This document shows positions 1 through 64,000 of a stretch of 64,000 nt of DNA, piece after piece. Made by a program: the position numbers and the translations under genes. This DNA is from Schleiferia thermophila (GTDB taxonomy: Bacteria > Bacteroidota > Bacteroidia > Flavobacteriales > Schleiferiaceae): positions 1-64,000 of the forward strand of contig NZ_QPJS01000004.1 in assembly GCF_003337435.1 (NCBI RefSeq), written 5' to 3'. How positions within the stretch are numbered: position 1 is the stretch's first letter; every line of letters begins with the position of its first letter. The notes beneath the pieces were generated by a model. The model was not told where the DNA came from. It searched no databases and saw only the letters and a list, made by a program, of their open reading frames with translations.

Positions 1-63
1 AGCGCAGATGGTACTGGCCCACAAGCCGGGAGAGTATGTCGCTGCCCTCCTTATAATTTGTAA
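1..63 (+). other. Possible 3' end of an upstream gene
   Basis: The bases before the first terminator probably hold the tail of a gene that starts outside the window. Frame 1 stops at 61-63 and frame 3 at 54-56, so either could be the true end. About 20 codons are too few to identify a product. The frame that opens at position 8 runs straight through the terminator hairpin and is unlikely to be real. Confidence 0.3.
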
Positions 64-90
64 AAACCCCGGTTCGTGCCGGGGTTTTTT
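62..90 (+). terminator. Rho-independent terminator
   Basis: The stem AAAAACCCCGG / CCGGGGTTTTTT encloses a 6-base loop (TTCGTG) and ends in a T run. It closes whatever gene enters from the left edge. Confidence 0.85.
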
Positions 91-351
91 GTTTATTGTC
101 AATCTCAGCCTCTTTGATGCAATATCCTGGTTAATGTTCATCTTTCTAAAGTTTCAATCAAGACATTTCCAAACTTATTCATCTTGTAGGCCTGATTACA
201 GGTAAAAATATCCATGTTGAATTAGCTAAATGCCAGAAATAGAAGTAAATACTGTAAAAAATTTAGGTTGGAATTCACTCTTCACTTGCTGAAAACTATT
301 TTTTGATATTCAAAACCACAAATACATCCGTATTCTAACCGGTTTTACAGA

Positions 352-384
352 TTGTCGTAAAGATACTGCTAATGCGTACTTTTG
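352..384 (+). promoter_or_regulatory. Bacteroidota-type promoter (TTG / TACTTTTG)
   Basis: TTG at 352-354 and TACTTTTG at 377-384 are 22 bases apart, matching the Bacteroidota -33/-7 consensus TTG and TAnnTTTG. The -7 box overlaps an upstream in-frame ATG at 372. The true start of the following gene should therefore be the ATG at 405. Confidence 0.55.
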
Positions 385-404
385 TTCGCGTTTATACATT
401 CAAA

Positions 405-1214
405 ATGTTGAAACCAATTTTCATAGTCATTGCCCTTTTGACCAGTGGACTGGTGCGTGCCCAGATTCTTCACACTATTGTCACACCTAATACAATAGAC
501 CGCGACACACTGCTCTTAATCGACCTTGACCAGGACACAGTTCCTGATTTTGCTATACGCTCTCAATTCGGTGTAATTGATGGAAACGATACATTTGATA
601 TCATATCGGTTTTGCCATTAGGGCAACAGGGACATCGCGTAGCAGGTATTATACCCACTGTTTTTGCCTTTGCCAGCAGGTTTTCCCTCAACGAATTTAT
701 AGGTCCTGAAACACCATTTTTAAACCCGGAAGTGGAAGGCGGGATGTCATTTGCACAAAATGGTCAGTTTATCTTCAACGATCCATGGAATGGTGGAGCT
801 ATCGATGAATTTCTTGGATTTGCCATCAAAAAAAACGAAAATACGCATTATGGCTGGGCCAAAGTCGATATAGCACCGGATGGCAAATCGTTTACACTAA
901 AAGAATACGCCGTGAACCTAACCCCGGAAGAGCCTATCAATACCAACAGATTCTTTAACGTTGCAGAACATTTCCTCTCAGATGTAACCATCTGGCAATC
1001 GCAAGGATTGGTACATGTGAACTTTAATCACGTAGTGTCGGGAGTAGTAGTAGAGCTCTTGGATATTCAAGGACGTGTCCTCAGTCAGACCATCTGCAGC
1101 AGCGATTATATAAGCTTACCCCTTACGTACAAATCGGGGGTCTATTTGTTGAGAATCAGAAAAGATTCCTTTCAAGTAACCAGGAAAATAATACACACGT
1201 ATTTATGGCATTAA
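405..1214 (+). CDS. Secreted protein with T9SS C-terminal sorting domain
   Basis: The protein has about 269 residues. It opens with a signal peptide (MLKPIFIVIALLTSGLVRAQ) and ends in an 80-residue region typical of type A T9SS sorting domains (VELLDIQGRVLSQ, then SGVYLLRIRKD near the end). The middle part is rich in Asp and aromatic residues (DLDQDTVPDFA, YGWAKVDIAPDG), a style common in Bacteroidota exported proteins of unknown role. I assign no enzymatic function. An ATG at 372 would add 11 residues before the signal peptide but sits on a promoter-like -7 box, so I use 405. The last 10 bases overlap the start of glmM, so the two may be co-transcribed. Confidence 0.75.
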   Translation: MLKPIFIVIALLTSGLVRAQILHTIVTPNTIDRDTLLLIDLDQDTVPDFAIRSQFGVIDGNDTFDIISVLPLGQQGHRVAGIIPTVFAFASRFSLNEFIGPETPFLNPEVEGGMSFAQNGQFIFNDPWNGGAIDEFLGFAIKKNENTHYGWAKVDIAPDGKSFTLKEYAVNLTPEEPINTNRFFNVAEHFLSDVTIWQSQGLVHVNFNHVVSGVVVELLDIQGRVLSQTICSSDYISLPLTYKSGVYLLRIRKDSFQVTRKIIHTYLWH

Positions 1215-2590
1215 TTGTTTCTATTTCAGGTATCAGGGGGACGATAGGTGGTAAATCTGGTACAAATCTGACACCAATTGATATAGTGGCTTTCACTTCA
1301 GCCTATGCGCAATGGCTAAAGAAAAAAAATCCCAATAAAATACCTACTGTGCTGATCGGCAGGGATGCCAGGCCATCAGGTCCGATGGTTGCTTCTTTGG
1401 TCATCAATACCCTTGTAGCAGCTGGAGTGAATGTAATCAACCTGGGATTGAGTACGACACCTACAGTGGAGGTAGCTGTTAAAAGACATCAAGGAGACGG
1501 AGGTATAATCATTACCGCATCTCACAACCCTGTAGTATGGAATGCTCTGAAACTTCTAAATGAACAAGGAGAATTTATCAGTGCAGAAGAGGGAGAACTA
1601 CTGGTCAGAATGATCCGAGATAGCGATTATGAATTTGCCGAAGTGAAACATCTTGGAAATGTAACTGAATACAATGAAGCAATTGATGATCATATAGAAG
1701 AATTGCTCAAGAGACCCGAGATCGATGTGGTGGCCATACGACAGGCTGATTTTTCAGTGGCTGTTGATGCAGTCAACAGCAGTGGTGGTATTGCCATTCC
1801 TAAATTGTTAAGAGCACTTGGAGTAAAAAAAATAAAAGAACTAAACTGTGAACCTACAGGCTGGTTCGCGCACAATCCGGAACCCCTTCGCGAACATCTT
1901 GAAGATATAATGCAACTGGTGAAATCAGAAAATTGCGATCTGGGTATCGTAGTTGACCCGGATGTAGATCGATTGGCGCTCATCGATGAAAAAGGTGAAA
2001 TGTTTGGTGAAGAATACACACTGGTGGCAGTAGCGGATTATCTTTTGTCTCAAAAATCCGGCTCCACTGTATCCAATCTGTCATCTTCAAGAGCTTTGGC
2101 TGACCTGACGTATTCATACGGTGGTCAATACTATACTGCTGCGGTAGGCGAAGTAAATGTGGTAAAGAAGATGAAAGAAGTCAACGCCCGCATCGGTGGG
2201 GAAGGAAATGGAGGAGTCATCTGGCCAGACTTCCACTTCGGAAGAGATGCACTGGCCGGTGTGGCATTGATTCTTACTCATTTGGCTAAGTCAGGCACAA
2301 AACTTTCTGAATTAAAGGCTAAATATCCTTCTTACTATATGAGTAAAAACAAAATTGAACTATTGCCAGGAATGGACACTGCTGCATTGTTACTAAAAAT
2401 TAAAGACAGATATAAGAATGAAAAAATCATCGATGTGGATGGAATAAAAATTGACTTTGCTGAAAGTTGGGTGCATCTGAGAAGGTCTAATACCGAACCC
2501 ATTATCAGAATCTACACGGAGGCCAAAAGTCAGGTAGAAGCAGACAATTTAGCATCGAGGTTTGTAAAAGAACTCAAGGCACTGGTATAA
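1205..2590 (+). CDS. glmM: Phosphoglucosamine mutase / phosphohexomutase
   Basis: This 461-residue alpha-D-phosphohexomutase probably interconverts glucosamine-6-phosphate and glucosamine-1-phosphate for UDP-GlcNAc synthesis in the cytoplasm. Visible family motifs are the phosphoserine loop TASHNP (residues 104-109, Ser106), the metal loop DPDVDR (about 250), the sugar-binding loop GEGNGG (about 331) and the phosphate-binding loop RRSNTEPIIRIYTEA near the C-terminus. The GEGNGG loop is the variant seen in Bacteroidota and archaeal enzymes. A phosphomannomutase activity cannot be excluded from sequence. The start overlaps the preceding T9SS gene by 10 bases, and the surface-polysaccharide genes follow 4 bases after the stop. 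Confidence 0.88.
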   Translation: MALIVSISGIRGTIGGKSGTNLTPIDIVAFTSAYAQWLKKKNPNKIPTVLIGRDARPSGPMVASLVINTLVAAGVNVINLGLSTTPTVEVAVKRHQGDGGIIITASHNPVVWNALKLLNEQGEFISAEEGELLVRMIRDSDYEFAEVKHLGNVTEYNEAIDDHIEELLKRPEIDVVAIRQADFSVAVDAVNSSGGIAIPKLLRALGVKKIKELNCEPTGWFAHNPEPLREHLEDIMQLVKSENCDLGIVVDPDVDRLALIDEKGEMFGEEYTLVAVADYLLSQKSGSTVSNLSSSRALADLTYSYGGQYYTAAVGEVNVVKKMKEVNARIGGEGNGGVIWPDFHFGRDALAGVALILTHLAKSGTKLSELKAKYPSYYMSKNKIELLPGMDTAALLLKIKDRYKNEKIIDVDGIKIDFAESWVHLRRSNTEPIIRIYTEAKSQVEADNLASRFVKELKALV

Positions 2591-2594
2591 GCTG

Positions 2595-3353
2595 ATGTCT
2601 GAAGGCAGGATTTGTATAATCGCAGGAGCACAAAAAGCCGGTACCACCACATTGTTTCACTGGCTTACAACTCATCCTCAAGTCATTCCAGCAAAAAAGA
2701 AAGAACTGCATTATTTCGACTTCAACTATAAGAGGGGAAAAGAGTATTATCTAAGCCAATTTAAAAAAAAAGATGGTATTTTTCTTCTAGAGTCAAGTCC
2801 ATATTATTTGTTTCATCCAGAGGTCCCAAGACGAATCAAAGACCAGTTTCCGAAAGCCAATGTTGTTATTTTGCTAAGAGACCCAATAGAAAGGGCCTGG
2901 TCACAATACCGAATGAATTACAATCGTGGAATTGAAAAGCTGGATTTCAGACTTGCGCTGCTTTTTGAAAGTATACGAACAGCTTTTTCATCACCAGATA
3001 TTCCGGAGTCAAGGTTGCAGAATTACAGCTATTTGTCCAGAAGCAAGTATTGCATCCAGATCATCAGATGGCTTTACTATTTTGACAGAAAACAATTGTT
3101 TATTGCAATCTTTGAAGATTTCTATCAAAATCCTCAGAAAGGCATTATTTCAATCTGTGAATTTTTAAAAATAAACAGTAATTCTATACAGGTTTCTGCA
3201 GATATCCTAAACAAAGGTGATCAGGTTCCCATGCCTGAGCATTTCAGAAATACATTTGGAAAAAAAATTAAAACCGACCTGATTCAATTGGCAAAATTAA
3301 TCACACCTGACTTTGGAAAATTTGAGACCTGGAGGACTTATCAACGACTCTGA
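2595..3353 (+). CDS. Sulfotransferase family protein
   Basis: The 252-residue protein carries both PAPS-binding signatures. The 5'-phosphosulfate loop is IIAGAQKAGTTTLFHWL near the N-terminus, and the 3'-phosphate motif is VVILLRDPIERAWSQYRMNY around residues 92-111. It should transfer sulfate from PAPS to a carbohydrate or other hydroxyl acceptor, which the sequence does not identify. The gene overlaps the ABC-2 permease gene by about 40 bases in another frame. An export ABC pair directly behind it suggests that its acceptor is an exported polysaccharide, which is inference. Confidence 0.8.
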   Translation: MSEGRICIIAGAQKAGTTTLFHWLTTHPQVIPAKKKELHYFDFNYKRGKEYYLSQFKKKDGIFLLESSPYYLFHPEVPRRIKDQFPKANVVILLRDPIERAWSQYRMNYNRGIEKLDFRLALLFESIRTAFSSPDIPESRLQNYSYLSRSKYCIQIIRWLYYFDRKQLFIAIFEDFYQNPQKGIISICEFLKINSNSIQVSADILNKGDQVPMPEHFRNTFGKKIKTDLIQLAKLITPDFGKFETWRTYQRL

Positions 3354-4113
3354 ACCGCAAAAGCTCGCTGCAGCTTTGAGGGAGGTTTGGGCGCTACGAC
3401 AGGCAGTAGTTGCTTTCGGCTTCAGAGATTTAAAGGTAAGGTATGTGCATACGAAATTGGGGTGGATTTGGCTCATGCTTCCGCTGGTGCTCTTGATGGC
3501 ACCTATTGCTTTACTTTCTATCAAGACTGAATTTCAAATCCAATCACTTCATCTTACAAAACTGCTTACCATACTGGGTGGGCATATTCTAAGCTCTGGT
3601 ATGGTACAGCAGACTGCCTCAATATGGGTGAATCAGAAGCCATTTTTAAATAAAATAAACTTACCAGTACTCTTTCTGCCCGCAAGCAGGCTTGTCGTAG
3701 TTATTCCGGAATGGAGCATGTATTCATTGATTGCTTTGTTGGGCGGAATTCTGGCGGAGGGAGCCGATGGAATCAAATATTTTTATGTAATACAGATTTT
3801 TATGTTATTCGGGCTAGGTTTGGGTTTACTGATATGTACTCTAAGCCATAGGTACAGAGACGTATTGCATGCTTTGCCCTTGCTCCTGCAATTTCAGTTG
3901 GTAGTGGTTGTAATCCAGTTGGCAGGTTTGGGACCATCAGGTGATGTCATGTGCCTTTTACTGGCATATCCCCCGTTTTTTTTAGTGGATACAGTGATTT
4001 CAGATGCATCCTTGGTCAATTACTGTATCGCTACCGTTATAGTTTTCGCATTATTTTATTTGTCTTTAGCTCTCTACAGTAAATATGCAAAAAATGCCCT
4101 CGAGCGAGTTTGA
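3313..4113 (+). CDS. ABC-2 type polysaccharide export permease (Wzm/TagG-like)
   Basis: About 266 residues, with the hallmarks of the O-antigen/teichoic acid exporter permease: a short amphipathic start (FRDLKVRYVHTKLGWIWLM) followed by roughly six membrane segments. It would form the inner-membrane channel with the ATPase encoded next. No ATG lies before the first membrane segment. The start shown is a TTG inside the sulfotransferase gene, and TTG at 3322 is equally possible. A GGAGG run lies at about 3331-3335, but no obvious start follows it. The gene overlaps its ATPase partner by 29 bases, so the three genes are tightly coupled. Confidence 0.8.
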   Translation: MENLRPGGLINDSEPQKLAAALREVWALRQAVVAFGFRDLKVRYVHTKLGWIWLMLPLVLLMAPIALLSIKTEFQIQSLHLTKLLTILGGHILSSGMVQQTASIWVNQKPFLNKINLPVLFLPASRLVVVIPEWSMYSLIALLGGILAEGADGIKYFYVIQIFMLFGLGLGLLICTLSHRYRDVLHALPLLLQFQLVVVVIQLAGLGPSGDVMCLLLAYPPFFLVDTVISDASLVNYCIATVIVFALFYLSLALYSKYAKNALERV

Positions 4114-5254
4114 ACAACAGACATTGATATCTGTAGAAGATGTAAGTAAGGTTTACGCATTTAAGGATGGCCAGAATATTCAGGCCCTCTGTAATATTTG
4201 TTTAAAAGTTCCTAAAGGTACCGGACTAGCTCTGGTAGGACCAAATGGGTGTGGTAAATCAACTTTACTTCGATTAATAGCTGGAATCTCCAAGCCTACT
4301 TCTGGCCGTATTGTTTCACAGGGTAAAGTTGCTGCTTTAATAGATCCCGGTGCTGGATTTCATCCTGAGTTAAACGGTTGGGAAAATCTCTATTTTTATG
4401 GTCGGCTATCGGGGTTGTCTGACAAAGAAATTCGACGACTGAGTGTTGAAATAATTGAATTTTCCGGTATTTCCAATTTTCTTCACCGTCCTTTGAAATA
4501 TTATAGCCATGGGATGTATCTACGCCTCGCATTTTCTGCTGCAGTATTTATGCCTTACGATATACTGCTGATTGATGAAATACTGGCGGTAGGAGATCTA
4601 CAATTTCAACAACGATGTATTGCTAAATTGCTGGATCTTAAAGAAAAAGAAGGTCGAACCTTTGTAATTGTAAGTCATCAGACTCAGTTGCTGTACCAGC
4701 TGTGTGAATATGGAGTATGGCTGGAAAAAGGGATGATTAAAAAAACAGGTACCCTGGACAATGTCCTTGAAGAATACTACACTGCTCAGTTGTCCGTCGA
4801 AAACGCCCATTATGAAAGTCAATTCATTGATATTCAAATGGTAGAATGGGACCGGAAGCCTTCAGTTTACCACACAGGAGAGCCTGCTCTTTTGAGTCTT
4901 AAACTTGCGATATCCGAAGTAATGGAAAATATTCAACTCAGAATCAATGTATTTGATATAAAAGAAAATTTTATCACTCATCTGGATCCCGGGCTTAGCG
5001 GAGATTCATCACTGAATTTCAAACCGGGAAAGGCTACGGTGCAGGTACATCTACCGGCTTTGGACTTTTTTCCGGGTAATTATTTTCTGCGTGTAAGTGT
5101 GTATGACAATCGCGGATTGATTAGTCGGATAATGAGGATTGCACATTTTCATATCATAAACAATTCATGGAATAAAATGGTGAACGCCCATACAACCATT
5201 CGTACAGGCGTTTTTTTAAAACATCAATTTTCTATAATACCACTCGGTGAATAG
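4085..5254 (+). CDS. Polysaccharide ABC exporter ATPase with Wzt-like C-terminal domain
   Basis: The protein has 389 residues. An ABC domain fills about 1-245, with Walker A GPNGCGKST (52-60), signature region YSHGMYLRLAFSAAVF (about 140) and Walker B LLIDEILAVGD (about 160). A beta-rich domain of roughly 140 residues follows, at the place where Wzt-type ATPases carry a carbohydrate-binding module that recognises the finished glycan. It probably powers export of a lipid-linked surface polysaccharide with the overlapping permease. The preceding sulfotransferase fits a sulfated glycan. It ends one base before the converging lipoprotein gene. Confidence 0.85.
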   Translation: MQKMPSSEFEQQTLISVEDVSKVYAFKDGQNIQALCNICLKVPKGTGLALVGPNGCGKSTLLRLIAGISKPTSGRIVSQGKVAALIDPGAGFHPELNGWENLYFYGRLSGLSDKEIRRLSVEIIEFSGISNFLHRPLKYYSHGMYLRLAFSAAVFMPYDILLIDEILAVGDLQFQQRCIAKLLDLKEKEGRTFVIVSHQTQLLYQLCEYGVWLEKGMIKKTGTLDNVLEEYYTAQLSVENAHYESQFIDIQMVEWDRKPSVYHTGEPALLSLKLAISEVMENIQLRINVFDIKENFITHLDPGLSGDSSLNFKPGKATVQVHLPALDFFPGNYFLRVSVYDNRGLISRIMRIAHFHIINNSWNKMVNAHTTIRTGVFLKHQFSIIPLGE

Positions 5255-5255
5255 G

Positions 5256-6110
5256 TCAATCAATCATAATGACCAAAATTTTGCTTATACTCCAAAAAGT
5301 TTTTGGGTCTTCGATCACGAGTGCACTGATTTTTTTACCTTCTCTTTCGATGCTGTAGCTACCCGTGGGATGCTCACTAATGAGCTTAATGCTTCTGGTA
5401 TCCAGCTCCAGTCGATTAAGCTCTCTCATATCAGCTGCCGTAAATAAAGAAGGATCCACTGATCCTGATACGGTCTTCACACGACCAATGCCTAAAAATC
5501 CACCTTGACTGTCGATAATTCCCTTATCTTTCAGATTGCGCCTGGTGTCAATGATGTAATAGCATCTGTTGAGTTCGGCTTCTTTGGCACTGATGGTTCG
5601 TTGGCTTTCTTCAGTGATGATTTGTACTTTTCGGGTAAGCTGACGGATGGTTTCATCTTTTTCTTCGATTGCTCGGGTAAGCTCTGCAATGGTATTTTCC
5701 CTCTCTTCAAGTTGTTTTTTCAAGGATTCAACCAATACTCCGAGATTTTTTATTTGCCCCTTAGAAGAAGCCAGTTGCTGATTCAATCGATTGATTTTTG
5801 CCTTTGATTCTTCGATAATCGAATTAACATCCTGAATGTCCTGAACAACTGCATCTTTCAGACTTTTGAATTTTTCAGAAGAAGCCTCTTCTGCCAGACG
5901 TATCCTTCCTTCTTTTTCACGTATCACATTCAAATTATGCTGAACATCTTCTATAACTTCTGTAAGAATCGAAATGATGCTGTCCTGCTCTTTGGAGCGC
6001 TGCTCCAGCTCGGATTTTTCAGATTTTAAGGTTTCAATTTCTTCTTTTAGCTCACTGTTACAGCTCGCAAGGAGAACAGTGATAAAGACCGTTAAAACAA
6101 ATTTTTTCAT
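5256..6110 (-). CDS. Coiled-coil lipoprotein
   Basis: About 284 residues. The N-terminus MKKFVLTVFITVLLASC has a lipobox with Cys17, so the protein is likely lipid-anchored. Residues 20-190 form a nearly continuous heptad-rich coiled coil (Glu, Lys, Leu and Ile dominate). A conserved globular end follows (DKGIIDSQGGFLGIGRVKTV, then HPTGSYSIEREGK and DPKTFWSISKILVIMID). This end is common in Bacteroidota proteins of unknown function, and I recall some being labelled collagen-binding adhesin-like without firm support. An ATG 12 codons upstream would spoil the lipobox context, so I use the inner start. It converges with the ABC ATPase gene, with one base between the stops. Confidence 0.7.
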   Translation of the reverse strand: MKKFVLTVFITVLLASCNSELKEEIETLKSEKSELEQRSKEQDSIISILTEVIEDVQHNLNVIREKEGRIRLAEEASSEKFKSLKDAVVQDIQDVNSIIEESKAKINRLNQQLASSKGQIKNLGVLVESLKKQLEERENTIAELTRAIEEKDETIRQLTRKVQIITEESQRTISAKEAELNRCYYIIDTRRNLKDKGIIDSQGGFLGIGRVKTVSGSVDPSLFTAADMRELNRLELDTRSIKLISEHPTGSYSIEREGKKISALVIEDPKTFWSISKILVIMID

Positions 6111-6173
6111 GTTGTGAATTGTTTTTTCAAAAGTATTACGAGTCAATATACCAAAAACGAAAGTATCCGAAAT

Positions 6174-7217
6174 TTATTTTTTTTTGAAACAGAGAACCAG
6201 GTCTGAGTCCGAATAGAAACTACTTTCAAAATAAGACCATACACCATCTATTGGAGGGGCCGGAATTCCATCAAAAAGTCGGGTATGTGACTTTATCAGC
6301 CAGATCTCGTCCCAGAGATTTTTGGCGATAAAGGCCGATAGAACCCTTGTTCCCCCCTCCACTTGAAGGCTTTGCACTCCCTTTTTATAAAGTTGGTCCA
6401 GTAGGGCACCTAACCAATTCCAATCTTTATCCATTTGGATGGCAATATCCTCTTCTTTTGCAAAGCGGGAATCCACTATACGAATAGCTGGAGCAGGTGT
6501 GCGAAAAATATTCAACGACTCAGGCAATTTTCTGTATCTGTCAATGACAAGTTTCAAAGGGTCAGGGCCTTTTACCAAACGGGTTGTAAGTGATGGATTG
6601 TCCTTTAAAGCAGTCTCTGAACCAATGAGAATGCTTTGAGTACCAGCTCTTAATCTATGTGCCAATCTAAGGCTCTGTTTGCTGCTTATTATAAAGGGTT
6701 TATTGACTGGTTGGTTAATAGGAGCGATAAATCTATCCAAGGACTCAGCCCATTTCAAATAGACGTAAGGTCTTTTTTGGGTGTGAAAGGTGAAAAAGTG
6801 TTTGTTTATCTCATAGCCCAAAGAGCTCTCAACACCGGTAATGACCTCTACCCCGTGTTCCCTAAGCATTTGCACACCTTTGCCACAGACCAATGGATTG
6901 GGATCGGTGTTGGAAATCACTACTTTAGGGATTCCTTTTTCAAGGATTAGAAGAGAACAAGGCGGTGTACGTCCGAAGTGAGAACAGGGTTCAAGGTTGA
7001 CATATAAGGTTGAGTGTGGTAAAAGAAGTTGATCAGCTACCGAATTAATAGCCATCACCTCAGCGTGCGGTTCACCGGGTTTGTGGTGCCATCCTTCGCC
7101 GATAATTTTGCCTTTAAACGCAATTACACTACCTACCATGGGATTGGGTCTGGCGGTGTATTCTCCATTTTTGGCAAGTTGAAAACATCTGTGAATATAA
7201 GGGATATGCTCCTGCAT
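6174..7217 (-). CDS. ribD: Riboflavin biosynthesis bifunctional deaminase/reductase
   Basis: The 347-residue RibD performs two early steps of riboflavin synthesis: deamination of the diaminopyrimidine intermediate and NADPH-dependent reduction of its ribosyl chain. The N-terminal cytidine-deaminase-like domain shows the zinc motif HAE (51-53) with EPCSHFGRTPPC (about 76-87). The C-terminal half has reductase features (LKWAESLDRFIAP, GSETALKDNPSLTTR, VEGGTRVLSAFI). Its start codon overlaps the uvrB stop by one base (TAATG), which suggests translational coupling downstream of uvrB. Confidence 0.93.
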   Translation of the reverse strand: MQEHIPYIHRCFQLAKNGEYTARPNPMVGSVIAFKGKIIGEGWHHKPGEPHAEVMAINSVADQLLLPHSTLYVNLEPCSHFGRTPPCSLLILEKGIPKVVISNTDPNPLVCGKGVQMLREHGVEVITGVESSLGYEINKHFFTFHTQKRPYVYLKWAESLDRFIAPINQPVNKPFIISSKQSLRLAHRLRAGTQSILIGSETALKDNPSLTTRLVKGPDPLKLVIDRYRKLPESLNIFRTPAPAIRIVDSRFAKEEDIAIQMDKDWNWLGALLDQLYKKGVQSLQVEGGTRVLSAFIAKNLWDEIWLIKSHTRLFDGIPAPPIDGVWSYFESSFYSDSDLVLCFKKK

Positions 7218-9229
7218 TATAGGGAATAGAGTTCTTTATATTTTGCCTCTAACGAGAGCATTTGGTCTCTTAGTTGTGCTGCTTTGATGAAATCGAGAGC
7301 TTTAGCCGCCTGCTCCATTTCTTTTCGGGTTTTTTCTATCTGCTTTTTCAAGGTCTCAGGTGACTGTAGGTAAGGTGTCTCAGGTTCAGAAATCAGGAAA
7401 TTTTCCATCGGCTCTGCAGCGAGGTTTTGACGGGAGGCCACAGGTAGATGTGTATCAAGGGATTTTTGTAGTATTTTCGGCGTAATACCATGTTTTGAGT
7501 TATACTCACTTTGGACAGCTCTTCGTCGGTTGGTCTCATCGATTGTACGCTGCATGGAATCCGTGATGGTGTTGGCATATAAGATGGCCATGCCATTCGG
7601 ATGGCGGGCAGCACGGCCGATAGTCTGAACAAGTGAGCGCTCATTGCGAAGGAAACCCTCCTTGTCGGCATCTAAAATTGCTACGAGCGACACTTCCGGC
7701 AAATCGAGCCCTTCGCGAAGCAGATTTACTCCTATCAGAACGTCAAACAACCCCATACGGAGATCTCTCAATATTTCCACGCGTTCCAATGTATCTACAT
7801 CAGAATGAATGTATCTGCAACGAACTCCAAATCTTGAAAAGTACTTGTATAACTCTTCGGCCATCCTTTTGGTAAGAGTAGTGACCAGCACTCTTTCGTC
7901 CAGCTCCACTCTCTTTTGGATCTCATCCATTAGGTCATCGATTTGGTTGGTCGTGGGCCTGACCTCTACGATTGGATCGAGCATTCCGGTGGGTCTGATG
8001 AGCTGTTCCACAATGACTCCTCCTGAGGCTTGAAGCTCATAATCGCCGGGAGTAGCCGATACATAAATGACTTGGTTGATTAGAGATTCAAATTCTTCAA
8101 ATCGCAATGGTCTGTTGTCAAGTGCCGCCGGAAGCCTAAATCCATACTCGACTAAAGTCTCTTTACGTGAACGATCACCCCCATACATAGCTCGCACCTG
8201 GGGAATGGTCACATGACTTTCATCTACGATCAGAAGCCAGTCTTTTGGAAAATAATCTATTAAACAAAAAGGCCTTGTACCGGGAGCCCTGCCATCGAGA
8301 TAGCGGGAGTAGTTTTCAATTCCACTGCAATAGCCGAGTTCTTTGATCATTTCAAGGTCGAAATTTGTTCGTTCTTCCAGTCTTTTAGCTTCCAATGGCT
8401 TGCCCTGCTTAAGAAAAAAGTCTACCTGCTTTACAAGGTCGTGCTGAATCTGTCTGATAGCCTCTTGCAGTCGTACAGGCGAAGTCATGAAAATGTTGGC
8501 CGGATAAATCCTAACTCTTTCAAATTCAGACAATATTGCGCCTGTAACCGGGTCAACCTCCTCCAATAACTCTATTTCATTTCCCCAGAAATGAATGCGT
8601 ACGGCATAATCGCTATACGCCGGAAAAATATCAACCACATCACCTTTTACTCGAAATCTACCCCTGGCAAATTCATGGCTTGTACGACTGTATAATGAGC
8701 TTACAAACTGGTGAAGTAATTTAGTGCGGGCTATGACCTGACCTTTGTACAATTCAATGACACCTTTACTGAATTCTTCAGGGTTTCCAATGCCATAGAG
8801 ACAACTAACAGAGGCTACTACAAGCACGTCTCTTCTGCCACTCAACAGGGCAGATGTGGTACTGAGTCTTAACTTTTCAATCTCATCATTGATGGAAAGG
8901 TCTTTCTCGATATATGTATTAGTAGATGGAATGTAAGCTTCTGGTTGATAATAATCGTAATAAGAGACAAAATACTCTACCGCGTTATTAGGGAAAAATT
9001 GCTTGAACTCACCATAGAGTTGAGCGGCCAATGTTTTGTTGTGACTTAAAACCAAAGTTGGTCGTTGAATCTGCTCTACTACATTGGCCATGGTAAAGGT
9101 TTTGCCCGAACCGGTCACACCCAAAAGCGTTTGAGCCCTTTCGCCATTTTTTAACCCTGAAACCAGCTGGCGAATCGCCTCCGGCTGATCTCCCGTAGGT
9201 TTGTATGGAGCCTCCAGTTTAAATTCCAT
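7217..9229 (-). CDS. uvrB: Excinuclease ABC subunit B
   Basis: The 670-residue UvrB verifies DNA damage in nucleotide excision repair and loads UvrC. Visible features are the P-loop GVTGSGKT (37-44), the damage-binding hairpin region YYDYYQPEAYIP, the DESH box, helicase motifs (VSATPG; TIGRAARH) and a C-terminal UVR/UvrC-binding helix pair (KKQIEKTRKEMEQAAKALDF). The length matches the family. It precedes ribD in the same transcript with a one-base overlap. Confidence 0.96.
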   Translation of the reverse strand: MEFKLEAPYKPTGDQPEAIRQLVSGLKNGERAQTLLGVTGSGKTFTMANVVEQIQRPTLVLSHNKTLAAQLYGEFKQFFPNNAVEYFVSYYDYYQPEAYIPSTNTYIEKDLSINDEIEKLRLSTTSALLSGRRDVLVVASVSCLYGIGNPEEFSKGVIELYKGQVIARTKLLHQFVSSLYSRTSHEFARGRFRVKGDVVDIFPAYSDYAVRIHFWGNEIELLEEVDPVTGAILSEFERVRIYPANIFMTSPVRLQEAIRQIQHDLVKQVDFFLKQGKPLEAKRLEERTNFDLEMIKELGYCSGIENYSRYLDGRAPGTRPFCLIDYFPKDWLLIVDESHVTIPQVRAMYGGDRSRKETLVEYGFRLPAALDNRPLRFEEFESLINQVIYVSATPGDYELQASGGVIVEQLIRPTGMLDPIVEVRPTTNQIDDLMDEIQKRVELDERVLVTTLTKRMAEELYKYFSRFGVRCRYIHSDVDTLERVEILRDLRMGLFDVLIGVNLLREGLDLPEVSLVAILDADKEGFLRNERSLVQTIGRAARHPNGMAILYANTITDSMQRTIDETNRRRAVQSEYNSKHGITPKILQKSLDTHLPVASRQNLAAEPMENFLISEPETPYLQSPETLKKQIEKTRKEMEQAAKALDFIKAAQLRDQMLSLEAKYKELYSL

Positions 9230-9453
9230 GGTAATGTGCCCTATGATGCAAAGCTACAAACAGATATCGATGGTACATGTTTTCCGCGTACTGTCTCCTA
9301 TTTGACTACAGAACACGATAAAAATTCAGATGCAGCGCTGGTAAATTATCGTAGAAAAGATTTTTTTGCTTTTTCGCTCATTGAACAAATCAATTTATAA
9401 AATCCGTGGAGACTAGGGGTACGAACCCTATTATTTTGCCTCAAAAGTGAAAA

Positions 9454-9699
9454 ATGGACGGCGATAAAAACACATACTATCAAAGGAATAAAGACAAAAT
9501 ACTTTCCAGGCTTAGAGAAAAGTATCAATCCGACCCCGAATACAGGGAGAAGATTAAATGCAGGTATAAAGATCTGTATCACAACAATGAGGAATACAGG
9601 AAGAAAGTGCTTGAAAGAGCAAAAAAACGCTATCATGAAGATGAAGAATTCAGAAACATCACCCTGGAAAGGGCAAAAAAAAGAAATCATAAATCCTGA
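9454..9699 (+). CDS. Small charged Tyr/Arg-rich repeat protein
   Basis: This 81-residue ORF consists almost entirely of a 17-18 residue repeat: REKYQSDPEYREKIKC, then RYKDLYHNNEEYRKKVLE, then RAKKRYHEDEEFRNITLE, then a partial RAKKRNHKS. It is strongly basic and helical, with no signal peptide or membrane segment. Similar YxxDPEYRxK repeats occur in phage and algal-virus proteins as I remember them, often of unknown function. A TTATTTTG box lies just upstream (about 9430-9437). The 3' end overlaps the converging gene by 13 bases. The repeat order argues for real coding, but expression is unproven. Confidence 0.5.
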   Translation: MDGDKNTYYQRNKDKILSRLREKYQSDPEYREKIKCRYKDLYHNNEEYRKKVLERAKKRYHEDEEFRNITLERAKKRNHKS

Positions 9700-10583
9700 A
9701 TTTTTCTAAAATATTTTTCTAATTCTGTCAATTTTACCCGATATAGTATAGGTTTGTTTTTCACATTCTTTTCGTTAGAAATATACATGTATTTATCCCC
9801 AATCGCAATGGATTCAAATTGCTTATACAACTTCAGATCTAGTGAAATTTTTTTATCCGGATTATGCACATCGAACAGGATGATTTTGTCATAGCTTAGA
9901 GCTATTACAACGGCATCGTTGAAGATATCAGCACCACTAACCCAATGCAGTTCCATAAGACCCAAACCTGTAAATAGTGTATCGAACACATTCAGGGAAA
10001 AATTGCCAGGCATAGGAGGGATCCTATACATCAAAGCTTTGCCATCAAACGGATTTGTCCGGTTTTTTGTGATCAATGTAAGGGAATCGTTGAAATGAAA
10101 AAGTGCTTCAGCATCGAAATATCTCCTTTCCTTTACAGGCGGAAATTCTATTTGATCAGAATAAAAAAAACAAATTGAAAATTCTGGCGTGATAGTATCA
10201 GAAAAACTCAACAATTCCGATTTAGGAATTTTATATATCACCAGAGTTTGTCTTTTGTTGGAATTGTTTCCAATGTCAGCTATGTAAAGATTACCCTCTT
10301 TATCGGTTGCAAGATCTTCCCAGTCGAAATTTTCAGCATTGGCGACCCAAAACTTCTTCACAATAGTACACGATGTATCAATGGCATACAAAACCGGGTC
10401 ATTGCCACTGTCATTGACCAACCAGAGAAGAGTATCTCCCCATGCAGCCATACCTGAATTTTCATTGAGTTCTTTGGGAAGTTTGCATACGGGCTCAATC
10501 TCAATGGATTGACTGATACCTGTGAGGGTACTAAATGTCAAAAGAAATTGGATGACAATGTTTTTGAATTGTAGTATCGGCAT
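9687..10583 (-). CDS. Secreted propeller-like protein of unknown function
   Basis: About 298 residues starting MPILQFKNIVIQFLLTF, a likely signal peptide. The body carries motifs of a beta-propeller-like family in which NENSGMA, LVNDSGN, FDWEDLATDKEGNLYIADIGNN and FESIAIGD recur. Proteins of this type are often predicted to be SdiA-regulated-like or phytase/esterase-like propellers, and no catalytic site is evident here. A start 14 codons upstream would overlap queA, so the inner ATG fits better and leaves 10 bases between the two genes. It is probably the second gene of a queA transcript. Confidence 0.65.
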   Translation of the reverse strand: MPILQFKNIVIQFLLTFSTLTGISQSIEIEPVCKLPKELNENSGMAAWGDTLLWLVNDSGNDPVLYAIDTSCTIVKKFWVANAENFDWEDLATDKEGNLYIADIGNNSNKRQTLVIYKIPKSELLSFSDTITPEFSICFFYSDQIEFPPVKERRYFDAEALFHFNDSLTLITKNRTNPFDGKALMYRIPPMPGNFSLNVFDTLFTGLGLMELHWVSGADIFNDAVVIALSYDKIILFDVHNPDKKISLDLKLYKQFESIAIGDKYMYISNEKNVKNKPILYRVKLTELEKYFRKIQDL

Positions 10584-10593
10584 ATTATCTGAA

Positions 10594-11808
10594 TTAATGG
10601 TGTATAAACAAAAGGCTGCTATCACCGTAGCTTAGAAAGCGATAGTCGCAAGATAAAGCGTGGTTGTAAATTTCTTTCCAACGGCCACCAGTCACTGCTG
10701 ATACCAAAAGCAGTAAAGTACTGCTTGGTTGATGAAAATTGGTTATTAGAGCGTCGATGGTTCTAATTTTATAACCTGGTGCAATGATTAATTGAGTTTT
10801 AAGCTTCAGGCTTTGGATATTTTTTTTGTCAAAATATTCCAACAGAGTTTCAATTGACTGCTTAAAATCAATGTTTTTTGGATGCGTAAAGCCACACCAT
10901 TGCTCGAGTTCATCGGCCGACAGGTTTTTAGACAGCAATGTTCGGATGCCCAGGTGATAGATGCTTTCCAACGTTCTGAGACTAGTAGTACCTACTGCTA
11001 CTTTAAATGGGCTATCCAGCATGGCTTTTAACAATCCGGGGCGGATTTCGATAAGCTCACCGTGCATTTTGTGTCCAGAGATGTATTCACTTTTAACTGG
11101 CGCAAAAGTTCCAGCTCCTACATGTAAGGTTAGAAAGTGGAATGAAATGTTTTTTTCTTTTAATAAGTTAAAAACGCGATCTGTAAAATGTAGACCAGCA
11201 GTAGGAGCAGCTACAGAACCCTCAACCTGAGCATAAATGGTTTGATAGCGTCTTTTGTCGAGCTCATCATCCAGTCGTCTGATGTAAGGAGGTAAAGGTA
11301 CATGTCCAGCAAGTTCAAGAATTTCGGCAAAGGACATGTCATCGTCCCATTCAAATAAGATTTCAAATACAGCACCTTTTCTGCTGATTTTAGTGGCATA
11401 AAGTGTAGTAATTCCCTTGTTGTGAGGTATCTGCATTGAGATTGAGTGGTCCTTCCACTTCTTAGCTCTGCCCACCATGCAAAGCATTTTTACATGTTTT
11501 CGGCTGGAAAGTGCAGTGTAAAGCTCTTGGCCATCTGCCGGTTCCAGGCAGAATATTTCAACAGGTCTCTGCCCACTGCGTATTTCAAAAAATAATCTTG
11601 TAAAAACTACTTTTGATTGATTGAAGAAAATAGATGCTCCTTTTGGCAGGTATTGGTCCAGATGAAGGAATTTCGAATCTTCAATGCAACCATCTTTATA
11701 GACCAAAAGTTTCGATTCGTCTCTTTGTGGCAAGGGGTATAAGGCAATCTTATCTTCTGGAAGTTGATAGGTAAAATCTGCTATACGAATCTCCGGGATT
11801 AAACTCAT
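10594..11808 (-). CDS. queA: S-adenosylmethionine:tRNA ribosyltransferase-isomerase
   Basis: This 404-residue enzyme moves the ribosyl group of SAM to 7-aminomethyl-7-deazaguanine in tRNA, forming epoxyqueuosine. Diagnostic stretches include FTYQLPEDKIALYPL at the N-terminus, GHVPLPPYIRR, GSVAAPTAGLHFT, LTLHVGAGTFAPVK and TNFHQPSSTLLLLVSA. Length and order match the family. It is divergent from a glycosyltransferase gene with only 32 bases between starts, so both promoters must lie in or near that gap. Confidence 0.95.
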   Translation of the reverse strand: MSLIPEIRIADFTYQLPEDKIALYPLPQRDESKLLVYKDGCIEDSKFLHLDQYLPKGASIFFNQSKVVFTRLFFEIRSGQRPVEIFCLEPADGQELYTALSSRKHVKMLCMVGRAKKWKDHSISMQIPHNKGITTLYATKISRKGAVFEILFEWDDDMSFAEILELAGHVPLPPYIRRLDDELDKRRYQTIYAQVEGSVAAPTAGLHFTDRVFNLLKEKNISFHFLTLHVGAGTFAPVKSEYISGHKMHGELIEIRPGLLKAMLDSPFKVAVGTTSLRTLESIYHLGIRTLLSKNLSADELEQWCGFTHPKNIDFKQSIETLLEYFDKKNIQSLKLKTQLIIAPGYKIRTIDALITNFHQPSSTLLLLVSAVTGGRWKEIYNHALSCDYRFLSYGDSSLLFIHH

Positions 11809-11840
11809 CCGATACTATGTAAAATTGCAGATGCAAAAGT

Positions 11841-12965
11841 ATGCGAACCATTAGGACCATTATTGTATCGGCTACTTCTGACCTAAGTACTGATCAGAGA
11901 GTACACAAAACCTGTGTGACTTTACAGAAGTCTGGCTTTGAGGTGATATGTGTAGGACGAAAGCTCAGAAACAGTTTACCACTCACAAGACCTTATAAAA
12001 CAGTCAGATTTACACTACCCACCGAACGGGGTATCCTTTTCTATACCTGCTATCAACTTTGGCTGTTTATGTATTTGCTTCTGCATAAAGCAGATGGTCT
12101 TTGGGCCAATGATCTGGACACCCTTTTACCTAATTTTTTAATTTCACGAATAAAAAGATTACCAATAGCCTACGACAGTCACGAATATTTTTGTGGAAGT
12201 CCTGAAGTTTTTAAAAGGCCCTTGCGGTACAAGGTATGGAAAAGTCTGGAGGATTTACTCTTGCCACGGCTCAGTTCGATGCTTACAGTAAATGCTTCCA
12301 TTGCAGCATTGTATCAGAAGGAATATGGAATTCAGACGTATTTTGTCAGAAATATCTCGCCGATCCCGGAAGAAATTGCCTTACACAGCAGATGTGAAAT
12401 TGGCATAGCGGAAACGGACTTCCTAATCGTTGTTCAGGGCAGGGGATTGAATGTGGACAGGGGCAATGAGGAATTAATAGAATCGCTCTTGTATCTACCT
12501 GCTTTTGTGAAGCTGCTTATTATTGGAAGCGGTAACGCAATTGACCAAATCCATTTCCAAATTCTGAAGCATCAGCTTTCTGATAGAGTGGTTGTCTTGC
12601 CCCCTATGCCATATCGCGAAATGCTTGGATTTACTCATCTGGCGGATCTGGGCGCAGCCCTCGATAAACCTGTCGCCCCGAATTACCTTTACAGTCTTCC
12701 CAATAAAGTTTTTGACTACATCCACTGCGGGGTGCCGATATTAGGTGGCGGATCTCTGGAGGTACAACATCTGATATCGGAATTCAACATCGGAGAAGTG
12801 ATTCCCGATCACTCTCCATCAAATATCGCAAAAACGGTCTATCAAATCATAAAGGTAGGAAAGTCATTCTACAAGGATGGATTAAAAAGGGCAGCAGAAG
12901 AGTTGAATTGGAAAAAAGAAGAAGGAAAACTAATCGCTTACATCCAGAAAATTTTCTCTAACTAA
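11841..12965 (+). CDS. Glycosyltransferase (GT-B fold, family 4-like)
   Basis: The 374-residue protein begins TIIVSATSDLSTDQRVHKTC, the typical opening of GT4-like enzymes in Bacteroidota. Its C-terminal half carries the nucleotide-sugar domain (VVQGRGLNVDRGNEELIES; LPNKVFDYIHCGVPILGG). It should transfer a sugar from a nucleotide donor in cell-surface glycan or lipid synthesis, and the donor and acceptor cannot be read from sequence. It is divergent from queA. No other glycan gene is adjacent, although the sulfotransferase/ABC exporter lies 7 kb upstream. Confidence 0.75.
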   Translation: MRTIRTIIVSATSDLSTDQRVHKTCVTLQKSGFEVICVGRKLRNSLPLTRPYKTVRFTLPTERGILFYTCYQLWLFMYLLLHKADGLWANDLDTLLPNFLISRIKRLPIAYDSHEYFCGSPEVFKRPLRYKVWKSLEDLLLPRLSSMLTVNASIAALYQKEYGIQTYFVRNISPIPEEIALHSRCEIGIAETDFLIVVQGRGLNVDRGNEELIESLLYLPAFVKLLIIGSGNAIDQIHFQILKHQLSDRVVVLPPMPYREMLGFTHLADLGAALDKPVAPNYLYSLPNKVFDYIHCGVPILGGGSLEVQHLISEFNIGEVIPDHSPSNIAKTVYQIIKVGKSFYKDGLKRAAEELNWKKEEGKLIAYIQKIFSN

Positions 12966-13518
12966 TACAACGGGCAGATTTTCAGTTCTGACACATGGGT
13001 CCCGCGGGGCATTTTATTGAATGTGTTGTATTTGGCAATGGTCAGCAATTCACAGAGCTTATAAAATTCATAAAAGGATGTGCATAAGAGTTAATCAATT
13101 TGTTTTTTACACTCAATCATTTTAACAATAGCATATCTGATTCGCAATATCCCAGGTAGTAAACCATCGATTACAGGTACCTGACTTTACCAATCTCTAA
13201 TGCCTCTAAAAACACCCTATTGGTATACGCTTTGAGCGTGGAAATATGAATCAATAAACCGCCTCCTGAAATACTTATAAATGTTTTACCCTTTTAAATG
13301 GTCCATTTTAAATGGATTGAATAAGTATTTTTGTGTTGATATTTTTTCCGGAGTAACAATTGCATTCATCTTGGACTGCTGAAATTAACAGTAATTAAGG
13401 AACAAAATCGATGATGATTAGAAATTTGATTTGAAGAATTTTTATTGGTTTATGAAGTAAAACAATCTGGCTAAAAAGTAACTATAAAACTTCGTCAATC
13501 GTATTCTATATTTATGGT
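12966..13518 (+). other. Intergenic region, no convincing gene
   Basis: About 550 AT-rich bases between the glycosyltransferase and the S8 peptidase. On the minus strand around 13175-13283 roughly 36 codons stay open without a start and are not recognisable. I see no terminator with a clear T tail and no RNA gene. Confidence 0.5.
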
Positions 13519-16290
13519 ATGAGATATTGGTTTTTTGCCTCTTTTTTTAATATCTTAGTAATACTACATGCACAGCCTGAACTGCTCTCAGGACCAACTG
13601 CTCGTGATGCAGGTAAATCTGTAAAATCCAACTTGCTGTATTCTTTTTCGAATCAGGGGTTTAATTTATCAGGAGCCGGCGATACTGTCAGGATTTTTGA
13701 TTTTGGGAAGGTCCGAGAGACTCATCAGGAATTATCCGGTCGAATCGCGCATGCCGATTCTCTTCAATACAGTACTACATTCAGTTTACATGCAAATTCT
13801 GTAGCAGGCATTATTGCTTCTGCAGGGTTAGTGGATTCTTCTCGGGGAATTGCACACCAAGCCGTTATTGAGGTGCGCAATTGGCAAAAATACCTTTCTG
13901 GTCTTGAAATACAAGCTACAACAGGAACAGGTATATCTAATCACAGTCATGCTACTTTTCCCGGATGGGTGCAGTCTGGTTCCAAATGGTATTGGTATGG
14001 TACCGATACAATTTCACTTATTGAGGCATGGAGATTTGGGTCGTATACCAAAGTAGCCAAGAGCATTGATTCAGCTTTGTATTACAATCCGTATCATTTA
14101 GCTGTTTTTGCTGTCGGCAATCAAAGAGGAAACGGACCTCCTACGGGTGCACAGAAGTTTTATTTCAACAATTCACAAAATACCTGGGTGGATATTACCA
14201 ACCATCCAACCATAAATCCTCAGGCAGATGGGGGTACAAGCGGATTTGATTGCCTTAGTCCTGAGTCCGTGGCAAAAAATGTTTTGAGTATTGGATGTAT
14301 ATTCACAGATACAAATGGATATACGAATCCTTTGGAAAATTATCTGCATCCTTCCTCTTCATGGGGTCCTACTGATGATGGGCGTATTAAACCAGATCTA
14401 GTAGCTCCTGGTGTAGGTATAGTAGTTCCTGCCATTGTTTCGGATAGCAGTTATACCAATATATCACAGACTTCTGCAGCTACTGCAGTGGTGTCTGGGG
14501 TAGCAGCTCTGCTGCGTGGATATTATAAAAACATTTATGGTACTGCACCAAAATCTTCAACATTAAAGGGGCTTTTAATTCATACGGCTGATCGCTTTGG
14601 TAAGCCACCTGATTACAAAACCGGTTTTGGAGTTATCAACGCCTTCAAAGCAGCATCTTTTCTAAAAAAAGATTCTACCGCTGGAAAAGATTATTTCCTC
14701 AGAGAAGGTGTTTTGAATCAGGGTGATACTATTGTGATTCCAGTGGTGGTGTATCCGGTAGACTCTCTGACGGTCACGCTCGTATACACCGATTATTTTA
14801 CGGTTCCCCTGCCCATCAACAGTCAGATATTAAACAACAGAACTAAGAGGCTGGTAAACGACTTGGACCTAAGAGTAAAAAAGTCTGACCTGTCAACCAC
14901 GTATTTTCCATTTTGTGGTGATCCCGATAATCCCGGATCTCCGTTTACCTCCGGCGATAATTCCAAAGATAATGTTGAGCAGGTATGTACTCCCGCTAAT
15001 ATGACTGGAAATTATCTGATTGAAATAACTCATAAGGACAGTCTTCATGGTGGTATGCAGGAATTCACCCTGCTGATTTCAGGAGCGAAAATGCCTGTAA
15101 GATGGACAGCAACTACTTCCGGCAATTTTACAGTTGCTTCCAATTGGTCCACCGGCACCTTACCAACCACTGGTGACGCAGTGTATATTCCTCAAGGTAC
15201 AGGCGATACAATTTTGCTGGATACCATTGCACAGGTTTCTCTATTGGAGCTTTCAGAAAATACTGCGATTAAAATACTACCAGGTGCTTCATTAGAAGTT
15301 GACTACATCTCAGGAGGAGGAGTGCTGCTCGTCGATGCCTCTGCACAACATACCGCAGTCCTGAAGCACAACAACATCCATCCCTCTGTTCAAGTAGATT
15401 TCAATGTGTGGCTACAAGCAAAAAATAGCAATGAAGGAAGATGGCACTATCTGGGAGCACCATTTCAGATGCCTGTTAGTGCATTGCACCAAAGTTCAGG
15501 GACTCATTTCAACATCCATCAAGTTGGAGGGGGTATATATTTTTGGAATCCAGATACGGGTTTCTATCAAGCTCCGGCATCTCAAGCTCTGGTATTACAA
15601 CCGGGAAAAGGAGTTATGGCCTTTTTCGGTCAAAATAACTTTGGAACCTTTTTAATGAATTTACCTGGTAAAGCAAAAATAACCGGCTATTCCCCTATGG
15701 CTCAAAATTACAAGGTCTATTTGGGGTATACTGCTGTCCCAACTTACACTTCTTTTGCCTCCACTGTACTAGACGGCTGGAACCTCATAGCCAATCCGTT
15801 TACAACATTCTATGACTGGGAGGGTCAGGTTGTACCAGGCAATGCAGGTGCTATCTACCTGAGAAATGATGCCATAGGCCAATGGAGTGTTTATACCCAG
15901 GGCGATGTAGCCAATCCGCTCAGATATCTACCCCCTATGCAAGCTTTTTGGGTTAGAAATGCATCCGGACAGGCGGATTCTTTGACCTTCCTGAGTTCCA
16001 AACGCGTAAATCAGGCTGAACAAAGTTTCACAAAACCACAATTTAATGAAGGAAGGTTGGACTTATTTGTGTGGAAGCAGTCCGACTCTGCAAAGAATCA
16101 TGACAGATTGTTGTTGCGTCTGCGAAATGGGACAGGCCCTGGATATGACCCTTACTTTGATGGATTAAAACTTACCAATTCTTTCCCGCTGCCCGACCTG
16201 TATTTCTCTGCTGACACGCCTTTGGCAGTTAATTGTATGGAGCAAGTTCTGGTGCCTGATACTGTAGCATTGAAACTGCACATACGATAG
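13519..16290 (+). CDS. Secreted S8 (subtilisin-like) serine peptidase, stops early at TAG
   Basis: A 923-residue exported peptidase with signal peptide MRYWFFASFFNILVILHA. Subtilase elements are the Asp region VRIFDFGKV (Asp near 61), the His region HANSVAGIIAS (His91), the oxyanion Asn in AVFAVGNQRG (about 200) and the Ser region SQTSAATAVVSGVAALL (Ser about 319). The usual GTSMATP context is degenerate (QTSAATAVV), a variant known from Bacteroidota subtilases. A P-domain-like or Ig-like region follows. The frame ends at TAG (16288-16290) after VALKLHIR, but the same frame continues for 140 codons into a T9SS-type tail. The protein as annotated would lack its sorting domain and may be a recent pseudogene or readthrough product. 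Confidence 0.75.
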   Translation: MRYWFFASFFNILVILHAQPELLSGPTARDAGKSVKSNLLYSFSNQGFNLSGAGDTVRIFDFGKVRETHQELSGRIAHADSLQYSTTFSLHANSVAGIIASAGLVDSSRGIAHQAVIEVRNWQKYLSGLEIQATTGTGISNHSHATFPGWVQSGSKWYWYGTDTISLIEAWRFGSYTKVAKSIDSALYYNPYHLAVFAVGNQRGNGPPTGAQKFYFNNSQNTWVDITNHPTINPQADGGTSGFDCLSPESVAKNVLSIGCIFTDTNGYTNPLENYLHPSSSWGPTDDGRIKPDLVAPGVGIVVPAIVSDSSYTNISQTSAATAVVSGVAALLRGYYKNIYGTAPKSSTLKGLLIHTADRFGKPPDYKTGFGVINAFKAASFLKKDSTAGKDYFLREGVLNQGDTIVIPVVVYPVDSLTVTLVYTDYFTVPLPINSQILNNRTKRLVNDLDLRVKKSDLSTTYFPFCGDPDNPGSPFTSGDNSKDNVEQVCTPANMTGNYLIEITHKDSLHGGMQEFTLLISGAKMPVRWTATTSGNFTVASNWSTGTLPTTGDAVYIPQGTGDTILLDTIAQVSLLELSENTAIKILPGASLEVDYISGGGVLLVDASAQHTAVLKHNNIHPSVQVDFNVWLQAKNSNEGRWHYLGAPFQMPVSALHQSSGTHFNIHQVGGGIYFWNPDTGFYQAPASQALVLQPGKGVMAFFGQNNFGTFLMNLPGKAKITGYSPMAQNYKVYLGYTAVPTYTSFASTVLDGWNLIANPFTTFYDWEGQVVPGNAGAIYLRNDAIGQWSVYTQGDVANPLRYLPPMQAFWVRNASGQADSLTFLSSKRVNQAEQSFTKPQFNEGRLDLFVWKQSDSAKNHDRLLLRLRNGTGPGYDPYFDGLKLTNSFPLPDLYFSADTPLAVNCMEQVLVPDTVALKLHIR

Positions 16291-16713
16291 TCCGGAAACT
16301 ATTGCATTTCGGCAGCAGCTGATCAAATGCCTTTATTTTTTTCCCTTACAAGAGATTTTAAAAACTTTCAGATGCTCGGGATAAGTACGTATTGTGAACA
16401 TTTTTCGGAAGGTTTTTACAACCTTTATCTTTTGAAAAATTATTTACATCAACCGCTATGGTTCAGACATGAGTATTTCAATTGGTTTACAACCCATGGA
16501 AAAGTGGTTTTCGCAACAGTTAAACCCTGCCAGGTTCAGGTCAGCTTGTATGGTCTGTCTGGTTCGTTATATTTTCAAAAGCATTTGGTAATGGATGCCG
16601 GAATGCATGAATGTGAGCTTCCGCCCCTCAAACCAGGAATTTATCTTATTGGTGTTCAAACAGAAAACCAACCCATAGAAGTCCGGAAGGTTCCTTTTCT
16701 TTTTTGGAAATGA
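16291..16713 (+). pseudogene. In-frame 3' part of the S8 peptidase, beyond the TAG, with T9SS-like tail
   Basis: Reading on in the same frame from the base after the TAG gives an uninterrupted 140-codon stretch that starts SGNYCISAAADQMPLFF. It ends with a sorting-domain pattern (VQVSLYGLSGSLYFQK; LPPLKPGIYLIGVQTE). The first ATG in it is at 16327, with no promoter-like box, signal peptide or independent domain start. It is best read as the lost C-terminus of the upstream peptidase: a beta-sandwich strand region followed by a type A T9SS domain. Losing it would prevent T9SS recognition. Confidence 0.65.
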
Positions 16714-17814
16714 CGGAAAATTAATTATAAATTACGATGAACCTTGCTCGAAAAAATTAATGATTGCTGTATAAACCCGTTAAATTCCTTGAAATTTACA
16801 GTAACAGTAACTTAACTTACTCCATAGGGAAGTTTCAACATTGCAGGACAGATGGTTACAGCTTCCATTCAAAACTTCAAAGAACATGCTCCACTGTACC
16901 TTATTAGAAGTGTATTTATTCCCACGACTGATCTATTGAATTTCATTGCTACGACCTATACAAACTATCGTAAGTCCTGGATTGTGGGGCCAATATTTTA
17001 GAGGGTGGTGGATTGATTTGTACTTTTCTAACTCTGGATGGAAAAGAAGGACAAGTGGCAACTTCAATAGATTGTAACTTACCAAACAATTATTCAGGCA
17101 AACTTATTTGGATTGTAATCGCACTTATCATCGGTCTCAAAGCCGGATGGTTTTTTTAGCATAAAGTGTTTTTATTATATTTTTTGAATCCTCAAGTTTA
17201 GTAGCCGGTTCCTCTTTGTAATTTTAATCAATTTGAATCAAAGGGTTATGGGTCTTTCCTATGGGCATTGCAGCATTTTTACGCCCGGACTTCTGCTCCG
17301 GGGATTACTTGTATTAGCCCGATAAGCGAATATTTGGTTCGAGGCGTGTTGTTAAAGACAATGAATTTAAAAACTTAATCTTCTGCTCCACAATTGATTA
17401 AGGCTTGCGAGTATGACACTTCAAAAGACAAACGGAACAGCTATGCTTTACAAAAATGGAAAAATTAAGGGGAACAACCTAGATGAATGTAAGTATTCAA
17501 CTCAGTCATTTGGAAAAGGTGATAAATTCAGTAATCAATAAAGAATTTCGCAAAAAACCGCTCATTGTAGCAAAGTTCACTTCAAAAGGTCGTAAGGCAA
17601 TGCATGAACACGCAACTTGTAATTCAGAAATATTTAAAACCTCAAATGAGAGCATTACCTAAAACACTCTCTTAAATCGACACCGATTTTTTCTAAACAG
17701 AAACACTAATTAAAGAATTCCTGAGGCTACCAAGATTTGCCTATAATTGAAATTAATCAATGGATGAATGGAAGTAAAAAGGTTTCTGATACTGGTCAGA
17801 AACCTTTATCTCAT
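16714..17814 (+). other. 1.1 kb region without a clear gene; fragmentary open frames
   Basis: The longest open frames are short. A start-less 61-codon plus-strand frame at 16974-17159 ends in a membrane-like segment (GKLIWIVIALIIGLKAGWFF). A 42-codon frame lies at 17413-17541 and a 59-codon frame at 17483-17662. None is recognisable. The pattern suits decayed genes next to the interrupted peptidase, but it could also be plain intergenic DNA. Confidence 0.4.
17483..17662 (+). CDS. Possible small protein (59 residues)
   Basis: An ATG-started frame encodes a basic peptide (KEFRKKPLIVAKFTSKGRKA) with no signal peptide or known domain. It overlaps a 42-codon frame at 17413-17541 in a different phase. 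There is no supporting promoter or homology that I can recognise, so it is listed only so that it is not lost. Confidence 0.15.
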   Translation: MNVSIQLSHLEKVINSVINKEFRKKPLIVAKFTSKGRKAMHEHATCNSEIFKTSNESIT

Positions 17815-19731
17815 TTATTTAATTTCATAAATGCTAAATGAATAGGGCCTTACTACTATGGAAACTTCCGTGTTTTTGTCCCTGAGCGTAAGAGCATCTC
17901 CAAACAGATATTTCATTTCCAGGATATTCAGATTTGCATCGAGTTTAATTAATTCTTCCTTGTCGGATATGCTTGAAAAAACTATGTACCTTCGGCCAGT
18001 ATTTTGATCTTCCAAAGTGTAGAAATACACCTTGCCTCTGGGAACATATTGTGTGAGCTTTCCGTTGGCAATTGTTGGATGATTTTTTCTTATTCCAATC
18101 AAATCCCTTATAAATTCAAATGCAATGTTTTCTTCAGAAGTGCGGCCATTAGGAGTGAATTTATTGATTGTGTCGTCTGGCCAGCCCCCCGGGAAGTCCT
18201 GTCGGATTTTTCCATGTCCCTCTGTTTCAGACATAAGGATTTCGGTACCGTAATACAGACATGGAATACCCCTTAAGGTCAACAGCCAGCCAAGGGCTAG
18301 CTTCATTTTGTTCCAATCCCGACCTAATACTCCAAAAATTCTGGCTACATCATGATTGTCGAGAAAGGTAAGGTGCCTTTCCGGGTTCTTGTAGAGGTAA
18401 TCGGAGGCAAGGATGTAGTAGAGTTTGTTTAAACCCTCAGCCCATCCAGGTTCGCGATTCAGTGATTCCATTATAGCAAAGTGCAGTTGGAAATCCGTGA
18501 TTCCATCTAGTTTGGTGTCGGCTAACTGGCGTTGGGGAAGTCCGTTGTCGAAAAACAACTGTGGGGGCACAGTATGCTCCCAGATTTCGGCAACTACATA
18601 CAGCTCAGGGTATTCATTTTTTACTGCAGTAATCCATTGGTTCATAAAATCCTGATCGCAGTAGGCGTATGTATCTATTCGAATGCCATTGAGACGTGCA
18701 ATTTCTATCCAGTACAAAGTATTTTGAATCAGATATTTGGCCAGGTGAGGATTTTTTTGATTGAGGTCGGGCATATGAGTGTCGAACCAGCCTTCCGTCA
18801 TTAACTTGTAGTCGTATTCCGAGCGGTATGGGTCCATTAAGGTAGTAGCTCTGTAGTTGGTACGTGTAAAAGTTGGCCACCAGTGGTACCAGTTCGAGTC
18901 GGGTATATCGGTAAATAGGTAGTTCTTATCTCCGAAATGGTTAAACACCATGTCTTTAATCAGCTTGATACCATTTGATTGGAGAGACTCACTGAGCTTA
19001 AGATATTCTTCCAAGGTTCCCATTCTGGGGTCAATTCGATAGAGATCTGTGATGGCATATCCGTGGTAACTTTCCCGAGGCTGATTGTTTTCCAATAATG
19101 GAGATATCCAAAGGGCTGAGACTCCCAGATTCTTTAAATAGTCGATTTTGTCGGCTATACCTTGTATATCACCTCCATGTCGACTGAATGGTTCTTTTCG
19201 GTTTATAGTGTTTTCAAAAAACTCAGGGATTCGATCGTTTTTAGGGTTTCCGTTGGCAAATCGATCCGGTGTGATCAGATATATCACATCAGACTCATTT
19301 ACAGGGTTTACTTGAATATGAGATTTTGGTCTTATAGGTATTTTGATAGTATGGCTTCTGCGCCCCTGTATAAACTTTATGGTGATATCCTGATTCTTTG
19401 GGCTTTCAGGTATTCTGACCGTCAAATACAGGTAGTTAGGATTGGGAGCTGATTTTAAGCTGATAATCTCTGCTTGGCCAGAGATGATTTCTGCAGTTGT
19501 TTGATTTAAACGAGTGCCTTTGACGAGGAATTCTACCTCGCTCCACTTCATTCCGCTCCACCACATCGGAGGATCAATGCGTTCAACAAACGAATTGGAT
19601 TTTTTTTGTGCTGTTAAAGATTGGATATTACTTAGCGATAAAAATATCAGTAAGATTTTAACAAATACACCTGACTTTTTAATTGGGAAATATTGACCAT
19701 TCGAAAAATATGATAAAAATCTTGTTTCCAT
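17815..19731 (-). CDS. Secreted GH13 alpha-amylase family enzyme
   Basis: About 638 residues. A signal peptide-like segment (ILLIFLSLSNIQSLTAQ) precedes an N-terminal beta-sandwich like that of cyclomaltodextrinase/SusA-type enzymes, followed by a (beta/alpha)8 barrel. GH13 regions are clear: MVFNHFGD, GIRIDTYAY (nucleophile Asp about 352), VVAEIWEH (acid/base Glu about 380) and FLDNHDVAR (Asp about 458). It should hydrolyse alpha-glucans or cyclodextrins outside the cytoplasm. ATG 19731 is preferred because earlier starts run into the divergent gene. It is paired head-to-head with a glucan-binding-like T9SS protein, with 65 bases between the starts. Confidence 0.88.
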   Translation of the reverse strand: METRFLSYFSNGQYFPIKKSGVFVKILLIFLSLSNIQSLTAQKKSNSFVERIDPPMWWSGMKWSEVEFLVKGTRLNQTTAEIISGQAEIISLKSAPNPNYLYLTVRIPESPKNQDITIKFIQGRRSHTIKIPIRPKSHIQVNPVNESDVIYLITPDRFANGNPKNDRIPEFFENTINRKEPFSRHGGDIQGIADKIDYLKNLGVSALWISPLLENNQPRESYHGYAITDLYRIDPRMGTLEEYLKLSESLQSNGIKLIKDMVFNHFGDKNYLFTDIPDSNWYHWWPTFTRTNYRATTLMDPYRSEYDYKLMTEGWFDTHMPDLNQKNPHLAKYLIQNTLYWIEIARLNGIRIDTYAYCDQDFMNQWITAVKNEYPELYVVAEIWEHTVPPQLFFDNGLPQRQLADTKLDGITDFQLHFAIMESLNREPGWAEGLNKLYYILASDYLYKNPERHLTFLDNHDVARIFGVLGRDWNKMKLALGWLLTLRGIPCLYYGTEILMSETEGHGKIRQDFPGGWPDDTINKFTPNGRTSEENIAFEFIRDLIGIRKNHPTIANGKLTQYVPRGKVYFYTLEDQNTGRRYIVFSSISDKEELIKLDANLNILEMKYLFGDALTLRDKNTEVSIVVRPYSFSIYEIK

Positions 19732-19746
19732 ATTTTGATTTTTTTC

Positions 19747-19754
19747 TACTTTCG
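19747..19754 (+). promoter_or_regulatory. Promoter -7 box (TACTTTCG) for the glucan-binding-like gene
   Basis: TACTTTCG lies 42 bases before the ATG at 19797 and resembles TAnnTTTG. It sits in the 65-base divergent space shared with the amylase gene, so both promoters are packed together and may be co-regulated. Confidence 0.4.
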
Positions 19755-19796
19755 CGGTAAATGTAAAAAATACACTAACTAAAAAAATCGGAAAAG

Positions 19797-21116
19797 ATGA
19801 AAAAAATCTACCTTCTTCTAAGTGCCTTAGTATCGAGTAGTGTACTATTGGCTCAAACATTCGCAGTCACCTTTCAGGTGGATATGGCGACACAAACCGT
19901 CAGCAGCAATGGGGTACACGTTGCCGGTAACTTTCAGCAAGCCGCAGGGTTTTCTAATAATTGGGATCCTTCTGCTACTCAGCTTACTCAGGTTGGCACT
20001 TCGACGGTTTACGCAGTTACGGTCAATATTCCAGCCGGCACCTATGAATACAAGTTTATCAATGGCAATTCATGGGGTACGGATGAGAGTGTACCAGGTA
20101 CATGTGCAACCAATGGCAATAGATCAGTAACCATCACCGGTGCTACCACTGTACCAGTCGTATGCTTTGGAATGTGTACTCCCTGTCCTGCAGGTCCGAT
20201 TCCAAAGTATAGTGTGACCTTTCAAGTAGATATGCAAAATTTTTGCGGTACCTTTGACTCTGTCACAATAGCTGGTACTTTGGCCAATTGGGGGGCAGGT
20301 GTCAAAATGAATCCTTCTGCTACTAATCCAAATGTGTATGTGGTAACTCTGGATGTAGACAGTGGAATGCACGAGTACAAATTCCGTACGCACAGCGGTG
20401 GCAACACCAACTGGGAAGGCCTACCCAACCGAATGATTAACATCACCTCAAATCAGATGGTACCTGTAGTCTGCTTTAATCAGACAACCCCGTGTACACC
20501 AAAGCCTGCTGATGGACCGGTAACTTTTCGCGTGGACATGAGCAATGGACCGGTGCCGGCTGACACGATCTTTTTAATAGGTGATTTTACAAATCCTGCA
20601 TGGCAGGATGGTAAGGTAGCTATGTCGCCGATTGGAAACGGAGTATATGAAGTAACGGTGCCAAATCTGTGCCCTGCAGTTCTCTACTACAAATTTGTAA
20701 ACGGAGATGTGACGGTAGGAGCTAACGAAGAGTCATTTCCGGATCCAAATGATAGAAATTGTGTGGAACCCAATGGCATCGGTGGTTTCAACCGTGTTTA
20801 CACACGCACAGGAAACAATGACGTAGCCCAATATAAGTGGAACAGTTGTGAGAAACTGACCATAAGTGTTGGCGAATTTTCGGCTAATCAGTTTGCAATA
20901 TTTCCAAATCCATCCAGCGATATGATGACTGTCAGATTAGGCGATAAAAATTATACCTTGAGATTGACAGATCTCAGCGGCCGTCTCATCAATGAGTGGA
21001 ACAGGGCTACCGGAGACTTCAGAATTTTCAAAAACAATTTGTCTTCAGGGGTTTACATGCTTCAAATCTTTGATGCTAGTGGAAAAGTAGCAACACAAAA
21101 AATATCATTTCGCTAA
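19797..21116 (+). CDS. Secreted protein with three starch-binding-like modules and T9SS domain
   Basis: The 439-residue protein has a signal peptide (MKKIYLLLSALVSSSVLLAQ). Three homologous modules of about 100 residues follow, each starting with VTFQVDM or VTFRVDM and containing VHVAGNF/TIAGTLANW/IFLIGDF and a YEYKF, HEYKF or YYKF strand. These are the marks of E-set/CBM48 or CBM20-like glucan-binding modules. A type A T9SS domain ends it (FAIFPNPSSDMMTVRLG; SGVYMLQIFDASGKV). The likely role is a surface or secreted alpha-glucan-binding protein working with the divergent amylase. No catalytic domain is present. Cysteine pairs in the module linkers suggest disulfides. Confidence 0.82.
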   Translation: MKKIYLLLSALVSSSVLLAQTFAVTFQVDMATQTVSSNGVHVAGNFQQAAGFSNNWDPSATQLTQVGTSTVYAVTVNIPAGTYEYKFINGNSWGTDESVPGTCATNGNRSVTITGATTVPVVCFGMCTPCPAGPIPKYSVTFQVDMQNFCGTFDSVTIAGTLANWGAGVKMNPSATNPNVYVVTLDVDSGMHEYKFRTHSGGNTNWEGLPNRMINITSNQMVPVVCFNQTTPCTPKPADGPVTFRVDMSNGPVPADTIFLIGDFTNPAWQDGKVAMSPIGNGVYEVTVPNLCPAVLYYKFVNGDVTVGANEESFPDPNDRNCVEPNGIGGFNRVYTRTGNNDVAQYKWNSCEKLTISVGEFSANQFAIFPNPSSDMMTVRLGDKNYTLRLTDLSGRLINEWNRATGDFRIFKNNLSSGVYMLQIFDASGKVATQKISFR

Positions 21117-21147
21117 TCGATAGAGCAGAAACCTTACTTTTTTACAA

Positions 21148-21180
21148 AACCTCCTCTCTGATCAAGAGGAGGTTTTTTTT
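21148..21180 (+). terminator. Rho-independent terminator
   Basis: AACCTCCTCT and AGAGGAGGTT pair around the loop CTGATCA and are followed by a run of T. It lies about 30 bases after the stop of the T9SS glucan-binding-like gene. Confidence 0.9.
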
Positions 21181-21391
21181 CTGTATAATTAGTCCCTATC
21201 TGTATTAAAAAAGATGCCGTAATTAGTAACTTTCCAATGGCAATTAATCTTTTGGAGCTATCCTGAAGATATTGATTTTGCCGGATGTACAATACGGTTA
21301 AAACTTTCGCTTTTGACAATTAAATTTATTTCGATTAGCAATAGTGCATGTAACAGGTGATAGATGATTTTAGATTTTACTACATTTTACT

Positions 21392-21424
21392 AAAAAATAC
21401 CGCCTGATGAATTTGAGACGGTAT
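21392..21424 (-). terminator. Possible terminator for the IcmF gene
   Basis: Read on the minus strand, ATACCG and CGGTAT form a 6-bp stem with a 16-base loop followed by TTTTTT, about 20 bases after the IcmF stop. The stem is short, so this is tentative. The rest of 21181-21391 shows nothing. Confidence 0.4.
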
Positions 21425-21444
21425 ACAGCATCCAGAAAATTTGA

Positions 21445-24400
21445 TTACATATTTCGCCTGTACTGACCTCCAACCTGGAACATAGCTTCGGTCATTTGAC
21501 CCAGTGTGCAGTATTTGGAGGCTTCCATCAATACCGCAAAAATGTTTTCATTTCGAATAGCTGCTTCCTGAATGGCTCTCAACATTTGAGTAGATTTATC
21601 TGGTCTGAAAGTATGTAATCTTCGGACGGTTTCTACTTGTTGTTGTTTTTCCTCTTCTGTAGCTCTGATGACCTCTGCCGGGATGATGGTTGGGGATCCT
21701 TTAGAGCTCAGGAAAGTATTTACCCCAATGATGGGTAATTCGCCTGTGTGCTTGAGCGTTTCATAATAGAGTGATTCTTCCTGAATCTTAGACCGCTGAT
21801 ACATAGTTTCCATAGCACCAAGTACACCTCCGCGTTCGGTGATTCTGTCAAACTCCAGCATCACGGCCTCTTCTACCAGATCTGTCAATTCTTCGATGAT
21901 AAAACTGCCTTGAAGTGGGTTTTCATTTTTGGCAAGTCCTAGTTCTTTGTTGATAATGAGCTGAATCGCTACGGCCCGGCGAACTGATTCTTCGGTCGGG
22001 GTGGTGATTGCTTCATCGTAGGCGTTGGTATGGAGCGAGTTGCAATTGTCATAAATGGCATAAAGGGCCTGTAGCGTGGTTCGGATATCGTTGAAATCAA
22101 TTTCCTGTGCGTGCAGTGATCGCCCTGAAGTCTGTATGTGGTATTTGAGCATCTGGGCCCTTGGATATGCACCGTATTTATATTTCATTGCTTTAGCCCA
22201 AATTCTGCGTGCAGCCCGACCTATTACGGCATATTCAGGGTCTATTCCATTGGAAAAAAAGAAGCTTAAATTGGGCCCAAAATCGTTAATGTCCATACCT
22301 CTGCTGAGGTAATATTCCACATAGGTAAATCCATTGGCAAGGGTAAAGGCCAATTGGGTAATGGGATTGGCGCCAGCCTCTGCTATGTGATAGCCTGAAA
22401 TGGACACAGAGTAAAAGTTTCTGACTCTGTGATCGATGAAATACTGCTGAACATCGCCCATTAGCCTAAGGGCAAACTCTGTAGAGAAAATGCAGGTGTT
22501 TTGCGCCTGGTCTTCTTTAAGTATGTCGGCTTGCACAGTACCTCTTACTACACCGAGAGTATCTTCCTTAATTCGATTATAGGTCTCTTGTTCGAGTATC
22601 TGGTCGCCGGTGATTCCGAGTAGAAGTAATCCAAGTCCATCATTACCTTCGGGAAGTGGAGCGTTGTATCCTGGTCTGGGAAGATCTCTGTCGTCGTATA
22701 GTTCTTTGAGTTTTTGTTCTACAAGGTGTTCAAGACCGTGTTGACGGATGTACAATTCACATTGCTGGTCGATAGCTGTGTTCATAAAAAATGCCAGGAG
22801 CATAGGAGCTGGTCCGTTGATGGTCATGGACACGGAGGTGGTCGGTGCTGCCAGATTAAAACCTGAGTAAAGTTTCTTGGCATCATCCAGGCAGCAGACG
22901 GACACGCCTGAATTTCCGATTTTACCGTAAATATCTGGCCTTAAATCTGGATTTCTGCCATATAAGGTCACAGAGTCAAAAGCAGTAGACAATCTGGCGG
23001 CCGGCATCCCCAGGCTTAAATAGTGAAAGCGCTTATTGGTTCGTTCAGGACTGCCCTCACCGGCAAACATTCGCGTTGGGTCTTCACCTGTGCGCTTAAA
23101 GGGATAGATGCCTGCAGTGTAAGGAAACTCTCCTGGAAAGTTTTCCTGAAGCAGCCATCTGAGCAGGTCGCCCCATGCTTTGTAACGCGGGGTAGCTATT
23201 TTCGGAATTTTCAGGTGTGACAGCGATTCTGTGTAGGTCTTAATTCGAATTTCCTTATCCCTAACCGTGAATATATATTCGTCATTCCGATACTTCTGTG
23301 CTTTATCATCAAATTTTTCGATCAGTTGCCAATTGTGTGGGTCAAGGTCCAGTTTTACTTTATCAAATTCATTCTTAAGCTGTGCGATAAGCTCGTCTTT
23401 GTAATTTAGGTCTGTATTAGTTAGGTGTTCTATGGTGCTGTGGATGTTGTAGAGTTTTTGAGCAATTTCAGCTTGTTGTTCAACCCATTTATTGTATTTG
23501 CGGTTGTTTTCAGTGATTTCTGATAGATATCTGGTTCTTTGAGGTGGAATGATGTATATTTTTTCGGACATTTCATCGGTTGCAGCGAAGTTAGACTTCA
23601 AGTTTGCTCCCGTTTTGGCTGTAATGGTATCCATTACAGCTTTGTAAAGGCGATTCATTCCCGGGTCGTTGAATTGGCTGGCTATGGTGCCATATACTGG
23701 CATTTCATCTAATGGTTTACTCCACAGCTGGTGATTTCGCTGATATTGTTTTTTTACATCCCTGAGAGCGTCCGCAGCACCTCGTTTATCAAATTTGTTT
23801 AGTGCAATCAAGTCGGCAAAGTCGAGCATGTCAATTTTTTCCAGCTGGGTAGCCGCACCGTATTCAGGAGTCATTACATAGAGTGATACGTCGCTGTAGT
23901 CGAGAATTTCAGTATCGCTTTGGCCAATACCCGAAGTTTCGAGAATGATCAAATCATAATTGGCAGCTTTTAACACGCTGATGGCGTCGCCCACATAGCG
24001 ACTTAAAGCCAAATTGCTCTGTCGGGTAGCCAGTGATCTCATATAGACCCGAGGATGATGAATGGAGTTCATGCGGATACGATCACCGAGCAAGGCTCCA
24101 CCTGTTTTGCGTTTGGAGGGGTCCACTGATATGATGCCTATCGTTTTATCGGGAAAGTCCAATATAAAACGCCTTACCAATTCATCCACCAAAGAACTTT
24201 TGCCAGCTCCACCGGTACCTGTGATGCCAAGCACAGGGGTATGAGATTCTTCAGCCAGATTTTTGATAGCCTCCAGTTCGGCACGGCTTTCGTCGGGAAA
24301 GTTTTCAGCTGCTGAAATAAGTCGTGCAATGGCAGTCCAGTTTTCCGGTTTGTTGCCAAGTTTTTTTATCTGTCCGTTCAGGGGATAACCAATCGGAAAG

Positions 24401-24834
24401 TCGGCTTTCATCACCACATCATTGATCATGCCTTGCAGGCCCATAGCGCGCCCGTCGTCGGGATGGTATATTCTTGTGATTCCGTAGTTGTGGAGCTCTT
24501 GAATCTCAGTTGGAAGTATGGTGCCTCCACCACCGCCAAAAATCTTGATGTGGCTGGCTCCTTTTTCTTTCAGCAGGTCGTACATGTACTTGAAGAACTC
24601 CATATGCCCCCCTTGATATGAAGTGATTGCTATGGCCTGTGCATCTTCCTGAATGGCACAGTTTACAATCTCTTCGACCGATCGATCGTGACCGAGATGT
24701 ATGACTTCACATCCAGTGGCTTGCATAATCCGGCGCATGATGTTGATAGCTGCGTCATGTCCATCGAAAAGAGATGCAGCAGTTACAATGCGGACTTTAT
24801 TTTTGGGTTTGTAAGGTGTTGCTGTTTCTGACAT
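21445..24834 (-). CDS. icmF: Fused isobutyryl-CoA mutase (IcmF type)
   Basis: About 1129 residues in the order B12-binding domain, MeaI-like G-protein chaperone, linker and acyl-CoA mutase barrel, which defines IcmF. Seen are [15 protein letters not shown] (cobalamin His about 26), the P-loop GTGGAGKSS (about 207), [25 protein letters not shown], and mutase core motifs [29 protein letters not shown] and [12 protein letters not shown]. It should interconvert isobutyryl-CoA and n-butyryl-CoA, or related acyl-CoAs, with adenosylcobalamin and guard the cofactor by GTP hydrolysis. Exact substrate choice needs active-site alignment. ATG 24834 gives a normal N-terminus; an ATG 23 codons earlier is possible. 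No partner mutase gene is adjacent. Confidence 0.9.
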
Positions 24835-25143
24835 GTCATTCAGTTCTTCTGAGTCATGGGCAAAAATAGGGGTTCTCTGAGCAATGTTGTGTATCGGATA
24901 CACCGATTGTTACTGCGTTTTTGTTGGTTTAATAATATTTATTAGGTCTTTGAAATGGCTTAAGGAATTCAATTGTCTATGAGAAATTGGAATCCACCGG
25001 ATGGTATTGTTTTTTTTTTAGATCTGATTTGAAAGTTAACTTTTTACAATCGGCAGCTTATATATAGTGTAACCCAAATCACTATAAAAATCGATGTAAT
25101 TCATTATCGTTGCAATCATTAAAAACACAAACACATATATACA

Positions 25144-26838
25144 ATGTACTCAGAAAAAAGACGAAATTTCCTTAAAAAGGTTCTACTTTCTACTGCAGGC
25201 TTGAGCTCAGGACTCTGGCATGGACTGTGGGCTAAGGATGAAGAAACAGAAATTGAGGAATTTTCGGACAGAGGAACTTCCGGGCGGACTATTCTCAACA
25301 TACTTCAGACTACAGATGTACATTGCCAGGTTTTTCCTCATGATGAACTTTTCTGGGAAAACAATCAAGCTGTTTTCAGACAATGTGGTGGCTATGCACA
25401 TCTGGCTTCCTTCTTCGCCCAAGAGCGCAAGCGCTATAAAAACACGTTTATTGTCGATACGGGAGACATGTTCCAGGGTAGTGAGCTTTCGGTGAAGACA
25501 ACCGGAAAAGCTCTTGTGCCAATACTTAACTATTTAAATTATGACCTTTATTTACCCGGAAACTGGGAAGTCGTATATTACAAATCTGCAATGCAAGATC
25601 TAATGGGCTCGCTCCGTGGTCCGAAAGTATGTGCCAACATGTTTCATGATGCGGGAAATGGAAAAAAGGGTGAAATGATTTTTCCACCCTACTACATCTG
25701 GAATGTGGCTGGTATTAAAATTGGATTTCTGGGGTATACAGATCCTCTGGTTCCCAAGCGCCAATCCCCGGCCTATAGCCGTGGAATTGTATATACAGAA
25801 CCGGAAGAAAACCTTGCTCACTTTGTGGAAGTACTTCGAAATCAGGAAAAATGTGCATATGTAATCATATTGGCCCATCTCGGCCTATCCCAGCAGATCT
25901 ACTTATCCAATCAACCGGCCTGTGAGGGAGTAGATATCATACTGGGGGGTGACACCCATGAGCGGGTAAGACGGCCAATTCAGGGCAAGTATGCTAAAGT
26001 AGTAGAGCCAGGAGCTTTCGGTTCGTTCGTAGGCAGACTTCAGCTTGTGGTTCAAGATGGAAAAATTGTAGATGAGATATACAAGCTTGAGGAAGTTACA
26101 TCTAATCAGTACCAACCAGACCAAAAACTGCAAAAATTGATCGATGAGCTCGAGAAACCATTTGCTGAGGATTTGCACATGGTAATTGGGTATAGTACGC
26201 TGCCTTTGTACAGATACTTTGTCATCGAAAATACCATTGACACTCTTATCCTCGATGCCATGAGGTGGCAGTTACCTGATGCAGATATTGTCCTTTCAAA
26301 TGGTTTCAGATTTTGTCCGCCAAGGGTTAAAACTGATCATACCGATAATATTCCCATCACCTCGGCCTATCTCTACGATATGTTTCCGGTGGATGCTACC
26401 TTGCGCACAGGTCAGGTGACAGGTGAACAAATCAGCCAATGGATTGAAAAAGAACTGCACAACGTCTTCGCACAAAATGCCAAAGAGCGCTTTGGTGGAT
26501 GGGTAGTAAAGTTTGATGGCATGAAGGTTACTTTTAAAGCCTATGCTGGAAAAGGACAGCGTGTGCAATCCATCACTATCGGAGGACAACCTTTAGATAA
26601 TAACAGGATGTACACTATTGTGGCATGTGAGCGTGAAGGAGACCCAGAGGATGTGCTGTGTCGGTTTTCAAATGTCCGAAACGCAAAAAATTTACCCATT
26701 TCCATGCATTCAATGATACGGAATTATCTCGCGGCTAATTCCCCTGTAACGCCAACTCCAAAAGGAAATGCTATAGCACTTGATGCTCCATCCAATCTTC
26801 TTACTCAAGTGTACGGAGTTGATTACCAGTTTGTATAA
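25144..26838 (+). CDS. Tat-exported SoxB/5'-nucleotidase-like metallophosphoesterase
   Basis: The 564-residue protein has a twin-arginine signal (KRRNFLKKVLLSTAGL) and a two-domain 5'-nucleotidase architecture. Metal-site motifs are TTDVH (56-60), DTGDMFQGS (105-113), HLG in the VIILAHLGLS strand and GGDTHE (about 268). The second domain shows LSNGFRF and TGEQISQWIE. The usual GNHE is replaced by GNWE (139-142), the same Trp substitution that distinguishes SoxB thiosulfohydrolases (HWE) from nucleotidases. I therefore favour a SoxB-like activity or another non-nucleotide hydrolysis, but no other sox genes are in the window. An OprD-like porin gene follows in the same direction. Confidence 0.75.
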   Translation: MYSEKRRNFLKKVLLSTAGLSSGLWHGLWAKDEETEIEEFSDRGTSGRTILNILQTTDVHCQVFPHDELFWENNQAVFRQCGGYAHLASFFAQERKRYKNTFIVDTGDMFQGSELSVKTTGKALVPILNYLNYDLYLPGNWEVVYYKSAMQDLMGSLRGPKVCANMFHDAGNGKKGEMIFPPYYIWNVAGIKIGFLGYTDPLVPKRQSPAYSRGIVYTEPEENLAHFVEVLRNQEKCAYVIILAHLGLSQQIYLSNQPACEGVDIILGGDTHERVRRPIQGKYAKVVEPGAFGSFVGRLQLVVQDGKIVDEIYKLEEVTSNQYQPDQKLQKLIDELEKPFAEDLHMVIGYSTLPLYRYFVIENTIDTLILDAMRWQLPDADIVLSNGFRFCPPRVKTDHTDNIPITSAYLYDMFPVDATLRTGQVTGEQISQWIEKELHNVFAQNAKERFGGWVVKFDGMKVTFKAYAGKGQRVQSITIGGQPLDNNRMYTIVACEREGDPEDVLCRFSNVRNAKNLPISMHSMIRNYLAANSPVTPTPKGNAIALDAPSNLLTQVYGVDYQFV

Positions 26839-26868
26839 CAATATTTCGCACATATTCATCAAAATAAA

Positions 26869-28245
26869 GTGAAGTATTTGTTTTTCTTCCTAATTGCATT
26901 AGGAATGCAGAGAGCATATGCAGCTGCTAATTCAACAGATACTGCTTCAGCTGACCTTCAAAAGTTTCTTATGAAAGGAAAGGTAACCGGGCATATGCGA
27001 ACCTATTTTATGGCTACGGATAATTATCGTCCTCTCACTGACTATTATTCATTGGCCATGGGTGCGGGGATCGGATATAAAACCCCAGTCTACAAGGGTA
27101 TCACAGCTGGATTTAGTGGATTTTTCCTCTTCAACGTATTATCAAACGACCTAGGAGCTGTTGACCCCCTCGGTCGAGGCAAAAGCCGATATGAACTTGG
27201 TAACTTTGATTTGCAAGATCCATACAACCGCGCAAATCTCGAACGGCTGGAATCACTTTTCATCCGCTACTTGAAGGGCAATAGCACAATAACATTAGGA
27301 AGGCAAAACCTGTTGACGCCATTTATTAATCCACAAGATGGTCGTATGAGGCCTTCTCTTCAGGATGGACTATGGCTTGAGATAAAGGAGTGGAAGCATC
27401 TGCATATTCAGTCAGGTTTTTTCTATGGTATGAGTCCACGGTCTTCTGTAAGTTGGTTTACAGTGGGTCAAAGCATTGGATTTTATCCTGTAGGAGTGAA
27501 TCCCAATGGCACACCTTCGGGCTACCGCAACTCGATCTTTAGCAGGTATGCTACCATATTCAATGCTGATATCCATCTCTCCAAAGCTTTGAAGCTCAGC
27601 TACTGGCACTATCATGTGCACAACGTTTTCAACCTTCACTTTCTTCAGAAAGAAATCAGACAAAAGGTTAACAAGCATACCATCTTGATAGCCGGACTAC
27701 AATCAGGATATCAAACCTCCAGCGGCAATGGCGGTAATTCAGATACATCAAAAGCATATATGCTTCCCGGGCATACAGCAGCATTTTTCAGTTTTCGGAT
27801 GGGAGCAGCCGTTCGATCGCACCAGCTCACTTTAAATTACACTCATATACTCGATCGCGATCGATTTCTTTTTCCTAGGGAATGGGGTATAGAACCGTTT
27901 TACACCTTTATGGCACGAGAGCGTAACGAAGGTACGGCCAATACCCATGCTTTTACACTTCGCTATGAAAATCGGCCAAAAAAACACTTAATGTATGGTA
28001 CTGCCTTTGGATGGTATGAGTTGCCTGACGTGCTCAATTTTCGGCAAAATAAATATGGGCTACCATCTTACAATCAGCTCAATATCTTTTTGAATTACTC
28101 CTTTAAAGGTCCCTTACATGGATTAAACCTTCAGGCGCTTTATGTCTACAAAGGTTTGGTGGGCAATACGCATGGAGATCTTCGCTATGTTTTCAATCGG
28201 GTGATGATGTCCAATTATAACCTGATCATCAACTACCATATCTGA
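26869..28245 (+). CDS. OprD-like outer-membrane porin
   Basis: About 458 residues, starting at GTG with a signal peptide (KYLFFFLIALGMQRAYA). The mature part has alternating beta strands with aromatic ends and finishes NLIINYHI, as an outer-membrane barrel should. Motifs resemble the OprD/alginate-export porin group (ITLGRQNLLTPFINPQDGRMRPSLQDGLWLE, in which the strand and its Arg/Gln ladder face the pore). It lies 30 bases after the SoxB-like gene, so it probably imports that enzyme's substrate or exports a product. The substrate is unknown. No ATG alternative preserves the signal peptide. Confidence 0.72.
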   Translation: MKYLFFFLIALGMQRAYAAANSTDTASADLQKFLMKGKVTGHMRTYFMATDNYRPLTDYYSLAMGAGIGYKTPVYKGITAGFSGFFLFNVLSNDLGAVDPLGRGKSRYELGNFDLQDPYNRANLERLESLFIRYLKGNSTITLGRQNLLTPFINPQDGRMRPSLQDGLWLEIKEWKHLHIQSGFFYGMSPRSSVSWFTVGQSIGFYPVGVNPNGTPSGYRNSIFSRYATIFNADIHLSKALKLSYWHYHVHNVFNLHFLQKEIRQKVNKHTILIAGLQSGYQTSSGNGGNSDTSKAYMLPGHTAAFFSFRMGAAVRSHQLTLNYTHILDRDRFLFPREWGIEPFYTFMARERNEGTANTHAFTLRYENRPKKHLMYGTAFGWYELPDVLNFRQNKYGLPSYNQLNIFLNYSFKGPLHGLNLQALYVYKGLVGNTHGDLRYVFNRVMMSNYNLIINYHI

Positions 28246-28302
28246 AACAGGTAGTAGTTTGTTGACTCACAAGCATCTAGAGCAATTAGTACAATTACTA
28301 AT

Positions 28303-28330
28303 AAAGCCCGGTGTTTTCACCGGGCTTTCA
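28303..28330. terminator. Bidirectional terminator between convergent genes
   Basis: AAAGCCCGGTG, loop TTTT, CACCGGGCTTT. The hairpin has A and T flanks on both sides and lies between the OprD-like gene (plus) and acs (minus). Confidence 0.85.
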
Positions 28331-28347
28331 AAATGTTGCTGAAGAGA

Positions 28348-30267
28348 TTACTGAGCAACTTTTACAAGGCGGGCACCTTCAATGATTTCATCTACCACAG
28401 CCGGATCGAGCAATGTAGTAGTATCGCCCAAATTGGATACATCTCCCTCTGCCACTTTTCGGAGGATCCGACGCATAATTTTACCTGAACGAGTTTTCGG
28501 AAGTCCGGAGACAAATTGTATCTTATCCGGACGGGCAATTTTTCCGATTGCAGCTACAACAGATTCAATGATTTCAGCCTGAATAAGGTCTGGATTAATT
28601 ACTGGCTCAGCGGTGACGACAAAGGCGTAGATGCCTTGGCCTTTGATATCGTGAGGATACCCCACTACAGCAGATTCCACTACCTTTTTACAAAGGTTTA
28701 TGGCATTTTCAATTTCAGCTGTGCCAAAGCGATGTCCACTGACATTGATTACATCGTCTACACGGCCAATAATGCGGTACAGACCTTCAGTATCTCTCCG
28801 GGCTCCATCGCCTGTAAAATAATATCCTTTAAAAGCAGAGAAATACGTCTGGCGGCAACGATCGTGATCGCCATAGGTGGTACGAATCATACTGGGCCAT
28901 GGATGGCGGATGCAGAGGTAGCCTTCTACGTCGTTGCCTGGTATTTCGTTGCCGTCCTGGTCAAGTAGTACCGGTTGAGTACCAGGAAGCGGCAATCCGG
29001 CATGTGCAGGCTTTAGTTTTGATATACCTGCAAGGGCTGAGATCAAAATGCCGCCTGTCTCGGTTTGCCACCAGGTATCTACTATCGGACAGCGCTCTTT
29101 TCCCACGTGAATGTAGTACCAGTTCCAGGCTTCCTCATTGATGGGTTCGCCTACAGTGCCCAATACCTTAAGGGAATCGAGAGAATACGAAAGTACATGA
29201 TCGATACCTGCAGCCATCAGCGATCGGATAGCTGTAGGGGCTGTATAAAAGATGTTAACACCATATTTATCAACGACCTGCCAGAACCGGCCAGCATCGG
29301 GATAGGTGGGAATTCCTTCAAACATCAGAGTTGTCGCTCCATTGAGCAAAGGCCCGTAAATCAGATAGGAGTGTCCGGTGATCCAACCTACATCAGCTGT
29401 ACACCAGAATACATCAGACTCTTCATACTGAAATACATTGAGAAAGGTATATCCAGTGTATACCATGTAACCGCCTACTGTGTGTACCACACCTTTGGGC
29501 TTTCCGGTAGAGCCGGAGGTGTACAGGATAAATAGCAGATCTTCTGAATCCATTGGCTCTGCCGGACATTCTTTGGTGACGTGTTTGAGTTCGTCGTGAA
29601 GCCATACATCCCTGCCATCCACCATGTTCACGGCCCAGCCCAGACGTTCGGTCACGATGACTTTTTTAACAGTATCACACCCCATGGAAATGGCTTCATC
29701 AACCACGCGTTTTACCGGAATTTGTTTAGTACCTCGGTTTAGCCCGTCGGATGTTAGCACAGCCACGGCGCCGGCATCTTTGATGCGGTCGGCTAACGAA
29801 ACTGCTGAAAAACCGGCAAATACTACCGAATGAACAGCCCCTATGCGTGCACAGGCCAATACGGCAATGGCCAATTCAGGAATCATAGGCATGTAGATGG
29901 CGACTCTGTCTCCTTTTTTAATTCCATTGCGCTTCAATACATTGGCATATTGGCATACGCGTTCATAGAGCTCTCTATAGGTTAGTCGCACAAATTTTTC
30001 CTTGGGATCGTTGGGTTCCCAGATCAAGGCAAGCTTATTTCCGCGTTTTTTGAGATGGCGGTCCAGACAGTTGTATGTGATGTTTGTTTTACCACCTATA
30101 AACCACTTTACGGAGGGGGTATAAAATTCCCATTCAAGGGTTTTATGCCATGGCTCAAACCAGTGGTATTCTTTGGCGATCTGATCCCAGAAACCTTCCG
30201 GGTCTTCTACACTGCGCCGATAGGCTACTTCATACTGTTCGGGGGAGGAAATTCTGAAATTCATCAT
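28348..30267 (-). CDS. acs: Acetyl-CoA synthetase (AMP-forming)
   Basis: The 639-residue Acs makes acetyl-CoA from acetate, ATP and CoA through acetyl-AMP. Diagnostic features are YTSGSTGKPKGVVHT (adenylation loop), DTWWQTETGG (acetyl/AMP site), YFTGDGARRD and the C-terminal PKTRSGKIMRRILRK, whose catalytic Lys is the usual acetylation switch. Length is normal. It is the last gene of the minus-strand acetate module, 21 bases after the response regulator stop. A second ATG directly after the first leaves the start uncertain by one residue. Confidence 0.95.
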   Translation of the reverse strand: MMNFRISSPEQYEVAYRRSVEDPEGFWDQIAKEYHWFEPWHKTLEWEFYTPSVKWFIGGKTNITYNCLDRHLKKRGNKLALIWEPNDPKEKFVRLTYRELYERVCQYANVLKRNGIKKGDRVAIYMPMIPELAIAVLACARIGAVHSVVFAGFSAVSLADRIKDAGAVAVLTSDGLNRGTKQIPVKRVVDEAISMGCDTVKKVIVTERLGWAVNMVDGRDVWLHDELKHVTKECPAEPMDSEDLLFILYTSGSTGKPKGVVHTVGGYMVYTGYTFLNVFQYEESDVFWCTADVGWITGHSYLIYGPLLNGATTLMFEGIPTYPDAGRFWQVVDKYGVNIFYTAPTAIRSLMAAGIDHVLSYSLDSLKVLGTVGEPINEEAWNWYYIHVGKERCPIVDTWWQTETGGILISALAGISKLKPAHAGLPLPGTQPVLLDQDGNEIPGNDVEGYLCIRHPWPSMIRTTYGDHDRCRQTYFSAFKGYYFTGDGARRDTEGLYRIIGRVDDVINVSGHRFGTAEIENAINLCKKVVESAVVGYPHDIKGQGIYAFVVTAEPVINPDLIQAEIIESVVAAIGKIARPDKIQFVSGLPKTRSGKIMRRILRKVAEGDVSNLGDTTTLLDPAVVDEIIEGARLVKVAQ

Positions 30268-30288
30268 GGTGTTGGGGATTTTAGAGGG

Positions 30289-30705
30289 TTAATTTATGGA
30301 TTGAGTTGAATCTAAGTTTTGCCGTAGTAGTTCATCAGCCAGTTGGCGAATCTTTTCCATAATCAATTTGTTTGAAAAGGGCTTTGTCAGATAAAAATCG
30401 GCTCCAAGAGCAAGGCCACGGTCGATGTCTTCTCGTCTGCTTTTAGCTGATAGAAAAATCACTTTGATTCCTATGGTTTCAGGATTTGATTTTATTAAAT
30501 GGCATACTTCAAATCCATCAATGTCAGGCATCATAATATCAAGAACCACAATGTGGGGTTTTTGATGGTTTATAATATCCAGTGCTTCCTGACCATTGCG
30601 TGCTATAAAAAGCTCATAGCCGGCTTTGCGTATTAAAAAATCAAGAGACATGATGATGGCAGGTTCATCGTCTACTACTAGAACTTTAATATCTTCATCA
30701 GTCAT
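30289..30705 (-). CDS. Single-domain response regulator
   Basis: The 138-residue protein is one receiver domain: the acidic pocket VDDEP (11-15), phosphoacceptor Asp56 in VVLDIMMPDIDG, and a Lys in YLTKPF at about 109. No DNA-binding or enzymatic output domain follows. Its start overlaps the end of the sensor kinase gene by 8 bases, which makes it that kinase's probable partner. Since it has no output domain, it would act by protein contact, as a phosphate relay, or on another regulator. Confidence 0.88.
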   Translation of the reverse strand: MTDEDIKVLVVDDEPAIIMSLDFLIRKAGYELFIARNGQEALDIINHQKPHIVVLDIMMPDIDGFEVCHLIKSNPETIGIKVIFLSAKSRREDIDRGLALGADFYLTKPFSNKLIMEKIRQLADELLRQNLDSTQSIN

Positions 30706-33406
30706 AATGTCGATAATTTAAAGGTATTGTGAAAGAAAAGCGAGCACCAGGCAAGGTATCGGACTCCTCTACCCATATTCGGCCGCGATGCAGCTGTATA
30801 ATTTTTTTACAGATCGCCAGACCAAGACCTGATCCTTTGGGCTTTCGGATGGTTTGGTTTGGTGCCTGATAAAATTTCTCAAAAATGATCTGTCGAAGCT
30901 CGTGACGTACTCCGGGTCCGTTATCCGATATGTTAATTTTCAATTGATTATCAAAGACATAGGCTGATATCTGAATTTCACCCTTTTCCGTGTTGCAATA
31001 CTTGATAGCATTGCCCAACAGATTGATAATGACCTGTGTAATTTTATCTCGATCGCACCAGATTTTTGGCAATTTGGGAAGGTCGATGCTCAGACGTATA
31101 TTTTTCTGTTTGATAATTTCATCCATACTGGCGATGGATTCACGGATCAATTCCACTGGGTCGGTTTCATCGATGTGCAGCTGATGTTTTCCGCTTTCGA
31201 AATTTTCAAGGTCCAGAACTTGAGTGATTAGGCGACTTATTCGATCGGTTTCGCGATTTATGGTTTGGAGATAATGTTCGCGTAGATTTTCAGGTAGGTC
31301 GACATTGTCGACCAAGATTTCGATCAGCGATTTAATAGCGGTGAGAGGAGTGCGTAGTTCGTGGGTTACGGTGTAAAGAAATTCATCTTTGAGTTCCTCC
31401 TGTTCACGCAGTTTTTTATTGGATTTTTGAAGTTCTTCCGTAGCCCTTTGCAGCTGCTGGTGTGTGCGTACAAGTTCGCGATTAAGTCGTATGAGTTCTT
31501 GGGATTCCTTTAAAATTTCTACCACTTCGTCTAGCGAAACCTTTTCTTCCCTTGCAATGGAGCTGATCAACATACGAGCTGAGCTATTGCCAATTACAGC
31601 GGAGAGCGACTTCTCAGCATAGTTTACCAATCGGCCATCAGCCGGTGAATCATCTAAAATGGAGATATCGGCATATCGATACGCAAACTGTCGGATGATG
31701 GAGTGAGTTTGGGCTTCGCCCAGAAATCTGGTAAGCAGCTGGCGTACGTCGCGGACCTTTACAGAACCTTTCCACGCCACTGATTGCTCTACGGATGCCC
31801 CATAAGTAAAGATACCGGTAAAAATTTCTGCCTGATTGATCTCAGACAGACTAGGTTCATCCAAAATCGATAGCCAAAAATATAAAGATAAATTCACCAG
31901 CATACTCCAGAAAAAAGCTACTCCAATAGGGTCAATATCCGTCATACCCATAAAGCTAAGAGGCGAAAGAAAACTCAAGCCCAAGGAATCTAAGTTGTGG
32001 TGAAATGAGCTCATCATTTCAGGGCTTAATAATGAAGGCAGTAAAAGAATATAAAACCAGATAACGAAGCCTCCCACCAGTCCTCCAATAGCTCCTCTTT
32101 TAGTTGCCTGCTTCCAGTACATCCCCCCTAAAGCACTAACAGCAAACTGAGAAACAGCAGCAAACGAAATCAAACCAATTGAAACAAGAGAATATTTATC
32201 AGACAAGGAGCGATAGTAAATAAATGCAAGCAATAAAATGGCAATAATTGAAAATCGCCTGGTGTACACCGGCAAGAGATTTTCACTGGAAATCAGTCGG
32301 CGTAGAGATGCATTTTGAAGGAATGCAGGAATGAGTATGTTGTTGCTAAGCATGCGGCTAAGTGCTGCAGTGCTTACGATGATCATGCCTGTGGAAGCCG
32401 AAAAACCTCCAATGTAGGTTAGTAATGTAATGGTTTCATTGTTGAAATACAACGGCAAGGAAATGATGTATTGATCAGGATTTGAATCAGGCAGCAGCTT
32501 ATTGCCGGCAGCTGCTATAGGTATCACAAAGAGATTGATCAAAAACAGATAAAAAGGAAACAACCATGAAGCTTTAAAAAGCTGTGCTTCGTTGTCGTTT
32601 TCTACAATGCCCATTTCATATTGACGGGGTAGCATCAGGAATGCCAATGCTGAGAGCACCAGCATCGAAAACCAGGAAAAATAGTCAGGTTCAGAAGGTG
32701 AGTATTTGGAAAAATAATTTTCAATTCCGGCTGTAAAACCGTCGGAACCCGGACCAAAGGCTTTGTAAGAGATGAAAACTCCGACCAGAAGGAAAGCGGC
32801 CAGTTTGACCAGAGATTCAAAGGCGATAGTGACCACCAGACCAGCGTTTTTTTCAGCGGTAGCTATGCGACGTGTGGCAAATAGCACAGTGAAAAGTCCG
32901 AGTAGGGCAGTCAGGTAAAGTGCAGGATCCTGCCAAAAGGTTAGGTGCCCGATAGAGCCATCAGGTGAATGAATGGTCTGAAAACCCAGAGAAATGGCTC
33001 TGATTTGCAGAGCTATATAGGGAATTATACCCAGTACGGTAAGTCCTGCGACTAGATTTCCGATGAAAATTCCTTTTCCATATCGGGTAGTGATAAAATC
33101 AGAAATGGTTGTAATTTTAAGTGCTTTGCTGATTCTCAGCATTTTTCTGTATACTACCGGCATGAGTACTGCTACCAGTGTAGGACCGAGATAAATGGTA
33201 AGAAAGTCAAGATGACCGGTAGAGGCTCGGCCTATAGACCCAAAATATGTCCATCCGGTACAATATACAGCCAGTCCAAGAGAATACACATAAGGATTGG
33301 AAGACAAAATATCTGCAACAACTTGTTTGCGATCAATGTAGGCGGCTATCCCAAATAGTATGCTTAGATAAAAAGCTACGTTGAAGATAAGGACAGCTGC
33401 ATTCAT
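30698..33406 (-). CDS. SLC5 transporter-like sensor histidine kinase (CbrA-type)
   Basis: The 902-residue fusion starts with about 13 membrane segments of the sodium:solute symporter (SLC5/SSF) family in residues 1 to about 520. A STAC-like domain follows (DVRQLLTRFLGEAQTHSIIR to about 630), then a coiled coil (RTHQQLQRATEELQKSNKKL). The histidine kinase has HELRTPLTAIKS (His about 681), INLLGNAIKY (N box), DNGPGV and GSGLGLAICKK. This order matches SLC5-STAC kinases such as CbrA/CrbS, where the transporter part senses or carries a small carboxylate or amino acid. Position among ActP-like and Acs genes points to acetate. I see no PAS domain. Confidence 0.88.
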   Translation of the reverse strand: MNAAVLIFNVAFYLSILFGIAAYIDRKQVVADILSSNPYVYSLGLAVYCTGWTYFGSIGRASTGHLDFLTIYLGPTLVAVLMPVVYRKMLRISKALKITTISDFITTRYGKGIFIGNLVAGLTVLGIIPYIALQIRAISLGFQTIHSPDGSIGHLTFWQDPALYLTALLGLFTVLFATRRIATAEKNAGLVVTIAFESLVKLAAFLLVGVFISYKAFGPGSDGFTAGIENYFSKYSPSEPDYFSWFSMLVLSALAFLMLPRQYEMGIVENDNEAQLFKASWLFPFYLFLINLFVIPIAAAGNKLLPDSNPDQYIISLPLYFNNETITLLTYIGGFSASTGMIIVSTAALSRMLSNNILIPAFLQNASLRRLISSENLLPVYTRRFSIIAILLLAFIYYRSLSDKYSLVSIGLISFAAVSQFAVSALGGMYWKQATKRGAIGGLVGGFVIWFYILLLPSLLSPEMMSSFHHNLDSLGLSFLSPLSFMGMTDIDPIGVAFFWSMLVNLSLYFWLSILDEPSLSEINQAEIFTGIFTYGASVEQSVAWKGSVKVRDVRQLLTRFLGEAQTHSIIRQFAYRYADISILDDSPADGRLVNYAEKSLSAVIGNSSARMLISSIAREEKVSLDEVVEILKESQELIRLNRELVRTHQQLQRATEELQKSNKKLREQEELKDEFLYTVTHELRTPLTAIKSLIEILVDNVDLPENLREHYLQTINRETDRISRLITQVLDLENFESGKHQLHIDETDPVELIRESIASMDEIIKQKNIRLSIDLPKLPKIWCDRDKITQVIINLLGNAIKYCNTEKGEIQISAYVFDNQLKINISDNGPGVRHELRQIIFEKFYQAPNQTIRKPKGSGLGLAICKKIIQLHRGRIWVEESDTLPGARFSFTIPLNYRHYD

Positions 33407-33410
33407 TTGT

Positions 33411-33605
33411 TTATTTTTCTATTGACCTTTTTTGTACAATTTTTCTGGTGAACAACACAATCGCGATCCAGCTTGAAAACAAAAACAACAATTTAAAAAT
33501 CCCCAATGATGGCAGACTCAGATATTTCAATATCGGATAGTTCCAAATTAGAAAGCCTATGAAGGCAACAAGGACCAGCAGCATATCTGATTTTTTGGCA
33601 TTCAT
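33411..33605 (-). CDS. Small membrane protein of the acetate module
   Basis: About 64 residues with two hydrophobic helices (MLLVLVAFIGFLIW and LLFLFSSWIAIVLF) separated by a short loop, and a basic tail. No known family. It sits between the ActP-like symporter and the SLC5-kinase with a 4-base gap to the kinase gene, so it may be an accessory subunit of either. An ATG three codons earlier is also possible. Confidence 0.6.
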   Translation of the reverse strand: MNAKKSDMLLVLVAFIGFLIWNYPILKYLSLPSLGIFKLLFLFSSWIAIVLFTRKIVQKRSIEK

Positions 33606-33656
33606 GTAAGTCAAAGATTAAGTCCGGGAAGCTAAACTCCCCGGACATGTTTCACA

Positions 33657-35345
33657 TTAATGAACGTGCGCATCGCCTGCACCTTTGGGAATGCGTATAT
33701 CATCCACCAATTCCTGAATGTGGTGCGGGGGTTCCGGGGTAAATTTACTTACTATATAAGCCACAGCAAAATTGATGGCCATGCCAAGGGTACCGATTCC
33801 CTCTGGAGAAATTCCAAACCACCAATGATCGGGTGTATTCGCCTCCGGGTTAATAAATTTAAAGTAGACTATGTAGGAAAGTGTAAAGAACAAACCAGAA
33901 ATCATTCCGGCTATTGCGCCCTCCTTATTCATTCTCTTTGAAAATATTCCCATTATAATAATTGGAAAAAAAGATGAAGCAGCCAGACCAAAAGCAAAAG
34001 CAACTACCTGGGCGACAAAACCCGGAGGATTGATACCAAAATATCCTGCAATTACCACGGCAAATACAGCAGCAATACGGGCAGCAAGAAGCTCTTTTTT
34101 CTCAGTGATGTTGGGTGCTATTGCGTTCTTGAGCAAATCGCGGCTGATGGCTGTAGAAATTACAAGTAAAAGTCCCGCTGCCGTGCTCAATGCAGCTGCA
34201 AGACCTCCAGCAGCTACAAGACCTACTACCCAATTAGGCAAGCGTGCAATTTCAGGATTGGCCAGAACCATGATGTCCTTATCGATGGTCAGCTCATTGG
34301 CAGCAGGGTCTTTGCGATACTGCACGTGACCATCAGCGTTTTTGTCCTCATATTTGATCAATCCGGTTTTGCTCCAATTTCCCACCCATGCTGGCAGTTG
34401 ATCGATGGGTTTCTCATTGATATTGCTGATCATATTATACATCCCAAACGCGCCTATGGCCGGTGCTGTGGTATAGAGAATTGCAATAAAAACAAGCGCA
34501 TAGCCTGCTGAACGGCGGGCATCGCGTACTTTTGGAACAGTGAAAAATCTGACAATCACATGGGGCAATCCCGCTGTTCCTACCATGAGTGCAGCTGTGA
34601 TAAAGAGCACGTCAATCATTGGTTTTGAACCATCCGTGTATGCATTGAACCCCAGCTCTGTGAGCAGACCATCGAGTTTATCGAGTAGATAGGTGCCATC
34701 GCTTAAGGTACTACCAAAGCCCATTTGGGGTAGAATATTACCGGTCAACTGCAGACTGATAAATATTGCTGGCACCATGTAGGCAAAAATCAATACACAA
34801 TATTGAGCTACCTGTGTGTACGTGATACCTTTCATACCTCCTAACACTGCATAAAAGAGCACGATAATCATTCCGATGATCACACCGGTATTGATATCCA
34901 CTTCCAGAAAACGACTGAAAACAATACCTACACCTCTCATTTGTCCAGCTACATATGTAAATGAAACAAATATGGCAGCCACTACCGCGACCAATCGGGC
35001 AGTTTGAGAATAGTATCGGTCGCCTACAAAGTCTGGAACGGTAAACTTACCGAACTTTCTAAGGTAGGGAGCCAAAAGCAGGGCAAGAAGCACATAGCCT
35101 CCTGTCCAACCCATCAGATACACCGATCCGTCGTATCCCATAAATGAAATCATTCCGGCCATGGAGATAAAGGATGCGGCACTCATCCAGTCAGCCGCTG
35201 TTGCCATCCCATTGGCTAATGGTGACACCCCACCGCCTGCTACGTAAAATTCTTTTGTAGATGCAGCTCTCGACCAAATGGCTATGCCAATGTAGAGGCC
35301 GAATGTAATTCCTACAATGATGTAGGTCCAGCTTAAAATGTCCAT
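33657..35345 (-). CDS. Cation/acetate symporter-like SSF transporter
   Basis: The 562-residue SSF permease has about 13 membrane helices. Typical motifs are GGGVSPLANGMATAADWMSAASFI near the N-terminus (the helix-1 sodium/substrate region), GLPHVIVRFFTVPKVRDARRS and LAAALSTAAGLLLVISTAISRDL. These match ActP-like transporters that bring in acetate or short monocarboxylates with sodium. The adjacent DUF4212 gene marks the two-subunit subgroup. A hydrophilic insert of about 50 residues (KYEDKNADGHVQYRKDPAAN) lies between helices, with unknown role. Confidence 0.87.
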   Translation of the reverse strand: MDILSWTYIIVGITFGLYIGIAIWSRAASTKEFYVAGGGVSPLANGMATAADWMSAASFISMAGMISFMGYDGSVYLMGWTGGYVLLALLLAPYLRKFGKFTVPDFVGDRYYSQTARLVAVVAAIFVSFTYVAGQMRGVGIVFSRFLEVDINTGVIIGMIIVLFYAVLGGMKGITYTQVAQYCVLIFAYMVPAIFISLQLTGNILPQMGFGSTLSDGTYLLDKLDGLLTELGFNAYTDGSKPMIDVLFITAALMVGTAGLPHVIVRFFTVPKVRDARRSAGYALVFIAILYTTAPAIGAFGMYNMISNINEKPIDQLPAWVGNWSKTGLIKYEDKNADGHVQYRKDPAANELTIDKDIMVLANPEIARLPNWVVGLVAAGGLAAALSTAAGLLLVISTAISRDLLKNAIAPNITEKKELLAARIAAVFAVVIAGYFGINPPGFVAQVVAFAFGLAASSFFPIIIMGIFSKRMNKEGAIAGMISGLFFTLSYIVYFKFINPEANTPDHWWFGISPEGIGTLGMAINFAVAYIVSKFTPEPPHHIQELVDDIRIPKGAGDAHVH

Positions 35346-35367
35346 ATTAGTTGATTTTAGAGGTTTG

Positions 35368-35628
35368 TCAATCTTCGCTTACATTGTACTTCTTGTCCAA
35401 CAGATTCATTTTTCGTACATACAAGAAAATCAGCACGATAAACGTGTATATAGATCCCTGCTGAGCGATCCAGAAACCAAGTTTAAAACCACCGATCCTG
35501 ATGGTGTTAAGTGTATCAGCCAGGATAATACCTAGTAGGTAAGAGGCTGAAAACCAAATTAGAAGGAGAATAGAAAGGTAACTGATGTTCTCCTTCCAGT
35601 ACATCTCAAGGTTGTTGTTCTTTTTCAT
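35368..35628 (-). CDS. DUF4212 small subunit of the symporter
   Basis: The 86-residue protein has two membrane helices (SILLLIWFSASYLLGIILA and GSIYTFIVLIFLYV) and the motifs KLGFWIAQQGSIYTFI and YVRKMNLLDKKYNV, typical of DUF4212. This family is encoded next to ActP-like SSF genes and is considered their small subunit. It lies 22 bases upstream of the symporter start. Confidence 0.88.
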   Translation of the reverse strand: MKKNNNLEMYWKENISYLSILLLIWFSASYLLGIILADTLNTIRIGGFKLGFWIAQQGSIYTFIVLIFLYVRKMNLLDKKYNVSED

Positions 35629-35660
35629 GTGTTTTGTGATTTTAGATTATGGATTTGAAA

Positions 35661-37172
35661 TTACAGAAATACTTGTGTTTGTAAGATAAATTCGCTTTTG
35701 AAGCCTTCCTGCCGAAGACCGTTGTCGATTGGAATATGGGGACGCGCGGAGTACTGCAATGTGATCTTGGCATGGTGCCCGGCTATAAAGTAGTTGAATC
35801 CCACATCAATGGAATGAACTGGTACCCCAATGCGTTCCAGATTGTGAAGCGTATAGGCACCAAAAAGCTGTATTCGGTCTATACGCGTCTTGGTATTGGG
35901 ATAGTGGTTGATAATTGGGGAGCCATTTAATGGCTGTTCACCTCTTACTTTTTTGGCTAAAAATTTCTTTGGAAGCAGGTATCCTATTTGAGTGTACCAA
36001 ATTTGGCCAGTGCCAATGAGAGGGCGTGTATTTCCAAAGCCATTGAAGCTGATCGCTCCGGTATAATTAGGGTCTTTTAGAGTAGAGGCTTCGTTCATTA
36101 TGCCCACTGTCCGGTAGTAATTTGGTCCCCACTGGTGGTTATACAGTACAGAGTAGAGTGTAAACGCTTGATTGGATGCCCCGCCAAAAGGCAAGTCAAG
36201 AAATACGTCAAGGCCTGCGATGTTGGCAGTATTGCTACTGATCACCGTATCTTCTCCATTGTATACGAAATGTTTAGTAGCATTGGGCATTCTCTGAAAA
36301 CCTCCACCGATATTAAATACTCGCTTTGTACCCACATAAGTACCCACGGTAAATGGCAATACATTGGATTCTTTGTCGAGAAACTGCCACATAAAATATC
36401 CTGCCTGAATCCAGCTATTGCTACCCGTATTGTTTTCAACGGCACGGTCCAGTATGGGCAGGCCATTGCTTCTGGGAAGTTCCAGATTTGTAGCAAAAGG
36501 TCTCGACAAGTGCACACGGTAATCCAGACGGTCAAACAAATTTCCTTTTGCATAAATTCCAAAATATCTGGCAAACTGATCTGCAAATTCAATGGTAAAC
36601 CAATTGAAGATGGGAGCGTCTACGGCCAGAAAGTTCAATGTACTGGCGCTGGTCATACGCGACACCCCATGCCAGTAATGCAATCCAGTGCCGATGTAAA
36701 GCGAATTTTTGTTGGCTTTATTCGTCTCTGGATTTATGGACGGCACTACAGCGTACTCATTCCATACATCGTGAAAAAATATACCGGGTTTCTTTCCACT
36801 GGTAAATGTTCCTCCATTTCCTGTCATTCCTCCCATTGGAGCACCTCCATTGATAAAAGTCTGATTGTTGATGCCAAAGTGGGTCAAAATCAGAAATCTT
36901 TTGTTGATCTGCGCATAGGCAAGCATACGGGCACGGCGGATTCCTATGTCGTAAAGCCAATCCACAGGTTGCCCGTTTACGACGGAGCCAGGATTCATTT
37001 CAATGGCTCTGCTCCAGATCTGGTTCCAAATGATGAATCGTACATATTTGGAACCGTTTTGGTCAATATTGATTTTGAGACCGGAGCCATATTCTTCCGA
37101 GCCCTGACCGTATGTCTGATAGACTACAGCCAGGGCTAGGAGACTGGTTTTGAGGGTTCTGCTCATTTTCAT
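35661..37172 (-). CDS. Outer-membrane porin-like protein of the acetate module
   Basis: The 503-residue protein has a signal peptide (LKTSLLALAVVYQTYG) and a long series of amphipathic beta strands, ending in an aromatic/Leu strand (FKSEFILQTQVFL) as outer-membrane barrels do. Its loops contain NGGAPMGGMTGNGGTF. It resembles OprO/phosphate-selective porin-like proteins of Bacteroidota, but I cannot name the substrate. As first gene after the InsA-like regulator and before the symporter subunits, it probably lets the same small acid across the outer membrane. Two ATGs two codons apart leave the start slightly open. Confidence 0.72.
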   Translation of the reverse strand: MKMSRTLKTSLLALAVVYQTYGQGSEEYGSGLKINIDQNGSKYVRFIIWNQIWSRAIEMNPGSVVNGQPVDWLYDIGIRRARMLAYAQINKRFLILTHFGINNQTFINGGAPMGGMTGNGGTFTSGKKPGIFFHDVWNEYAVVPSINPETNKANKNSLYIGTGLHYWHGVSRMTSASTLNFLAVDAPIFNWFTIEFADQFARYFGIYAKGNLFDRLDYRVHLSRPFATNLELPRSNGLPILDRAVENNTGSNSWIQAGYFMWQFLDKESNVLPFTVGTYVGTKRVFNIGGGFQRMPNATKHFVYNGEDTVISSNTANIAGLDVFLDLPFGGASNQAFTLYSVLYNHQWGPNYYRTVGIMNEASTLKDPNYTGAISFNGFGNTRPLIGTGQIWYTQIGYLLPKKFLAKKVRGEQPLNGSPIINHYPNTKTRIDRIQLFGAYTLHNLERIGVPVHSIDVGFNYFIAGHHAKITLQYSARPHIPIDNGLRQEGFKSEFILQTQVFL

Positions 37173-37206
37173 GTGTTTTGTGTTTGGTGGGTTCTGTGTT
37201 TTGTTT

Positions 37207-37238
37207 GGCTAAAGTACCCTCACTCAATTCTTAATGAC
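37207..37238 (-). promoter_or_regulatory. Possible promoter of the acetate module
   Basis: On the minus strand a TTG and TACTTTAG are about 21 bases apart just after the InsA-like gene and upstream of the porin start. They fit TTG/TAnnTTTG, with the last T and G imperfect. It would drive the genes from 37172 down to acs. Confidence 0.35.
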
Positions 37239-37243
37239 AATTT

Positions 37244-37275
37244 AACATATATATTTTGTAAAGGATATATATGTT
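37244..37275. repeat. 11-bp inverted repeat (AACATATATAT / ATATATATGTT)
   Basis: Arms at 37244-37254 and 37265-37275 pair perfectly around a 10-base spacer. The right arm reaches into the stop codon of the InsA-like gene, and the element lies just upstream of the likely acetate-module promoter. It has no T tail and reads more like an operator than a terminator. Confidence 0.55.
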
Positions 37276-37702
37276 ATTCTCTGAAACGCTCCCATTTGAT
37301 CACCATGTATTTATCACCTACCTCCGTAATTAATACTCCATGACTAGCCAAATTATTCCGGTCAGCTATAAATTCATTGAGTTCGTTGTGATTCAGAATT
37401 TTGTAAGAAGGGTGATAGCGAAGGTCTTCCAGTTTTTTTACTCCAAATTTTTTGACCCAATTGCTCACAGTCACATGACTTACTCCAAGCAGTCGTTCAA
37501 TTTCACGGAAGCTCAATCCTTCCAGATACAGCTGAAGCCCTTTGATGATGTAGTACTCATCTATGGTCTTTCCAAGCTTGGACACTGTATAATAGTATTG
37601 GCAGGATTTACACTTATATCTCTGTCGATCAGCTACAATTCCGGCTTTTATTACCTGAGTGGACTGACACCGGGGGCAAGGAGTATGTATTTTGGACACC
37701 AT
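37274..37702 (-). CDS. InsA-like zinc-ribbon/HTH protein, probable DNA-binding regulator
   Basis: About 142 residues from ATG 37702 (a start at 37723 would add 7). An N-terminal zinc ribbon (CPRC ... CKSC) is followed by a helix-turn-helix (LSFREIERLLGVSHVTVSNWVKKFG), the organisation of the IS1-family InsA protein. The C-terminal part (LASHGVLITEVGDKYMVIKWERF) shows no DDE catalytic domain, and no InsB partner or terminal inverted repeats are seen. It is better read as a domesticated regulator than a transposase. It is transcribed toward the acetate module and flanked by AT-rich repeats that could be its binding sites. Those roles are inference. Confidence 0.65.
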   Translation of the reverse strand: MVSKIHTPCPRCQSTQVIKAGIVADRQRYKCKSCQYYYTVSKLGKTIDEYYIIKGLQLYLEGLSFREIERLLGVSHVTVSNWVKKFGVKKLEDLRYHPSYKILNHNELNEFIADRNNLASHGVLITEVGDKYMVIKWERFRE

Positions 37703-37741
37703 AAATATATATTTAATTTGCATAAATATATTAATTTTGCA
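37700..37741. repeat. Tandem AT-rich direct repeats at the InsA-like gene start
   Basis: Two copies of a motif reading CATAAATATAT, an optional AT, then TAATTTGCA or TAATTTTGCA: copy one at 37700-37722 (23 bases) and copy two at 37721-37741 (21 bases), sharing CA. They cover the start codon of the InsA-like gene and its probable promoter, a layout expected for autoregulation. Confidence 0.55.
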
Positions 37742-37907
37742 AAAATAAAAAATGGATAGTTAAGCAAATGTTTTTTGTTTTTCAAAATCAGTAAAATAGA
37801 AAATTTAAATTTTGCTAACCTCTTTCGCTGCCTGTGGATAGGAAATCCAGTTTATTTCAGCTCTACATTTGCTCAGTTTTTTTACAATACTCATATTCTA
37901 GAATCAC

Positions 37908-38783
37908 ATGAGCGTACTTGTCAACAAACACTCAAGAGTAATCGTGCAAGGTTTTACAGGAAAAGAAGGTACTTTTCATGCCTCACAAATGATTGAATAC
38001 GGTACCCAGGTTGTGGGAGGTGTGACCCCCGGTAAAGGTGGAACCAAGCATCTGGACAGACCGGTTTTCAATACGGTGGAGCAGGCAGTTAAAGAGACTG
38101 GAGCAGATGTCTCCATCATTTTTGTGCCTCCTGCCTTTGCTGCCGACTCAATAATGGAAGCTGCAGAAGCCGGAATACAGGTCATAGTTGCCATTACTGA
38201 AGGTATTCCTGTACGAGATATGGTCGTTGCAAAAAATTATCTGAAGACCAAAGAAACGGTCCTGATTGGTCCAAACTGTCCGGGAGTAATTACTGCCGAA
38301 GAAGCTAAAGTCGGAATCATGCCAGGCTTTGTTTTTAAAAAGGGGTCCATAGGTATCGTATCAAAGTCGGGTACTCTTACATACGAAGCTGCTGACCAGA
38401 TTGTGAAAGCTGGTTTGGGCATCACTACTGCTATTGGAATTGGAGGTGACCCCATCATAGGTACTCCCACCAGGGAAGCCATTAAGATGCTAATGGATGA
38501 TCCTGAAACTCAAGGCATCGTAATGATAGGAGAAATTGGCGGTAATTACGAAGCACTTGCCGCAGAGTGGATTCAAGAGAATGGTACAAAACCTGTTGTC
38601 GGATTTATAGCAGGTGAGACTGCTCCAAAAGGCCGTACTATGGGGCATGCGGGTGCTATAGTCGGTGGTAAAGATGATACTGCTCAAGCCAAAAAGGCTA
38701 TCATGCGCCAATGCGGTATCCATGTAGTGGATTCGCCTGCAGAGATTGGTAAAAAAATGGCAGAAGTTATCAGTGGACTTTAA
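37908..38783 (+). CDS. sucD: Succinyl-CoA synthetase alpha subunit
   Basis: The 291-residue alpha subunit of the TCA-cycle ligase converts succinyl-CoA to succinate with NTP formation. Seen are the CoA-binding fold (VIVQGFTGKEGTFHASQM, GGVTPGKGGTKH), IGPNCPGVI, IGGDPIIGTPTREAI, and the phosphohistidine loop GHAGAIVGGKDDTAQAKKA (His about 246). The length is standard. The beta subunit (sucC) is not next to it, which is common in Bacteroidota. A TAATTTTG box at about 37731-37738 inside the AT-rich repeats faces this way and could be its promoter. Confidence 0.95.
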   Translation: MSVLVNKHSRVIVQGFTGKEGTFHASQMIEYGTQVVGGVTPGKGGTKHLDRPVFNTVEQAVKETGADVSIIFVPPAFAADSIMEAAEAGIQVIVAITEGIPVRDMVVAKNYLKTKETVLIGPNCPGVITAEEAKVGIMPGFVFKKGSIGIVSKSGTLTYEAADQIVKAGLGITTAIGIGGDPIIGTPTREAIKMLMDDPETQGIVMIGEIGGNYEALAAEWIQENGTKPVVGFIAGETAPKGRTMGHAGAIVGGKDDTAQAKKAIMRQCGIHVVDSPAEIGKKMAEVISGL

Positions 38784-38800
38784 ATCACTTAGTTCCAATT

Positions 38801-38830
38801 AAAACCCCGCTTCTGGCGGGGTTTTGCTTT
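38801..38830 (+). terminator. Rho-independent terminator of sucD
   Basis: AAAACCCCGC, loop TTCT, GGCGGGGTTTT then GCTTTTT. It begins 18 bases after the stop. Confidence 0.9.
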
Positions 38831-39388
38831 TTACATAAAAAAATTAAAAACCTTCCGATATCCAATAAAACTGAGAAGTACTTCGCAATACACAGATCGA
38901 AAAATTTTCAAATCCCAATATATTTTGCAAGTGTCGGGGATGTAATGTCATGACCGATTTCATCTTCTAAAAGGTTCCCGAAAGTTGTGGTTGCCAAAGG
39001 TTAAAATCTAAGTAAGTTATTTGATTTATTTGAGTACAATGGTTCTCTTTTCTATAGAGTTTACCATAATAAATACTCCAAGAAAGTAAATAAGCAAAGA
39101 GGTAAGTTGATGAATTGATAGCATCGACAAATTGAAAAATTTCACAAGGGCTTATTGCTTGATCTAATATTTAATGAATTATTTAACGGTTTTTAAAAAG
39201 GGCAATTTACAGTTCAATGCTGCAATTGATCTAAACAAATTATTTAAAATCAATAAATTATATGCTTTTTACATCTGTATAATAAATGCTATCACAATAA
39301 GTACCCGAAGTTCAACTGTTAAAAATTAAGGGAAACTCGATGCGCTATTGTTATTTTCGCCCACGGGAAACAAGTTGTGAAATAAAAT
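38831..39388 (+). other. AT-rich intergenic region
   Basis: No open frame or hairpin of note. A TATTTTCG box at about 39352-39359 precedes the DUF2723 gene and is its likely -7 element. The rest shows nothing I can support. Confidence 0.5.
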
Positions 39389-42300
39389 ATGGAACACTAC
39401 AAAAAGTGGAATAATCTGGTAGGTTGGGTTGTTTTCGGAATCGCCTTGCTGACGTACATGCTTACACTAGAACCAACTGTATCTTTTTGGGATTGTGGAG
39501 AGTACATTGCAACATCTGTAAAACTTCAGGTAGGTCATCCTCCTGGGGCGCCTCTCTTTCAATTGCTCGGCGCAGTGATGGGCATTTTTGCTTTCGGAGA
39601 TTGGACGCAAATGGCTTTTTGGGTCAATACCCTTTCGGCTCTCTCCAGCGCTTTCACCATACTCTTTTTGTTCTGGACCACTACAGCCCTTGGCAGAAAA
39701 CTGGCTCAAAGCCTTGGAAAAAATGATCAGATCACTATGATTGCCATCTTAGGCAGTGGAGTCGTAGGAGCATTGGCTTATACTTTTAGCGATAGCTTTT
39801 GGTTTTCAGCCGTAGAGGGAGAGGTGTATGCGATGTCGTCATTTTTTACGGCCATTGCTTTTTGGGCTATTCTGAAATGGGAACAGGAGTTGGATATCAA
39901 TCCGCGAGCTGACCGTTGGTTGATTCTAATTGCCTTTTTGGTAGGCCTTTCAGTAGGGGTGCATATTTTGGTATTTCTTACCATCCCTGCTATTACCATG
40001 ATTTACTTTTTTAAAAAATATAAGAAGATTACAATTACTAATTTCCTCATTGCCAATGCTATAGGAGTTGGAATTTTAGGGGTGATTTTTGTGTTTCTGA
40101 TTCCCTTCCTGCTCCAACTCTATGGTTTTATGGAAATTTTTATGGTGAACACCCTCAGATTCCCTTTCGATACAGGTACTATATTTACTACATTACTGAT
40201 AGCTGGTGCCTTCATTGGGTCACTTTGGTATGCTAAGAAGAAGGGGTTTTACTACATGCATATTATTTCACTATCAATTTTTTATATCATTCTTGGGTAT
40301 TCGAGCTTTCTGACACTGGCCATCAGGTCCAATGCCAATCCGCCGATAGACGAAAACAATCCAGAAGATGCACTAAGTCTTCTGGCCTACTATAAAAGGG
40401 AGCAATATGGTGATTTTCCTATTTTATACGGACAATACTTCAACTCCCAGCTCGACAAAAACAGACCTTTTAAAGACGGTAAACCCATATATGTACGCGA
40501 CGAAGAGGCAAAGCGATATGTAATCTCATATGATGCAAAATTTTCCGAACGCAACTGGGATAAATCAACCATCGGACCTTTTCCGAGGATGTGGAGTGAC
40601 GATCCAGAACATGTACAGAATTACATAAAAATTGGAAACATCAGAAATCCTGAGAAAAAACCAACTTTGGCTCAAAACATCAAATTCTTCTTTGACTATC
40701 AGCTTGGGCACATGTACTGGAGATATTTTATGTGGAATTTTGCTGGCCGACAAAACGACGAACAAGGCCGTTATGAGCTGACCAAAGGGAACTGGATTTC
40801 AGGAATCTCATTCATAGACAGTATGCGACTGGGTCCTCAGAAAAATTTGCCGGATTACATGAAAAACAATCGTGCCCGCAATACATATTACTTTCTTCCA
40901 TTGCTGCTGGGGATTTTTGGTCTTTTGTATCACTTTAAAGTAAATTCAAAAGATGCATGGGCTGTGTTATTGTTTTTTGTATTTACAGGGATTGCGGTTA
41001 TCGTTTACACCAATCAAAAGCCCTTCGAACCACGGGAGCGCGATTATGCGGTGGTGGGTTCTTTCTACGCTTATGCAATGTGGATTGGTCTTGGTGTGTT
41101 TGGTTTAATCGACGCGCTTAGAGAAAAATTCAACAAACCCATTCACGCTTTGGGTATCACCGCATTGTGCACTATACTTGTTCCAGGTCTAATGGCTAAA
41201 GAAAACTGGGATGACCATACGCGCGCCAACAGATATACCGCCCGAGATATTGCCAAAGCCTATCTTGACAGCTGTGCACCGAATGCCATTCTTTTTACCA
41301 ATGGGGATAATGATACTTTTCCGCTGTGGTATGTACAGGAAGTAGAAGGATATCGAACAGATGTAAGGGTAGTGAATCTCAGTTTACTCAACACAGACTG
41401 GTATATCGACCAGATGAAACGTAAAGCTTATGATAGTGAACCAGTGCCTTTTTCGCTAGAATGGGATCAATACAAGCAAGGTACTCGCGATGTGGTTTAC
41501 TACCAGCAACGTCCAAATATTGCCCCTGCCAATGCCCGTTGGATGGCCAGCGATTTTATGCGTTGGATCAAAAGTGATGACCCGATTACCAGATTTCAGG
41601 CATACAGTGGAATGCGAGAGTTTCAATACTATCCGGTGAAGCGACTTCGGTTTCCGGTTGATAAAGAAGCTGTTTTGCGCAATCAGGTCGTCAGTATCAA
41701 CGATACCGACAAAATCCTCGACTATGTTGATGTAGATTTGGATATGGATTACTTGGCCAAGCGCGATATCATGGTAATCGATCTTCTTACCCAAAACGAC
41801 TGGACCAGGCCTATTTACTTCTCTATCACTGTCGGAAGTTCTGAAAAGTCTTATTTCTTTCTTACGGAGTATTTCAGATTGGAGGGTTTGGCTTACAGAT
41901 TTGTACCAGTAAAACTTGCTGAGAAAGGACAAAGATTTGAATTTGGAAAGGTAGATACAGAAATTATGTACGACAATCTGATGAACAAATTCCAGTTTGG
42001 CAACATGGAACTGCCTGAAGTTTACCTGGATGAGACCAACAAGAGATTGAGTTATAATTTCCGAAATATCTATGCCCGCCTTGCTTCTCAACTTGCCGCC
42101 GAAGGCCAAAACGAGAAGGCAGTAAAAGTTCTAGACTTTTGTATGGAAAAAATGCCACTTGAAAAGTTTGAATTTAACTATTTTATGTTTGGTATTATAG
42201 AAGCTTACCTACGAGCAGGAGCTAATGAGAAGGCTATGAATTTAATGAACCTATTTGCCGATCAACTGGATCAAGAGCTCCGATATTTCAAGCAATTTAC

Positions 42301-42457
42301 TAGAAATAAACGAAAAGCTATACAGCAGGAGTTGCAAAACAGCATGCAGTTTTACCAGTTTCTCGCTCAATTGGAAATGCAGTATATTCTGAAATCGAAT
42401 GATTTAAATAAGAGTACCCTCTACCAACGGTTTACTACTGCATCTGCTGATATGTAA
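39389..42457 (+). CDS. DUF2723 large membrane protein with C-terminal repeat domain
   Basis: The 1022-residue protein starts with the DUF2723 signature (LTLEPTVSFWDCGEYIATS, GHPPGAPLFQLLGA) and about a dozen membrane helices. A periplasmic middle part contains the conserved FTNGDNDTFPLWYVQEVEGY, and TPR-like helices follow near the end (YARLASQLAAEGQNEKAVKVLDF). The family resembles protein O-mannosyltransferase/GT-C glycosyltransferases and is near-universal in Bacteroidota, often in several copies. The acidic pair in WDCGEY fits a GT-C metal/catalytic site, but the substrate is unproven. It stands alone, with its own promoter and terminator. Confidence 0.85.
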   Translation: MEHYKKWNNLVGWVVFGIALLTYMLTLEPTVSFWDCGEYIATSVKLQVGHPPGAPLFQLLGAVMGIFAFGDWTQMAFWVNTLSALSSAFTILFLFWTTTALGRKLAQSLGKNDQITMIAILGSGVVGALAYTFSDSFWFSAVEGEVYAMSSFFTAIAFWAILKWEQELDINPRADRWLILIAFLVGLSVGVHILVFLTIPAITMIYFFKKYKKITITNFLIANAIGVGILGVIFVFLIPFLLQLYGFMEIFMVNTLRFPFDTGTIFTTLLIAGAFIGSLWYAKKKGFYYMHIISLSIFYIILGYSSFLTLAIRSNANPPIDENNPEDALSLLAYYKREQYGDFPILYGQYFNSQLDKNRPFKDGKPIYVRDEEAKRYVISYDAKFSERNWDKSTIGPFPRMWSDDPEHVQNYIKIGNIRNPEKKPTLAQNIKFFFDYQLGHMYWRYFMWNFAGRQNDEQGRYELTKGNWISGISFIDSMRLGPQKNLPDYMKNNRARNTYYFLPLLLGIFGLLYHFKVNSKDAWAVLLFFVFTGIAVIVYTNQKPFEPRERDYAVVGSFYAYAMWIGLGVFGLIDALREKFNKPIHALGITALCTILVPGLMAKENWDDHTRANRYTARDIAKAYLDSCAPNAILFTNGDNDTFPLWYVQEVEGYRTDVRVVNLSLLNTDWYIDQMKRKAYDSEPVPFSLEWDQYKQGTRDVVYYQQRPNIAPANARWMASDFMRWIKSDDPITRFQAYSGMREFQYYPVKRLRFPVDKEAVLRNQVVSINDTDKILDYVDVDLDMDYLAKRDIMVIDLLTQNDWTRPIYFSITVGSSEKSYFFLTEYFRLEGLAYRFVPVKLAEKGQRFEFGKVDTEIMYDNLMNKFQFGNMELPEVYLDETNKRLSYNFRNIYARLASQLAAEGQNEKAVKVLDFCMEKMPLEKFEFNYFMFGIIEAYLRAGANEKAMNLMNLFADQLDQELRYFKQFTRNKRKAIQQELQNSMQFYQFLAQLEMQYILKSNDLNKSTLYQRFTTASADM

Positions 42458-42475
42458 AATTTTCCAGAGAATGAA

Positions 42476-42512
42476 AAATCCCTGCATTTCGTCCAGAAAT
42501 GCAGGGATTTGT
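42476..42512. terminator. Terminator between convergent DUF2723 and ftcD-like genes
   Basis: AAATCCCTGCATTTC and GAAATGCAGGGATTT form a perfect 15-bp stem with loop GTCCA. A and T flanks let it work in both directions. Confidence 0.85.
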
Positions 42513-42543
42513 GTTTTCAGACAATGGATTTTTGTTCAAAATT

Positions 42544-43587
42544 TCAAATTAGAAACTTTGCCATTTTATATTCTATAATGTGTTCTTCAGGACTGAAGGG
42601 TTTTACCCGGTCGAGTCCGAGGAGTTCTACTGCCTTTTCGACAAGCTCTCTTTCCGAAAATTGATGTGCACTGCGGACATTTTTGCGTTCCAGGATGTAA
42701 CGGGCACTACGCAGTATCTCACTTAATGGTACCATTCCTACCAGTTCTGATCCTTTTAATTCGATGCCTCTTCTTTTTGCAAGTGTTTCAGTGAGCATGT
42801 ATACTTCACCCATGCCATTGACACTGATGTTTACCAGATTGAATGATACCTGTGAGAGATTGAACTCGGGGATGTACCAACCTATTGCCTTGACGCTCTT
42901 TAGCAATCCGGGAATACGCACATAACCTCCACCCGGAGCCGGAACTATTTTTCCCAATTCGCGAATTTCCGCAGCAATTTCATTTGCAATTTTATCGTCC
43001 TTATCGATCAGATTTACATTGTAGGCTACCAGGATGTTTCTTGTACCAATCACTGTGACGCCAAATTTTCGTATCACATCAGGATTGACCTCTCCAAAAT
43101 CTGGTCTCCATGCTCTTTCTTTCAATTTTTCCATCAGACCTTCATACTCACCTTTACGAATATTAGCAAGATTTGATCGCATATTACTGTGAGCATTTTT
43201 TTCATAAAAGTAGCCGGATACTCCAAGATTATCAGCTACTTTATGGGCAAATTTCGCCACTTTATCGATCAATTCCTGCTCGCTAATGTCTTTCCATGCG
43301 ACGAAAGGGCAAACATCTACAGCACCTATCCTGGGGTGTGAGCCTTGGTGTTTTGACATATCGATCAGCTCATAAGCTTTCTGATACATGAGGTAAGCTG
43401 CTTCAAACACAGCATCTACCTGACCTATGAAGGTGTAAACAGTTCTGTTGGCCGATATACCTGAGTCCACGTTCAGCAGCATCACTTCCGGCACAGAACT
43501 GATGACATCGGCAATTTCTTGTATTACTTTTTTATTTCGGCCTTCACTTACATTAGGCACACATTCAACTAAAGGGATAAGCTTCAC
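42544..43587 (-). CDS. ftcD: Glutamate formimidoyltransferase
   Basis: The 347-residue protein has the N-terminal formiminotransferase motifs (VECVPNVSEGRNKKVIQEI, GIDVCPF-like IGAVDVCPFVAW, VNLIDKDDKIANEIAAEIRE, APGGGYVRIPGLLKS). It would transfer the formimino group of N-formimino-glutamate to tetrahydrofolate in histidine breakdown. It lacks the cyclodeaminase half present in animal FTCD, as is usual in bacteria. It follows the hutG-like and hutI genes with a 6-base gap, so it belongs to the hut transcript. Confidence 0.9.
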   Translation of the reverse strand: MKLIPLVECVPNVSEGRNKKVIQEIADVISSVPEVMLLNVDSGISANRTVYTFIGQVDAVFEAAYLMYQKAYELIDMSKHQGSHPRIGAVDVCPFVAWKDISEQELIDKVAKFAHKVADNLGVSGYFYEKNAHSNMRSNLANIRKGEYEGLMEKLKERAWRPDFGEVNPDVIRKFGVTVIGTRNILVAYNVNLIDKDDKIANEIAAEIRELGKIVPAPGGGYVRIPGLLKSVKAIGWYIPEFNLSQVSFNLVNISVNGMGEVYMLTETLAKRRGIELKGSELVGMVPLSEILRSARYILERKNVRSAHQFSERELVEKAVELLGLDRVKPFSPEEHIIEYKMAKFLI

Positions 43588-43593
43588 AATCTT

Positions 43594-44664
43594 TTAATTA
43601 GATTTTTTTTCAAGGCTTTTTATTACATCCAATGCGATTTGTGCCAGAAATTTTCCGGCTGCTAATTTTTCAATCGGCAATGTGGCGAGTTCTGGTGCCG
43701 CTTCAGCCAGGTGAACATATTTAATCTCAAGGAGCGCTGTTGCTCTTTTGATGAGGGAACGCATCATTTCCGGAGAAAAGCCGCACGGATTGAATGCGCT
43801 TGCAGGATAGCCCGTCACGGCATCCAGGTCAATCTCCAGTCCGCAGGGTTCTATACTGAAATTTTCCAAGGCACGATCCATCATCAGAAGCCATTCGCTT
43901 CGTTTGACCGACAACAGTTCATCGTATGAGGTATAGGTGACGATGTCACTGTATTTTTCGATGGTTTTAAAGATTTGTTCGTTGTTGAATTCGCTTTGGA
44001 GACCAAAGATATGGTAGTATTTTATTAGGTTGTTTTGTATGGCATAGCTGAAGCCGTTGCCTGAGTGTCTTCCCTCAGGTGCTCGTAGGTCGGCGTGCAT
44101 GTCAAAATTCATTACTGCCATTGGCTTGGACAGAGCTTTTGCGTATCCTTTTATAATGGGGAATGCATTGTTGTGACCTCCGCCAACGACGATCAACACT
44201 TTATTGTGCATTGCTATCAGTTCGGTCATTTCTGCGACTACCTGGTCAATTTCGTTGGTCAGTTCTCTGAGTTTTTGCAAGTCTGCATCATGCTGTGGAT
44301 TGAGCCCTGATGCGGTTGCCATCAGGTCGTTCAAATTCAAACTGCCAAGAATAGCCAGATTTTTGCCTTTGAATACATCGTTGCTTTGCATATTGAGCAG
44401 TGCCTGCAGAAAATATCTCCATGCACTTTCGGCACCGGCACGGCCAAAATTGGCCCGTATCCCGATGTCTTCTGGTATTCCTACTATCACATATTTGATT
44501 TCCGGGTTTTGCAAAAGAGAAAATAGCTCACCTTCATCTTGGGGAATTGTACATATATTCCCCAATTTTATTTCACCTGGTCTGCTGATGATCTGTGCTT
44601 TTACCATTTCTTCGCTTACGAAGGTGAGCCGCTCCATCGCCGGGCTTTCAATCCGGTTTTCCAT
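43594..44664 (-). CDS. hutG: Formimidoylglutamase-like arginase-family protein
   Basis: The 356-residue ureohydrolase keeps the dinuclear manganese motifs GGGHNNAFP (His), NFDMHADLR (DxHxD) and LEIDLDAV (DxD). GGGH instead of the arginase GGDH is typical of formimidoylglutamase (HutG). It would hydrolyse N-formimino-glutamate to glutamate and formamide. The overlap of 17 bases with hutI and the adjacent ftcD-like gene place it in histidine utilisation. Another ureohydrolase substrate remains possible. Confidence 0.8.
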   Translation of the reverse strand: MENRIESPAMERLTFVSEEMVKAQIISRPGEIKLGNICTIPQDEGELFSLLQNPEIKYVIVGIPEDIGIRANFGRAGAESAWRYFLQALLNMQSNDVFKGKNLAILGSLNLNDLMATASGLNPQHDADLQKLRELTNEIDQVVAEMTELIAMHNKVLIVVGGGHNNAFPIIKGYAKALSKPMAVMNFDMHADLRAPEGRHSGNGFSYAIQNNLIKYYHIFGLQSEFNNEQIFKTIEKYSDIVTYTSYDELLSVKRSEWLLMMDRALENFSIEPCGLEIDLDAVTGYPASAFNPCGFSPEMMRSLIKRATALLEIKYVHLAEAAPELATLPIEKLAAGKFLAQIALDVIKSLEKKSN

Positions 44665-45889
44665 TGATTACTGTTTTAGAAATTAAGTTTTCAGTAAAAT
44701 AATACGGTATCTGACTCAAGTCTTCTATCGCCTGTGTGATCAAAAATGAAGCCGTCTTGCCTCGTTCGATGCTTCCATGGGTTCTGTCAATTTCCATGGC
44801 AAATGCGCCATTGAGGGTTGCCGCTGTCAATGCTTCTTCAGGCAATAACTTCATTTTGATACAAGCTAGGGCCACTACAAAATTCATATTTCCCGATGGA
44901 CAACTGCCGGGATTGAAATCTGATGCTAATGCAATGGCAACATTTTTCTCAATCATCCTCCTGGCATTTGGATAGGGGAGACCTAAAAAAAATGCTGTGC
45001 CAGGAAGCAGGGTGGCAATTGTATTGCTATCTGCGAGAAGTTCAAATTCCTCATCGCCGGAACATTCCAGATGGTCAACACTTACTGCACGGTGGGCTAC
45101 ACCAACCTGTACGCCTCCGGAAAATGCGAGCTCATTGGCATGCAATTTTGGCTTCAGGTTGTAACGATTGGCAGCTTCCAGGATTTTTTCAGTCTGTTCC
45201 GGTGTGAAAAATCCTTTGTCACAAAAGACATCTACAAAATCAGCCAGTCCGGCATCGGCGACTCTAGGAATCATTACTTCTGCGATGTGGTCTACATATC
45301 CTTGCTGATTGCCTTTGAATTCAGGAGGAACAGCGTGTGCTCCTAAAAAGGTTGATTTGATGCAGAGATTGGTCAGGTCCTTAAGTCTGCGTATTACGGT
45401 TAGCATTTTCAGTTCAGAAGTCAGATCAAGGCCATACCCGCTCTTAATTTCCAGTGCCACTGTTCCGGTTTTTTTTACTGAATCTATTCGCTGCAGTGCC
45501 AATTCTACCAGCTCACTTTCCTCTATCTTGCGTAGGTGTAAGGCAGAGTTAATTATGCCTCCTCCTTTAGCAGCAATTTCTTCGTAGGTGAGGCCTTTGA
45601 TTTTATCTACAAATTCTTCATGTCTTGATCGTGCAAAGACGATGTGGGTATGGCTATCGCAGTATCCCGGAATCACTGACCTACCTTCACAATCGATGAT
45701 TCTTGCCCCGGCTTCGGGAGATTTAAAACTATCCATCGGGCCAAAGTCAGCAATCAGGTCATCTTCGGTCTTTAAGTAGGCGTTGCTGAGTTTTATGGGA
45801 GAGGATAGCTCTGCTCCTCTTGCTGGTTGATTTTGGTCAGCGGTGATGCCGTAAATGCAGCGGATATTGGTGTAATATACAATTGCCAT
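44648..45889 (-). CDS. hutI: Imidazolonepropionase
   Basis: About 413 residues of an amidohydrolase that opens the imidazolone ring in histidine degradation. Seen are the metal HxH in YCDSHTHIVFARSR, KLHANELAFSGGVQVG, SVDHLECSGDEE, and ALASDFNPGSCPSGNM containing the conserved Asp. ATG 45889 is preferred because a TATTTTAG box (minus strand, 45906-45913) lies just upstream; an ATG at 45898 adds three residues. It is first of the three-gene hut set. Histidase and urocanase genes are not in the window. Confidence 0.93.
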   Translation of the reverse strand: MAIVYYTNIRCIYGITADQNQPARGAELSSPIKLSNAYLKTEDDLIADFGPMDSFKSPEAGARIIDCEGRSVIPGYCDSHTHIVFARSRHEEFVDKIKGLTYEEIAAKGGGIINSALHLRKIEESELVELALQRIDSVKKTGTVALEIKSGYGLDLTSELKMLTVIRRLKDLTNLCIKSTFLGAHAVPPEFKGNQQGYVDHIAEVMIPRVADAGLADFVDVFCDKGFFTPEQTEKILEAANRYNLKPKLHANELAFSGGVQVGVAHRAVSVDHLECSGDEEFELLADSNTIATLLPGTAFFLGLPYPNARRMIEKNVAIALASDFNPGSCPSGNMNFVVALACIKMKLLPEEALTAATLNGAFAMEIDRTHGSIERGKTASFLITQAIEDLSQIPYYFTENLISKTVINGKPD

Positions 45890-46036
45890 AAGGCACATTT
45901 TTGGGCTAAAATAGTTTTCTGGCCATTACAGCGTAGTCTGGAAAGCATTAAAATTTCAATAAATTCCTTTAAAATCGGGAAGGTCTTTGTTGTCCGAGGT
46001 TAAATTAGAAGTTGATATGTTTTTTTGGTCAATGAT

Positions 46037-48256
46037 TTATTTACGGGTTACGGAAGTAACACCTTCTACGTTTTTAAGCTTTTCAATTACTTTGGTCAGG
46101 TGCATTTTATCAGTGACTATCAGGGTTATCTCACCTGAAAAAACGCCAGCTTCTCCGAATATATTGATCGCCTTGATGTTTACATGCAGGTCGTTGGATA
46201 TAATCTGAGTGACTTTGTTTACCAGACCTAGGGTATCAATGCCCTTTATGAGAAGCACAGCTGTGAAGTCACCTTTTTGCTCGGCAACCCAGCGGGCTTT
46301 TATAATTCGGTTGGCATAATTACTTTGTAAGGTGATTGCGTTTGGACAGTCGTTCCTGTGTACGGTAATACCGCCTGCAGACCCCAGAAAGCCAAATACC
46401 GAATCTCCGGGTACAGGATTGCAGCACTTGCCTATGCGATATTCCAGTTTTTCATCATTTTGTCCGAAGACCAGGATTTTGGGATCCTGTTCGGTAGTTG
46501 ATTTTTTTAAAGTTGAATCTGAAACATCGGACCTGCTGAATTTTCTCCGCAGGTAGGCCATCAGTCCCTGGTTGTAGTTTCTGGCAAATTCTTTTATGTC
46601 TTCGTTGTCGATGATTTTACTACCTACTTTGAAAAAGAGTTCCTGGCTATTGGCCAGTTTAAAAAATTGAACCATTCGGTTGATGACCTTTTCCGTAGGC
46701 TTGATTTTAATATATGAGAGTTTTCGACTGAGAATTTCTTTACCACGGTCGGCGATGATGCGCTTCTCTTCTCTAAGAGACGATTTGATCTTAGCTTTTG
46801 CTTTGGAGGTGACTACATGGTTGAGCCATTCTTCTTTGGGTTTTTGCTTGGCCGAAGTGATGATTTCTACCTGGTCACCGCTTTGCAGTTTGTAGTTGAG
46901 GGGGACCAGCTTACCATTAACTTTGGCTCCGAGGGTTTTCAGGCCGACGTCGGTATGGATTTCAAAGGCAAAGTCCAAGGGAGTAGATCCCTGTGGCAGT
47001 CTTTTTAGGTCGCCTTTTGGAGTAAAAACGAAGATTTCTTCTGAAAGCAAATTGGTTTTGAATTCGTTGACAAACTCTACCGCATTGGTTTCAGGACTTT
47101 CGAGGAGCTGTCTGAATTTTTCGATAAGCTTTTCCAGATGATTATCAGCACTTACGTCTTCTTTATATTTCCAATGTGCAGCATAGCCTTTTTCAGCGAC
47201 TTCGTCCATCCTCTTCGAACGAATCTGTACCTCGATCCAGTGGCCGTCTGGTCCCATCACGGTAGTATGTAGTGATTCGTATCCGTTGGATTTGGGAGCT
47301 GACACCCAGTCTCTGAATCGCTCCGGACTGGGCTTGTACAGACTTGTGATTATGCTGTACACTCGCCAGATATCGGCTTTTTCGTGTTCGGGAGGGCTGT
47401 CGAGGATGATGCGTATGGCAAACTTGTCGTATACCTCTTCGAAGGGTATGCCTTGCTTGCGCATCTTTTTCCGGATGGAATAAATGCTCTTTGTCCGATA
47501 TTTTATGGAAAATACAAGTCCCTCTTTTTTAAGAAGTTCTCTGATTTTTTCTGTAAATTGAGTAAGGTAGCGGGTGTCGTCAGCTTTTGATTCTTTGAGT
47601 TTCTGTTCTATTTCGCGGTATATTTCAGGCTCTGTATATTTTAGCGATAAGTCTTCGAGTTCGGTTTTTATGTTGTAGAGCCCAAGTCGGCCCGCTAGTG
47701 GTGCATACAGATAAAGTGTTTCTGAAGCTATTTTTTGCTGTTTATAGGCTGACAAGTCGTCCAACGTGCGCATATTGTGCAGGCGATCTGCCAGTTTGAC
47801 GAGAATCACACGGATATCGTCTGAGATGGTGAGCAGCATTTTGCGAAAGTTTTCAGCTTGTATGGAGACATCCAGATCCGATACGTTGGAAATTTTTGTC
47901 AGCCCGTCGATGATTTTAGCAATGGTTTTATTGAAAAGTCTTTCAATATCTTCAAGGGTGTAATCTGAGTCTTCAACCACATCATGGAGCAAGGCACACG
48001 CAATGGAGGTAGGTCCTAGGCCAATTTCACGGGATACGATTATCGCTACTTCCAGAGGGTGAAGGATGTAAGGTTCACCACTTTTGCGTCGCACGCCTTT
48101 GTGTGCGTCCATAGCTACATCAAAGGCTTTGCGAATCAGCATTTTGTCCTCTTTATCTATCTTGTGTGCGCAGGTTTTAAGCAGGATCTTGTATCGGGAA
48201 AGAATTTTTTTCTTTTCCTCAGTGTTCTGATCAGTGGTTTTTAGTTCTACATCCAT
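46037..48256 (-). CDS. Bifunctional (p)ppGpp synthetase/hydrolase (RelA/SpoT)
   Basis: The 739-residue protein has all domains of a long RSH enzyme. The HD hydrolase carries ALLHDVVEDSDYTLEDI. The synthetase has RFRDWVSAPKSNGYESLHTTVMG. The TGS domain reads IFVFTPKGDLKRLPQGSTPLD. A Cys-rich zinc-finger-like part follows (IGKCCNPVPGDSVFGFLG), with an ACT domain at the end. The intact HDxxED motif suggests hydrolase activity together with synthetase, so it is a SpoT/Rel-type stringent-response regulator. It stands alone; 140-190 bases separate it from hutI and hemF. Confidence 0.95.
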   Translation of the reverse strand: MDVELKTTDQNTEEKKKILSRYKILLKTCAHKIDKEDKMLIRKAFDVAMDAHKGVRRKSGEPYILHPLEVAIIVSREIGLGPTSIACALLHDVVEDSDYTLEDIERLFNKTIAKIIDGLTKISNVSDLDVSIQAENFRKMLLTISDDIRVILVKLADRLHNMRTLDDLSAYKQQKIASETLYLYAPLAGRLGLYNIKTELEDLSLKYTEPEIYREIEQKLKESKADDTRYLTQFTEKIRELLKKEGLVFSIKYRTKSIYSIRKKMRKQGIPFEEVYDKFAIRIILDSPPEHEKADIWRVYSIITSLYKPSPERFRDWVSAPKSNGYESLHTTVMGPDGHWIEVQIRSKRMDEVAEKGYAAHWKYKEDVSADNHLEKLIEKFRQLLESPETNAVEFVNEFKTNLLSEEIFVFTPKGDLKRLPQGSTPLDFAFEIHTDVGLKTLGAKVNGKLVPLNYKLQSGDQVEIITSAKQKPKEEWLNHVVTSKAKAKIKSSLREEKRIIADRGKEILSRKLSYIKIKPTEKVINRMVQFFKLANSQELFFKVGSKIIDNEDIKEFARNYNQGLMAYLRRKFSRSDVSDSTLKKSTTEQDPKILVFGQNDEKLEYRIGKCCNPVPGDSVFGFLGSAGGITVHRNDCPNAITLQSNYANRIIKARWVAEQKGDFTAVLLIKGIDTLGLVNKVTQIISNDLHVNIKAINIFGEAGVFSGEITLIVTDKMHLTKVIEKLKNVEGVTSVTRK

Positions 48257-48389
48257 ATTATATTGTATTTCAATGCTTTAACAAAATTCTTCACCCGTGA
48301 TGCTGATTAACCCAAAGTTAAGGAACGGAAGTAATTGAAGTTGCTTATTCTAAGTTTTTATCTGAATCTTTGAGTCCTTCCGAATGGCC

Positions 48390-49322
48390 TCAATAGTCGG
48401 AAATTTCATAAGTATTAATCCAATCTCTGTGCAGAAGTGCTTTTATCAATTTTGCTTCTGCACTACCTGGAGCTGGCCGATGGTCGTATTCCCAGCGAGC
48501 TGTAGTGGGCAAACTCATCAATATAGATTCTACCCGACCATCGGTTTTAAGTCCAAATAGAGTTCCTCTGTCGTAGATCAGGTTAAACTCCACATATCTA
48601 CCTCTCCTGATTCCTTGCCAGCGCAGATGTTCATCGGTATAAGGGTGGTCTTTTCGTCTCTGAACGATGGGTATATAAGCTGGCAAAAAGACGTCTCCTA
48701 CATCGGTCACAAAGTTCAGCCAAGCCGCTGCTGACGTTTGCTCGTCAGGTCGGAGGTAGTCAAAGAAAATTCCTCCAATGCCTCGGTTTTCCTTGCGATG
48801 TGCAATGTAGAAATATTGGTCACATTCTTTTTTAAATTGAGGGTAGTATTCAATCGAGTGTTTGTCACAAGCATCTTTTAGAGTCGAATGAAAGTGCCTG
48901 CCATCTTCTTCAAAGATATAGTAGGGCGTGAGATCTGCACCACCTCCAAACCATGAATCTACCAATTTTCCTTCGTCGTCATATAGTTCAAAATATCTAA
49001 AATTAGCATGTACGGTAGGCACAAAAGGATTTCGTGGATGTATGACCAATGAGATTCCGCAGGCAAAAAACTTCCGGTGATTTGCCCCGAGTCGCTGCAT
49101 CATCACTTCTGGCAATTCGCCGTGGACCACCGATGTATTTACACCACCTTTTTCAAAGACGTTTCCATCTGAAATAATTCTTGTAATTCCTCCTCCTCCT
49201 CCCGGGCGTTCCCATTGATCTTCAACAAATTTGCTGCATCCATCCTCTGCTTCCAGAGCTGTACAAATACGCTGTTGAAGATTGTGTATGTATTCTGTAA
49301 ATTTTTCTTTTATACTCTGCAT
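48390..49322 (-). CDS. hemF: Oxygen-dependent coproporphyrinogen III oxidase
   Basis: The 310-residue HemF decarboxylates coproporphyrinogen III to protoporphyrinogen IX with molecular oxygen in heme synthesis. Family motifs are WERPGGGGGITRI, EKGGVNTSVVHG, VHANFRYFEL, SWFGGGADLTPYY, IGGIFFDYL, and FNLIYDRGTLFGL. The length is standard. Its presence supports aerobic growth. About 80 bases separate it from pruA, which reads the same way. Confidence 0.96.
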   Translation of the reverse strand: MQSIKEKFTEYIHNLQQRICTALEAEDGCSKFVEDQWERPGGGGGITRIISDGNVFEKGGVNTSVVHGELPEVMMQRLGANHRKFFACGISLVIHPRNPFVPTVHANFRYFELYDDEGKLVDSWFGGGADLTPYYIFEEDGRHFHSTLKDACDKHSIEYYPQFKKECDQYFYIAHRKENRGIGGIFFDYLRPDEQTSAAAWLNFVTDVGDVFLPAYIPIVQRRKDHPYTDEHLRWQGIRRGRYVEFNLIYDRGTLFGLKTDGRVESILMSLPTTARWEYDHRPAPGSAEAKLIKALLHRDWINTYEISDY

Positions 49323-49402
49323 GGCTTCAGATATTTAACATGAAAAAAGTGACCATCAGCACAGTTGCCGACAGTCACTTCCATAACCGAATACATTATA
49401 GC

Positions 49403-51028
49403 TTATTTCATAAAGGGATATGTGTAGTCGATAGGAGGCACAAATGTTTCTTTGATCGACCGGGCACTAACCCATCGAAGTAGGTTAAGTTTGGAACCTG
49501 CTTTATCGTTGGTACCGCTGCCACGTGCACCTCCAAAGGGTTGCTGGTCGACTACGGCTCCAGTAGGTTTATCGTTGATATAAAAATTACCCGCACTGTC
49601 CACCAGTCGTATTGTTGCAGTTTCAATCGCATAACGGTCTCTGCTAAAGATGGCCCCGGTCAGTGCATATTCACTGGTTTCGTTTACAAGTTCAAGTGAT
49701 GCTTCCCATTGCGCATCTTCATAGATGTAGATTGTTAAAACAGGGCCAAAAATTTCCTCTACCATGGTGCGTGATTTGGGGTTTTTGGTCACTATCACAG
49801 TGGGCTCGATGAAATATCCAACGGATTTATTGTATTTACCTCCGTAAATGATTTGACAATCGGGGTTTTTCCTGGCATCTTCAATATAATTTACAATTCG
49901 GTCAAAAGCTCCTTCGTGTATGACCGCCGTTACAAAATTTGAAAAGTCGCGTGGTGAACCCATTTTAATCTCAGAAAGCATGCGGCCAAGTAGTTCATTG
50001 ACTTCTTTCCATCTGCTGGCTGGTATATAGGCTCTTGAGGCTGCAGAGCACTTTTGTCCTTGATATTCGAAGGCTCCCCTGATCAGCGCTACTGCTACTT
50101 CAGTCGCATCTGCTGATGGGTGCATCCATACATAATCTTTCCCACCGGTTTCACCAACGATTCGGGGATATGATTTATAGAGGTGGATGTTTTCTCCTAT
50201 AGTTTTCCAAATAGACCTGAATACCGTAGTGGAACCGGTATAGTGAATACCTGCAAAATCAGGATTTCCAAGAACTACACGGGCAGTTTCTGCGGGGTCT
50301 GTCATAATCATATTGATGACTCCGGCTGGTAATCCTGCTTCTATAAGGACTTTCATCACCACATAGGCCGAGTATACCTGATAGAGCGAGGGTTTCCATA
50401 CCACCACATTGCCCATCAGGGCAGCAGAGGCAGGCAGGTTTCCGCTGATTGCTGTGAAGTTAAACGGCGTGACTGCAAAGACAAAACCTTCCAGCGGACG
50501 GTATTCCATTCTATTCCAGATACCGGGCTGGGAGTTGGGTTGCTCATTGTAGATCTCTGCCATATATTTCACATTAAATCTAAGAAAGTCAATCAACTCA
50601 CAGGCAGCATCGATCTCAGTCTGAAAGGCTGTTTTGCTCTGTGCAATCATAGTGGCCGCATTGATCTCCGCGCGGTAAGGACCGGCGATTAGATCTGCAG
50701 CTTTCAGAAATATGGAGGCTCTCTGTTCCCAACTCATGGCAGCCCATTGTTTTCTCGCTTTTAGTGCTGCATCGATAGCCGATTGAATATGGGTCACATC
50801 GCCCATGTGATAATGACCTACATTGTGGTGATGATCGTGTGGTGGTTTCACACGTTCGGTTTTACCGGTGCGTACTTCCTTACCATCAATGTACATGGGA
50901 ATATCGCGTACAGAATTCCAAAGCTTGTCGTACATAGCCTGAAGTTCGGCTCGTTCAGGGCTGCCGGGTGCATACTGCTTTACAGGCTCATTTTTTACAT
51001 CGGGAATTTTAAAAAATCCTTTGTTCAT
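49403..51028 (-). CDS. pruA: L-glutamate gamma-semialdehyde dehydrogenase
   Basis: About 541 residues from ATG 51028, the starting point of the typical NKGFFKIPDVKNEPVK opening (a start at 51037 adds 3 residues). This aldehyde dehydrogenase oxidises glutamate semialdehyde/P5C to glutamate with NAD in proline catabolism. Seen are the NAD-fold AVTPFNFTAISGNLP, the Glu in GETGGKDYVW (about 292) and the catalytic Cys in YQGQKCSAASRAY (about 326). A TAGTTTTG promoter box on the minus strand (51052-51059) lies just upstream and makes an in-frame ATG at 51073 unlikely. A 25-bp palindrome is further upstream. Confidence 0.93.
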   Translation of the reverse strand: MNKGFFKIPDVKNEPVKQYAPGSPERAELQAMYDKLWNSVRDIPMYIDGKEVRTGKTERVKPPHDHHHNVGHYHMGDVTHIQSAIDAALKARKQWAAMSWEQRASIFLKAADLIAGPYRAEINAATMIAQSKTAFQTEIDAACELIDFLRFNVKYMAEIYNEQPNSQPGIWNRMEYRPLEGFVFAVTPFNFTAISGNLPASAALMGNVVVWKPSLYQVYSAYVVMKVLIEAGLPAGVINMIMTDPAETARVVLGNPDFAGIHYTGSTTVFRSIWKTIGENIHLYKSYPRIVGETGGKDYVWMHPSADATEVAVALIRGAFEYQGQKCSAASRAYIPASRWKEVNELLGRMLSEIKMGSPRDFSNFVTAVIHEGAFDRIVNYIEDARKNPDCQIIYGGKYNKSVGYFIEPTVIVTKNPKSRTMVEEIFGPVLTIYIYEDAQWEASLELVNETSEYALTGAIFSRDRYAIETATIRLVDSAGNFYINDKPTGAVVDQQPFGGARGSGTNDKAGSKLNLLRWVSARSIKETFVPPIDYTYPFMK

Positions 51029-51051
51029 AAAAGACATTTTTAATATGTGGA

Positions 51052-51059
51052 CAAAACTA
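51052..51059 (-). promoter_or_regulatory. pruA -7 promoter box (TAGTTTTG)
   Basis: On the minus strand TAGTTTTG fits TAnnTTTG and lies 24 bases before ATG 51028. It excludes the more distant in-frame ATG at 51073 as the start. Confidence 0.45.
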
Positions 51060-51102
51060 AGAATCGACGGCATTTACCTACAGCCTTAAAAGTCACAATT
51101 CG

Positions 51103-51127
51103 CTTTCTGTTTCAGTGAAACAGAAAG
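51103..51127. promoter_or_regulatory. 25-bp perfect palindrome upstream of pruA
   Basis: CTTTCTGTTTCA and TGAAACAGAAAG pair perfectly around a single central G. Its centre is about 60 bases before the pruA -7 box and about 80 bases after the HU/SPOR stop. The single-base loop rules out a normal terminator hairpin; this looks like the site of a symmetric dimeric regulator. Confidence 0.6.
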
Positions 51128-51204
51128 TATTGAAAATGCAGCTTCAAAGTGAAGATGCTGGTAAAAGCCGGATATATTGCCCCGAAATCAGGGGCTACAC
51201 CTGG

Positions 51205-52302
51205 TTATCGAACAACAAATGCATCTGAAACTACAGTCTCTCTGACTTTCGCAAGAACAGAGTCGGACTCTTCTTTAGTACAGTAGATGACGACTCGGTG
51301 CATGGAACCTGCAGGTTCTATCACGGCACTGAATTGGTGAGAAGACAGCTCTGATTGTCTCCTTTGTGCATTTTGAATATGCCCAAAAATTCCGGCAGAA
51401 ATTTTTACTTTTTTCAAAAGGGTATGCATTTTCTCTCCTGTGGGATGTGTTGCTTCCATCACATTGGAAGGTTCGGTTTTTTGTGTATGGAGTGTATTTG
51501 TTTTAAATTCATCAGCAGCACCTGGTATCTCAGGCTGAAGTTCTGAATCCGAAGTTGAATCGGATTTAGAGGATTTCTCCAACACTTTACGGTCGATATC
51601 TTGTTCAAATTCACTTTTAATTTCTCCCGGGTCCGGAGGCCCCTGATTCAGACTGTCGTGAGCTGGAACAAAGCCTATATAGGAAAAGCTATCCGTACTG
51701 TTTTTACTCAGATAATGACTGTTTTCATATGCTATATACACGACGGTAAAAACCACCAACAAGACAGCAGCCACTTTCATCGCACTGTAAAAATTGGTGA
51801 GCAGAACTGTGGCATTTCGACTTTCTGCCACACTGCCTTCGATCTGAGCTTGCTTTCTTATGGTTTGAGCTACAATAGACTCTTCGGTGATAGCTGGTGA
51901 TCTAAACATTCCCAATCCGTAAGAGCTGGTTAGAAAGTTAGCCTCCAAAGCAGGAGAAAACTGAAGATTACCCTCTGCATCTGAATAGAGTTTTCCGATC
52001 CCCTCTAAAGTTACTTTATTGCCGCTTTCAATGATTCTTTGCCATGACCGTACGGAAATCTCAATCATTTGCATGGCTTCCTGATAAGAAACCCCCTCTT
52101 TTCGGCTAATGTAATGTGCCAGCAGGCCATCGTTTTCCTTTAGTCTCGCATTAAATGAAATTCGTTTGGAAGGGGGACGGAACATATAAGTACCTTCCTG
52201 TATTTCTGCAGGAAAATACTTGGACACAAAACCACCAAAACCGGGTATTATTACACAGTCATAAGAATATAGTAATTGAATGATGTGCTGGTTAATGGTC
52301 AT
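51205..52302 (-). CDS. CCDC81-like HU-domain / SPOR membrane protein
   Basis: About 365 residues. The N-terminus (CVIIPGFGGFVSKYFPAE, then RISFNARLKENDGLLAHYI and a second SVRSWQRIIESGNKVTLEGIGKL) matches the two CCDC81-like prokaryotic HU modules. One membrane helix follows (AAVLLVVFTVVYIAYE), then a polar linker and a C-terminal SPOR-like domain (AVIEPAGSMHRVVIYC). SPOR domains bind peptidoglycan and locate at division sites; the cytoplasmic HU-like part could bind nucleic acid or protein. Its promoter box is at 52329-52336. It is divergent from glgB. Confidence 0.82.
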   Translation of the reverse strand: MTINQHIIQLLYSYDCVIIPGFGGFVSKYFPAEIQEGTYMFRPPSKRISFNARLKENDGLLAHYISRKEGVSYQEAMQMIEISVRSWQRIIESGNKVTLEGIGKLYSDAEGNLQFSPALEANFLTSSYGLGMFRSPAITEESIVAQTIRKQAQIEGSVAESRNATVLLTNFYSAMKVAAVLLVVFTVVYIAYENSHYLSKNSTDSFSYIGFVPAHDSLNQGPPDPGEIKSEFEQDIDRKVLEKSSKSDSTSDSELQPEIPGAADEFKTNTLHTQKTEPSNVMEATHPTGEKMHTLLKKVKISAGIFGHIQNAQRRQSELSSHQFSAVIEPAGSMHRVVIYCTKEESDSVLAKVRETVVSDAFVVR

Positions 52303-52328
52303 TGAGCCGTATATAGTTTATACAAACA

Positions 52329-52336
52329 CAAAGGTA
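52329..52336 (-). promoter_or_regulatory. -7 box (TACCTTTG) for the HU/SPOR gene
   Basis: On the minus strand TACCTTTG matches TAnnTTTG exactly, 26 bases before the ATG at 52302. Confidence 0.55.
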
Positions 52337-52378
52337 GTTTAAAATTTTTTTAGCGAATCATGAAAAAGACAATTTCTG

Positions 52379-52395
52379 ATGTCAAACTTTGACAT
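52379..52395. promoter_or_regulatory. 17-bp palindrome upstream of glgB
   Basis: ATGTCAAA and TTTGACAT flank a single central C. The right half contains TTTG, which could be the glgB -33 element, so a bound protein would block or assist that promoter. It lies 31 bases before the glgB ATG and within the divergent gap with the HU/SPOR gene. Confidence 0.5.
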
Positions 52396-52426
52396 TATTT
52401 AGCACCAGTTCCATACATTATTCAAT

Positions 52427-54337
52427 ATGAGTACCATTCCTCATTCTCTTTACACGGATTTTGATATATCACTATTCAGATCAGGCCATCATTTTAAAAT
52501 GTATGAAAAAATGGGTGCACACCCCCTGGAGCTCGACGGGCAGGCAGGCACCTACTTTTCAGTCTGGGCTCCTAATGCCCGGAATGTTGCAGTGATAGGC
52601 GATTTTAACTTCTGGAGCAAGGATGCTCACGCGCTATTTCCAAGGTGGGATGGTTCCGGCATTTGGGAAGGATTTGTCCCGGGAGCTTTACAAGGTCATC
52701 GATACAAATACCTGATAACCACTCAATGGGGCTATCAAATCGAAAAAGCCGACCCATATGCCCGCCTAGCCGAAATTCCACCAAAGACAGCCAGTATTAT
52801 CTGGAAAGATGACTATCGATGGAATGACCAGAAGTGGAAAGCAAACCTTAGCCTGAGAAACAGCCTCGACTGCCCTATGAGCATCTACGAAGTGCACCTG
52901 GGTAGCTGGATGCGCAATGCCGACGGCACTTCTCTAAGCTACAGGCAAATGATTGAAAAATTAGTCCCATACGTAAAAAAAATGGGCTATACCCATGTGG
53001 AATTTATGCCGGTCATGGAGCATCCCTTTTTTGGTTCATGGGGCTATCAAATTACCGGCTACTACGCCCCGTCATCCAGATATGGCTCACCGGAGGATTT
53101 CAAGGCCCTTATCGATGCATTCCACTCAGAGGATATAGGCGTGATACTCGACTGGGTACCTTCCCATTTTCCAGGTGACCTCCACGGCCTCGTCCGATTT
53201 GATGGCACTGCACTGTACGAGCATGAAGACCCTCGCAAAGGCTTTCATCCTGATTGGAATAGCTTCATATTCAACTATGGCCGGTATGAGGTCCGCTCAT
53301 TCCTTTTCTCCAATGCGATGTACTGGATTGAGCAATTTCACGCCGATGGACTGCGCGTAGATGCCGTGGCCTCTATGCTTTACCTTGATTATTCCCGTAA
53401 ACCCGGTGAATGGGTACCCAACCCATTCGGCGGAAAGGAAAACCTGGAAGCAATTAGTTTTCTCCGCGAGCTCAACGAATTCATTTACAAAGAACATCCC
53501 GATATCCAAATGATTGCCGAAGAGTCCACTGCTTTTCCCAAAGTATCAAGACCTGTGTACGAAGGGGGCCTGGGCTTTGGCCTTAAGTGGATGATGGGAT
53601 GGATGCACGACACCCTCAACTATTTTAAACGCGACCCTATCTTCCGCAGATATCATCATGGCGAAATCACTTTCAGCCTGGTTTATGCATATACTGAAAA
53701 CTTTACCCTCCCATTCTCTCACGACGAAGTAGTACATGGCAAAGGTTCTCTGTTAAGCCGGATGCCCGGTGATCTATGGCAAAAATTTGCCAATCTTAGA
53801 GCCATTTTTGGCTACATGTTTACACATCCGGGTAGCAAACTGATGTTTATGGGCTCCGAATTTGGTCAAACCAGCGAGTGGAACCACGACGCGTCTGTCC
53901 GTTGGGACCAGCTTGAAAATTTAAACTTCAGCAAGGGGCTCTTACAACTCATTATTGACCTCAATAAGCTCTATCGTGAGCAGGAAGCCCTCTATAAAAA
54001 ACAATACAAACCCGAAGGGTTCGAATGGATAGAAGTCAATGACTGGCAGCAGAGCGTGCTGAGTTATGTTCGAAAATCTGGAAATCCTGACCAAGACATC
54101 GTAGTCATCGCCAATTTCACACCTATAATCAGAAAAAACTACCGCATCGGGGTACCCTCCTATGGCCAATGGAAACTCATTCTCAATACCGACGATGCCA
54201 AATACGGAGGCTCCGGTATGCACAAAAACCACCCAAAAATCTCCTCCGAATCCATTCACTGGCACGGTCGGGAAGACAGCATCTCCATTGACCTGCCGCC
54301 ACTGGCCGTATTGATTTTCAAAAAAATCAAAAAATAA
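52427..54337 (+). CDS. glgB: 1,4-alpha-glucan branching enzyme
   Basis: The 636-residue GlgB makes alpha-1,6 branches in glycogen. An N-terminal CBM48 module (GTYFSVWAPNARNVAVIGDFN) precedes the GH13 barrel, whose motifs are DWVPSHFPGD, GLRVDAVASMLY (nucleophile Asp), MIAEESTAFP (acid/base Glu) and PFSHDEVVHG (third Asp). The C-terminal beta domain ends VLIFKKI. It lies 14 bases upstream of the DUF3536 gene, suggesting an operon for glycogen turnover. No glgA or glgC is in the window. Confidence 0.94.
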   Translation: MSTIPHSLYTDFDISLFRSGHHFKMYEKMGAHPLELDGQAGTYFSVWAPNARNVAVIGDFNFWSKDAHALFPRWDGSGIWEGFVPGALQGHRYKYLITTQWGYQIEKADPYARLAEIPPKTASIIWKDDYRWNDQKWKANLSLRNSLDCPMSIYEVHLGSWMRNADGTSLSYRQMIEKLVPYVKKMGYTHVEFMPVMEHPFFGSWGYQITGYYAPSSRYGSPEDFKALIDAFHSEDIGVILDWVPSHFPGDLHGLVRFDGTALYEHEDPRKGFHPDWNSFIFNYGRYEVRSFLFSNAMYWIEQFHADGLRVDAVASMLYLDYSRKPGEWVPNPFGGKENLEAISFLRELNEFIYKEHPDIQMIAEESTAFPKVSRPVYEGGLGFGLKWMMGWMHDTLNYFKRDPIFRRYHHGEITFSLVYAYTENFTLPFSHDEVVHGKGSLLSRMPGDLWQKFANLRAIFGYMFTHPGSKLMFMGSEFGQTSEWNHDASVRWDQLENLNFSKGLLQLIIDLNKLYREQEALYKKQYKPEGFEWIEVNDWQQSVLSYVRKSGNPDQDIVVIANFTPIIRKNYRIGVPSYGQWKLILNTDDAKYGGSGMHKNHPKISSESIHWHGREDSISIDLPPLAVLIFKKIKK

Positions 54338-54351
54338 ACTGCTGATTCACT

Positions 54352-56763
54352 ATGGCAGACTGTAGTAAGTATATCTGCATCCATGGGCACTTCTATCAGC
54401 CCCCACGCGAAAATGCATGGCTCGAAGAAATAGAAATTCAAGAGTCAGCCCACCCCTTTCATGACTGGAACGAACGCATTACCCAGGAATGCTATCGACC
54501 CAACAGCGTCAGCCGTATCCTCAACGACGAAGGAAAAATTGTCGACATCGTCAACAACTACACCTTTATTTCCTTCAACTTCGGCCCCACTCTCCTCAGT
54601 TGGCTGGAAAACCACCAGCCCGAAGTTTACAACCGCATCCTGGAAGCCGACATGCACTCCATCGTTCAGTTCGAAGGCCATGGTTCGGCAATCGCACAAG
54701 TCTACAATCACATCATCATGCCCCTGGCCAATCGACGAGATAAAGAAACACAAGTCATCTGGGGCATCGAAGACTTCAAAAAGCGCTTTGGCCGCAATCC
54801 GGAAGGTATGTGGCTTGCAGAAACTGCTGTCGATACCGAAACTCTTGAAATACTCGCTCAACACAAAATTAAATTTACCATCTTATCCCCATATCAAGCC
54901 AGGCGATATCGCAAGATAGACACCGAACATTGGACCGATGGCATCGATAGCCGAAGACCTTACCTCTGCAAGTTGCCCTCCGGTCGCACCATCGCCATCT
55001 TCTTTTACCACGCCGACCTCTCCATGGGCGTAGCCTTCAAAGGGTACCTCAACGACGGGAAATACTTCGCACACCAACTCCTTAACGCATTCGACACGCA
55101 ACCTTCTGAAGCACAACTCGTTCACATCGCCACCGACGGCGAAAGCTATGGACACCACCACCGAAACGGCGATATGGCACTGGCCTATTGCCTTCACTAC
55201 CTCAGTAAGATGCCCGATGTTAAAATTGCCAACTACGGTTACTTCTTGCAAAAATTCCCCCCCCAATACGAAGTAGAAATTCACGAAAACTCCTCCTGGT
55301 CATGCGCTCACGGCGTGGAGCGCTGGCGTAGCGACTGCGGCTGCAAAACCGGAGGCGAACCCCACTGGAACCAAAAATGGCGCACCCCTCTCCGTCAGGC
55401 ACTCGACTACCTGCGCGACCAGCTCTCTGCTATATACGAAAATACCCTCCGGAATTACCACCCGGACCCCTGGCTGCTTCGAAACAAATACATCGAAATC
55501 TTCCCCCAACGAAGCCGAACCAAAACAGTACGCTTCCTCGAACAAAACTTCCAGCGCAACCTCTCCGACTCCGAAATCACCACCATACTCCGCGCCCTCG
55601 AAATGCAGCGAATGGCCCTCTACATGTACACCTCCTGCGGCTGGTTTTTCAACGAAATCTCCGGTATCGAAACCATCCAGATCCTCCAGTACGCCGAGCG
55701 CGCCATCCAGCTCGCCGAAGACATCGCCCAGGTAGAGCTCTATCCCCAATTTCTCCAGATCCTCGGTCAGGCCGTCTCCAACATCCCATCCATGGGCACC
55801 GGGGCCGACATCTACCGCAATCTGGTAGCCCCCAAGCGCCTGTCCCTCACCCAGGTCGGTATGCACTATGCCGTCAGCACCCTCTTCGAAGAAGACGCCC
55901 GTAACCTCACCGTCCTCAACTACGAATGCATCGCCGAAGAGCTCACCCGAATCAAAGCCGGCGGCCAGTTTCTCGTAGTCGGCCAGACCAAAGTGCGCTC
56001 CAAAGTCACGCAAAGCCAAAAGCGCTTCAGCTTCGTGATCCTCTACCTCGGCAATCACCACCTCATCGGCAATACCTCCGACAGCCTCACCTACGACGAA
56101 TACGCCTCCCTCGTCCGCAAATTCCGCAACTACTTCGACGCAGGAAACCTCACCGAAGTGCTCGAACTCATCAAAGACAACTTTGCCTCCCGAACCTTCT
56201 CCTTTTTCAACCTCTTCAAAGACGAACAAAAAAAACTCCTCGACCGCGTCCTGGACATCCAGGTCAAAAACGCCCTCGACTTCTACGAACGCATCAATGA
56301 GCGCACCTTCCTCCTGCTCAACCTCATGCGAAACGAGTCCCTCACCATCCCCGAAATTCTGATCACCAACCTCAAAACCCTCGTCATCCAGAAACTTTAC
56401 GACGAACTGGCAGCCCCCTCCCTTCCGGACATCGAAAAAATCCGCGAACTGGAAGAAATCATCGTCAAATGGAAATTCCGAATCCCCACCAACAGGCTCA
56501 ATTACGCAGCCACCCTCAAAGTCAATACCCTGGTGGCCGAATACCACAAAAACCAAAACATACACCTCATTGTAGAGCTTGCCACAGACCTGCTCAACAG
56601 CCTGAAAGCCATTGGCATCACACCCCAGCTCAACGAACTCCAGGACCTGATCTTCACCGTTATCAAAGATGGCAAATTCCCCCAATCAGAGCTCTTTGGT
56701 GTCCTTCTCCTGGCCAATAAACTTGGAATGGAAATCAAAGGAAAACTCCCCCGGACACGCTGA
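54352..56763 (+). CDS. GH57-type protein with DUF3536 domain
   Basis: The 803-residue protein has a GH57-like N-terminal barrel (ICIHGHFYQPPREN, GMWLAETAVD with the probable nucleophile Glu, HIATDGESYGHHH with the probable acid Asp). A helical DUF3536 C-terminal part of about 400 residues follows. GH57 enzymes are alpha-amylases, branching or debranching enzymes and 4-alpha-glucanotransferases. Placement right after glgB supports intracellular alpha-glucan work, but exact chemistry is not known to me. No signal peptide. Codon third positions are strongly enriched for C from about 54.5 kb to the end, unlike most of the window. This also leaves long accidental frames on the other strand. Confidence 0.85.
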   Translation: MADCSKYICIHGHFYQPPRENAWLEEIEIQESAHPFHDWNERITQECYRPNSVSRILNDEGKIVDIVNNYTFISFNFGPTLLSWLENHQPEVYNRILEADMHSIVQFEGHGSAIAQVYNHIIMPLANRRDKETQVIWGIEDFKKRFGRNPEGMWLAETAVDTETLEILAQHKIKFTILSPYQARRYRKIDTEHWTDGIDSRRPYLCKLPSGRTIAIFFYHADLSMGVAFKGYLNDGKYFAHQLLNAFDTQPSEAQLVHIATDGESYGHHHRNGDMALAYCLHYLSKMPDVKIANYGYFLQKFPPQYEVEIHENSSWSCAHGVERWRSDCGCKTGGEPHWNQKWRTPLRQALDYLRDQLSAIYENTLRNYHPDPWLLRNKYIEIFPQRSRTKTVRFLEQNFQRNLSDSEITTILRALEMQRMALYMYTSCGWFFNEISGIETIQILQYAERAIQLAEDIAQVELYPQFLQILGQAVSNIPSMGTGADIYRNLVAPKRLSLTQVGMHYAVSTLFEEDARNLTVLNYECIAEELTRIKAGGQFLVVGQTKVRSKVTQSQKRFSFVILYLGNHHLIGNTSDSLTYDEYASLVRKFRNYFDAGNLTEVLELIKDNFASRTFSFFNLFKDEQKKLLDRVLDIQVKNALDFYERINERTFLLLNLMRNESLTIPEILITNLKTLVIQKLYDELAAPSLPDIEKIRELEEIIVKWKFRIPTNRLNYAATLKVNTLVAEYHKNQNIHLIVELATDLLNSLKAIGITPQLNELQDLIFTVIKDGKFPQSELFGVLLLANKLGMEIKGKLPRTR

Positions 56764-56784
56764 ATACACTCAATTTTCTTACAG

Positions 56785-57065
56785 GGCGCCTCCCCCGGCC
56801 GCTTTCAGTCGGCGGCCGGGGGCCGGTCTACGGCTCCTATTCCCTTTGCGGTTCGGGCATGGCTCATCGGGCTGCGGTGGCTTGCTCTCGCTCCGCCTCC
56901 TCGCCCGTGAGCCATATAGCCCGCCCGCTGCAGCTCATATCCGCCTCCGCCCTGGCGCATACGCCCCCGCAGGGTTCAACCTAGGCGAATTCCGCTCCTC
57001 CGGCACGCTGCAACCGGAATTTGTACCGGCCAACGGCTGCCGGCCTGGCGACAACGCCGAAAGTG
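56785..57065 (+). repeat. GC-rich structured intergenic element A
   Basis: This stretch just after the DUF3536 stop holds two strong inverted repeats. CCCCCGGCCGC / GCGGCCGGGGG (56792-56802 with 56812-56822) is perfect, with a 9-base loop. ATGGCTCATCGGGC / GCCCGTGAGCCAT (56859-56872 with 56903-56915) has one bulged base. Several frames are open here, but with no start, domain or codon bias matching a gene. The first hairpin could also stop glgB-operon transcription, although it lacks a T run. Confidence 0.5.
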
Positions 57066-57092
57066 AAACCTAAACAGTGAAAAAAAGGCGAG

Positions 57093-57269
57093 ATGGTTCA
57101 GGAGCTTGTAAAGGGCTGGGATGAAAGGAAAAGGGTGGCTGTGGTCATTGGGTCCAGGATGGGATCGGATATGGCCGCGGATGCGGAGATTGCCGGGCAT
57201 CCCGAGCTAAGCGAGCCGGTGGTTTTAGCTAGTTGTGGCCTGATGCAGTGGCGGTGTGGCGGGAAGTAA
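57093..57269 (+). CDS. Doubtful 58-residue ORF
   Basis: An ATG-started frame between the two GC-rich elements encodes MVQELVKGWDERKRVAVVIG and onward. No recognised domain. Local composition is G-rich on this strand, which makes chance open frames likely. Listed for completeness. Confidence 0.15.
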   Translation: MVQELVKGWDERKRVAVVIGSRMGSDMAADAEIAGHPELSEPVVLASCGLMQWRCGGK

Positions 57270-57433
57270 AGAGCAGCCGGAAAAACAGCGTGTGCGAGCT
57301 ATCGAAGTCGGCGAGGAGCAGGGGAGGCAGAGGATTGGGAGGTAGCGGGAGGGTGAGTATTCTGGCTTATGAGTCGGACGGGGTCCCTTGAGGGTTAGAA
57401 TGTGATGGGCGTATGGACCTGCTGCGGGGGGTA

Positions 57434-57569
57434 CTGCGTGAGGGATGCGGAGGGCGCCCGCAGGGCGGTGCGCAGCGCAGCGGAGCACGGGAGCGAAGCG
57501 CACCCCGGAGCAGCCCGACCCCGCGCGGCAAGGCCGTAAGGCCGGCGCGCGGGGGCACGCCCAAAAAAG
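57434..57569 (-). ncRNA. GC-rich structured element B (Bacteroidota intergenic type)
   Basis: Read on the minus strand it begins TTTTTTGGGCGTGCCCC, contains GGGGTCGGGCT and ends ATCCCTCACGC, a pattern I recall as a dispersed intergenic element in many Bacteroidota. GCGTG and CACGC (57556-57560 with 57436-57440) can close the whole domain. Inside, a 9-bp stem (57519-57527 with 57546-57554) leads to GGCC, a 4-base loop and GGCC again (57532-57543). That loop reads GTAA on the plus strand and TTAC on the minus strand. Whether it is transcribed, a mobile repeat or a regulator is unknown. It lies directly downstream of the alkB-like gene. Confidence 0.45.
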
Positions 57570-57579
57570 CAAAAAAAGG

Positions 57580-58197
57580 TCATTGGACGATGTTTCGAAA
57601 TGTGAGATTGATACGGCAGCCTTTGGGCGGAGAGGTTTTGGGAAGTGCGTGTAGGTAGTGATGCTGGAATTGCCCTTTCATGATCAAGAGTGAGCCGTGA
57701 GGCAAGGGAATTCGGCGTGAGGGGCCTTTGACGAATTTTGGCTTCCAGGCAAAATGACGGGTGGATCCCAGGCTGATGGAGGCAATCGTGGGAGTGGGGC
57801 CAAGGCAGGTTTCGTCGTCGGCATGCCAGCTCATGGAGTCGCGGCCGTGGCGATAGAGATTGAGCAGCACGGAATTGAAAGATGCGGGCAAGTTTTGCTC
57901 AATAAGGGATTTGATGGTAAGTACAACGGGGTGCCATGGATGGGGTTGAAATTCGTTGCCTGAAAATCTGTATGCTGTGCCTGGCTGGCCCATCCAATAC
58001 ATCAGACGTGGAAAGGGGATGCGCCTGCCGTATATTTTTAAGCTATGTTGCTGCCAGGGTATATCGGTGATTAGGGTGTTGAGGGCATGGTCTGCCAGAT
58101 TGGAGGGCAAAAAGGATGGATAGAGCACGAGCATGTTTTCTTCCAATTGGATGGATGGGGCTGAAGTCTGAAACCATTCATCAATGTATGCTTGCAT
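57580..58197 (-). CDS. AlkB-like 2-oxoglutarate/Fe(II) dioxygenase
   Basis: The 205-residue protein has the AlkB fold motifs: LLNLYRHGRDSMSWHADDE (Fe ligands His and Asp at about 124 and 126), a second ligand His in HHYLHALPK (about 181), and RINLTFR with the 2-oxoglutarate Arg (about 193). PRLMYWMGQ is the usual substrate-lid segment. It should demethylate alkylated DNA or RNA bases oxidatively. The GC-rich element B follows its stop. Confidence 0.88.
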   Translation of the reverse strand: MQAYIDEWFQTSAPSIQLEENMLVLYPSFLPSNLADHALNTLITDIPWQQHSLKIYGRRIPFPRLMYWMGQPGTAYRFSGNEFQPHPWHPVVLTIKSLIEQNLPASFNSVLLNLYRHGRDSMSWHADDETCLGPTPTIASISLGSTRHFAWKPKFVKGPSRRIPLPHGSLLIMKGQFQHHYLHALPKTSPPKGCRINLTFRNIVQ

Positions 58198-58220
58198 CTC
58201 TTAGAAGGTGATGTACAAAG

Positions 58221-58826
58221 TTGCATACATTTGTAAATGTAAAGCAGATAATTCAGGATTTTTTGAAAGGGCTTCGAACAGGTGGTGTGCTCTGGATGAG
58301 GGTTACTGCACTATGTGTGGTATTGGCTCTGGTGTTTCCTACCTTCGGGCCTATGGGAATCTATCATCTGCAGAAAAAAATGCTCAGGCGGGAGGTGAAA
58401 AAGCAATTGCTTTCGGTGGTGGGATATGAAGAGCTGACGTGCTTTACTAGTGCCAGATTGATGGCAGAGGATGTGAAGTGGGTGGATGATGGAGAATTTG
58501 TAATCGAAGGTTTATATTTTGATGTGGTAGAACGGATCGAGTCGGATAGTGGCACGGTGTTGTATTGCTGGCCTGACTACAAGGAGTCTGAGCTTGAGCG
58601 TCTGCGTACGGCAGTAGCTTCAAATTTTCTTCGAGACTTGCAGGGCGGTGATCCCAAAGTGTTTTTGAGTTATCTGGTATTTATAAAAGGTTTTCACAGG
58701 GCTTTGGATGAAGGATGTATTGTCTTGTGGTCGTCTATAAAAACGGTATTTTGCTATGTCTCACCAATCGGTGAGGATATTAAGGTGTCCATCTTTCGGC
58801 CGCCCGACCTGACTATTGTCTTTTAA
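58221..58826 (+). CDS. Membrane-anchored protein of unknown function upstream of TonB receptor
   Basis: The 201-residue protein starts with a short cytoplasmic part, then one hydrophobic segment (VTALCVVLALVFPTFGPMGIY), then a soluble domain with RREVKKQLLSVVGYEELTCF, VKWVDDGEFVIEGLYFDVVERI and YCWPDYKESELE. This layout matches an uncharacterised Bacteroidota family that I remember as commonly encoded before metal/heme TonB receptors. A role in the same uptake system is inference. An ATG four codons earlier exists in another phase. Confidence 0.6.
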   Translation: MHTFVNVKQIIQDFLKGLRTGGVLWMRVTALCVVLALVFPTFGPMGIYHLQKKMLRREVKKQLLSVVGYEELTCFTSARLMAEDVKWVDDGEFVIEGLYFDVVERIESDSGTVLYCWPDYKESELERLRTAVASNFLRDLQGGDPKVFLSYLVFIKGFHRALDEGCIVLWSSIKTVFCYVSPIGEDIKVSIFRPPDLTIVF

Positions 58827-58962
58827 CCAGACCTGATTCGGGTCTTTTAAGAATGTTGATTTCTCTTCGGGCACATAAGTGGTGTACGGATGCTTGTCCA
58901 TTGTAGTGGACCTATGTGCTTTATTGTCAAAATTTTAATGTATTCTATCAAAACGCAGTACT

Positions 58963-61380
58963 ATGAAAAAAATTATATCTGTACTCATCATTACATTAGG
59001 TGTGACTGCTACGTTATTGGCGCAGAGACTCACAGTAACAGACGCGTTCACGGGGGAGCCTGTAGAGCGCGCTACGATTTCGAGCAGAGAACCTCGGTTG
59101 TTTACTTACACCAATATGCGGGGTCAGGCTGAAATTAAAGATTTTGCATCTGCATTGCAGATTGAAATCAGATTAATCGGGTATGAACCTCAGATATTTA
59201 CGTTTGAACAGCTTCGTAATCAAGGTTTTAAGGTATTGCTCAGGCCGTCAAACGTCAGCTTGGATCAGGTGACGGTTTCGGCTTCTCGTTTTGTAGAGCG
59301 CAGCCTTAATGTGCCGCAGCGCACTGTAAGCGTCGCGCAGAAAGACATCATGCTGCTTCAGCCGCAAACCGCTGCCGATTTGCTTGGGCAGTCAGGCGAG
59401 GTTTTTATACAGAAAAGCCAGCAGGCTGGCGGTAGCCCGATGATTCGCGGATTTGCTACCAACCGGCTGATGTACACGGTAGATGGTGTGCGCTTCAATA
59501 CGGCTATTTTCCGCGGTGGCAATATTCAGAATGTGATCAATCTGGATCCATTTGTTGTGGAGCAGGCAGAAGTGATTTTTGGGCCCGGCTCCATTATCTA
59601 TGGTTCGGATGCCATTGGCGGTGTAATGACGTTTCACACGCAGAATCCGGAGTTGTCCCTTGACGATGAGGTGATGGTATCAGGTAAAGTCATTGGCAGA
59701 TACAGCTCGGCCAATCAGGAAAATACCGGACATCTGACGCTGAATGTGGGAGGTAAAACGTTTGCCTCACTTACTGCAATCAGTTATTTCAGATTTGATG
59801 ACCTGCGAATGGGAAGTCATGGACCTGATGAATATTTACGGAGGATTTATGCGACGCGAATAGATTCGACCGACAGGATTCTATACAATCCGGATCCACG
59901 CGTGCAAGTACCTAGTGGGTACGATCAGTACAACATCCTGCAAAAACTCAGATACAGGCCCTCTCATAAGTGGGATATCAGGTATGGATTTCACTACAGC
60001 GAAACATCGTCGTATTCGCGTTACGATCGGTTGCACCGATACAGGGCTAATGGTCTGCCCAACAGTGCTGAGTGGAACTACGGCCCACAAATCTGGATGA
60101 TGAATCACCTGGCGGCCACCCATCACGGCCAAACTGTTTTCTACGACCAAATGACCTTGAGCCTGGCTACTCAATTTTTTGAAGAGAGCCGTATCGACCG
60201 GTCTTTTGGACAAAATCGAAGACGCAACCGTGTGGAGCGGGTGATGGCACATTCGGCAAATGCAGATTTCGTGAAAAGGTTTCAAGAGGAAAATGCCCTG
60301 TATTACGGTCTGGAGTATGTTTGGAACGAAGTACACTCTACCGGTACTGATACGCGCATCAACACCGGAGTAACTGAGCCTGCTAGCTCGCGCTATCCCA
60401 ATGCCGATTGGTTGACATATGCAGCTTATGCCAAATACCAACATCGACTGTCGGATAAGTTGTTGTTGGAAGTTGGTTCCAGATTTACAGCTTTTGAGGT
60501 GTCGGCCGATTTCAGGCCAAATCTGGATTTTTTCCCTTTTCCTTTTGAGCAGGAAAATTTATCATTTAGCAATGTAGTGGGAAATCTTGGCCTGGCTTAT
60601 AATCCGGATTCAAAAACAAAAATCAGTGCTCTGGTCAGTACTGGATTTCGGGCGCCCAATGTGGATGATATCGGAAAAGTTTTTGACTCTGAACCAGGTT
60701 CCGTGACCGTACCCAATCCAGACTTAAAAAGTGAATATGCCTACAACGGGGAACTGAGCGTGATCCGAACGTTTTCTGATCGAGTGAAAACTAGCATCAC
60801 CGGATACTATACCTTTTTAAACAATGCATTGGTGCGGAGAAATTTTACCCTTAATGGTCAGGATTCGATTTTCTACGATGGACAATTGTCCAGAGTGCAG
60901 GCCATTCAAAATGCGGCACAGGCAACTGTCTGGGGCGTACAGGCTCTTGTAGAACTGGAGCTGGGTAAAAGAGTGACTTTCAGTACGCAGGCCAATTATC
61001 AGAAGGGAGAAGAAGAGATGGACGATGGTTCGGTCAGTCCATCACGCCATGCAGCTCCTTGGTTTGGGGTTAGCAGGCTTACCTTTAGAGCAAGCCGGCT
61101 GAATTTTCAGGTTTATGCTATGTACAGCGGGGGCTTTACTTTCGACATGCTGAATGTAGAAGAACGCGGAAAACCAGAAATTTATGCGATAGATCCACTG
61201 GGTAGGCCATATTCTCCGGGCTGGTACACTTTAAACTTTAAATCCAATTATCAGCTAAACGGTCAGGTGGGCATTACTGCCGGATTGGAAAACATCACGG
61301 ATCAGCGCTACAGACCTTACAGCTCCGGCATAGTGGCACCTGGCCGAAATTTTGTATTTGCTGTGCGCGTATCTTTTTGA
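58963..61380 (+). CDS. TonB-dependent receptor, hemoglobin/transferrin family
   Basis: The 805-residue outer-membrane receptor has a signal peptide (MKKIISVLIITLGVTATLLAQ), a carboxypeptidase-like regulatory domain to about residue 95, and a plug (SGEVFIQKSQQAGGSPMIRGF, TNRLMYTVDGVRFNTAIF, EVIFGPGSIIYGSDAIGGVM). The 22-strand barrel ends RNFVFAVRVSF. The plug motifs and NPDLKSE in the barrel mark the heme/hemoglobin/transferrin subfamily, so heme or iron acquisition is likely. Neither a heme lyase nor a siderophore gene is next to it. Confidence 0.88.
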   Translation: MKKIISVLIITLGVTATLLAQRLTVTDAFTGEPVERATISSREPRLFTYTNMRGQAEIKDFASALQIEIRLIGYEPQIFTFEQLRNQGFKVLLRPSNVSLDQVTVSASRFVERSLNVPQRTVSVAQKDIMLLQPQTAADLLGQSGEVFIQKSQQAGGSPMIRGFATNRLMYTVDGVRFNTAIFRGGNIQNVINLDPFVVEQAEVIFGPGSIIYGSDAIGGVMTFHTQNPELSLDDEVMVSGKVIGRYSSANQENTGHLTLNVGGKTFASLTAISYFRFDDLRMGSHGPDEYLRRIYATRIDSTDRILYNPDPRVQVPSGYDQYNILQKLRYRPSHKWDIRYGFHYSETSSYSRYDRLHRYRANGLPNSAEWNYGPQIWMMNHLAATHHGQTVFYDQMTLSLATQFFEESRIDRSFGQNRRRNRVERVMAHSANADFVKRFQEENALYYGLEYVWNEVHSTGTDTRINTGVTEPASSRYPNADWLTYAAYAKYQHRLSDKLLLEVGSRFTAFEVSADFRPNLDFFPFPFEQENLSFSNVVGNLGLAYNPDSKTKISALVSTGFRAPNVDDIGKVFDSEPGSVTVPNPDLKSEYAYNGELSVIRTFSDRVKTSITGYYTFLNNALVRRNFTLNGQDSIFYDGQLSRVQAIQNAAQATVWGVQALVELELGKRVTFSTQANYQKGEEEMDDGSVSPSRHAAPWFGVSRLTFRASRLNFQVYAMYSGGFTFDMLNVEERGKPEIYAIDPLGRPYSPGWYTLNFKSNYQLNGQVGITAGLENITDQRYRPYSSGIVAPGRNFVFAVRVSF

Positions 61381-61447
61381 ACCATCAGGCCGCGTTGTGC
61401 AGTTGTACAAGTGATGCTTTCGTAGTTTTGAATTTTAGTCTAATGCT

Positions 61448-61475
61448 GCCTCCTCAAAAGGAGGCGGCTTTCTTT
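61448..61475 (+). terminator. Possible terminator after the TonB receptor
   Basis: GCCTCCT, loop CAAA, AGGAGGC, then GGCTTTCTTT. The stem is 7 bp and the T run is broken, so it is a moderate call. Confidence 0.5.
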
Positions 61476-61663
61476 ATACCCGTGCAGGATTTTGCAGATT
61501 TGGAATCTTAAGGTACTGCATTATCTCCTATTTTTTGAAATCATCGGGTAGAGATTACATTGAGATCAACATGGGAGCTTAAAATTCCAATTTTCTAAAA
61601 CTCAAGGCAAAGATTGAAGGAAAGGATTTAAAGAGACAAAATCTCTGTCTCCACTAAACGTAA

Positions 61664-61700
61664 AAAAACCGTCTCTTAAAAAGAAGGAGACGGTTTTTTT
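61664..61700. terminator. Terminator between convergent genes
   Basis: AAACCGTCTC and GAGACGGTTT with A and T tails on both sides. It lies 30 bases from the stop of the 147-residue gene and can serve both directions. The bases between 61476 and 61663 show nothing else. Confidence 0.8.
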
Positions 61701-61728
61701 TGGAACAATTCCGCGCCCTTGGCCGAAC

Positions 61729-62172
61729 TTAAAAAATATTATTTACATCCCGGGCCCTCATCAGATAGTTTTGTGCATTGGAAGTTTTGCAAGCACATTC
61801 ATCATTGGTAATGATAAAAGCATTTAGACCGGCCAGGCGTGAACTTAAGCATCCAGCCAGATAATAGGCAGTGTAGGGGCCAGCTGGTAATGTCTTATCT
61901 GTTCGGAGGAAGAATTCGTATACCTTTCCATCTTCCAGCGGCCTGGTAGCTAAATAAATTCCCGAAACACGCTGCCCGCTTATTGAGGCCGAAGAGTGAT
62001 ATTTGAAGGTATTGCGATCGAACATATCCGAAGGGATACCGGTATGCATTTGTAAAAATTCAGTGACTTTTTCCTGACTAAATCGTTGCTCATCAGATTG
62101 AGCACCTGCAGGCTTAAAAATAAATACGTATGCAATGACAAAAAGGGCTGAAAGTTGGACTTTTATTTTCAT
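61729..62172 (-). CDS. Small exported protein of unknown function
   Basis: The 147-residue protein has a signal peptide (VQLSALFVIAYVFIFKPAGAQ). The mature part includes MHTGIPSDMFDRNTFKYHSS, FFLRTDKTLPAGPYTAYYLAG and two Cys in ECACKTS. No domain recognised. It stands alone, converging with the TonB receptor and divergent from miaB. Confidence 0.55.
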   Translation of the reverse strand: MKIKVQLSALFVIAYVFIFKPAGAQSDEQRFSQEKVTEFLQMHTGIPSDMFDRNTFKYHSSASISGQRVSGIYLATRPLEDGKVYEFFLRTDKTLPAGPYTAYYLAGCLSSRLAGLNAFIITNDECACKTSNAQNYLMRARDVNNIF

Positions 62173-62263
62173 GTCTCAAGGAATTTATAGTACAAATTTA
62201 CTAAGGACACTATAAATACCCATTAAATAAAGCTGACAATATGTCACTAAAATGAAAGAAAAC

Positions 62264-62271
62264 TACCTTTG
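62264..62271 (+). promoter_or_regulatory. miaB -7 promoter box (TACCTTTG)
   Basis: TACCTTTG matches TAnnTTTG exactly and lies 20 bases before the ATG at 62292. Confidence 0.5.
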
Positions 62272-62291
62272 CAGAAAATCTGAAGGCAAGT

Positions 62292-63737
62292 ATGCATCAT
62301 TACGGAAACAAAATCATAGACGAAAGCAGGCAAGGGGAAGCCTTGATGTTGGAATCAGAAGGGCATAAAAAATTATATATAGAAAGCTATGGATGTCAGA
62401 TGAATTTTTCTGACAGTGAAATAGTGGCAAGTATTCTTGCCGGCGAGGGATATTCCACTACAAAAAATCCTGAAGATGCAGATCTTGTATTGCTTAATAC
62501 CTGCTCCATTCGCGAAAAGGCTGAGCAAACTGTACGAAACCGATTGTCGCACCTTCAATATTTAAAAAAAACAAAGCCTGCCGTAAAAATCGGCGTGCTG
62601 GGCTGTATGGCAGAGCGCATCAAGGACAAGCTCCTAGATGAGGAGAAGCTGGTGGATCTGGTGGTCGGACCAGATGCGTATCGAGATCTCCCTGAATTGC
62701 TTAAAGAGGTAAACGACGGCCGAAAGGCGGTAAATGTGATTCTGTCGAAAGAAGAAACCTATGGAGATATAAATCCCGTACGACTCGGTGGCAACGGCAT
62801 ATCAGCATTTATTTCAATCATGCGCGGATGCGACAATATGTGCACCTTTTGTGTAGTGCCATTTACCCGTGGTCGGGAGCGAAGCCGAAATCCTCAATCC
62901 ATCATCGAAGAGGCAGTACAGTTACAGGATGCTGGATATAAAGAAATTACTTTACTTGGTCAGAACGTAGACTCATATCTTTGGTATGGCGGAGGTCTGA
63001 AAAAAGATTTTGCTAAAGCATCGGAAATAGCCAGAGCATCTGCCGTCAGATTTGCGGAATTGCTGCGTAGGGTGGCAGAGGCTGTGCCCGGAATGCGCAT
63101 CAGATTTAGCACTAGTAATCCCCAGGACATGACAGAGGATGTGCTGTATACTATAGCTGAATATCCAAATATCTGCAAATACATACACCTCCCGGTGCAG
63201 AGTGGTAGCAGCCGTATTTTAAAGGCCATGAACCGAGGTCATACCCGAGAACAGTACATGGAGCTGATCGAAAAAATCCGCAGCATAATCCCTGATTGCG
63301 GGCTTTCGCACGATATGATTGCCGGATTTCCGGGTGAAACGGAGGAAGACCACCAAGACACATTATCGCTGATGGAATTTGTAAAATACGATTTCGGATA
63401 TATGTTTAAATATTCTGAAAGACCAGGTACCTATGCGGCCAGGCACCTCAGGGACGATGTGCCAGATGAGGTAAAAACCAGAAGACTAAACGAAATCATA
63501 GACCTGCAGCAGAAACATTCCCTCTACAGAAACCAGCAGCACTTAGGCAAGACGGTGGAGGTGCTGGTCGAAGGTACTTCACGTAAGTCCGAAGATCACT
63601 GGTTTGGCAGAACTACTCAAAATACAGTAGTAGTATTCCCAAAAGAACAAGCGAAACCCGGTGATAGAGTATGGGTAACTGTTGAATACTGTACGTCGGC
63701 CACGTTGCTAGGAAAATTAGCCAGTTTATCATGTTGA
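62292..63737 (+). CDS. miaB: tRNA-2-methylthio-N6-isopentenyladenosine methylthiotransferase
   Basis: The 481-residue radical-SAM methylthiotransferase acts on i6A37 of tRNAs. Its N-terminal cluster domain has Cys in [22 protein letters not shown] and VLGCMAERI. The radical SAM motif is [17 protein letters not shown] (Cys about 180, 184, 187), and a TRAM domain follows ([11 protein letters not shown] to the end). The start codon ATG 62292 follows a good promoter box; another ATG at 62346 would also fit the family. The last 8 bases overlap the next gene. Confidence 0.95.
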
Positions 63738-64000
63738 GAAGTCTAATAGGAACCTTGTTGGTACTGAATTGCAGCAATACAGTATTTGCCCAGAAACTGG
63801 AAGACGGAAAATGGGTCGATGACAATCTTACCTTCAAGGTCGTATACGAAAACATAAGAAAAGCAGGAGAGTTACAGCTGTGCATCGCAAACTTGGAAAA
63901 TGATTTGTGCATTGGCAATCTGATGACTCCATTCGAGGTGTTTGTTTACGACCGAAAAGATTCGCTCATTTGGAGCTCGATCTGGACTGGTACCAACATG
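63730..64000 (+). CDS. Exported protein, partial (runs off the window)
   Basis: An ATG inside the end of miaB opens a frame that continues to the window edge (90 codons). It begins with a signal peptide ([20 protein letters not shown]) and continues [20 protein letters not shown]. The 8-base overlap with miaB suggests co-transcription. Product unknown. Confidence 0.65.

Follow-up and report, generated by a model that had tools for sequence, protein, structure and literature searches.

The S8 peptidase frame and its in-frame TAG

We analyzed a window of 64,000 nucleotides from Schleiferia thermophila (contig NZ_QPJS01000004.1, positions 1 to 64,000, of assembly GCF_003337435.1), in which a frame encoding an S8 peptidase meets a TAG codon before its natural end (Table 1). 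An earlier note on this DNA had described this arrangement, and the list of open reading frames confirmed it: the coding frame (13519-16287) runs into the TAG, giving an ORF of 923 aa, the same frame then stays open for another 140 codons up to a TGA, and the first ATG beyond the TAG lies at 16327, 12 codons on. The product was assigned to the S8 peptidases by a PF00082 match (E=7.5e-20, 71.8 bits for a cut-off of 21.8). Judged by eye from the sequence, the ORF starts with a stretch that resembles a Sec-type signal peptide. The whole frame has 1064 codons and a stop, compared with a stop-to-stop frame of 1062 codons in the ortholog described below, and the TAG falls around 13% before the natural end of the gene.

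Table 1. Features of the interrupted gene in the window and of the other genes that look interrupted elsewhere in the genome (positions with C1, C3 or C7)
Feature	Position	Strand	Basis
S8 peptidase ORF up to the in-frame TAG, 923 aa	13519..16290	+	ORF listing, PF00082
Peptidase_S8 domain, residues 83-371	13765..14631	+	PF00082 profile match
In-frame TAG; the intact ortholog and two paralogs have Gln (CAA) here	16288..16290	+	Alignments, codon read-out
Open extension of 140 codons, covering the second half of the last beta-rich module and a weak type A T9SS sorting tail	16291..16710	+	
Sorting-tail-like stretch	16504..16686	+	TIGR04183 match, profile positions 11-67 of 72
TGA, natural end of the ancestral frame	16711..16713	+	Total length agrees with ortholog
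T9SS cargo gene sharing the C-terminal architecture of the S8 gene, TAG for a conserved Trp (GWNLIANP to G*NLISNP)	C3, ~239.9-243.3 kb	minus	
T9SS cargo gene, TGA and frameshift at a run of five G	C1, 492.4-495.7 kb		
T9SS cargo gene, frameshift	C1, ~1041 kb		
T9SS cargo gene, long frame running past an in-frame TAA	C1:1059-1062k (1059.8-1061.6 kb)		Frame continuity alone
T9SS cargo gene, long frame running past an in-frame TAA	C7:2-4k (2.1-4.4 kb)		Frame continuity alone
Two-component-propeller histidine kinase split by TGA	C1:1030458-1033637		Ortholog in relative G006 uninterrupted

The open run beyond the TAG is unlikely to be due to chance: when that stretch was simulated 20,000 times with a first-order Markov model, 24 of the simulated sequences gave a run of 140 codons. 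Codon usage also singles out this frame, which scores +0.01 while the other five frames range from -0.11 to -0.21, and it is normal upstream of the TAG. We considered a separate downstream gene starting at the ATG at 16327 and rejected it, as the segment aligns with an internal and C-terminal part of the ortholog. A promoter scan upstream of this ATG found no sigma-70-like site, which is weak evidence because Bacteroidota promoters differ from that consensus. Downstream of the whole gene, positions 16714-17814 of the window form a stretch of around 1.1 kb where neither strand has an ORF of at least 60 aa, which is long for such a gene-dense window.

In an alignment of nine C-terminal sequences, the TAG stands between two conserved strand-like stretches, a VPLxLHI-like strand and GxYxxx, and the module that bears it extends some 50-60 residues further, up to the sorting tail. 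A two-sequence AlphaFold model, which is poor overall (mean pLDDT 37) and of which only the better part was used, locally, puts residue 235 of the fragment, the position of the TAG, in a turn between strands 229-233 and 237-245. As aligned, the TAG is inside a conserved beta-rich module and not at a domain boundary, so that the shorter product would stop halfway through a module and leave it broken.

The ortholog, the ancestral codon and the sorting tail

A search of 60 relatives returned a single clear ortholog, in Thermaurantimonas aggregans (Schleiferiaceae), and a scan of a named collection led to the same locus (NZ_BHZE01000024.1). The ortholog is 43% identical and open over 1062 aa with zero stops. 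It matches the window gene in its S8 domain, in the modules that follow, in the weak type A sorting tail and, roughly, in total length, but at residue 924, where the window gene is interrupted, it has Gln. In the reverse search, starting from the T. aggregans protein, the window gene was by far the best match; the two are thus a reciprocal-best pair. No closer copy was found among 396 genomes of the order, and a contig collection searched for closer relatives yielded only T. aggregans and distant S8 proteins.

The earlier note had taken the frames on both sides of the TAG to be one ancestral gene. The alignments support this view, since the reciprocal-best ortholog is continuous and has Gln at the TAG. 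It had also proposed CAG or TGG as the precursor of the stop. The Gln part of this proposal agrees with the ortholog and the two paralogs, all of which have CAA in this column, while nothing supports Trp. T. aggregans thus provides what a nonsense pseudogene calls for, an uninterrupted ortholog in which a sense codon stands in place of the stop. No alignable relative ends naturally at this point. The stop itself is shared by no relative and the one clear ortholog has Gln, so the conserved stop looked for in functional readthrough was not found.

The note had further described the end of the open frame as sorting-domain-like. The resemblance is real, yet it stays below threshold. The post-TAG segment, whose residues 72-131 match best, hits TIGR04183 with E=0.0016 and 18.4 bits for a cut-off of 23, and PF18962 with E=0.12 and 13.1 bits for a cut-off of 27. 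When the tails were scored side by side, that of the window gene reached 16.7 bits and that of the intact ortholog 15.3, whereas paralogs of the same architecture pass the sorting-domain cut-off with 24.1-37.1 bits. Neither the tail of the window gene nor that of the ortholog exceeds the curated cut-offs (TIGR04183/PF18962) used for type A T9SS cargo. The gene thus resembles this class in sequence, and we did not file it as a member on the profile. Because the tail of the intact ortholog is equally weak, the low score is a trait of the family and not a sign of decay, and we discarded a reading of decay based on it.

Beyond the TAG, no second stop and no frameshift is seen, and the tail retains two late sorting motifs, LKPGIYLIGV and EVRKV. 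We read these, from the alignment, as motifs D and E, the late motifs most clearly linked to secretion according to a review of T9SS cargo (PMC10202324). Their persistence would suit a young lesion and also a retained function. The pathway itself exists in this organism, since the genome encodes SprA, of the T9SS machinery; it also holds around 45 sorting tails that score over the threshold.

Explanations for the stop

We favor, with a probability of around three in four, an ordinary nonsense mutation at the ancestral Gln codon, which would have disrupted a gene for a putative T9SS-exported S8 peptidase. Translation would stop at the TAG, and the short product would retain the signal peptide and the protease domain, while its last beta-rich module would be cut in half and the C-terminal sorting domain lost. 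Such a protein would at best get as far as the periplasm, with no handover to the T9SS, and degradation would be its probable fate. The gene would then be a pseudogene, young or at strain level, alongside several other T9SS cargo genes of the genome that look interrupted; the mutation is probably fairly recent. The codon score of the tail, the lowest among the 50 T9SS C-termini scored, is a weak hint of relaxed selection. Decay after the TAG is not demonstrated, as the tail has no second lesion and its identity with the ortholog falls off gradually from residue 825 without a step at the stop. Among the three options that the earlier note had left side by side (nonsense mutation, assembly error, readthrough), this one is the best supported; other genes of the genome are interrupted likewise, by all three stops and by frameshifts. 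Belinky et al. (2021, PMC7918605) report that bacterial genes often carry in-frame stops, most of which do not last long, and assume that functional recoding is lacking in the vast majority. The window gene fits this pattern of short-lived stops, as it has a single in-frame stop, is otherwise coding-like and has an intact ortholog; unlike the stops surveyed there, this one is known from one genome.

The other explanations fare less well. An assembly or base-calling error, where the strain would have a sense codon and an intact gene, is unlikely. The genome is a draft of 23 contigs and one of its other lesions sits at a five-base homopolymer, but random errors should strike all genes alike, and 320 kb of unselected sequence contained no other clear nonsense case, which makes a generally error-rich assembly unlikely. 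The completeness of the genome is rated at 99.83% and its contamination at 0.01%. We regard as distinctly improbable a fixed, functional truncation, in which the 923-aa protein is kept as a periplasmic protease without a sorting tail and the tail is a relic. The S8 domain looks intact, codon usage before the TAG is normal, and the low codon score of the tail would fit here too. Against this, the cut falls inside a module and no relative that could be aligned ends there.

Functional readthrough, giving a short product that is retained and a long one that is secreted, was suggested in the earlier note and found no positive support; we consider it very improbable. It would account for the tail frame being still open and for the late motifs being kept, and some in-frame stops in bacterial genes have been argued to be tolerated (PMC7918605). 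The likeness to known cases of readthrough or amber recoding (suppressor tRNA, pyrrolysine, leaky stops) lies in the open, coding-like frame that continues beyond the in-frame TAG. Here, in contrast, the 36 tRNA matches in the genome include none with a CTA anticodon, with the reservation that a tRNA could be missing from a draft genome, and a pattern search for such a tRNA returned only other tRNAs and non-tRNA matches. RF1 is present, and TAG terminates 24 of the 180 long ORFs in a sample of 420 kb. Amber recoding was rejected on these grounds: no CTA tRNA was found, RF1 is there and TAG serves as an ordinary stop. The RNA downstream of the TAG has no unusual structure that might stimulate readthrough (z=-0.43), no relative has the same stop, and the TAG lies in mid-module. 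The other lesions of the genome span all stop types and frameshifts, and a phenomenon specific to TAG was rejected because they include TAA, TGA and frameshifts. Even more doubtful is a variant where the TAG is tolerated and partly read through: a small share of the protease would then gain the sorting tail and be brought to the surface, the remainder being kept in the periplasm. If this were true, the other broken cargo genes would point to a broader use of in-frame stops to throttle the expression of T9SS cargo. Under the favored nonsense mutation, the gene matters little when taken alone: it is a broken gene for a secreted protease, which gene callers would report as a shorter protein and a 128-aa orphan.

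Other interrupted genes in the genome

Our survey covered a 420 kb sample and the T9SS loci of the genome. Six further genes look interrupted by a TAG, TAA, TGA or frameshift, namely five T9SS cargo genes and one histidine kinase (Table 1). The cargo gene with a TAG in place of Trp has 800 codons ahead of the stop and 316 behind it. Two scans of the 320 kb of unselected sequence found no clear nonsense interruption besides the window gene. Hence, around six of the roughly 50 T9SS cargo genes appear interrupted, for no other clear case in the unselected sequence. This enrichment among cargo genes is a lead and not a proven statistic, because the sensitivity of the scans differs from that of the inspection of cargo genes and because the scans were for in-frame stops alone. 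Interruptions of this kind would fit a rapid turnover of surface cargo genes or a loss of cargo genes under culture conditions, and this wider pattern may deserve a short follow-up.

The remaining junctions in the 320 kb scans looked like ordinary neighboring genes, together with a glycine-rich repeated stretch. The latter is a glycine-rich frame with an internal TAG, present outside the window in two copies 1341 bases apart (C4:115011 and 116352), and is probably duplicated or repetitive sequence and not a broken gene.
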